Below are positions 1 through 32,865 of a DNA stretch of 32,865 nucleotides, one piece after another. The stretch is from Bacteroidia bacterium (GTDB lineage: Bacteria; Bacteroidota; Bacteroidia; Flavobacteriales; Flavobacteriaceae), in assembly GCA_030430615.1 (NCBI GenBank), contig JAUIKV010000005.1, positions 1-32,865 on the forward strand. The letters run 5' to 3'. A program made the translations under genes and the position numbers. Positions within the stretch are counted from its first letter, which is position 1. Each line of letters begins with the position of its first letter. The notes under the pieces were generated by a model that was not told the origin of the DNA, ran no database searches, and worked only from the letters and a program-made list of their open reading frames with translations.

Positions 1-165
1 ATTCTGATGCAACAAATACCTGTTCTTCTCCTGCTCGAAATTCAGCGCTTGTTCAGGTGCCCTGAAAATTCCGAGGCAACCATCACAGGAGAAAAAGCGA
101 TGCTTCTCGTTAGAAAAGAAAGACTGGCCTTTTGATCCGCACAAGGGGCAGTTGTTTTCAGGCAT
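1..165 (-). CDS. SAM-dependent methyltransferase with N-terminal zinc ribbon (partial, runs off left edge)
   Basis: Only the first 55 codons are in the window, starting at the ATG at 165. The visible N-terminus carries CPLC (residues 6-9) and CDGC (residues 27-30), a four-cysteine zinc-ribbon layout. It is followed by the segment FEQEKNRYLLHQN, which I recognise from small zinc-ribbon class I methyltransferases of bacteria; the methyltransferase fold itself lies outside the window. The gene starts 7 bp after the stop of the alpha/beta hydrolase on the same strand, so the two are likely cotranscribed. The substrate cannot be told. The family call rests on the ribbon plus this motif only. Confidence 0.6.
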   Translation of the reverse strand, partial: MPENNCPLCGSKGQSFFSNEKHRFFSCDGCLGIFRAPEQALNFEQEKNRYLLHQN

Positions 166-172
166 GAAGGGT

Positions 173-961
173 CTAATTTGAAACGCGTTCCAGGAACTGC
201 AGAAGATTCTGCTTAAGCTCATATCGGTTCTCAATATGACTCATGTGTCCGTCGTCGAATGTCACAGCTTCCACCCCGGGAAATTTCGTCTGAGCAATAA
301 GGGTTTCCATATCAAGTGCAGGATCCTGTCTCCCAATGATCATGAGTTTTGGATAGGTTCCGTTCTTAAAAATAGCGGATCGGTTTTTTCTGATCTTCAT
401 CCCTTTAAGTGCCGCCACGATGCCTTCCGGAGGTATGCGCAGGGCAACCTCTGTAACTTCCTTGACCTTGTCTGCCAACCTGTCCCGGTTCTCAGGAGCA
501 AACAAGCCGGGAATGGCTATCCTCACAAAGCTTTTGTGGTTGTTTTTGACGGCCTCCACCGCCCTGTCCCGATTGCGTTTTTTTTCTTCAGAGTCAGGCA
601 GAGAGGTTGAATTCATAAGAACCAGCCCGGTCAGATCTCCAGGATACAATTCGGCCATGGCCAGGGCGATGTAACCTCCCATGCTGTGTCCGATGACAGC
701 ATACCTGTCTATTTTTAGCTCTTCAATCACGGTCTTTACCATTTCTGCCTGATCCTCCATACTGTGGACCTCCCCTTGGCTCTCGGTCAAACCATGCCCC
801 AGCAGGTCAATTCGGACTACGCAATTCTTTTTGCTGAATTCAGGCTCCAGATCATCCCACATGGTCAGATCTTCAAGAAATCCGTGCAGGAGAACTACTG
901 CCGGACCACTCCCTGAACTTGTGTAGTGCACTTTGCGATTCTTGTATCTCGTTTTACTCAT
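173..961 (-). CDS. Alpha/beta hydrolase (BioH/MenH-like size)
   Basis: A 262-residue single-domain alpha/beta hydrolase, probably a cytosolic esterase, lipase or thioesterase-like enzyme. The oxyanion motif LLHGF is at residues 24-28, the nucleophile elbow GHSMG is at 91-95 (Ser93), the acid is likely Asp213 in GRQDP, and the histidine is His239 in DDGHMSHIE. There is no signal peptide. The ATG at 961 is chosen because a perfect TAnnTTTG element (TAAATTTG) lies about 30 bp upstream on the same strand. The zinc-ribbon methyltransferase gene follows after 7 bp. BioH or MenH function is possible from size and fold, but nothing in the sequence fixes the substrate. Confidence 0.85.
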   Translation of the reverse strand: MSKTRYKNRKVHYTSSGSGPAVVLLHGFLEDLTMWDDLEPEFSKKNCVVRIDLLGHGLTESQGEVHSMEDQAEMVKTVIEELKIDRYAVIGHSMGGYIALAMAELYPGDLTGLVLMNSTSLPDSEEKKRNRDRAVEAVKNNHKSFVRIAIPGLFAPENRDRLADKVKEVTEVALRIPPEGIVAALKGMKIRKNRSAIFKNGTYPKLMIIGRQDPALDMETLIAQTKFPGVEAVTFDDGHMSHIENRYELKQNLLQFLERVSN

Positions 962-992
962 TGGATTTTGAAACTGGATCTCCCGGTGAACT

Positions 993-1011
993 CAAATTTA
1001 CTGTATATTTA
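993..1011. promoter_or_regulatory. Divergent promoter pair between the hydrolase and brnQ
   Basis: On the minus strand 1000-993 reads TAAATTTG, an exact match to the Bacteroidota -7 consensus TAnnTTTG, about 30 bp before the hydrolase ATG. On the plus strand 1004-1011 reads TATATTTA, a 7/8 match, 18 bp before the brnQ ATG. No clear -33 element is seen for either. The call rests on motif matches only. Confidence 0.45.
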
Positions 1012-1029
1012 GCAAATCCCAGGAGGAAT

Positions 1030-2304
1030 ATGAAACAAACAAAGACGATTTTTGTTTATGGATTTGCTGTGTTCGCGGCTTTTTTCGGAGCCGGAAATCT
1101 CATTATTCCTCCCTATCTTGGATTGAAATCAGGGCCTGACTGGTGGCTCTCGGCTCTCGGCTTTTTTTTAACAGCTACGATCATTCCCCTTGGCGCTTTG
1201 ATGGCCTATTCGCGTTTGCAGGGAACGATGCTGGATTTTGGCAACAAGGTGTCACGGGGTTTCAGCCTTGTATTGTGCGTTTTAATCTATCTTATTGCTC
1301 TTTTATTGCCATGCCCCAGGACGGCCGCAGTTACCCACGAAATGGCTGTGGCCCCTTTTCTTGATTCCTCACCTCTGGTCACGAGCACGGTATATTTTAT
1401 CCTTGCCGCTATTTTTTCACTCAACCGCGGACGGGTCATGGACCTGATAGGAAAATATCTGACCCCGATAATCGGCTTGATACTGCTTGTTATAATCGGA
1501 ATCAAACTATTTTTCGATCAAGGCTCAGTCACTCAAGGTCATTTCCAGAATGCCCTGGTTTCAGGTTTCCTCGAGGGCTACCAGACCTATGATGCCCTTG
1601 CTGGTCTGCTCATGGGAGGGGTTCTGGTCATAACCATTCAGAATAGTGGAAAGGGAGTGGGTTTTGATGAAAAGAAGAGGCTCATTGCAGGCTCCGGACT
1701 TGTGGCCATGTCAGGTTTGTTTTTGATTTATGCAGGTTTGATCTATGCCGGATCAAGAATGGGCGTCTCTGCAGACGACACTATCGAGAGGACGGCGTTG
1801 CTGAGGTTGTTGGCTGAGACGTCACTCGGTGAAACCGGCTCCTTGTTTTTGAGCATGCTGGTTGGGGTGGCCTGTTTTACAACGGCTGTTGGGATCCTGG
1901 TCGGATCCGCAGATTTTTTCAAAGGGCTCTTTAAGGGCTCGGAACGCGCTTATCGAATAACGGTTGTGGCAGGGGCACTCGTCGGGATTCTAGTTGGGCA
2001 ATTGAATGTCACTTACATCATAAAAGTTGCCGTGCCGGTTCTGATGTTTATCTATCCCATAGTGATTGCATTGATTGTCCTTAATGTGATTCCCCGAAAA
2101 TGGGCTCCCCCTCAGGTATTTCGAACGGTGGTCCTGACTGCCTTCGTTTTCAGCATACCGGATTTTTTAGGATTTCTCCTTCCTGACTCATCGATTGTCA
2201 GCATTCAAAACCATATTCCTTTCGCCCAAGACGGACTGGGTTGGGTGCTACCTGCTTTGATCTCATTTGTTGCGGCAAACGTCTATGTGAAGGGCCTGAA
2301 TTAA
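1030..2304 (+). CDS. brnQ: Branched-chain amino acid:cation symporter BrnQ
   Basis: A 424-residue polytopic inner-membrane protein of the LIVCS family, which imports leucine, isoleucine and valine with Na+ or H+. The N-terminus (VYGFAVFAAFFGAGNLIIPP) is the family signature and about twelve hydrophobic segments follow. A longer frame opens upstream, but the ATG at 1030 is preferred: it has an unusually good Shine-Dalgarno AGGAGG at 1021-1026, and translation from there begins directly with the first membrane helix. The stop codon overlaps that of the convergent aminopeptidase gene in the palindrome TTAA (2301-2304). Confidence 0.93.
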   Translation: MKQTKTIFVYGFAVFAAFFGAGNLIIPPYLGLKSGPDWWLSALGFFLTATIIPLGALMAYSRLQGTMLDFGNKVSRGFSLVLCVLIYLIALLLPCPRTAAVTHEMAVAPFLDSSPLVTSTVYFILAAIFSLNRGRVMDLIGKYLTPIIGLILLVIIGIKLFFDQGSVTQGHFQNALVSGFLEGYQTYDALAGLLMGGVLVITIQNSGKGVGFDEKKRLIAGSGLVAMSGLFLIYAGLIYAGSRMGVSADDTIERTALLRLLAETSLGETGSLFLSMLVGVACFTTAVGILVGSADFFKGLFKGSERAYRITVVAGALVGILVGQLNVTYIIKVAVPVLMFIYPIVIALIVLNVIPRKWAPPQVFRTVVLTAFVFSIPDFLGFLLPDSSIVSIQNHIPFAQDGLGWVLPALISFVAANVYVKGLN

Positions 2305-3596
2305 TTTCCCGCCATCCACTTCTCAATGTCATCGACTTCGATCGGGATGTTTTTCATCAGGTTGACAGGCTCTCCTTTTTCCTGGATGACATAGTCGTCC
2401 TCGAGACGGATTCCCAGTTTTTCATCGGGCAGGTAAATGCCGGGTTCAACCGTGAACACCATTCCGGCCTTCATCGGTTCGGTGAGGATTCCATAATCAT
2501 GCGTGTCCAGACCCATGTGATGGGAAGTGCCATGCATGAAGTATTTCTTGTAGGCCGGCCAGTCGGGATCTTCATTGTCGACTTCATCCTGTGTGATTAG
2601 CTTGAGTTTCAGCAGCTCTGCGGTCATCAACTTGCCTACCTCAACGTGATATTCGGCCCAGTCGTTTCCGGGTACCAGCATTTTTGCGGCCGCGTTTTTC
2701 ACGCGTAGCACAGCATTGTAGATTTCCTTCTGCCTTTCGGTGAATTTCCCTGAAACCGGGATGCAGCGGGTCATGTCGCTGGCGTAGTTTCCATAGCTGG
2801 CCCCAACATCCATCAGGATCATGTCACCGGATTTGCACTCCTGGTTGTTTTCGATATAGTGCAGGACGCAGGCGTTGTAGCCCGAGCCTACGATCGGAGT
2901 GTAGGCGAAACCATCTGCACGATTCCGGATGAATTCATGGATGTACTCGGCTTCAATCTCGTATTCCATCACTCCCGGCTTTACAAAGCCAAGAACCCTT
3001 TTAAATCCCTTTTCGGTAATGTCACAGGCTTTTTGGATGAGCTCAATCTCTTCGGGTTCCTTAACGGAGCGAAGGCGTTGAAGGATGGGTTGGCACCTTC
3101 GGTAGTCGTGAGCCGGGTATTTCTCCTTCAGCCATTTGATGAAACGGGCATCACGTGTCTCGGTTTCTACGTTTGCGCGGTAGTGCTCATTGGTATTGAC
3201 ATAAACAGATTCGGCCTGGGTCATCAGTTCAAACAGCACCTTTTCCATTTCGTGGAGCCAGTAGACTGTTTTGATCCCCGAGGTTTCAAACGCTTTCTCC
3301 CGGGTCAATTTTTCTCCTTCCCAAACTGCGATGCGCTCGTCGGTTTCCTTCAGGAACAGGATTTCGCGGTTTTTTTCTTTCGGGCAATCCGGGAAAATCA
3401 CAAGAACACTCTCTTCCTGGTCTACACCAGACAGGTAAAAGATATCCCTTTGTTGTTGAAAAGGCATGGTGCTGTCGGCACTGATTGGATAAATGTCGTT
3501 GGAGTTTAGAATTGCCATGGAATTCGACACCATGTGCTCTGAAAATTTCTTTCTGTTGCGAACGAACAGATTGCTGTCAATCGGATGGTATTTCAT
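2301..3596 (-). CDS. pepP: Xaa-Pro aminopeptidase (aminopeptidase P, M24B)
   Basis: A 431-residue, full-length dinuclear-metal (usually Mn) peptidase that removes an N-terminal residue preceding proline. An AMP_N domain occupies about residues 1-150. The pita-bread catalytic domain follows, with the expected ligands Asp263 (MDVGA), Asp274 (SDMTR), His359 (HGTSHH), Glu384 (VEPGIYLP) and Glu399 (IRLED). There is no signal peptide, so it is probably cytosolic and acts on peptides from protein turnover. It starts at the ATG at 3596, 22 bp after the end of a minus-strand TAAATTTG element. It converges on brnQ with overlapping stops. Confidence 0.93.
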   Translation of the reverse strand: MKYHPIDSNLFVRNRKKFSEHMVSNSMAILNSNDIYPISADSTMPFQQQRDIFYLSGVDQEESVLVIFPDCPKEKNREILFLKETDERIAVWEGEKLTREKAFETSGIKTVYWLHEMEKVLFELMTQAESVYVNTNEHYRANVETETRDARFIKWLKEKYPAHDYRRCQPILQRLRSVKEPEEIELIQKACDITEKGFKRVLGFVKPGVMEYEIEAEYIHEFIRNRADGFAYTPIVGSGYNACVLHYIENNQECKSGDMILMDVGASYGNYASDMTRCIPVSGKFTERQKEIYNAVLRVKNAAAKMLVPGNDWAEYHVEVGKLMTAELLKLKLITQDEVDNEDPDWPAYKKYFMHGTSHHMGLDTHDYGILTEPMKAGMVFTVEPGIYLPDEKLGIRLEDDYVIQEKGEPVNLMKNIPIEVDDIEKWMAGN

Positions 3597-3618
3597 AAGT
3601 TAAAACTTGTGCTCAGAT

Positions 3619-3626
3619 CAAATTTA
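3619..3626 (-). promoter_or_regulatory. Putative -7 element (TAAATTTG) of the aminopeptidase P gene
   Basis: An exact TAnnTTTG match on the minus strand, ending 22 bp before the ATG at 3596. No TTTG-type -33 element stands at the usual 19-22 bp spacing, so support is partial. Confidence 0.4.
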
Positions 3627-3781
3627 GGCATTTATTTTAGTTCCTCATAGGTCAAGAAGATCCAAAGATTTTGATTTTTTAACACTTTTCCCATGCTGGC
3701 AGTCTTTCGCTGTTCTCCGCTTCTTTCAGCGTTATTTTTGGTATATTGCGGTTCAATATTACAAAGAAGTTTCTGATTAGA

Positions 3782-4603
3782 ATGCATGTCAAACTGGTAA
3801 AATATCCGCAGCTTTTCCTGTTGTTTTTTCTAGGTATAACCTCCCTGGTCTTTTCACAGGACTACCTTCCGGACACCCCCAAATTTCAGACCAGCATGTA
3901 CGATTACGCCAACATGATGGACAAGGGCCAGTCGAAGCGACTCGAGCAGAAGCTCATACGCTACAGCGACACCACCTCAACCCAGATTGTTGTGATCACC
4001 ATAAATTCCCTTGAAGGGAACGATATAGCTCTTTATGCGACCGAATTGGCCCACAAATGGGGCATTGGCCAGGAAGGCAAAGACAATGGGATTGTGATCC
4101 TTGTCTCAAAGAACGACCGGAAGGTGACCATTCGAACCGGTTATGGCGTGGAACATCTGCTTACTGACGCCTTGTCCCGTCGTATTATAGAGAATGTGAT
4201 CACACCGGCCTTCAAAGAAGGAGATTTTTACGGTGGGCTCGACCGTGCTGCAGATGTCATATTTGAAATTTTAAATGGCGAATACCAGGGTGAGAGACAG
4301 GATGACGGCCCGGGTGGAAGGTTTCCTGCTTTTCTGATCGTATTGATCTTTATCATTTTCATGATCATCCTGTCGAATCGAAATCGAAGAGGCGGAGGAA
4401 ACAACAGGGGCAGAAGAGGCGGTTTCTCCCTGCTCGATGCCATCATTCTTAGTCATGCGGGTCGTGGAAACTTCGGTGGAGGAGGCTTCGGGCGCTCAAG
4501 AGGCGGTGGCTTCGGTGGTGGCGGCTTCGGAGGCGGTGGTGGCTTCGGAGGCGGCTTTGGTGGCGGCGGCTTCGGCGGTGGTGGAGCCAGTGGAGGCTGG
4601 TGA
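3782..4603 (+). CDS. TPM-domain (YgcG-like) exported membrane protein with Gly-rich tail
   Basis: A 273-residue protein. A signal peptide (residues 1-26, ending in VFSQ) is followed by a TPM domain from about residue 35 to 165, including DNGIVILVSKNDRKVTIRTGYGVEHLL. One transmembrane helix (FPAFLIVLIFIIFMIILS) follows, and the last 40 or so residues are almost only Gly and Phe and end in GASGGW. This is the standard layout of the family. The function is not settled; TPM domains have been linked to photosystem II repair in plants and to envelope processes in bacteria. I chose the ATG at 3782 because it opens directly into the signal peptide; an upstream TTG at 3746 would add a non-signal extension. 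The Gly-rich low-complexity DNA at 4460-4600 is part of the gene. Confidence 0.88.
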   Translation: MHVKLVKYPQLFLLFFLGITSLVFSQDYLPDTPKFQTSMYDYANMMDKGQSKRLEQKLIRYSDTTSTQIVVITINSLEGNDIALYATELAHKWGIGQEGKDNGIVILVSKNDRKVTIRTGYGVEHLLTDALSRRIIENVITPAFKEGDFYGGLDRAADVIFEILNGEYQGERQDDGPGGRFPAFLIVLIFIIFMIILSNRNRRGGGNNRGRRGGFSLLDAIILSHAGRGNFGGGGFGRSRGGGFGGGGFGGGGGFGGGFGGGGFGGGGASGGW

Positions 4604-4617
4604 TTAATGCTGTCCCT

Positions 4618-5385
4618 TCAACGAGGAATCACGTTTCCTCCGGTAGCTGCCAAATAGCCTGCCAGAGCTCCCAAAATATTCATGCTGCAGTGAATGATGA
4701 TTCCCAGGTATACATTCTGTTTTTTCCAGACAACCCAACTTAAAATAATACCTACAGCTGTAATGGCAAGGTAATTATGAGGTTGCCAAAAGTGATAAAG
4801 GCCGAAAAACAATCCGTTCAGAACAGGTGCCCAATTCTTCAAATAGGCCATTCTGGGAAGGAGATATCCTCGAAAGAATAGTTCCTCCACTACTGGTCCG
4901 ACAATGCCATCTATAAAAATGCCGACCAAAAACATTTTGGCGATCAGTTCTGTGTCTATCGTTCCGAATCCCGGATCGAAGTACCATTGTGGGAGCCAGG
5001 AAAACAGATTTTCTTTTAAATAAAGGCCCACCGGATAGAAGGGCACGTAAACTATGAAACACGCCGCAAATCCAACGAGTGACCAGATCAGATATTCTTT
5101 CCAGGAGAGTTTCCTGGTATAGTAAATGACATTTTTCAGACTGAGTTTTCCATTGAGTGATTTCCCTTTCAAAAACAAATGAGTCAGCCCTACAGGAGCT
5201 AAGACAAAGATTTCAGCCACAAGAAGAGCAGTCAGTCCGGGGTATCCGTTCATCACAAGGGGCTTGCTTAACAGCACATAAAAAAGAGTGATAAGAACTC
5301 CAGGATAGAAGTGATAGAGCAATTGTTTGTTGAATGTGATTTGATCATCATTGATGTTGAACTTGTTTTTCATGATTGAAGACAT
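4618..5385 (-). CDS. CPBP family intramembrane glutamic protease (CAAX/Abi type)
   Basis: A 255-residue polytopic membrane protein with all three family motifs: EELFFR (Glu167, Glu168, Arg172), FGLYH (Phe194 to His198) and HCSMN (His232, Asn236). Members cleave substrates within the membrane or act in bacteriocin self-immunity; the target here is unknown. About seven hydrophobic segments are visible. The start is uncertain: the ATG at 5385 is used, the ATG at 5373 is equally possible, and a TTG lies further upstream. It follows the AraC-type gene on the same strand after about 106 bp, and its 3' end converges with the TPM gene 14 bp away. Confidence 0.87.
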   Translation of the reverse strand: MSSIMKNKFNINDDQITFNKQLLYHFYPGVLITLFYVLLSKPLVMNGYPGLTALLVAEIFVLAPVGLTHLFLKGKSLNGKLSLKNVIYYTRKLSWKEYLIWSLVGFAACFIVYVPFYPVGLYLKENLFSWLPQWYFDPGFGTIDTELIAKMFLVGIFIDGIVGPVVEELFFRGYLLPRMAYLKNWAPVLNGLFFGLYHFWQPHNYLAITAVGIILSWVVWKKQNVYLGIIIHCSMNILGALAGYLAATGGNVIPR

Positions 5386-5491
5386 TTGATTATTTAGTCT
5401 CAAATCTCAGAAGTTTACTGATATAAGTAGTACGAATACGCGAAGTCGAACGAATTAAATGCGTACGAGATCATGCAGGAAAGAATCGAAC

Positions 5492-6595
5492 TCAGTTCAG
5501 GTTCATGAATTCGGTTGGAGTGAGTCCAGTTCTTTTTTTAAACTGTGTGTTGAATGAAGACTTGGAACTGAACCCAACATCAAACATCACTTCAAGGACA
5601 GTGAGATTTGGGTCTTCATTCTTTGTGAATATTTCTTTTGCAGTGTCGATGCGATACCCGTTGACCAAATCAAAAAAATTCCTTTTGAGACGGGTATTAA
5701 TTACTTGTGAGACCTTCCGACGGTTAAAACTCAATCTATTGGAAAGGTCGTCCAAATTGAATTCAGGATCCAAAAAGGGTTTCTCTTTGTCGAAAACCTC
5801 ATAGATCAATTCAGCTATTTTCTGTGATTCAAGGTCGGTCAAATCGGAAACACGAGATTTTTCGTTTTCCAGAGGATTTTGCCAGGGTACAGGCCTCCTC
5901 ATGGCTTTGATCATGATTCCAGCTATCACCACACCCATAGTAAGGATGGTTATTGGAAGAGCGATATTGAGATAACTGTCCGGATGGAAAAAATGAAAGA
6001 TATCTGAAAAAATCGACAGAGAAAGTATAATTAGGAAGGCGTTCAATAAACTGTTTAACCAGGATATATCGTGGTTGGAGTAGAAATTGTTTAAATCAAT
6101 AGTGGTTTTATTGACTTGTCGTTTCGAAAGGAGAATGTAGGTTATTATGTGCGCGTATGCAATAACGATCATTGGCGCAGCCTGAATCGGAGTATAATTC
6201 GAGAGAATGTCTCTCAGTATTCCACTTTTTGAATCCGACGGCAATCTGTGAAAGAGAAAGGCGATTAAACATAGGTAAAGTACAAAAGGCAGGAAATGGA
6301 GAAAGATTTTAAAGTTCATCTTTAACTTGCCTCTGGTTATTTCGCAAGTGTAAAGGTAGAGAAGGGGTCCATACAGGAATACAATTGAATCTCCCCACAA
6401 GGCGAAATCAGGATGGTCATAATAATAGCCGTTAATGAGAAGGATTCCATCTAAAAAATCGAAAGACCATAACAGGAAGAATATCCCTAAAATTCGATTT
6501 GCCCTCGGATTGCCAGATTCATTCATGAGCGAGAAAGCCCCAAACAGAGTGAAAAGGGTGATGCAAATGATCGATGCAACGATTACTGGATCCAT
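5492..6595 (-). CDS. AraC-family regulator with N-terminal multi-helix membrane domain
   Basis: A 367-residue protein. About seven hydrophobic segments fill residues 1-235, and a cytoplasmic AraC/XylS DNA-binding domain lies at about 265-367, with both helix-turn-helix units recognisable (LDDLSNRLSFNRRKVSQVIN and VLEVMFDVGFSSKSSFNTQF) and the usual end KKRTGLTPTEF. This architecture is common in Bacteroidota and is thought to sense a signal at the membrane; neither signal nor target is visible. It lies 35 bp after the SIMPL gene on the same strand and could be cotranscribed with it and with the CPBP gene. Confidence 0.9.
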   Translation of the reverse strand: MDPVIVASIICITLFTLFGAFSLMNESGNPRANRILGIFFLLWSFDFLDGILLINGYYYDHPDFALWGDSIVFLYGPLLYLYTCEITRGKLKMNFKIFLHFLPFVLYLCLIAFLFHRLPSDSKSGILRDILSNYTPIQAAPMIVIAYAHIITYILLSKRQVNKTTIDLNNFYSNHDISWLNSLLNAFLIILSLSIFSDIFHFFHPDSYLNIALPITILTMGVVIAGIMIKAMRRPVPWQNPLENEKSRVSDLTDLESQKIAELIYEVFDKEKPFLDPEFNLDDLSNRLSFNRRKVSQVINTRLKRNFFDLVNGYRIDTAKEIFTKNEDPNLTVLEVMFDVGFSSKSSFNTQFKKRTGLTPTEFMNLN

Positions 6596-6630
6596 GAGCT
6601 TGGAGGAATTCGAATCATTGATGTCCAGCT

Positions 6631-7338
6631 TCAGTCTTCGAGCTGAAAGTCGAAAGTGGACACGACCCGAACGATTTTGATTTGCGGCGTATTCTGATCC
6701 CGGTCATTTATCGAAAACAGGCCTTGTCTTGCGATACGAATCTCTCCGACTTCTGAATTTGAGTCACGAGCAAATTTTTCCGCAACTTCCCTTGCATTTT
6801 TGGTAGCTTCTTCGATCATCGAGGGTTTCAATTCGTTCAGTCCGGTGAAGACGTATTCGATGGGTCTCCACTGGTTTTTTGATCCCAGGACGATGCCTTT
6901 GGACATCAATTCCAGGGACGCTTCGAGGGCCTTCTGCAACTTTTCGATCTCGCGCGTGCGGACGGTAAAGTCAGATTGGGCCACATAGCGAAAGCGATTG
7001 TTTTGTCCAGTATTGTACTGATTTGCATTGGCGTCACTGATGTTCACCATGCCCCGCGTTATATCTTCCGATTTAAAACCCTGTTTGACAAAAAACTGGT
7101 AAACATCTTCATTCTGTTTTTCCAACTGCCCCTTGAGGGTGGCGAGATCATTGCCCGTCAGCACAATGCTGATGGGCCAAACGGCCAGGTCCGCGTTAAC
7201 CTCTCGCTCGGAAAGTCCTTTGACCTGTACATAGCGATCATACTGTTTTCCTGTTTTGTGCATGTTTCCTACAAAATAGCCGGCAATGACAATCGCCAGA
7301 GCGAGGACAACAACTTTGAGCCAATCTAAGTTTTTCAT
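6631..7338 (-). CDS. SIMPL (DUF541) domain protein, membrane anchored
   Basis: A 235-residue protein with an uncleaved N-terminal signal anchor (about residues 7-25) and a periplasmic SIMPL domain over the rest. Seen in it: YVQVKGLSEREVNADLAVWP near the start and EATKNAREVAEKFARDSN in the second half, both typical of the family. Relatives include a beta-barrel, ring-forming periplasmic protein (BP26) and E. coli YggE, linked to oxidative stress; no catalytic function is known. It follows the bestrophin gene after 35 bp and precedes the AraC-type regulator by 35 bp, so it sits inside a probable operon. Confidence 0.88.
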   Translation of the reverse strand: MKNLDWLKVVVLALAIVIAGYFVGNMHKTGKQYDRYVQVKGLSEREVNADLAVWPISIVLTGNDLATLKGQLEKQNEDVYQFFVKQGFKSEDITRGMVNISDANANQYNTGQNNRFRYVAQSDFTVRTREIEKLQKALEASLELMSKGIVLGSKNQWRPIEYVFTGLNELKPSMIEEATKNAREVAEKFARDSNSEVGEIRIARQGLFSINDRDQNTPQIKIVRVVSTFDFQLED

Positions 7339-7373
7339 ATTCTTCTCTTTCTTTTATTTACAGTTAGCCAAAG

Positions 7374-8435
7374 CTACATCTGTACATCGTATTCCTCCGG
7401 AAATTGTTTCGGAATAGTTTCGTCATCTTCGTCGATCAACTGCCTCATGTCGATCTCAATGCTTCTTGAAATAGTGGAAATCGGCACGTCATTGGCCGAT
7501 CCTTCAAAGGGGTTTTCACCAACCGTCCCGATCCGCATCATCGTGTGAAATACCCAGGAAACAACGCCACAAAATGGCACAACCAGCCAGATGAACATGC
7601 TGCCGATTTTGGGAAAATCATCAATCAACGCTTCATCAATATCAGCGAATTCTGGTACCAGCCCAATGGGCAGGAGCAGAAGAAAAGTCCATACAAAGTA
7701 ATTGGACAGGGAAGCGTATTGCCTGGGGTAAGGAAAATTCTTGATGCGTTCAGCTTTGCCCTGAAGCGTAAAAAGCTCTTCCAGGGTATTTTCCAACGAA
7801 AGAAAGGCGAACTCCCAGATGAGGAGCTTTTCCTTGAGCTCTCGAATGTGCTTGGACTGCAGATACAAGAGAGCGGCGGCCTTGTTGTTTTTACTCAGGA
7901 TGTATTTCAATTCATCGGGTTCCAAATAGTCGCCAAGGTCGTCTTTCAGGGAGGAGATCCTTTCCGGGATATGAGCTTTACGAGACCATTCCCTGTTGGT
8001 TCTGTGCTTTTCGAATATTTCCCATTTTCGCGGTTCTCTCATGGCGTGACGCATTGCTGTCAGCCAGGCGAAATGCCTGAAATTCAATATTTTGATTTGC
8101 TGACGAACCTCATCATCGCTGACTGTAGAGCTGCAATGCTCATTGCTGACCATGTCTTTTACCTTCATACCCCAGGTTCTGGAGGAATTTACAATTCCAC
8201 CATAGATCTTTCGAGCTTCCCAGATTCTTCCATAGGCAGCATCATTTTGAAAACCCAGAATGAAGGCCACAGCGGTACCGATCAGGGCGACAGGGGTCCA
8301 GGGAATGTCGAGGAAGGTGAAACCAAATACATCATACAGCACAGTGATCATCAGGGCGTAGAGCAGGAAAAAGATGGATTCCTTACGCGTCCAGATTACC
8401 ATGTCCTTGATCGAGTATCTCTCTTTCGTCAGCAT
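7374..8435 (-). CDS. Bestrophin-family (RFP-TM) anion channel
   Basis: A 353-residue membrane protein of the bestrophin/UPF0187 family, which forms pentameric chloride or other ion channels. Seen in it: the opening segment IKDMVIWTRKESIFFLLYAL, a hydrophobic stretch DIPWTPVALIGTAVAFILGFQND with the family motif for the pore-lining region, an R-x-W-E motif (AYGRIWEARKIYGGIV), and the C-terminal NPFEG-NDVPI signature near residue 310-320. It starts 24 bp after the amidohydrolase stop and is followed by the SIMPL gene, suggesting one transcript. Ion selectivity cannot be read from the sequence. Confidence 0.9.
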   Translation of the reverse strand: MLTKERYSIKDMVIWTRKESIFFLLYALMITVLYDVFGFTFLDIPWTPVALIGTAVAFILGFQNDAAYGRIWEARKIYGGIVNSSRTWGMKVKDMVSNEHCSSTVSDDEVRQQIKILNFRHFAWLTAMRHAMREPRKWEIFEKHRTNREWSRKAHIPERISSLKDDLGDYLEPDELKYILSKNNKAAALLYLQSKHIRELKEKLLIWEFAFLSLENTLEELFTLQGKAERIKNFPYPRQYASLSNYFVWTFLLLLPIGLVPEFADIDEALIDDFPKIGSMFIWLVVPFCGVVSWVFHTMMRIGTVGENPFEGSANDVPISTISRSIEIDMRQLIDEDDETIPKQFPEEYDVQM

Positions 8436-8459
8436 GTTTTAAATCGACTGCTTGTTAGT

Positions 8460-9884
8460 TTACTTCCTGTAGTCCAGTGCAGGAGCTCTGTCACCCAACA
8501 ACGGGGTATACACGAAATCTGCCCCACGGCGCTCCAAGAACTCTTCCTTTGCTTTGGTGATGATTCCGGGGTCACTGAATAATTTTTCAGCCGTCAGGGC
8601 AAGTGTTTTCGCCGCGACCATCATTCCTTTGTTGCCAATGCTCGTACCTCCGGTAGCCACGGCTTGCCAGCTGTGTGCAGGTGTTCCAGGCACCCATGTT
8701 GCGGCAGACATGCCGACGGTGGGCACGTTAAAACTGACGTCTCCTACATCTGTTGAGCCCCTGGGGGTGCCGACTTCTTTATAAGTTTCAATCGCTGCCG
8801 CTTTCTCCGCATCCGCGGCGTCCTGACCTAAGGTTATGGCAATTTTGTCCGCAAAGCCCTTTTCTTCCGCTGAATATTCCACTCCACCGACACTGACCAG
8901 CTGATCGTACATCACTTTTTGCAACGTGAGATTGGGCAGCAGCTCATGGGTTCCTCCGATCATCTCGTAATCCATGGTTGTTCCTGTTCCCAGGGCGGCA
9001 CCTTCAGCAGCCTTAACGATTCGATCGAAGATGTCAATTACCACGTCCCTGCGCGTATGTCTGGCATAATAATAAACCTCAGCGAAGTTCGGCACTACAT
9101 TGGGAGCTTTGCCCCCGTCAGTTATAACATAGTGTATGCGGGCATCCTGAGGGATATGCTCACGCATCATATTGACCATCATGTTCATTCCCTCAACTCC
9201 ATCAAGGGCTGATCTTCCCTTGTGAGGTGCCCCTGCCGCATGAGCCGAAACTCCGTAGAAACGAAATTTGGCTGATTTATTGGCCAGGGCAGCTCCTGCA
9301 TTCGACTGGTTGCGGTCGCCCGGATGCCAGTGAAGAACGGCATCTACGTCATTGAACAGACCTCCCCGCACCATGTAGACTTTTCCGGATCCACCTTCTT
9401 CCGCCGGAGTGCCATAAAATCGTATCGTTCCCTTCACCTTGTTTTTCTTCATCCAGTTTTTGACAGCAATGGCGGCGGCTGTCGAAGCCGTTCCAAACAA
9501 GTGGTGACCGCAAGCATGTCCTGCCGCCTTTCCGGCCGATTTCTTCTCGGGGACGCGTTCTTGAGAGAGTCCGGGAAGCGCATCGAATTCACCGAGTATG
9601 GCAACCACGGGTGCTCCCGATCCGAATTCGGCGACGAATGCAGTTGGAATGCCAGCTACGCCACTTTTTATGGCAAAGCCTTCATCGGAGAGTGTTTTTT
9701 GAAGCAACGCACTTGATTGCTCTTCGAGGTAGCCCATTTCAGCGTAGTCCCAAATTTGTTGGGCAATCACGCCATAGGCTTCTTTGTTTTTTTCGAGTTC
9801 TTTGATGATGGAGGCATCGCCTTTCTGAGCAAGAATTGCCATTTGGGCGAATGCCAGAAGGATGAGCAGGGTAATTTTTTTCAT
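8460..9884 (-). CDS. Exported M20-family amidohydrolase (AbgB/hippurate hydrolase-like)
   Basis: A 474-residue protein with a signal peptide (MKKITLLILLAFAQMAILAQ). The M20 metal-site motifs are present: GEFDALPG (about residue 98), GHACGHHLFG (about 122-131) and EEGGSG (about 161). The dimerisation domain carries the HAAGAPHKGRSALDG motif and a metal histidine occurs near the C-terminus (GTPAHSWQ). Its closest known functional relatives are p-aminobenzoyl-glutamate hydrolase AbgB and similar amide hydrolases. The export signal implies a periplasmic enzyme acting on an amidated or acylated amino acid or peptide. It heads a same-strand group with the bestrophin and SIMPL genes, and der lies 54 bp upstream. 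Confidence 0.9.
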   Translation of the reverse strand: MKKITLLILLAFAQMAILAQKGDASIIKELEKNKEAYGVIAQQIWDYAEMGYLEEQSSALLQKTLSDEGFAIKSGVAGIPTAFVAEFGSGAPVVAILGEFDALPGLSQERVPEKKSAGKAAGHACGHHLFGTASTAAAIAVKNWMKKNKVKGTIRFYGTPAEEGGSGKVYMVRGGLFNDVDAVLHWHPGDRNQSNAGAALANKSAKFRFYGVSAHAAGAPHKGRSALDGVEGMNMMVNMMREHIPQDARIHYVITDGGKAPNVVPNFAEVYYYARHTRRDVVIDIFDRIVKAAEGAALGTGTTMDYEMIGGTHELLPNLTLQKVMYDQLVSVGGVEYSAEEKGFADKIAITLGQDAADAEKAAAIETYKEVGTPRGSTDVGDVSFNVPTVGMSAATWVPGTPAHSWQAVATGGTSIGNKGMMVAAKTLALTAEKLFSDPGIITKAKEEFLERRGADFVYTPLLGDRAPALDYRK

Positions 9885-9938
9885 ACTGTTTCTAGCGTAA
9901 ATAATTGATTTCGCTAAAAATAGTAAATAATTCCCGTC

Positions 9939-11243
9939 CTATTTCTTTCTGAAATGAATAATGATGGGTACTCCGTGAAAATTAAAGGTTTCACGAAGCT
10001 TGTTCTCGATGAACCTTTTGTAGGGGTCCTTGATGTACTGCGGCAGATTGGCAAAAAAAGCAAACTGCGGCGTTGGTGAGGGAAGCTGCATGCAGTACTT
10101 GATTTTGATGTATTTGCCCTTATAGGCCGGTGGAGGATTCTGTCTTACGATGTCCTGCATGGCCTCATTCAACTTGCTCGTTGGAATCTTTTGCTTCCTG
10201 TTCTCATATACCTGAACAGCTGTTTCGATTGCCTTGAAAATTCGCTGTTTGGTGAGCGCGGAGATGAAGACGATGGGCACGTCTGTGAACGGGGCAGTCT
10301 CCTGACGAATCATCGCTTCAAATTGTTTTGTGGTTTGAGTGTCCTTTTCTACCAGGTCCCATTTGTTGACCAGGATAACTATGCCTTTCTTATTCTTCTC
10401 GGCCAGCCAGAATATGTTTTGATCCTGCCCTTCAAAACCACGAGTGGCGTCGATCAAAAGGATGCAGACGTCGCTGTGTTCGATCGCCCGAATCGATCGC
10501 ATGACGGAGTAGAACTCCAGGTTGTCTTTCACCTTCGACTTCTTGCGGATGCCTGCCGTGTCGACAAGGTTGAAATCGAAACCGAAGCGATTGTATTTGG
10601 TGTCAATCGAATCCCGCGTCGTTCCGGCAATGTCAGTTACTATATATCTGTCTTCTCCTATCAGGGCGTTGATGAAAGAGGATTTACCCGCATTGGGTCT
10701 TCCGACAACCGCGAACCTTGGAAGCTCGTCGGGTTCCACTTCTTCCTTCACCGGAAGCGCATCCACCAGGGCATCCAACAATTCACCGGTCCCGCTTCCG
10801 TTGATGCTGGCTATGGTGTAATAATCACCCAGGCCCAGCGAGTAGAACTCGGTGGCATCGTGTACACGACTGTTGTTGTCCACTTTGTTGACCACCAAAA
10901 AGACCGGTTTTTTGACCTGCCTGAGCAACTGTGCCACTTCTTCATCCATTCCGGTAACTCCAGCCTCAACATCGACCATGAAAATTATGGCATCGGCCTC
11001 ATCGATAGCCAGCTCGACCTGCTTGTCAATCTCCGCTTCGAAGATGTCGTCGCTTCCGACGACGTATCCTCCAGTGTCAATCAGGGAAAACTCTCTCCCA
11101 TTCCAGTCGGATTTACCGTAGTGACGGTCTCTTGTAACCCCGCTAACGGCATCCACGATGGCTTCTCTCCGCTGAATCAAACGATTGAAGAGCGTTGATT
11201 TGCCGACGTTGGGCCTTCCGACTATTGCTACTATGTTTCCCAT
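9939..11243 (-). CDS. der: Ribosome biogenesis GTPase Der (EngA)
   Basis: A 434-residue, full-length essential GTPase with two tandem G domains and a C-terminal KH-like domain, acting in maturation of the 50S subunit. The first domain shows GRPNVGKST (residues 9-17), DTGGY and NKVD; the second shows GRPNAGKSS (about 179), DTAGI and NKWD. The KH-like domain ends with [15 protein letters not shown]. The start is the ATG at 11243, about 45 bp downstream of a perfect TATCTTTG on the minus strand. Confidence 0.97.
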
Positions 11244-11288
11244 AAGGCAGTACTCAATTCTTGGCGAAACTCAGAGGAGTTCGCGGTG

Positions 11289-11296
11289 CAAAGATA
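11289..11296 (-). promoter_or_regulatory. Putative -7 element (TATCTTTG) of der
   Basis: An exact TAnnTTTG match on the minus strand, 45 bp upstream of the der ATG in the divergent gap between der and the 174-residue membrane protein gene. A convincing -33 element was not found. Confidence 0.45.
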
Positions 11297-11421
11297 GGTT
11301 TATCTGTCAACCCGTGAAAGACCTGAACAGCGATTCAAAAAAAACGATTAACTTGGGCATCGAAGGCATGAATTCACTCATAGCCTTCCGCCGAATCAAC
11401 TTGTAAACCTCATTCAGAATC

Positions 11422-11946
11422 ATGAAGGAACCCATCCATCAGGACGAGCTCAACAGGATACTGCTCAAACCCCGGTTCAAATTGAGATATTCGGATCCCA
11501 AAGAAGAGATCATCGAGCAATTCAGGACCAATCTGGCAGATGAAAAGTGCACTTTCCCGAGCAAGATTGTAGATCATCATATCGTTATCGACGTGCCGGC
11601 AGGGAAGGAACACTTTTGGTCTCCGCAACTTCATGTCGAAGTCGAAGAAGAAGAAGAGGTGACAATCGTCAAAGGCATCCTCGGGCCAAAACCCAGGATC
11701 TGGACCCTTTTCATTTTCTTTCATTTCGCCGTCGCTATTACCTTTTTTGTCTTTTTCGTGATTTTTTACTCAAACTGGAGTCTCGACCAGGATTATACTA
11801 TGTCCATGAGCATGTGCATTTTAATGCCGGTGATTTGGGTGGCACTCTATTTTGCCGGACAACTGGGAAAAAAGTTCGGTTATGACCAGATGCAGGAGCT
11901 GCACGCCTTTTTGATCGATACGCTCAAAGACAAGAAGCCGGTTTAG
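11422..11946 (+). CDS. Uncharacterised two-helix membrane protein
   Basis: A 174-residue protein I do not recognise as a named family. The first 88 residues are soluble, with an acidic patch VEVEEEEEV near 71-79. Two transmembrane helices follow (about residues 92-116, very rich in Phe, and about 126-146), then a short charged tail ending DTLKDKKPV. Its frame reads cleanly from the ATG at 11422, and the stop overlaps the stop of pyrF by 3 bp, as expected for tightly packed convergent genes. It is divergent from der. A role cannot be assigned. Confidence 0.75.
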
Positions 11947-12776
11947 GATAGAAGCCCTGCGGCAGACATTATGGCTGCCATTTCCTTTTGCAACTCTTCG
12001 GCCTTCTCGGCTGACTTGATCGCAAAATTGACATCCTGTGAAGCATAGATTATCCCGCGAGAAGAATTGATCAACAATCCCACGTCGGAATTGAGACCAT
12101 ACTGACACACCTCTTTCAGGCTTCCGCCCTGAGCGCCAACCCCGGGAACAAGAAGGAAATGATCCGGTGCGATACGCCTTATTCGTTCGAAGTACTCCGG
12201 CCTTGTGGCGCCAACGACAAACATGAGTCGGTCACTGTTGGTCCATCCCAGCGAGGTTCTGAGGACCTTTTCGTAGAGAGCCTCACCTGAATCGTCTTTG
12301 GTCACCTGAAAATCGAGCCCTCCCTTGTTGGAGGTCAGAGCGAGCATAATGGCAAACTTGTTCTCGAATGCCAGAAAAGGCTCTATGGAATCGGATCCCA
12401 TGTAGGGAGCCACAGTCACCGAATCAAAATTCAAATCCTCAAAGAAGGCCTCGGCATAGCGACTGGAGGTATTGCCGATGTCACCCCTTTTGGCGTCTGC
12501 AATTGTGAAGATCTCAGGGTAGTTTTCATTGAGGTAATTGATGGTCCTCTCAAGGGTTTTCCATCCCTCCAATCCATAGGCCTCATAGAAGGCGATATTG
12601 GGTTTGTAAGCCACCGCCAGGTGGTGGGTGGAATCTATTATGGCTCTGTTGAAAGCAAAAACAGGATCCTGCTCTTCAAGCAGGTGCGGGGGGATTTTGG
12701 TCTTGTCAACATCGAGTCCGATACACAAAAAAGATTTTTTGCGACGTATCTCTTCAATCAGCTTCTTTCTGTTCAT
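11943..12776 (-). CDS. pyrF: Orotidine 5'-phosphate decarboxylase (long, type-2 form)
   Basis: A 277-residue enzyme that decarboxylates OMP to UMP, the last step of de novo pyrimidine synthesis. The catalytic segment [11 protein letters not shown] is near residue 98-108, [14 protein letters not shown] near the N-terminus binds the substrate, and the phosphate-binding loop [11 protein letters not shown] is near 196-206. The length and the AKRGDIG form place it in the 'type 2' PyrF group that is usual in Bacteroidota and actinobacteria. It converges on the small membrane protein gene and diverges from tpiA; a TACTTTTG promoter element lies 22 bp upstream of the ATG at 12776. Confidence 0.95.
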
Positions 12777-12798
12777 TTTTTCGGAAAATAGATCGCAG

Positions 12799-12834
12799 CA
12801 AAAGTAATCATTTTATCAGTTTGGGTTATCTTTG
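12799..12834. promoter_or_regulatory. Back-to-back -7 elements for pyrF (minus) and tpiA (plus)
   Basis: Minus-strand 12806-12799 reads TACTTTTG and plus-strand 12827-12834 reads TATCTTTG; both match TAnnTTTG exactly. They lie 22 bp and 34 bp before the pyrF and tpiA start codons. The two elements face away from each other within about 36 bp, so the two promoters probably share their upstream DNA. Confidence 0.5.
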
Positions 12835-12868
12835 TGTTTCATTAAAATTTGAACCAAAATCTGTATTC

Positions 12869-13627
12869 ATGAGAACCAAAATTGTAGCAGGAAACTGGAA
12901 GATGAACAAGACTTACCAGGAGACAAAAGCCCTGGTGAAGGAGTTAAAACACGCCGTTAAAGAAATAGAGCTGGACAACACCCGTGTTGTGATCGCTCCT
13001 ACTTTTGTCAACCTTCAGAAGGCATCCAAAATGACAAAGAATTCGGTCATTGAGGTGGCTGCGCAAAATATGCATCAGGCTGCAAGCGGGGCTTATACCG
13101 GCGAGATTTCTGCGCAGATGCTCAAAAGCATTTATGTGGATACCGTGATTTTGGGTCACTCTGAGCGAAGAGAATACTTTGGCGAGACAGATTCTCTGCT
13201 GGCCGAAAAAGTAGACGCGGCATTGGCCAATGACCTGGAGATCATTTTCTGCTTTGGTGAGGTTTTGGAAGACAGAAAAGCCGGAAATCATTTCAAAGTT
13301 GTTGAGAGCCAGATAAAAAACGCGCTGTTCCACCTGGATTCGGCTGCATGGTCCAAAATTATTTTGGCCTATGAGCCGGTGTGGGCAATTGGAACCGGTG
13401 AAACGGCTAGTCCGGAGCAGGCACAGGAGATGCACGCCTTCATTCGCGAGCTCGTCGCAGGCCGCTACATGAGTGACGTTGCAGAAGAAGTCTCGATCCT
13501 TTACGGAGGAAGTGTAAAGCCTTCGAATGCCCAGGAGATCTTCTCCAAGAATGACGTCGATGGCGGTTTGATCGGTGGCGCCGCACTCAAGGTTGAAGAT
13601 TTCAGCGCCATAATTGAAGCCATTTAA
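12869..13627 (+). CDS. tpiA: Triosephosphate isomerase
   Basis: A 252-residue TIM barrel interconverting dihydroxyacetone phosphate and glyceraldehyde 3-phosphate. The substrate lysine is in GNWKMN (residues 8-13), the electrophilic histidine in GHSERREYFGE, the catalytic glutamate in AYEPVWAIGTG, and the phosphate-binding end motifs are LYGGSVKPSN and GLIGGAALK. The ATG at 12869 is used, because the frame upstream of it falls across the TATCTTTG promoter element and has no family counterpart. It heads the tpiA-prmA-clpS operon; prmA starts 20 bp after its stop. Confidence 0.97.
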   Translation: MRTKIVAGNWKMNKTYQETKALVKELKHAVKEIELDNTRVVIAPTFVNLQKASKMTKNSVIEVAAQNMHQAASGAYTGEISAQMLKSIYVDTVILGHSERREYFGETDSLLAEKVDAALANDLEIIFCFGEVLEDRKAGNHFKVVESQIKNALFHLDSAAWSKIILAYEPVWAIGTGETASPEQAQEMHAFIRELVAGRYMSDVAEEVSILYGGSVKPSNAQEIFSKNDVDGGLIGGAALKVEDFSAIIEAI

Positions 13628-13647
13628 GAATTCAATCTAAACATCCA

Positions 13648-14502
13648 ATGCACTATATAGCCTTGCACTTCAAGAGGTCAGGGGGGACCCTGGACGCCCA
13701 GATCGCACGTGAGATACTCGTGGCAGAATTGGGCGCGATCGGTTTTGAGAGTTTTACCGAATCTGATGATGGTGGGCTTTCAGCCTATATTCAATCGGAT
13801 GACTGGTCAGAGGGGATGCTCGAACGGGTTCAGATCCTCAGTTCGGATGAGGTTGATTTTGAAGTAGAGCGGGAAGATATCGAGCAGGTCAACTGGAACG
13901 AAGAGTGGGAAAAGAACTTTGAGCCGATAGAAGTGCAGGGAAGGGTGAGCGTGCGAGCTCCCTTTCACAAAGGGGATGATCTCGAGTACAACATTGTGAT
14001 TGAGCCCAAAATGAGCTTCGGAACCGGACACCACGAGACAACCCACCTGATGATCGAGCATTTGCTCGAGGTTGACCTGAAAGACAAAAGTGTTCTGGAC
14101 ATGGGCTGTGGCACGGGCATCCTGGCGATCTTTTCTGAAATGCGAGGCGCCTCCGAAGTCGAGGCCATCGACATAGACCCCTGGTGCTACGAGAATTCAG
14201 TTGAGAATGTGGCTCGCAACAATTGCCAGCGAATTAAAGTCTTTGAAGGGGATGCCGGTCTGCTGACGGATCAGAAGTTTGATGTGATCATTGCCAATAT
14301 CAACAGAAACATCCTCCTCGAGGATATGTCGAAATACGTGAGATGCCTGAATCCGGGAGGCCTCCTTCTTTTGAGTGGTTTTTATCGTGAGGACGTCGAT
14401 AAAATAGATAATTCAGCGATAGAATTGGGCCTGGAACTTCTGAGTCAAAAGGAGAGGAATCGTTGGGTTGGATTAAAATATGTAAATTTGGATAAAGCGT
14501 AA
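13648..14502 (+). CDS. prmA: Ribosomal protein L11 methyltransferase
   Basis: A 284-residue SAM-dependent enzyme that trimethylates ribosomal protein L11. The N-terminal substrate-recognition domain spans about residues 1-90, and the class I fold carries MSFGTGHHETT, motif I VLDMGCGTGILAI and the PrmA-type IIANINRNIL motif. The gene lies 20 bp after tpiA and 5 bp before clpS, so the three are very probably one transcript. Confidence 0.95.
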   Translation: MHYIALHFKRSGGTLDAQIAREILVAELGAIGFESFTESDDGGLSAYIQSDDWSEGMLERVQILSSDEVDFEVEREDIEQVNWNEEWEKNFEPIEVQGRVSVRAPFHKGDDLEYNIVIEPKMSFGTGHHETTHLMIEHLLEVDLKDKSVLDMGCGTGILAIFSEMRGASEVEAIDIDPWCYENSVENVARNNCQRIKVFEGDAGLLTDQKFDVIIANINRNILLEDMSKYVRCLNPGGLLLLSGFYREDVDKIDNSAIELGLELLSQKERNRWVGLKYVNLDKA

Positions 14503-14507
14503 GGACC

Positions 14508-14801
14508 ATGTCTCTCAAAATCTATCTTTCGAAAGAGCAAACCCAGGAAGATCATGACATTGCGGAAAAGGAATCGAACAAATACGAAATCATCCTTTTC
14601 AACGATGACATACATACGTTTGACTATGTGATCGACTCGTTGATCGAGATATGCGAACACACCCTGGAGCAGGCCGAGCAGTGCACTTATCTTGTGCATT
14701 ATAAAGGCAAATGTGCCGTAAAAACAGGGGAATACGACGAGCTCAAACCACGCTGCACGCGTTTGCTCCAGAAAGGTTTGAGTGCCGAGATCATGTCTTG
14801 A
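14508..14801 (+). CDS. clpS: ATP-dependent Clp protease adaptor ClpS
   Basis: A 97-residue adaptor that delivers N-degron substrates to ClpAP-type proteases. Residues 26-48 contain the recognition motif YEIILFNDDIHTFDYVIDSL with the NDD-HT core and the following hydrophobic pocket helix. The C-terminal half (CTYLVHYKGKCAVKTGEYDEL) is also typical. It starts 5 bp after prmA. Its last seven codons, including the stop, are the first unit of a 3 x 20 bp tandem repeat (see 14781-14840), so its C-terminal residues may have been remodelled by repeat expansion. Confidence 0.95.
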   Translation: MSLKIYLSKEQTQEDHDIAEKESNKYEIILFNDDIHTFDYVIDSLIEICEHTLEQAEQCTYLVHYKGKCAVKTGEYDELKPRCTRLLQKGLSAEIMS

Positions 14802-14840
14802 GTGCTGAGATCATGTTTTGAGTACCTGGATCATCTCCTG
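14781..14840. repeat. Three tandem 20-bp units across the clpS stop codon
   Basis: Units at 14781-14800, 14801-14820 and 14821-14840 follow each other without gaps. Unit 2 matches unit 1 at 18 of 20 positions and unit 3 at 15 of 20. All contain the core GGATCAT or GAGATCAT. The first unit encodes the last ClpS residues and ends inside the TGA. Because 20 is not a multiple of 3, the later copies are out of frame with clpS. Confidence 0.8.
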
Positions 14841-14845
14841 ATTTT

Positions 14846-16387
14846 TTACAACGGGATATTACCGTGTTTTCGTTTCGGACCTTCCACCTGCTTGTTTTCA
14901 AGCATGGCAAAGGCTTTGATCAGTTTTCGTCTTGTGTTCTTAGGCAGAATCACCTCGTCGACAAAACCGCGTCGCGCTGCCCGGAACGGGTGGGCAAATT
15001 TATCAGCGTATTCGGCTTCTTTCTCCTTCCATTTGGCTTCAGGATCCTGCGCCTCGCCAATCTCTTTTTTGAAGATGATCTCACTGGCGCCTTTGGCTCC
15101 CATGACAGCGATCTCGGCTGTAGGCCAGGCAAAGTTCATGTCGGCACCGATGTGTTTGGAATTCATCACGTCATAGGCGCCTCCATAGGCTTTTCGTGTT
15201 ATGACTGTTACGCGGGGTACGGTGGCCTCGCTCAGCGCATAGAGCAGCTTGGCCCCGTTAACAATGATTCCGTTCCATTCCTGATCTGTGCCTGGTAAAA
15301 ACCCGGGTACGTCTACAAGAACCATGAGCGGTATGTTGAAACTATCGCAGAAACGCGTGAAGCGGGCCGCTTTCTTGGAACTGTCCACATCCAGCACCCC
15401 AGCCAGGACCATGGGTTGGTTGCCAATGATGCCGATGCTGCGCCCTGCGAGCCGGGCAAATCCCACAATGATGTTCTCGGCGTAATCTTTATGGATTTCA
15501 TAAAAACTATCCGCATCGCAAATTCCTGAAATGACCTTTTTCATGTCATAGGGCTTGTGGGTGTCTTCGGGTATGATCTGTTCGAGCTCTTCACGAATTT
15601 CTTCTCCCAGTTCATAGGGCAATCTTGGGGTGAGTTCCTTGTTGTTCTGTGGGATATAACTCAACAGTTTTTTGATTTCCTTCATACACGTGACGTCATT
15701 TGACGCGGTGATGTGCGTTACCCCGGATTTGGTGGAATGGGTAAGGGCACCTCCCAGATCCTCGGAGCTCACTGTTTCATTCGTCACGGTTTTGACTACA
15801 TTCGGACCGGTCACAAACATGTAACTCGTCTTTTCGACCATAATCGTGAAATCGGTCATTGCGGGAGAATAGACGGCGCCACCGGCACAAGGCCCCATGA
15901 TCGCGGAGATCTGAGGAATCACTCCTGAAGACCACACATTTCTGTAAAAGATGTCTGCATACCCACCGAGGCTCCTGACGCCTTCCTGTATCCTTGCACC
16001 GCCTGAATCATTGAGTCCAATCAGGGGTGCCCCGACTTTCACGGCAAGGTCCATGATCTTGCATATTTTTTCGGCATGCGTCTCTGACAGTGCTCCTCCA
16101 AAAACGGTGAAATCCTGGGCGAACACGTAGACAAGACGACCGTTGATTGTTCCGTAGCCTGTCACAACTCCGTCTCCATAGATCAGTTGTTTTTCCATCC
16201 CGAAATCGGTGCTGCGATGGGTTACGAGCTCACCAACCTCTTCGAAAGACCCTTCATCCATGAGATATTCTATTCGTTCTCTAGCTGTGAGTTTCTTTTT
16301 CTTGTGCTGTTTATCAATTCTGTGCTGACCTCCTCCGAGTTTAGCCTCGGCCAGTCGATTTAACAAGTCTTTTTGTCTGTCTTTCAT
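14846..16387 (-). CDS. pccB: Acyl-CoA carboxylase carboxyltransferase subunit (propionyl-CoA carboxylase beta type)
   Basis: A 513-residue biotin-dependent carboxyltransferase with both crotonase-type halves, transferring the carboxyl group from carboxybiotin to an acyl-CoA. Seen: [19 protein letters not shown], the oxyanion segment [19 protein letters not shown] in the N half, and the second oxyanion region [15 protein letters not shown] in the C half, with the usual C-terminal [13 protein letters not shown]. The start ATG at 16387 overlaps the stop of the biotin carboxylase gene by 4 bp. Propionyl-CoA is the most likely substrate given the subunit set, but acetyl-CoA or a broader range cannot be excluded. 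Confidence 0.93.
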
Positions 16388-17823
16388 GAGCAGGTTTTTA
16401 ACTTTTTGCGTTCATCGAGGTATAGCTTGAGTGCCAATCGGGCTGCCACTTCCATTTCCTTGTTTCGTTCTTCCAGCAATTTTTCCGGAGCGTAATACTT
16501 TGAGACGAAATGCGTGTCGAAAGAGCCGGATCGGAAGGCTTCATGATTCATGACAAAGCGCCCGAAAGGCAAGGTGGTCTCGACCCCCTTTATCAGGTAA
16601 TGGTCAATAGCCTGGATCATACCCTGAATAGCCTCTTCGCGCGTTTCTCCATATGTTATCAGTTTGGAAATCATCGGATCGTAATAGATTGGTATCTCCA
16701 TGCCCTCCTCATAGCCGTCATCCAAACGCACCCCTTCACCCTCGGGTCGGGTATAAGTGGTCAATTGCCCTACATTGGGAAGAAAGTCGTTGTAAGAATC
16801 CTCGGCATAGACCCTGAGTTCTATGGCATGGCCATTCATCTTGAGGTTTTCCGGCTGAATTTCGAGTTTCTCCCCACGCGCAATTCGTATTTGCTGCTCG
16901 ACAAGATCGAGCCCCGTTATGCATTCCGTTACCGGATGCTCAACCTGAAGGCGTGTGTTCATCTCTAGAAAGTAGAAGTTCATGTCGCCATCCATAAGGA
17001 ACTCAACCGTGCCGGCGCTGCGATAACCACAGGAGCGAGCCACATTTATGGCAGCTTCTCCCATTTTTTTTCGAATTTCCGGAGTCAAAAGCGCGGATGG
17101 CGCCTCTTCGACAACTTTCTGATGCCTCCTCTGAACACTGCACTCACGTTCGAAGAGATGAATGGTATTGCCGAAATTATCGGCCAGAACCTGGAACTCA
17201 ATGTGCCTGGGGGATGAGACATATTTTTCTATGAACACAGAACCATCACCAAAAGCTGAGAGCGCCTCGCTAATTGCTCGTTCCATTTGCTTGGCAAGAT
17301 CCCCAGGGCGTTCGACGATGCGCATGCCTTTGCCCCCGCCTCCGGCGGCTGCTTTGATGAGAATGGGATACCCGATTTCAGCAGCTATCTTTTCCGCTTT
17401 TTTCGGATCCGTCACGGCCTCGTCTATTCCGGGCACCATAGGGATGTCATAAGCCTTGACTGCCTCCTTGGCAGCAAGCTTGTCGCCCATAACCCGAATC
17501 GAATCTCCCTTTGGTCCTATAAATGTGATTCCGTTGTTTTCTACCAGTTCGGCGAAGGCGGCGTTCTCACTGAGAAAACCGTATCCGGGATGAATCCCGT
17601 CAACCCCCAATTTCAGAGCTTCCTCTACTATTCGTTCCCCGTTGAGGTAGGATTGCGCGGAAGGATTCTCACCGATGTGGACGGCCTGGTCAGCAAATCT
17701 GACATGGGGTGCTGCCCGGTCTACGGTAGAGTAGATGGCAACGGTCTTGATTCCCATTTTTTTTGCGGTTCTCATGACCCGCAGGGCGATTTCTCCCCTG
17801 TTGGCTACCAGAATTTTTTTCAT
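16384..17823 (-). CDS. Biotin carboxylase subunit of acyl-CoA carboxylase
   Basis: A 479-residue ATP-grasp enzyme that carboxylates biotin with ATP and bicarbonate. Motifs in order: [19 protein letters not shown] at the N-terminus, the glycine-rich ATP lid [14 protein letters not shown] (about 158-171), [22 protein letters not shown], and the metal/bicarbonate segment [16 protein letters not shown]. It is a free-standing biotin carboxylase without a fused carrier domain. The carrier is encoded 15 bp upstream and the carboxyltransferase overlaps downstream by 4 bp, so translation of the last two is probably coupled. It could be called accC by similarity, but its context is that of a propionyl-CoA carboxylase alpha subunit. 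Confidence 0.94.
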
Positions 17824-17838
17824 AAGCAGGCGTATTGA

Positions 17839-18327
17839 CTATTCGAGTTCGATAAGAAGTTTGTTTTTGTCCACTGTATCACCCTTGCCAGACCAAACGG
17901 ATTTAATCACCCCGTCTTTCGGGCTGAGAATGGCATTTTCCATTTTCATGGCTTCCAGGATAAGCAGAGTGTCCCCTTTCTTTACCTTGTCTCCGGGCTG
18001 TGCTTTCATCTCGAGAATGATCCCTGGCATAGGGGCCTTGACATCATTGGCCGCACTCTCAGAGCTGAGCTTGTATCCCATAGAGCGAATCATCTGGTCC
18101 AGGTCTGTTTCAATTTTCACCTGATAGACATTGGAGCCAATTTGTATCGCATAACTTTTTTCCCCGAAGTCTTCGCCGATAAGTTCGGCTCTGTAAGAGT
18201 TGGAATCACTGAGTATATGATATTTTTTGTCTTCGAGAACCTCGCAATCAAATTGATCAGCATTTTTGCTATCCAGCGTAAAATCGGACTGTTCATTGAC
18301 CCGAACAGTGAATGATGAAGAAATCAT
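17839..18327 (-). CDS. Biotin carboxyl carrier protein of acyl-CoA carboxylase
   Basis: A 162-residue protein with a C-terminal biotinyl domain (about 92-162) in which the biotin attachment lysine is Lys128 in EAMKMEN. It is preceded by an Ala/Pro-poor linker and an N-terminal domain of about 90 residues that resembles the BT-like domain which docks the carrier in propionyl-CoA carboxylases. It is the first gene of the three-gene carboxylase operon, 15 bp ahead of the biotin carboxylase gene. A TATATTTA sequence about 20 bp upstream may be its -7 element (7/8 match). Confidence 0.93.
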   Translation of the reverse strand: MISSSFTVRVNEQSDFTLDSKNADQFDCEVLEDKKYHILSDSNSYRAELIGEDFGEKSYAIQIGSNVYQVKIETDLDQMIRSMGYKLSSESAANDVKAPMPGIILEMKAQPGDKVKKGDTLLILEAMKMENAILSPKDGVIKSVWSGKGDTVDKNKLLIELE

Positions 18328-18629
18328 AGAAGGGTGGATTTGGGTAAATAAATATAAGCAATAATCCTTTGATCAATTATGCCACTGATTGATTTATTCG
18401 AGATGAAACGCGGGAAAAATCGCCCTGTCTAAAGGATTTTCAGTAGAGAATAGTGGCACTTGTCCAGTAGAAATCAATCTTTGTTTGGAATGCATAAATT
18501 ATGGTTAATTAACTTTGTGATAACATTGAAGCTTTGTTTAGGTTAATATAGTATATAAATTGGCTAAAAAACTTGTAAAACAGAACAATAGAATGTTATT
18601 ACTTTGTAGCATCAATAAAAATTAATGTC
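18328..18629. other. Divergent intergenic region between the carboxylase operon and the CBM48 gene
   Basis: An AT-rich 302-bp gap without a credible ORF. It holds a plus-strand TAACTTTG at 18510-18517 (exact TAnnTTTG), with a TTTG at 18484-18487 upstream at 22-bp spacing. A second near match, TTACTTTG at 18599-18606, lies 23 bp before the CBM48 ATG. Either could drive the CBM48 gene. No stable hairpin or repeat was seen. Confidence 0.5.
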
Positions 18630-18941
18630 ATGAGTATCAAAAAACAATTTTTAAAAAGTAAGCCTGTATGCAAAGTCACTTTCTCATTAAATGCTGAAGA
18701 GGTGGCAAATGCAGAAAAAGTACAGTTGGTGGGTGATTTTAACGAATGGAACGTGAATGAGGCTATCGATTTAAAGAAATTCAAAAACGGTACATTCAAA
18801 ACAACACTGGACCTGGACACTGAAAAAGAATATCAATTCAAGTATTTGATTGATAGCGAAAGATGGGAGAATGACGGAGAAGCAGACAAATACGTCAATA
18901 ATGGCGTAAGTGCTGAAGACAACTTTGTCGTCACCCTTTAA
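18630..18941 (+). CDS. Stand-alone CBM48 / isoamylase early-set domain protein
   Basis: A 103-residue protein made only of an immunoglobulin-like early-set domain, as found in AMPK glycogen-binding subunits and at the N-terminus of glycogen branching and debranching enzymes. The signature QLVGDFNEWN is at about residues 34-43, and the paired region YQFKYLIDSERWENDGEADKY is at about 71-91, followed by the common end SAEDNFVVTL. No catalytic domain is present. Proteins of this form are widespread in Bacteroidota and presumably bind alpha-glucan or regulate glycogen enzymes; this is inference. Two consecutive terminators follow. Confidence 0.85.
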   Translation: MSIKKQFLKSKPVCKVTFSLNAEEVANAEKVQLVGDFNEWNVNEAIDLKKFKNGTFKTTLDLDTEKEYQFKYLIDSERWENDGEADKYVNNGVSAEDNFVVTL

Positions 18942-19000
18942 GAAACTTCATTTTTTTACCCTTTTTTACAAGCAAAACCCCTTTGCTTAATATTTGCGAG

Positions 19001-19037
19001 AGCGCAGTCGACGAACTTTCTGAGATTGCGCTTTTTT
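19001..19037 (+). terminator. Intrinsic terminator of the CBM48 gene
   Basis: A 9-bp stem, AGCGCAGTC (19001-19009) pairing with GATTGCGCT (19024-19032) with one G-U pair, has a 14-nt loop and is followed by a T tract (19032-19037). It lies 60 bp after the CBM48 stop. Confidence 0.8.
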
Positions 19038-19044
19038 ATTGCAT

Positions 19045-19077
19045 AAAAAAAGCTGTTTCAATTTGAAACAGCTTTTT
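19045..19077. terminator. Strong bidirectional terminator hairpin
   Basis: AAAAAGCTGTTTCAA (19047-19061) is the perfect reverse complement of 19063-19077. The GC-containing stem is flanked by A and T tracts on both sides, giving T5 in the plus direction and T7 in the minus direction. It serves the leftward 78-codon gene with its structured 3' end and backs up the CBM48 terminator. Confidence 0.85.
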
Positions 19078-19082
19078 ATCTT

Positions 19083-19198
19083 AAGACATATCCTCTATCA
19101 GAACCCTTCGGCTTCCTTCTTCGCAGGGTAGTGTTTCATCTTTTCCCCCTCATTGAACAATTCCCTGCTCTGCACTTCCGAAAACAGGATATGTCTTT
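19083..19198 (-). ncRNA. Candidate structured RNA element (nested stems) at the 3' end of the 78-codon gene
   Basis: Three nested complementary pairs fold this 116-nt stretch. The outer stem is AAGACATATCCT (19083-19094) with 19186-19197, 12 bp perfect. The middle stem is TTCGG (19107-19111) with CCGAA (19178-19182), and on the minus-strand RNA it extends by two G-U pairs. The inner stem is GCAGGG (19123-19128) with CCCTGC (19163-19168). The wobble extension works only for the leftward transcript, where a terminator follows within 10 nt. It could be a 3' UTR structure, a processed small RNA or a regulatory element. An overlapping short frame is noted in the findings. Confidence 0.45.
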
Positions 19199-19433
19199 AA
19201 TTTGTGATGATCCTTTCTATCAGCTGATTTTCTTCTTCATTGAGCTCGCACCCTTTTAACGAAACCAATAACCTGGACAGGCGATCCCTGTCCTGCAAGG
19301 GCACTTCTTCGACTTCATGGTCTATCTGATTCAACAGCTCCATCACCTTTTTTACCGCAACCAAGTTCTTCTGCTCCCGGCAGACCCGTTCTCTTGCTTC
19401 CTCTTCGATTGCGATCAGTATCTCCTTGATCAT
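19197..19433 (-). CDS. Small uncharacterised helical protein (78 aa)
   Basis: Seventy-eight residues from the ATG at 19433 (a GTG one codon upstream is also possible). The sequence is highly charged and looks almost wholly alpha-helical: IKEILIAIEEEARERVCREQ, then VKKVMELLNQIDHEVEEVP, then DRLSRLLVSLKGCELNEEEN. I recognise no family. A TAATTTTG element (19448-19455, minus) lies 14 bp upstream, and a palindrome lies 22 bp beyond that. The frame stays open for 32 more codons after the TAA stop, with coding-like composition. The gene diverges from the XRE-type regulator gene. Confidence 0.6.
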   Translation of the reverse strand: MIKEILIAIEEEARERVCREQKNLVAVKKVMELLNQIDHEVEEVPLQDRDRLSRLLVSLKGCELNEEENQLIERIITN

Positions 19434-19447
19434 CACTTAATTTTATA

Positions 19448-19455
19448 CAAAATTA
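19448..19455 (-). promoter_or_regulatory. Putative -7 element (TAATTTTG) of the 78-codon gene
   Basis: An exact TAnnTTTG match, ending 14 bp before the ATG at 19433. There is no TTTG-type -33 element; instead the palindrome box CATGTCGT begins exactly 22 bp upstream, as at the second copy (20648-20685). That suggests a regulator-dependent promoter. Confidence 0.55.
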
Positions 19456-19475
19456 CGCGTAACAATCGGTTGGGC

Positions 19476-19492
19476 ATACGACATGAAATGTC
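19476..19492. promoter_or_regulatory. Palindromic operator candidate, copy 1
   Basis: It reads ATACGACATGAAATGTC, containing the inverted repeat GACAT-GAA-ATGTC (19480-19492). It lies in the divergent region between the 78-codon gene and the XRE regulator gene (ATG 19573). Copy 2 lies exactly 1200 bp away on the other side of the regulator gene and matches at 15 of 17 positions. Binding by the adjacent helix-turn-helix protein is inference. Confidence 0.55.
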
Positions 19493-19572
19493 ATGTGGTC
19501 ATAAAAAAGTTTCAACGCCTATTTTTCTTAAATTTACAGATAGGCCCTGAACTGCGAAAATACGTGGCAAAC

Positions 19573-20442
19573 ATGATAAAATACAATGACATCGGGGAGC
19601 TTTTGATTGACTTCAGGAGAATCAACAGCATGTCTCAATCAGACTTTGCAGATGCTCTGGATGTAGACATCCGCACCATTCAGAGATGGGAAAACGGAGC
19701 AACCCTGATCAAGCCTGAAAAGGAGGAGGACATTGTGATGCTTACATTGCTTCCTTATCAACTGATCAGGAACCTCAACGCGAGCATTCCCATTCCGACC
19801 TTTTACGATTTCAGTCTGCGAAAATACGCCCTCAACGAACTCGACGACGAGTTGCCTGAAGCTTCCTGGTTCAAGTCTAACCTGGAAAAAGCGACAAAGC
19901 GAATTCGCACCCTGGATCACGAGTCCGACATTGATTATTTGGAGCGCTACATGCAGTTTCATAAAAAAATCAATCGGAATCTGAGCGCCGTGATCAAGGA
20001 AGCCTCAAGGATTTTGCCTGAGATGAACCTGATAATTACCGATGATTCGGGTTACTACTCAGGTCATTCTTTGATTTTTCCGATCAAAGAAAGTGCCTAC
20101 ATGCGCCTTCGTTCTCGCGAAATGGATGAGAGCCAACTCAAAGTTGATGACCTGATGCGTCCTGACCAGGCAAAACGACCGATATACTACGGATTCGATA
20201 TCACTGCTGACTGCAATGACAATATCTTTTATATAACAGGACAATTGCTCCGTGTGATCCGGGAGAAATCCGATAAGGACTACCTGTATTGCGCGATCCC
20301 GTTTCGTTCGGACAATTTTGAACTGAACAAAGAGATAGGGCTGAATATCATCTGGGAAGGTGAGAAAGGTGTCAATCAATACGGACTGGAAGTGGCGCCG
20401 CGATTTCAGGAAGGCAACTTTCGGGACTTTCTAAAAAAATAG
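19573..20442 (+). CDS. XRE-type helix-turn-helix protein with unassigned C-terminal domain
   Basis: A 289-residue protein from the ATG at 19573. Residues 7-60 form a Cro/C1-type helix-turn-helix (FRRINSMSQSDFADALDVD, then IRTIQRWENGATLIKPEKE). A helical linker (about 95-145, HESDIDYLERYMQFHKKINR) leads into a mixed alpha/beta C-terminal domain of about 140 residues that contains SGYYSGHSLIFPIKESAYMRL and LYCAIPFRSDN. That part faintly recalls a GNAT fold without an acetyl-CoA loop, but I would not assign it. An ATG-less extension to 19483 is possible but would run through the operator. It is flanked on both sides by the paired palindromes, as expected for a local regulator. Confidence 0.75.
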   Translation: MIKYNDIGELLIDFRRINSMSQSDFADALDVDIRTIQRWENGATLIKPEKEEDIVMLTLLPYQLIRNLNASIPIPTFYDFSLRKYALNELDDELPEASWFKSNLEKATKRIRTLDHESDIDYLERYMQFHKKINRNLSAVIKEASRILPEMNLIITDDSGYYSGHSLIFPIKESAYMRLRSREMDESQLKVDDLMRPDQAKRPIYYGFDITADCNDNIFYITGQLLRVIREKSDKDYLYCAIPFRSDNFELNKEIGLNIIWEGEKGVNQYGLEVAPRFQEGNFRDFLKK

Positions 20443-20647
20443 TCCCAACCTTATGAAAATCCTTCGCACTTAACGTATACTAGTAAATCCTAATATCCCC
20501 CTTGATTTACTAATGAACAGGAAATCCATGTCGGTTGGGACGTTCCTCAATTGATCTAATCTAATTCGGTGTCTAACCTTTTTATCTTGGCAAATAAATA
20601 CAAGATGTCTCAATTTCGGACTATAATTACTAACTCCTAATCCGGTA

Positions 20648-20655
20648 CAAAAATA
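20648..20655 (-). promoter_or_regulatory. Second leftward -7 element (TATTTTTG), paired with palindrome copy 2
   Basis: An exact TAnnTTTG match on the minus strand. The box CATGTCGT of palindrome copy 2 ends exactly 22 bp upstream, the same spacing as at 19448-19485. It would start a leftward transcript near 20640, running toward and antisense to the 3' end of the XRE gene. Confidence 0.45.
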
Positions 20656-20675
20656 AAACCCATACACGGACAGAA

Positions 20676-20692
20676 ATACGACATGTGATGTC
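20676..20692. promoter_or_regulatory. Palindromic operator candidate, copy 2
   Basis: It reads ATACGACATGTGATGTC with the inverted repeat GACAT-GTG-ATGTC (20680-20692). It differs from copy 1 only in the two bases at the centre of the dyad, and lies in the same orientation 1200 bp away. Confidence 0.55.
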
Positions 20693-20753
20693 CGGAATCC
20701 CGATTTGTGAAAACTCTAACATTTACACGAGAGTGGCCTCGGCACTCTGCATA

Positions 20754-20783
20754 AAAAAAACCCTATAGAATTAGGGTTTTTTT
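20754..20783. terminator. Bidirectional terminator of the micropeptide transcript
   Basis: AAAAAAACCCTA (20754-20765) pairs perfectly with 20772-20783 around a 6-nt loop. T tracts are available in both directions. It lies 84 bp downstream of the second micro-ORF on the minus strand, and is also the first strong terminator after the XRE gene on the plus strand. Confidence 0.8.
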
Positions 20784-20866
20784 GGAGGATCCGAAGACCC
20801 CTATATATAGAGAAATTAAGTTTCTGTTTTCAGACGGTTTGGTTGTGTTGCCCTTTGTTCTCTAGA

Positions 20867-20935
20867 CTAATAGGAGTAGGTTCTATAATCTGACCACTGG
20901 ATTCGTTTGCTGCGTTTAAAGGTTGTCGTTCTCAT
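20867..20935 (-). CDS. Micropeptide 2 (22 aa), paralogue of micropeptide 1
   Basis: Twenty-two codons from the ATG at 20935 to the TAG at 20867-20869. The peptide begins MRTTTFKR, has the core SKRIQWS at residues 9-15 and ends DYRTYSY. It carries six Lys/Arg and one acidic residue and is rich in Tyr. Against micropeptide 1, the codon differences are mostly synonymous (ACG/ACT, TAT/TAC) or conservative (K/R, D/E, T/S), which supports translation. In-frame stops precede the ATG closely. No family is recognised. Roles to consider are a leader peptide, a signal or a cationic effector. Confidence 0.6.
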   Translation of the reverse strand: MRTTTFKRSKRIQWSDYRTYSY

Positions 20936-21050
20936 AATGTTGGTTTTTTAAGTTTTCGGGGGTTAAAAGTTTTTTCTGTAGGTAACCGGGTACGGTTATT
21001 AAGCTCTTACTGCATAATGTCTGTACTCTGACCACTGGATTCGTTTGCTG
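20889..21050. repeat. 24-bp identical direct repeat within the two micro-ORFs
   Basis: Positions 20889-20912 and 21027-21050 are identical over 24 bp and lie 138 bp apart. The repeat encodes the shared core from Ser9 to Ser15 plus the first base of the next codon. Flanking sequence is related but diverged, as expected after duplication of a short gene. The spacer contains a 5-bp dyad (TAACC at 20983, GGTTA at 20994) directly after the first ORF's stop. Confidence 0.85.
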
Positions 21051-21073
21051 TGTCTAAATGCTGAAGTTCTCAT
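20999..21073 (-). CDS. Micropeptide 1 (24 aa), paralogue of micropeptide 2
   Basis: Twenty-four codons from the ATG at 21073 to the TAA at 20999-21001. The peptide begins MRTSAFRH, shares the core SKRIQWS at residues 9-15 and ends EYRHYAVRA. It is strongly basic. It lies upstream of micropeptide 2 on the same strand with a 63-bp gap, and both precede the terminator at 20754-20783. The A-rich sequence in front of the ATG is typical of Bacteroidota initiation sites. I know no homologue. Confidence 0.6.
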   Translation of the reverse strand: MRTSAFRHSKRIQWSEYRHYAVRA

Positions 21074-21331
21074 GATTTGTATTTTTATTGGTTAATGCTT
21101 TAAGACGTTATTTTTAATTTGATTTACACTTATAAGACGACTCATTTGAAGTATTTGTTACAGTACTATGTATTACAAAGTACTATTTTAACAAATATTT
21201 AATAATATCCTATATGTAAGTCACTGAAAAACAGCAACATAAATAAAAATAAAAAATCTGAAGTTTTTGAATTTTAACAAAAATATCGAATATTCATGTC
21301 GTGATTCTGGGTCAGAAATACGAAAATCGGC
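21074..21331. other. Very AT-rich leader/promoter region of the micropeptide pair
   Basis: No gene is seen. The region holds a hyphenated dyad: TATTTGTTA (21152-21160) with TAACAAATA (21189-21197), and inside it AGTACT at 21162-21167 and 21179-21184. A minus-strand TATTTTTG (21285-21278) matches TAnnTTTG exactly and would give a leader of about 200 nt containing the dyad. A half-site CATGTCGT (21295-21302) lies just upstream of it. Confidence 0.45.
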
Positions 21332-22660
21332 CTAATCGAGTTCCTTGTCAAGACTCAAAATGGTTTGTAAAAGCACATTTGCACCGTTGGCCATGTCTGG
21401 CGCTGAAGTAAATTCATTGGGCGAATGGCTGATTCCTCCTTTGCTCGGTACGAAAATCATACCTGTGGGGGCAATTAGAGCCATGTCCTGGGCGTCATGT
21501 CCTGCTCCGCTTTGCATGCGTTTTGTCGAAAGGCCCAGTTTGCGTGCATTTTTTTCTATCATGTCGCGCATGTGTGGATCTGTCAATGCCGGTTTCCCTG
21601 TGGCGTCCGTAGCGCTAAAGGAGAATTTCACCCCGTGTCGACCAGCTATTTCATCGGCTCGCTTGCGCATATCCTCGTACATTGACAGGATCTTTTCAGA
21701 GGACAGATCACGGATCTCAAGACTCATCTTGACTTTTCCGGGAATCACATTGGGAGCGCCTGGTTCGGCACTGATCATTCCGACGGTACCTACCTGGTGA
21801 CCTTCAAAGGAACGAGTCACCTCATTCACAGCAATAACAAATTCCGAGGCCGCCAACAGGGCATCCTGCCTCATGTTCATCGGTGTGGTTCCCGCGTGGT
21901 TGGCAAACCCCTGAACTTCGATATCCCACCAGTTAATGCCAACGATTCCTTCGACCACTCCAATCTGAAGGTTCTCCTGCTCCAGGATTCCGCCTTGTTC
22001 TATGTGCAATTCGAGAAAGGCAGCCAATTCACCCTTCTTGCGAATCACCTGGTCCAGCTTTTGGGAATCACCTCCCAATCGATCTATACCTTCTGCCATG
22101 GTATAGCCGGTGCTGTTTTTCACCTTAAGCGCTTCCTCCCCAAGCTCTCCCGCCAGGGCTCTGCTGCCCATTACGCCACCCTCTTCATTGGAAAATATGA
22201 TGAGCTCCAGGGGATGATCGGTTTGCCAACCTATTTCTTGCAGCAGGGTCATTATCTCAATTCCGGCCATGGAGCCCACACAACCGTCATAGTTTCCTCC
22301 GTCTGGCACCATATCTATATGAGAGCCAAAGGCAATGGTCTTCAAATTGGGCTTCTTTCCTTTTCGTTTTCCAATGATGTTTCCTGCATAGTCGATGCTC
22401 ACCTCGAGCCCGGCACCTTTCATAAGCCCCATCACATATTCCCGGCCAGCCAGGTCAGCATCACTAAAGGCTACCCTTGAAGTCATGCCTGATTCGTCTT
22501 TTTCGAATTCAGCCAGCTTGAAAATGGATTTTTCCAGTCTGTCCTGATTCACGCGCTGCGTCGCAAGCTTTTTTTGACCGTGCACCTGAAACTGAAAAGA
22601 AAGACCTAGGATAGTGATGAACAAGAATACCGTGCTAAGGGAAGAAGGAATGGATTTCAT
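21332..22660 (-). CDS. Exported M20-family N-carbamoyl/allantoate-type amidohydrolase
   Basis: A 442-residue protein with an N-terminal signal peptide (about residues 1-28, ending QVHGQ). Family motifs: GSHIDMVPDGGNYDGCVG (metal Asp and His), FSNEEGGVMGSRALAGEL, ELHIEQGGILEQ, the dimerisation motif GFANHAGTTPMNMRQDAL, and SGAGHDAQDMA near the C-terminus with the last metal histidine in GGISHSPNE. These match the HyuC/AllC/UAAH group, which hydrolyses N-carbamoyl-amino acids, allantoate or ureidoglycolate. Export is unusual for purine-degrading members and suggests use of extracellular amides. The exact substrate is open. Confidence 0.88.
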   Translation of the reverse strand: MKSIPSSLSTVFLFITILGLSFQFQVHGQKKLATQRVNQDRLEKSIFKLAEFEKDESGMTSRVAFSDADLAGREYVMGLMKGAGLEVSIDYAGNIIGKRKGKKPNLKTIAFGSHIDMVPDGGNYDGCVGSMAGIEIMTLLQEIGWQTDHPLELIIFSNEEGGVMGSRALAGELGEEALKVKNSTGYTMAEGIDRLGGDSQKLDQVIRKKGELAAFLELHIEQGGILEQENLQIGVVEGIVGINWWDIEVQGFANHAGTTPMNMRQDALLAASEFVIAVNEVTRSFEGHQVGTVGMISAEPGAPNVIPGKVKMSLEIRDLSSEKILSMYEDMRKRADEIAGRHGVKFSFSATDATGKPALTDPHMRDMIEKNARKLGLSTKRMQSGAGHDAQDMALIAPTGMIFVPSKGGISHSPNEFTSAPDMANGANVLLQTILSLDKELD

Positions 22661-22720
22661 GGCAGTAGTTGAAGTTTGAATGATTTGTTCGACTGCACAA
22701 GATAATAAAATCTTAAAAGC

Positions 22721-22764
22721 AAGAAACCCTTAAGGATGTCATCACTCATCCTAAAGGGTTTCTT
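22721..22764 (-). terminator. Terminator-like hairpin after the bestrophin-like gene
   Basis: An 18-bp arm at 22721-22738 pairs with 22747-22764 with a single mismatch and an 8-nt loop. On the minus strand it is followed by the T-rich sequence GCTTTTAAG. It lies between the 245-residue membrane protein gene and the carbamoylase-type gene. Confidence 0.65.
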
Positions 22765-22878
22765 GATCCTATCAAAATTAATAACTGAGACAAATTTAAA
22801 GGCTGATCTTATGCTTAACCATGATTTTTGTCAGGTTGCCAGTAAAAATTCAGAATTTATGAGAAAAGAAGATGTGGG

Positions 22879-23616
22879 TTAACGATCGATCCTGAAATTG
22901 TCGAGTTTGATGTCGTCCATTCCCTCATCGTCGAAGGGATATTCGAGTTGATTCTGAATGTTGTACAGCGATATCAGTATGAATTGACTCACCAAAACTA
23001 TGAAATAGGTGATCCAGGGTCCTTTGTCGGGTCCCACGCGGTGGATGATAGTTGGTGCATAGATAAGAGGAAAAATATAGATAAAGATCAGGCAATAGGC
23101 CTTCAGGCTGATAGGTGTGCGATGTGTGTTGATGGCATGAACGTTTTCAATCGTCTCGTGGAGATCCTTCATGATACGAAACAATCGCTCTTTGGACTTT
23201 GAGGATATCTTGTCTTCTTTTGAGTTCACGTACTCGTAAAGGTCATGCATTCGGGCGTCGATATCCGTAGTGTCCTTCTCATTGCTTTGGAGATGGATCA
23301 TCAATGTGTTGCTCAGGTTTATCATCAGCCTCTCAGCCTCTACCTGATCTTCTTCGCTCAGCTTTTCATTTGACATCAGGAAATAAGAGAAAGTCTTGAG
23401 AGTGCTTCTGAATTCACTGAGATGCTCAAGAGCTTTTTCACGCCTCCTGAAGGAGCCTCGAATTGTGAATACCAAAGGAAAGATGATCGCTATGCTGATC
23501 AGGGTGAGGTCCATATCGAATTCGATATTGTACCTAAAAGCCAGGAAAGGCACGATGATGGCTATGATCATGGCGATCCAGGTTCGGTGATTTATGATGA
23601 CCAGGTATTGTTTCAC
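22879..23616 (-). CDS. Bestrophin-like four-helix membrane protein
   Basis: A 245-residue protein with two N-terminal transmembrane helices (about 13-28 and 36-52), a charged helical middle (55-165), and two C-terminal helices (about 171-187 and 198-215). The end, YNIQNQLEYPFDDEGMDDIKL, resembles the bestrophin NPF-x-DD-ND-x-x-L signature seen in the bestrophin gene at 7374-8435 (ENPFEGSANDVPI). Topology and this motif suggest a distant, shorter relative of RFP-TM channels. Function is unknown and the link is inference from one motif. It starts at the ATG at 23616. Confidence 0.7.
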   Translation of the reverse strand: MKQYLVIINHRTWIAMIIAIIVPFLAFRYNIEFDMDLTLISIAIIFPLVFTIRGSFRRREKALEHLSEFRSTLKTFSYFLMSNEKLSEEDQVEAERLMINLSNTLMIHLQSNEKDTTDIDARMHDLYEYVNSKEDKISSKSKERLFRIMKDLHETIENVHAINTHRTPISLKAYCLIFIYIFPLIYAPTIIHRVGPDKGPWITYFIVLVSQFILISLYNIQNQLEYPFDDEGMDDIKLDNFRIDR

Positions 23617-23675
23617 GTTTAGCTTTTGGATATTGCCTAGTTAAATGTAAGCAAATTCAACAAAATAGAACAAAA

Positions 23676-23699
23676 AAAGACCGCTTTTCAGCGGCCTTT
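23676..23699 (-). terminator. Terminator of the YceI gene
   Basis: On the minus strand AAAGGCCGCT pairs with AGCGGTCTTT around a 4-nt loop (23676-23699) and is followed by a T7 tract. It lies 42 bp after the YceI stop. Confidence 0.8.
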
Positions 23700-23741
23700 C
23701 CATTCTTCATTTGAATTGGGGGATTACAATGAAATGGGGGA

Positions 23742-24320
23742 TTAAAATTCGAGGTCGGTTACGAGATCGAATTCATCGTAAATTGCCTTATCCTTGAGGT
23801 CATCGAAGAAACTCGTCGAACCATAGCGGATATCGTATACAGTTCTGTCAATCTTGACATTGGCTGTTGCCTTGTTTCCGTATACTGACATTTCAAAAGT
23901 TACAGGAGCAGTTTTACCTTTAACAGTAAGGTCTCCGGTGACCTCATATGAGTTTTTGCCAGTGCTTTTGACATTTGTAAACACCAGATTCGCAGTTGGA
24001 AACTTCTCAACGCCAAAGAAATCATCCGATTTCAAGTGTCCTTCAAGCTTTCCTTTGTATTCTCCTTCCAGGTCATTCGTCACGATTGTGGTCATGTCCA
24101 CTTCGAATTCTCCTCCCGTAAGCTTTCCCTCGTCAAAGACCAGATGTCCTGATTTAAGCGCCACAGTTCCATAATGAGAGCCTGTTACTTTGTATCCTTT
24201 CCAGGTTACAGTGCTATTGTCAGTTTTGATCTCTTTTTTCTCGCCTTCAATCGTCGTAAACGAGAAAGTCACCACAGCCATAAGAATTACAGCCGCTAAG
24301 GTTTTTACTTTGTTTGTCAT
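23742..24320 (-). CDS. YceI-family lipocalin-like exported protein
   Basis: A 192-residue protein. A signal peptide (about residues 1-22, MTNKVKTLAAVILMAVVTFSF) is followed by a YceI domain: TVTWKGYKVTGSHYGTVALKSGHLVFDEGKLTGGEFEVDM near the start and VTGDLTVKGKTAPVTFEM in the middle. The family folds as an isoprenoid-binding beta-barrel in the periplasm, and some members respond to base or stress. No binding partner is evident from the neighbours. It is monocistronic, with its own terminator. Confidence 0.93.
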   Translation of the reverse strand: MTNKVKTLAAVILMAVVTFSFTTIEGEKKEIKTDNSTVTWKGYKVTGSHYGTVALKSGHLVFDEGKLTGGEFEVDMTTIVTNDLEGEYKGKLEGHLKSDDFFGVEKFPTANLVFTNVKSTGKNSYEVTGDLTVKGKTAPVTFEMSVYGNKATANVKIDRTVYDIRYGSTSFFDDLKDKAIYDEFDLVTDLEF

Positions 24321-24364
24321 GGTTTTTAAAATTTAATGTTTATTCGATGAATTATTTACTAAGA

Positions 24365-24718
24365 TTATTTTCCGAAATAAAATTTCTCTTTCACGATCTG
24401 TCCGTCTCTCCATTCTTGAACAGCTACCTGGGTGAACTGCTCTTCGGTTCCTTCGCTTGACTGGTATGAAACCTGCCACTCTACCATGGTGGTTCCTTCT
24501 CCGACCGCTACTTTCAAAGGTTTGACACAGTTCATCTCCTTTACGCTTGATAGAAAAGCTTTTCTGGCCTGTATGGCCTTTTCTTTTCCCCTGACCGGCT
24601 CCTCGTCGTTTTCCTGGACCTCTACTTCAGGGTCGTAGAACTTTTCGAGGGCCTGGATTTCCTGACCCTGCAACAACATGTCATTCAAGTCTCCAACTTT
24701 TTCCAACAAGGTGTTCAT
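24365..24718 (-). CDS. SnoaL/NTF2-like fold protein
   Basis: A 117-residue protein from the ATG at 24718. The pattern of a long N-terminal helix (NTLLEKVGDLNDMLLQGQEIQALEKFYDPEV), a GKEKAIQARKAFL segment and a series of beta strands ending VQEWRDGQIVKEKFYF is that of small NTF2-like proteins. No catalytic residues can be named, and the family holds both enzymes and ligand binders. An upstream TTG at 24751 would add eleven codons that run across a GATCTTTG promoter-like sequence, so the ATG is preferred. Confidence 0.75.
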   Translation of the reverse strand: MNTLLEKVGDLNDMLLQGQEIQALEKFYDPEVEVQENDEEPVRGKEKAIQARKAFLSSVKEMNCVKPLKVAVGEGTTMVEWQVSYQSSEGTEEQFTQVAVQEWRDGQIVKEKFYFGK

Positions 24719-24814
24719 ACGATCAAAATTTACATGGCAAAGATCGCTCAAAGGAAGGCTTTGAAAAATAATGTAGATTATAAAATAAAGTTAAACTAGT
24801 TTAACATCCGGGCC

Positions 24815-25405
24815 CTATTGCTCCTGGATGAGCTGACTTTTGATCTTACTCAGAAATTCCTTGGTGATTCCCAGGTAAGAGGCGATGAGGTACTGGGGCA
24901 CCCGCTGTTCGATCAGGGGGTATTGTTTTCGGAAATACAAGTAGCGGTCCCTTGCAGACATGCTCAGGTTTCTCACTACCCTTTTTTGAGAGGCCGCGAG
25001 GGCTCTTTCCACAATTTTTCGAAAGAATCTTTCCAAAATCGGAATTTCATCGAGAAGTTTGTCGTGGTTCTCATAAGGGAACAGAACAACCTCCGTGTTT
25101 TCGAGGCATTGTACGTTGAAGTCAGAAGGAGTTTGGGATGTAAAACTCGCCAGATCTGAGGTCCACCAGTCTTCTACCGAGAACATGATCACGTGCTCCT
25201 GGCCCTGGTCATCGAGATAAAAGGTCTTCGTACAACCCTTGAGGACAAAGGCGCTGACAGAACACACATCCCCCTGCTGCAGAATGTACTGGCCTTTGAG
25301 GTATTGCCTTGTCTTTATTCGCGAAAGCAGTATTTTCTCCTCTTCCTCGCTCAATTCAACGATTCGGTTGATGTAGTCGATAAGGGGCTGTTCCTTTCTG
25401 ATCAT
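24815..25405 (-). CDS. Crp/Fnr-family transcriptional regulator
   Basis: A 196-residue regulator. The cyclic-nucleotide-binding-like beta roll spans about 20-125 (KGQYILQQGDVCSVSAFVLKG), and the C-terminal winged helix carries VPQYLIASYLGITKEFLSKIK, the short form common in Bacteroidota. The conserved cAMP phosphate-binding Arg-Ser pair is not evident, so it may bind another ligand or none. The start ATG at 25405 overlaps the TGA of the GH9 gene (ATGA), which makes translational coupling likely. The frame extends 22 codons upstream into the GH9 gene, but that part is not conserved-looking. Confidence 0.88.
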   Translation of the reverse strand: MIRKEQPLIDYINRIVELSEEEEKILLSRIKTRQYLKGQYILQQGDVCSVSAFVLKGCTKTFYLDDQGQEHVIMFSVEDWWTSDLASFTSQTPSDFNVQCLENTEVVLFPYENHDKLLDEIPILERFFRKIVERALAASQKRVVRNLSMSARDRYLYFRKQYPLIEQRVPQYLIASYLGITKEFLSKIKSQLIQEQ

Positions 25406-27108
25406 TGGTTTTTTCGGTTCTGCTCGAGATAGCCCAGCACAAAAACGGCTGGGGCGTTCCAGTTGATGCACACCTCATTAGACGCGAAACTGGGTTCTAC
25501 GTCCATGTAGGCTTTTGCCGGATGCTCCGAGTTGTATTCCACCTCGTGCTGGTCCTGTCGATCATGGTTAGGGCCTCCGATGACAAAGCCGGGTACCGGA
25601 TCGGCAATCCCATCAGCCCCGCTTGGCCTGTGATGAGGAAACATCACAGGCTTGCTTCCGAAACCTGTCAGGAAACAGTATCCCGTGGCATTTTTTCCAA
25701 AGATATAATCATTAATCCTTTCTGCACCTGCGAGGTATTTTTCGTCTCCCGAAAGACGGTGTGCCACACACAATATCATGGCTTGGTTCAGGACGTCGCT
25801 GTTCGAGCCCCATTCGTAGCGATCAAGGGCCACATGATAAGGATTCTTGTCGATTTTCACCAGGAGACTGTCGGCGAGCTTAAGATGATCCGAAACCAGG
25901 GGGTCAGCCATCTTCTTTGGAAGCTTGTCCCTGTTTTCCAGCAGAGAGTGAAAGGCATTATTACGCACAAAAAACTTCCAACTGTTCGTGAGTTGATGCT
26001 GGTATGGCTGAGGATTCTTTTCCAGGTATTTCAGGTATTTTCTTTCTCCCGTTGCGAGGTAGAGCTCGGCCGCCGCCCAATAGAAATCATCGGAGAAAAC
26101 CGTATCATCATATTGGCCGGTACTGACATCCTCAGGATTGGAAAAAGGCACATTCCTGTTGCGAAGGGCCCACTTCCAGGCCTTCTCTGCCGAAATAATG
26201 GCCTCCGCTGACCAGACCGGGTCAGCAGAAGTGTAGAGGCGTCCGGCCTGGGCCATGACAGCAGCGTAACCCAGTGTCGCGGCTGTTCCCTTTCCGATGA
26301 TAAAGCGCTCCAAGTCGTAGGCCTCCGGCATGATGAAGCCTGAAAAGTTTTTGGCCGTCAGTTTGTGATAAACCCCTCCGTCGCGGTCCTGCATCGTTCT
26401 GATCCAGTTAAGCTCGTAGAGCAATTCGTCCCAAAGGTCACTCTGTTCGTTGCCGCTTTCAGGAATGTTGAGCGAAGCATCCGGTATAGCCTCCGGGTAC
26501 TGCTCGAGCAGGTGAAGCATCTGTCCGGTGGAAAGAGCCGCATTTACAATGTACTTTCCGTAATCGCCGGCGTCGTACCAGCCCCCTGGCGAACTGAGCT
26601 GTCCCTTCTTGCGACCTGATGAAGGATGGTAGGCACAAGCCGTATCCGGATGACCTGTAGCCCTTTTGTACATGCCACCGAAGGTCTCCTCTATGGGCAT
26701 CGAGGCCCGCTGAAAGTAATAGCTTTTGATCGACGCATTCAACGCTTTCTCAAACACTTTTTTCTCAATAGAAAAAGGATAGGAAGTTCCAACACTGTCG
26801 ATTTCAATGGTGTAGGTTCCCGGGGTTTTGAGATCTGTGAAATCACCTGACATAACCCTTTCTCCTGAGGTGTCCCAGGTGCCGCGATCCTGAAGCTCTC
26901 CGTTGAAAACAACCTCTCCCTGGCCATCAATGACCCTGAATTCACCTGCTGTTTGATCGACTAGAATAAACTCCTTCACCGAACCCGGATAATATCCGAT
27001 TTGGTTCAGCCGGATGCTGTCAGAAGTTTCAAGGGGCGGCTTTTCTGATTCGCATTGAACGCAAATCAAAGAAAGAAGGGCCAGAAAAAAATATCGCTTG
27101 ATGGTCAT
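25402..27108 (-). CDS. Glycoside hydrolase family 9 lipoprotein (endoglucanase-like)
   Basis: A 568-residue secreted enzyme. The N-terminus is a lipoprotein-type signal with Cys19 (LLSLICVQC); the Gln before Cys is atypical. A CelD-type immunoglobulin-like domain follows (about 30-115: IRLNQIGYYPGSVKEFILVD), then the (alpha/alpha)6 catalytic domain with GGWYDAGDYGKY (Asp179 and Asp182), HHRPSGADG and the acid glutamate in SNEVCINWNAP (Glu545). GH9 enzymes invert beta-1,4-glucan or mixed-linkage bonds; some act on glucosamine oligomers or laminarin, so the substrate is open. It is followed by, and overlaps, a Crp/Fnr regulator gene. Confidence 0.92.
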   Translation of the reverse strand: MTIKRYFFLALLSLICVQCESEKPPLETSDSIRLNQIGYYPGSVKEFILVDQTAGEFRVIDGQGEVVFNGELQDRGTWDTSGERVMSGDFTDLKTPGTYTIEIDSVGTSYPFSIEKKVFEKALNASIKSYYFQRASMPIEETFGGMYKRATGHPDTACAYHPSSGRKKGQLSSPGGWYDAGDYGKYIVNAALSTGQMLHLLEQYPEAIPDASLNIPESGNEQSDLWDELLYELNWIRTMQDRDGGVYHKLTAKNFSGFIMPEAYDLERFIIGKGTAATLGYAAVMAQAGRLYTSADPVWSAEAIISAEKAWKWALRNRNVPFSNPEDVSTGQYDDTVFSDDFYWAAAELYLATGERKYLKYLEKNPQPYQHQLTNSWKFFVRNNAFHSLLENRDKLPKKMADPLVSDHLKLADSLLVKIDKNPYHVALDRYEWGSNSDVLNQAMILCVAHRLSGDEKYLAGAERINDYIFGKNATGYCFLTGFGSKPVMFPHHRPSGADGIADPVPGFVIGGPNHDRQDQHEVEYNSEHPAKAYMDVEPSFASNEVCINWNAPAVFVLGYLEQNRKNQ

Positions 27109-27134
27109 CTTTATGTTGTTCTAGAATCGTTCGG

Positions 27135-27210
27135 ATTTCTCCAAATGCTCGAATTTCTCCAAAGATAAAGTTTAGGAGTCTTTCGATTGTTTAAAATCTT
27201 TCCAAAGATA
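27135..27210 (-). promoter_or_regulatory. Repeated TATCTTTG elements upstream of the GH9 gene
   Basis: The minus strand has exact TATCTTTG at 27167-27160 and again at 27210-27203. Two further copies of ATTTCTCCAAA (27135-27145 and 27153-27163, plus strand) are 18 bp apart. One or both TATCTTTG copies may act as -7 elements, giving leaders of about 45 and 90 nt to the ATG at 27108. Confidence 0.45.
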
Positions 27211-27242
27211 AAAATGAACACATTGCAAATTGATGACTAAAA

Positions 27243-28496
27243 TCATTGAGCAGCAGGGGCTGGACGAGCGGTTTTTAGAAAAGGTTGCCATTTCAAGTAG
27301 GTGCCACATCTCCAGAGCCATTCAAGAGGTCCGTACCTGAAGCTTTTCAGCCAGTATTTGCTTAGTAAGGTCTGTATGATGATAAGACCGATTCCCATGA
27401 GAAAACAGATAAGTGCGCCAAAATGCCCTATGTATCCGAGCCCCCAACCGAAATAGAGAAAGGTGCCAATCACCGATTGCATGACGTAATTGGTGAGTGC
27501 CATTCTTCCGTAAGGGGCAAAAAAGGCCAGTCTTTTATTCCAGGACTGCTTCTGATAGAGCATTAAAAAACCGCATAAAATAATCGAGGCCATTGAAATG
27601 CTGACCCAGTCCATGAAATTCATGCCCAAAGCAAACTGCCAGGTTGAGAAATCGATGGGTTGTGGTGCGGTTGCAAATGTTGCGATCACAAACCCGACGC
27701 TAAGAATCAGTGCGCCGATAGACCAGAGCATGAAGTCTTTGATTTTCTTTGAATAGGCAGAAAGGTCCTTGAAGAGGCCGATTCGGCCCAGCCACAGTCC
27801 GATCAAAAAGTAAGCAAAAGTGTAGTAGAACCTACCAAAAAAAGAAACTTGAAAGTCGATCTTGGTCAGCATCCCGTAGGTGACATTGAGATAAAACACT
27901 TCTCCCAGGCTTCCGTTAGTTATCGTGTCGATATAGTTTTTAACCAGTTCATGGTTGTTGTCCATCATCGGATGCACGCCCGTTACACCTTCCGCGCCGA
28001 AGATGGCAAAGGCGATGAATCGCGGTATCCCGAGAAAGATGAGTCCCGCTGTGATAAGCAGCCATTTTGAAGACACCCTGTAAAACGGGATGATAAAAGG
28101 GGCCAGGACTGCGTAAATGGTCAGGATGTCCCCTCGGTAGAAAAGCTGGTGAACACAACCGATCAGGAACAACAAGAACGCCCGCCAGATAAAGCGGCCA
28201 CTGAATTTCTGACCTTTGTTTTGGGCCGAATCCATCTGAATGGAAAAACTCAGGCCGAACAGAATTGAGAAAAGCGCAAAAAATTTCCCGGTAAAGAAGA
28301 TACCGATAATTCCCTGGATGATCTGGTCGGGAATTCCGTTGACGCCTTCCATGAACCCTTCAGGATGTGGGCCAGCGATGTATTGCTCCACCATGTGAAC
28401 CAGGGCCACTCCGGCCAGGGCAAAACCTCTGAGGGCATCAATGGAGATGATTCTGTTTTTGACTGGGGGTGACAGGGTTTGGGAACTGGCAGTCAT
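27243..28496 (-). CDS. DUF418-family polytopic membrane protein
   Basis: A 417-residue protein with about ten transmembrane helices. The family opening RIISIDALRGFALAGVALVH lies at about residues 15-34. The C-terminal DUF418 portion contains GRMALTNYVMQSVIGTFLYFGWGLG, followed by SKYWLKSFRYGPLEWLWRCGTYLKWQP. Family members (YeiB-like) are related to acyltransferase-3 proteins, and their function is unknown. The ATG at 28496 is preferred to a TTG eight codons upstream. Confidence 0.9.
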   Translation of the reverse strand: MTASSQTLSPPVKNRIISIDALRGFALAGVALVHMVEQYIAGPHPEGFMEGVNGIPDQIIQGIIGIFFTGKFFALFSILFGLSFSIQMDSAQNKGQKFSGRFIWRAFLLFLIGCVHQLFYRGDILTIYAVLAPFIIPFYRVSSKWLLITAGLIFLGIPRFIAFAIFGAEGVTGVHPMMDNNHELVKNYIDTITNGSLGEVFYLNVTYGMLTKIDFQVSFFGRFYYTFAYFLIGLWLGRIGLFKDLSAYSKKIKDFMLWSIGALILSVGFVIATFATAPQPIDFSTWQFALGMNFMDWVSISMASIILCGFLMLYQKQSWNKRLAFFAPYGRMALTNYVMQSVIGTFLYFGWGLGYIGHFGALICFLMGIGLIIIQTLLSKYWLKSFRYGPLEWLWRCGTYLKWQPFLKTARPAPAAQ

Positions 28497-28674
28497 GGGC
28501 AGGTGATTAGGTCTACCCAACTAGACGCTCAATCGATGGAATATGTTACTCTCTTTTTCGACTATTTTTCCTGGTAATTCTTATTCTTACTGCTTTCAAA
28601 TTCAATATGATGGAATTTTGGTTTATTTTTATGGATTATCAACAATCAATTTGCGAATTCTATTTTTTGATTAG

Positions 28675-29721
28675 ATGGATCGAGTAGTAACCTTTGGGGA
28701 GATCATGCTTCGATTGGCACCTCCCGGATTTTTGAGGTTTTCACAGGCCAATCAGTTTGATGTGGTGTATGGCGGCGGAGAGTCTAATGTTGCTGTTTCG
28801 CTGGCGAATTACGGTGTTCCGGTAGACTTTGTGACCCGACTTCCTGACAATGACATCGGGGCCTGTGCAATGATGGAGATGCGAAAGCGCGGTGTTGGCG
28901 TTGACAAGATCGTTTACGGAGGAGACCGCCTAGGGATTTACTTTTTGGAGACCGGCGCAGTTAGTCGCGGCTCGACAGTAGTCTATGACCGGGCGCATTC
29001 TGCCATGAGTGAGATCAGGGCAGGCATGGTGGACTGGGATTCGGTCTTTGAAGGTGTGAGCTGGTTCCACTGGACGGGCATCACCCCGGCGATTTCACAG
29101 GGAGCCGCAGATGCCTGCCTGGAGGCGGTTAAAGCGGCCAGTGATTGTGGTATAACCATTTCAACAGATCTGAACTATCGGGCCAAGCTATGGAAGTACT
29201 GCGATGATGCACACCGGGAGAAAGTGATGACCGAGCTGACCTCATATTGCGACATCGTTCTGGGCAACGAGGAGGACGCAGAGATGCACTTTGGCATCAA
29301 ACCTGAAGGGATCAGCGTACAGACTGAAGGGCACAACGTAAAGGCAGAAGCCTTTTTGTCGGTTTGCCAGCAGATGATGAAGAAGTTCCCAAGGGCGCGC
29401 AAGGTAATAACTACGCTTCGGGGCTCGATCTCGGCGTCACACAACACCTGGGCGGGCGTACTGTACGATGGCGAAACCATGTACGAATCTCCTCAATACC
29501 AGATCACGGACATCGTGGATCGGGTAGGTGGTGGTGATTCCTTTATGGGAGGGCTGATCTACGGCTTGCTGAAATACCCGGAAGACGATCAGAACGCATT
29601 GAACTTTGCGGTGGCCGCTTCCTGTTTGAAGCACACGATCAAGGGAGATTCCAACCTGGTGACGGTAGCCGAAGTTGAGAAGCTCATGGGCGGAGACGCA
29701 TCGGGAAGAGTTGCGAGATAG
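28675..29721 (+). CDS. kdgK: 2-keto-3-deoxygluconate kinase (PfkB family)
   Basis: A 348-residue ribokinase-fold enzyme that phosphorylates 2-keto-3-deoxygluconate to KDPG. The N-terminal GEIMLRLAPPG and the substrate-site GGGESNVAVSLANYG (about 33-47) are typical of KdgK. The anion hole and catalytic base lie in DRVGGGDSFMGGL, a GGGD variant of the usual GAGD. The length is slightly above the family norm because of an insertion (MHFGIKPEGISVQTEGHNVKAE). The KDPG aldolase gene follows after 60 bp, which supports the substrate call over other PfkB sugars. Confidence 0.88.
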   Translation: MDRVVTFGEIMLRLAPPGFLRFSQANQFDVVYGGGESNVAVSLANYGVPVDFVTRLPDNDIGACAMMEMRKRGVGVDKIVYGGDRLGIYFLETGAVSRGSTVVYDRAHSAMSEIRAGMVDWDSVFEGVSWFHWTGITPAISQGAADACLEAVKAASDCGITISTDLNYRAKLWKYCDDAHREKVMTELTSYCDIVLGNEEDAEMHFGIKPEGISVQTEGHNVKAEAFLSVCQQMMKKFPRARKVITTLRGSISASHNTWAGVLYDGETMYESPQYQITDIVDRVGGGDSFMGGLIYGLLKYPEDDQNALNFAVAASCLKHTIKGDSNLVTVAEVEKLMGGDASGRVAR

Positions 29722-29781
29722 AGAGCAGCGAGATCCAATTAATTTCTCGCGTTATTTGTATTTTAAAAATAATAAAGAAAA

Positions 29782-30447
29782 ATGGCACAGTTCACGCGTT
29801 TAGAAGTGGCAAACAGAATGAAGGAGATCGGCTTGGTCACTTTGTTCTATCACCCCGACGTGGAGATCGCCAAGCAGGTTGTCAAGGCCTGCTATGATGC
29901 CGGGGCTCGATTGTTGGAATTCACGGCACGTGGCGATTTTGCCCATGAGGTCTTTGGCGAATTGGTCAAATATGCGATCAAAGAGCTGCCCGGGATGATC
30001 ATGGGTGTAGGTTCGGTGACAGACGCTGCAGCCGCCTCAAGGTTCATGTCACTGGGGGCAAACTTTATAGTGACCCCGGTACTCAGAGAAGATATTGCAA
30101 TGGTGTGCAACCGAAGAAAAGTCCTTTGGTCACCGGGTTGTGGCAGCCTGACTGAAATCACGCGGGCTGAAGAATTGGGTTGTGAGATTGTGAAATTGTT
30201 TCCGGGAGGGGTTTATGGTCCGGGCTTTGTCAAAGCGATCAAGGGCCCGCAGCCCTGGACGAGCATCATGCCCACAGGAGGTGTTTCACCGACCAAAGAA
30301 AGCCTGAGCTCCTGGTTTGATGCAGGGGTGACCTGCGTCGGCATGGGATCCAAGCTGATCAAAAAAGATGATCAGGGAAGCTTCAACCTGGCTGAAATTC
30401 AGGAAAAGGTTATGGAGGCTTTGGAGATCATTAGAGATATTAGATGA
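29782..30447 (+). CDS. eda: KDPG/KHG aldolase
   Basis: A 221-residue class I aldolase that splits 2-keto-3-deoxy-6-phosphogluconate into pyruvate and glyceraldehyde 3-phosphate. The catalytic Glu is probably Glu46 in LLEFTARGDFAHEVF, the Schiff-base lysine is Lys138 in EIVKLFPGG, and the phosphate site is PTGGVSPTKES with GMGSKL. Together with kdgK it forms the two-step route from KDG to central metabolism, consistent with use of uronates such as those in alginate or pectin. Its 3' end overlaps that of the convergent HD gene by 8 bp. Confidence 0.92.
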   Translation: MAQFTRLEVANRMKEIGLVTLFYHPDVEIAKQVVKACYDAGARLLEFTARGDFAHEVFGELVKYAIKELPGMIMGVGSVTDAAAASRFMSLGANFIVTPVLREDIAMVCNRRKVLWSPGCGSLTEITRAEELGCEIVKLFPGGVYGPGFVKAIKGPQPWTSIMPTGGVSPTKESLSSWFDAGVTCVGMGSKLIKKDDQGSFNLAEIQEKVMEALEIIRDIR

Positions 30448-30994
30448 AAGCGCGATAATGATTGATCAATTCTTCAAGCCTTGATTCCAAGTAGGCATTG
30501 CCCCCTTTGAGCTCCTTGCGGATGAGCTTTGCGACTTCGAGGTAGTGTTTTTTCTTTTCAAGGGACCACGTATGTGGAGGTTCCTGCATGTTTGAGATGC
30601 GATCGGCCAACTTGACGGCCCATACTTCCTTCCTCAGGGCCTTGATTCGCATTAGACTGTCAGGGATTTGATCATCCGCAGGCAAATCTTCATTTTTGCT
30701 CAGGGCGAGAACCGCTACAGCAATTTCATGAGAAAAGCTTTCTGCTACTTCTTCAAATGAAGTAGAAGTGTCTTCCAAAACGTCGTGCAACAGGGCCACC
30801 TGCACCGCAAACTCAAGGTCGAAACCTGACGAATGCTTTGCCGCCAATATAACTTCCATGGCAACATTAGAAAGATGGACTAGATAACTGGCCTTCGAAG
30901 CTGGCATGGTTTGATCCGCGTGTCTTTCCCCGGCGAAACGGATGGCCTCCTGATAGGCTTGTTGAAGTTCGTATTCAGGCATTGGGCTTTTCAT
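30440..30994 (-). CDS. HD-domain protein, small alarmone (ppGpp) hydrolase-like
   Basis: A 184-residue protein consisting of a single RelA/SpoT-type HD hydrolase domain, like Mesh1. Seen: His25 in AGERHADQT, His40 in YLVHLSNVA, HDVLEDT at 70-76 (His70, Asp71, Glu74, Asp75) and KLADRISNMQ at 128-137 (Asp131). These are the Mn-binding and substrate residues of (p)ppGpp hydrolases. No synthetase, TGS or ACT domain is present. Hydrolysis of (p)ppGpp or of NADPH, as reported for Mesh1, is possible; direct evidence is lacking. It diverges from mscL and converges with eda. Confidence 0.8.
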   Translation of the reverse strand: MKSPMPEYELQQAYQEAIRFAGERHADQTMPASKASYLVHLSNVAMEVILAAKHSSGFDLEFAVQVALLHDVLEDTSTSFEEVAESFSHEIAVAVLALSKNEDLPADDQIPDSLMRIKALRKEVWAVKLADRISNMQEPPHTWSLEKKKHYLEVAKLIRKELKGGNAYLESRLEELINHYRAFI

Positions 30995-31051
30995 GAGTGC
31001 AGTCTTCCGAAAAGGTTTAAATTAAGCATTTTCTGAAAGATCCAAATAAAA

Positions 31052-31059
31052 TATCTTTG
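31052..31059 (+). promoter_or_regulatory. Putative -7 element (TATCTTTG) of mscL
   Basis: An exact TAnnTTTG match whose end is 19 bp before the mscL ATG. A TTTT at 31029-31032 stands at the usual 19-bp distance for a weak -33 element. Confidence 0.5.
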
Positions 31060-31078
31060 CGCTTTAAACAAAAGAACC

Positions 31079-31537
31079 ATGAAACTATACCGAGAGTTTA
31101 AAAATTTTGCAGTCAAAGGCAACATGCTGGACATGGCCGTTGGTATCATCCTGGGAGCCTCTTTCAACAAAGTGATCAATGTTTTGGTAAAACAGGTCAT
31201 GATGCCGCCCCTGTCACTCCTTTCAGGAAACATGAATCTTGAGGATCGAAGAATTGTGCTAAAAGATCCGGTTTTGGATGCCCAGGGAGCGATTGTCAAG
31301 GAAGAGATCGCCATAGGCTATGGAGCCTTGATCGAAGCTTTTGTAGACTTTTTCGTAATCGGCTTTACCATTTTCATTGTCGTCAAGTTTATGAACAAAG
31401 TGATCAAGAAGGCGGAGGACACAAAGGACCAAACGGTGGAGACCCCTAAAAACATAGAGTTGATGACAAAGATGACCCAACTGCTCGAGGAGCAGAATCA
31501 AATATTGGGGGCCAAGGTGTCAGGGCAAAAGTCCTAA
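31079..31537 (+). CDS. mscL: Large-conductance mechanosensitive channel MscL
   Basis: A 152-residue pentameric channel protein that opens under hypo-osmotic shock. The N-terminal amphipathic helix and TM1 read EFKNFAVKGNMLDMAVGIILGASFNKVI (residues 6-33), with the family's KGN and GxAF-like pore pattern. TM2 is AFVDFFVIGFTIFIVVKFMNK (about 87-107), and a charged C-terminal helix follows. It is slightly longer than E. coli MscL (136), mainly in the periplasmic loop. Confidence 0.95.
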   Translation: MKLYREFKNFAVKGNMLDMAVGIILGASFNKVINVLVKQVMMPPLSLLSGNMNLEDRRIVLKDPVLDAQGAIVKEEIAIGYGALIEAFVDFFVIGFTIFIVVKFMNKVIKKAEDTKDQTVETPKNIELMTKMTQLLEEQNQILGAKVSGQKS

Positions 31538-31554
31538 TAAAAAGGAGAAGAACA

Positions 31555-32007
31555 TCAACCGAGTTGAAGTTCGTAAAGGGGTTTGTCGTTTTCGTACTCG
31601 AACAACTTTGAGATGTCCATGACATTATCCACTCCGTCGAGGTCACACAAATATTCCACGACTGCGCAGAGACCCCTGTATTGTGCTTCCTTGTCTTTGG
31701 GGTTCACCTTTTTCTCGCTTCTGCGGAAAGGAAGGCTGTATCCGCAGCCCTGCAGGAATACGGTTTCAATGGTCAGGAGTTCTGAAGGGCTGTAGCCATT
31801 GATCTTTCTTCCGGCAACTTCATTCAATCTTCCCAGGTAACTCAATTGAGTGGAACCGTGTTTGTCGGTAAGGTGCTTCCAGGTGTCCAGATTGTCACAA
31901 ATATTCCCAACGGCGCAGTGATGGCAATTCTCGGGATCAAGGGATCCGGAGTGAAATGCAGTATACAACCTGGTTATGGCTCGCTCGAGTCTGTAAGAAG
32001 CATTCAT
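31555..32007 (-). CDS. Conserved cysteine-containing protein (often mislabelled Na+-NQR subunit F)
   Basis: A 150-residue protein of a family common in flavobacteria. It carries CHHCAVGNIC (Cys28, Cys31, Cys37), the segment SPSELLTIETVFLQGCGY (Cys88), GLCAVVEYLC (Cys114, Cys121) and the end NVMDISKLFEYENDKPLYEL. In databases, as I recall them, such proteins are named Na+-translocating NADH-quinone reductase subunit F. The real NqrF is about 400 residues with FAD, NADH and 2Fe-2S domains, none of which is here. The spacing of six cysteines suggests metal or cluster binding; this is inference. Confidence 0.8.
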   Translation of the reverse strand: MNASYRLERAITRLYTAFHSGSLDPENCHHCAVGNICDNLDTWKHLTDKHGSTQLSYLGRLNEVAGRKINGYSPSELLTIETVFLQGCGYSLPFRRSEKKVNPKDKEAQYRGLCAVVEYLCDLDGVDNVMDISKLFEYENDKPLYELQLG

Positions 32008-32134
32008 GATCTCATTGTTTTAGGTTACCGGTTTGAGGTCAGTTGAAGGGCACTTTTTCGGTTCTTTAAAAATACGCATATTTTTATTCAGTTTCAAGAA
32101 ATGAGGGAATCTTAATTGTTTTGGGCATTTCGGA

Positions 32135-32865
32135 ATGATACTTGATCTAAATAGCTATCTTGAGAAACCAAAACCGAGACTGCGATATAGAGTGAATACA
32201 ATACGAAATGATCAATATGCACTGATCACCGGAGCCAGCCAGGGTCTGGGCAAATCTTTTGCCATGGAGTTGGCTAGCAAAAACATCAATACGGTCCTGG
32301 TGAGTTTGCCTGGCGAGAATTTATCGGTCGTCAGTCAGAAGATCAAAGACCAATATGGCGTTGATTCCCATTATTTTGAGCTCGACATGACAATACCAGA
32401 GGAGCTGGATGCGTTCGCTGATCACATCAATGAACGGTTTGAAGTCTTCATGTTGATCAACAACGCCGGAATTGGCGGTACGATGAAGTTCGACGAGGCT
32501 CAGACCCGGGACATCGACAGCATCATAAAGCTAAACGTTTGGGTGGTTTCGGTCATGGCGCACAAAATTTTACCGAATTTATTGAGACAACCCAAAGCAT
32601 TTATGCTAAACGTCTCGAGCATTGCCGCAGGCTCGCCCATAGGCTACAAGACGGTTTACCCGGCTTCGAAAGCCTTTATCTATTCTTTTTCACTGGGGCT
32701 CAACGAGGAGCTCAAAGACACCAATGTGAGCGTGAGTGTGGTGAATCCGGGACCAATGGCCACCAATGAAGAAGGTAGCTCACGTCTGAACAAACACGGA
32801 TTGGTCGCGCGAATGATCACCCTTCAACCCGATGAGGTCGCTGCCTATTGTATTGCGAACGTATT
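32135..32865 (+). CDS. Short-chain dehydrogenase/reductase (partial, runs off right edge)
   Basis: The reading frame stays open to the end of the window (243 codons). The NAD(P)-binding motif ALITGASQGLGKSFA is present, then LINNAGIGG (NNAG), and the catalytic Ser in NVSSIAAGSP with YPASK giving the Tyr and Lys; VVNPGPMAT follows, as in classical SDRs of the SDR3-like group. The N-terminus is uncertain: the ATG at 32135 gives a 20-residue lead before the usual SDR start, while a GTG at 32192 would give the normal length. The substrate is unknown. Confidence 0.9.
   Translation, partial: MILDLNSYLEKPKPRLRYRVNTIRNDQYALITGASQGLGKSFAMELASKNINTVLVSLPGENLSVVSQKIKDQYGVDSHYFELDMTIPEELDAFADHINERFEVFMLINNAGIGGTMKFDEAQTRDIDSIIKLNVWVVSVMAHKILPNLLRQPKAFMLNVSSIAAGSPIGYKTVYPASKAFIYSFSLGLNEELKDTNVSVSVVNPGPMATNEEGSSRLNKHGLVARMITLQPDEVAAYCIANV

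Follow-up and report, generated by a model that had tools for sequence, protein, structure and literature searches.

A conserved structured RNA immediately 3' of a small-protein gene in Flavobacteriaceae and its candidate sRNA regulon

The question raised by this locus is what a set of nested RNA stems does between the stop codon of a small gene and its terminator, where a reading made from the sequence alone had seen more order than a normal 3' UTR needs and had considered a trans-acting small RNA, an element that confers stability or an RNA of a new class. The window, by which we mean the whole stretch of DNA that was analysed, comprises 32,865 nt of a Bacteroidia bacterium (Flavobacteriaceae), assembly GCA_030430615.1, contig JAUIKV010000005.1, positions 1-32,865. 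The structured domain, referred to here as RNA-1, is about 116 nt long, starts directly 3' of the stop codon (UAA) of a 79-codon gene and is followed by a terminator hairpin.

Fold and conservation of RNA-1

The features of the transcript on the minus strand are as follows.

19197..19436, minus strand: 79-codon gene upstream of RNA-1, probable ATG start at 19433
19083..19198, minus strand: nested-stem domain of RNA-1, based on fold, shuffles and pairing across relatives (backed by loci L011-L017, L019-L021, L023, L024 and L036)
19186-19197 with 19083-19094, minus strand: outer stem of RNA-1, 12 bp, MFE fold
19163-19168 with 19123-19128, minus strand: 6-bp stem GCAGGG/CCCUGC of RNA-1, MFE fold
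19145-19151, minus strand: apical loop of RNA-1 containing GAGGGGG
19047-19077, minus strand: intrinsic terminator predicted to end the transcript of the 79-aa gene and RNA-1, a perfect 14-bp hairpin with a U-run

A middle stem of the UCGGAA/UUCUGA type lies between the outer stem and the GCAGGG/CCCUGC stem, and all stems are properly nested, including the short innermost one that closes the GAGGGGG loop. RNA-1 together with its terminator (152 nt, minus strand) has an MFE of -52.5 kcal/mol, with shuffles averaging -30.7 (z -6.2, 0/200 shuffles), which bears out the nested 12-bp, middle and inner stems and the following terminator described in the sequence-only reading; the domain without the terminator, with its limits set by eye, still reaches a z of -3.9 (0/300 shuffles). 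That description of the fold was right, but it underrated the loop, and the innermost apical hairpin is weak in this genome (4+2 bp, with internal mismatches) and stronger in relatives. The plus strand of the region folds as well, as expected for any inverted repeat. The gene, its promoter and the loop motif kept in relatives identify the minus strand as the transcribed one.

Searching with the 79-aa protein yielded 15 loci in 14 of the 22 genomes of the genus, a Lutimonas-like group of Flavobacteriaceae that includes Lutimonas halocynthiae and L. saemankumensis. A G4 loop of the GAGGGG type is retained in 13 of these loci and is absent in L018 and L022, although both carry the 79-aa gene. The nested fold, with an A/G-rich G4-5 loop at its centre, follows the stop codon in 12 loci and precedes the gene in one more (L023/L034), where the RNA-1-like structure sits between promoter and gene; L036, which is outside the 15-locus set, has the RNA-1 design with a very long stem. 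Two close relatives keep RNA-1 at 82% identity, with exchanges in the outer stem such as C-G to U-A, and a terminator is found at the matching place in the relatives with a different sequence. Single-base indels between the relatives break any reading frame and no small ORF is shared, which excludes the possibility, raised earlier, that the stem arms are conserved merely as coding sequence.

Compensatory change in the 12-bp stem had been named as a check. Among the three alignable RNA-1 sequences the signal is weak, with 2 double-change pairs and covariation not above shuffles, whereas it is strong across the divergent loci and in a second RNA described below. As the variable arms kept MAFFT from aligning the RNA-1 groups together, pairing was tested by straddling-duplex shuffles in place of a covariance model. 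Here the two segments that flank the G4 loop show better pairing than their shuffled versions, with a Fisher p of 2e-13 over 14 loci, of which those of the same group are non-independent, and of 1e-9 when each divergent group is represented by a single locus; the test is individually weak in L013, L015 and L020. The outer-stem sequences are unrelated between the groups (AAGACAUAUCC, ACAUGCAUUCG, AAAUUCAUCAU, GGUCCGGAAU, AUCUCAAUC) and yet they pair.

Rfam release 15 contains no family for RNA-1 at gathering or relaxed thresholds, the best sub-threshold matches being terminator hairpins (rli61, 36.6 of 50 bits), and the Rfam scan of the window gave no match of any kind. Because the stems pair despite unrelated sequence, the indels exclude coding and Rfam is empty, RNA-1 is supported as a selected, structured, non-coding RNA. 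The earlier idea of a new RNA class stands to that extent; RNA-1 is a new RNA family and not a categorically new class.

The operator-promoter unit, its regulator and RNA-2

Upstream of the 79-codon gene lies a palindromic operator with a promoter box, next to a divergent regulator gene, and a second unit of the same kind is found on the other flank of this gene.

19480-19492, minus strand: operator GACATTTCATGTC, promoter of the 79-aa gene/RNA-1 transcript
19448-19455, minus strand: -7 box TAATTTTG, with a 24-nt spacer from operator GACATTTCATGTC (unit 19448..19492)
19573..20442, plus strand: divergent Xre-type (HTH_3) regulator with a C-terminal GNAT-like domain (longest ORF 19483-20442)
20680-20692, minus strand: second operator GACATCACATGTC, promoter of RNA-2
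20648-20655, minus strand: -7 box TATTTTTG, 24 nt from operator GACATCACATGTC (unit 20648..20692)
20433..20642, minus strand: RNA-2, free-standing, about 210 nt, with a U-run terminator
20533-20541 with 20442-20450, minus strand: outer stem of RNA-2, GUCCCAACC/GGUUGGGAC
20479-20514, minus strand: apical hairpin of RNA-2, AUUAGUAAAUC[AAGGGGGAUAUUAG]GAUUUACUAGU

The composite site consists of GACA-N5-TGTC, then 24 nt, then TAnnTTTG, the last being the -7 box used by the main sigma factor of flavobacteria (PMC9723704). It is present in nearly all divergent units examined, and the distance is exactly 24 nt in 60 of 66 pairs of operator and -7 box from loci chosen solely by protein or RNA matches. 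Applied genome-wide within the genus, the pattern gave at least 58 sites and its reversed control 0. The sites are spread over 14 of the 22 genomes, precisely those in which the 79-aa gene is present. In a sample of 301 genomes of the family, composite sites occur in all 18 genomes with a full regulator homologue (1-13 each) and in about 5 of the approximately 282 remaining ones, the reversed control giving about 20 over the whole sample. This co-occurrence ties the operator to the regulator. The operator overlaps the expected -33 position or sits just upstream of it, and no clear -33 element was found at the operator-promoter units, which together suggest that the regulator may activate transcription through them. 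Directly upstream of RNA-1 itself there is no such unit; having no promoter of its own, RNA-1 would need to be processed from the mRNA or would act within it.

The HTH_3 domain of the regulator scores 24.8 bits against a Pfam cut-off of 23. Its C-terminal part, mostly modelled with a pLDDT of 70-96, has a GNAT fold with 46 matches at E <= 0.001, nearly all of them GNAT. The acetyl-CoA motif RxxGxG/A was not seen by eye in an alignment of 12 regulators, so that an acetyltransferase activity appears doubtful, and from a GNAT fold without this usual motif we infer a ligand-sensing role. The 79-aa protein is small, all-helical and conserved; it has no family in Pfam, NCBIfam, PADLOC or PHROGs, and an order-wide search gave no credible match outside the genus. 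In other genera, similar small proteins adjoin the regulator.

RNA-2 is convergent with the regulator gene and overlaps its 3' end, and no ORF follows the second site. Its apical hairpin, which has a GGGGG loop, is the longest-stem G4-loop hairpin in the whole window on both strands. The RNA is conserved in eight genomes, with 6 pairs changed on both sides and 89.9% of cells paired (0/500 shuffles), far above slid controls; its 5' half is conserved and contains UUAGACACC as well as a segment, AUUAGGUUAAGUGC, that is unpaired. An outer stem, a nested middle stem, a G4-5 loop and the operator-promoter unit are common to RNA-1 and RNA-2.

The neighbours of the locus are HTH, CBM20/48-type and carboxylase genes. 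A retron ncRNA with a1/a2 inverted repeats was considered and rejected, as no reverse transcriptase is among these neighbours. At 18976-19040, 3' of the CBM-type gene, a GCAAATATTAAGC box beside a sequence-variable hairpin (GAGCGCAG...CTGCGC) is conserved in the genus and is probably the terminator region of that gene. The composite site is also found upstream of another gene (METLTKSKYSTWYHPYKP...) at L114, L118 and L083 (genomes G012, G018 and G014), which we take to be alpha-glucan-phosphorylase-like; together with the CBM20/48-type gene beside the window locus, this hints at a link to glycogen metabolism.

Possible modes of action of RNA-1

We consider it probable (about 0.6) that RNA-1 is a new sRNA-type module, formed as the 3' end of an mRNA and belonging to a new regulon of sRNAs and small proteins under the control of one regulator. 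According to this model, the divergently encoded HTH/GNAT-like regulator would bind GACA-N5-TGTC, which precedes the sigma-A -7 box by a constant 24 nt, whereupon the mRNA is made; one transcript would contain the 79-aa protein and then RNA-1, and a second one, RNA-2, would be driven by the same regulator. RNA-1 could act as an sRNA while remaining on the mRNA 3' end or after being cut from it, protected by the long outer stem and the terminator. Its contact would be made by the G4-5 loop, which is purine-rich and exposed, either as a seed for C-rich sites in target mRNAs or as a binding site for a protein. This reading receives indirect support from the free-standing RNA-2, which has the matching nested architecture, G4-5 loop and operator-promoter, and from the operator-promoters in relatives that drive RNAs without a protein. 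Long complements of the loop near start codons gave no convincing target, most matches lying antisense inside ORFs. Within 14 nt of an AUG, UCCCCC is found 100 times in the own genome and 152 times in G001, as opposed to 44 and 68 in the reversed controls; in G004 and G014 the count is not above the control. A wider proposal, to which we give slightly less than an even chance, is that of an undescribed regulatory system of Flavobacteriaceae, in which a one-component HTH/GNAT-like regulator would switch on structured sRNAs through an operator at an invariant distance from the -7 box. The sRNAs would be 3' ends of small-protein mRNAs or stand free, and their G4-5 loops, or different motifs in other genera, would be a common effector site that acts with the co-made small helical protein.

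The stems and the terminator could instead act only in cis, shielding the 79-aa mRNA from 3' exonucleases or tuning its translation or termination. In most loci RNA-1 is found solely on this mRNA, just after the stop codon and without a promoter of its own, and an outer stem whose sequence changes freely would fit a mechanical barrier. A plain barrier has no need of a conserved unpaired GAGGGG loop, however, and the terminator hairpin already shields the transcript end; in addition, RNA-2 has the same loop and nested architecture with no ORF, and at L023/L034 the structure precedes the gene instead of following it. We therefore regard a purely cis-acting element as unlikely. Alternatively, the loops of RNA-1 and RNA-2 could titrate a protein, be it the 79-aa protein, the regulator or an RNA-binding protein, in the manner of the decoy RNAs of the CsrB/RsmY type, which carry a purine-rich motif in hairpin loops and of which CsrB titrates CsrA. 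RNA-1 resembles these in its purine-rich loop motif and in the presence of several RNAs per circuit that show the same G4-5 loop, and it shares a promoter with a small, helical, conserved protein in the same genomes. It differs in that each RNA has a single loop and no array, and in that the NGGA core is missing from the loop in groups B and C (AGGGGUUA). Moreover, Foldseek gave no match for the 79-aa protein, hence no relative with an RNA-binding fold, and the regulon RNAs of other genera carry different motifs (UUUUCAU, UUUGGUU), so that a scaffold or decoy role is considered quite improbable.

Two further explanations concern the origin of the conservation. A 13-codon ORF (AUGAAACACUACCC...) could use GAGGGGGAAAAG as its Shine-Dalgarno sequence, since GAGGGGG lies 5-6 nt upstream of an AUG in the window and in the two nearest relatives, but these three ORFs differ in where they stop and are similar over 6 codons only, an AUG is mostly lacking there in groups B-F, and the loop of RNA-2 occurs without an ORF. 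With few AUGs in the relatives and single-nucleotide indels that break the frame, this explanation was rejected as having very little chance of being right. The 12-bp terminal inverted repeats flanking RNA-1 would also suit the end of a dispersed repeat or mobile element of the REP/MITE type, an explanation that we find scarcely credible, as the structure keeps its position in every relative and shows no target-site features, and it is refuted in this genome by the RNA-1 copy number of one.

Related systems and further members of the candidate regulon

In Enterobacteria, sRNAs derived from 3' UTRs, such as those of the CpxQ, SroC and RbsZ type, come from mRNAs under stress or regulator control. 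Like them, RNA-1 is a structured RNA with a terminator just after a stop codon and has no promoter of its own; a difference is the free-standing RNA-2 of the same architecture, which has its own promoter. Structure lies between the stop codon and an intrinsic terminator, and it is conserved independently of coding, including its pairing, as is characteristic of 3'-UTR-derived sRNAs, which by analogy would be the nearest kind to RNA-1. Within the Bacteroidota the nearest system would be the FopS family: FopS/GibS of Bacteroides thetaiotaomicron form a multi-member sRNA family with one FopS member derived from a 3' UTR (PMC11697453). Common to both are several related sRNAs per genome, sigma-A-type promoters and one shared exposed motif. 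Compared by description, the FopS members have a 5' seed in common, while the motif at this locus is a G4-5 loop at the apex of a long nested stem, and the adjoining HTH/GNAT-like regulator with its fixed operator and the co-transcribed small protein are further differences; no sequence relation was noted, the window being without any Rfam match. The Rfp sRNAs of Flavobacterium psychrophilum are structured and belong to the same bacterial family, and the same TAnnTTTG -7 box was defined there (PMC9723704). They are set apart by description, as a word search of that paper finds no mention of a palindromic operator or an Xre-family regulator. In the open-licence literature, a system that joins an operator at a fixed distance with an HTH/GNAT-like regulator and with both free-standing and 3'-end RNAs appears to be undescribed. 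To our knowledge, very few sRNA circuits have been reported in Flavobacteriaceae, and most of them have no known transcription factor. At this locus the genome gives direct access to the regulator, its operator, the promoter and the RNA products, and the 24-nt spacing provides a near-specific signature for listing the regulon, with its sRNAs and small proteins, in any flavobacterial genome. The regulon is directly testable, since culturable species carry it.

Two more operator-promoter sites are present in the own genome (G000:C150:3505-3549 and G000:C149:844-888; L099/L088 and L098/L075). One precedes a gene for 74 aa with an sRNA-like 3' end, in which UUUUCAUA...UUAGGUUUUAAGUUGGUUA and a strong terminator are found, and the other precedes a lipoprotein gene of about 149 aa. 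In other genera, terminator-ended RNAs stand alone behind operator-promoters (L042, L043, L046, L047, L051, L054), and elsewhere in the family other operator-promoters drive small proteins. A k-mer enrichment over 17 regulon RNAs found the UUUUCAU and UUUGGUU motifs in the RNAs of other genera; both are absent from RNA-1. UUUUCAUA and GUUUGGUU recur in free-standing or 3'-end RNAs of other genera (L042, L063, L078, L089, L131, L159 and others) and are a possible second effector motif of the regulon. Some genomes, represented by L160, L159 and the sites of G676/G491, have as many as 12-13 operator sites, and the spacers of many of these are nearly identical (CCATAAAACCTCTAAACC), which suggests a recent multiplication of regulon units.
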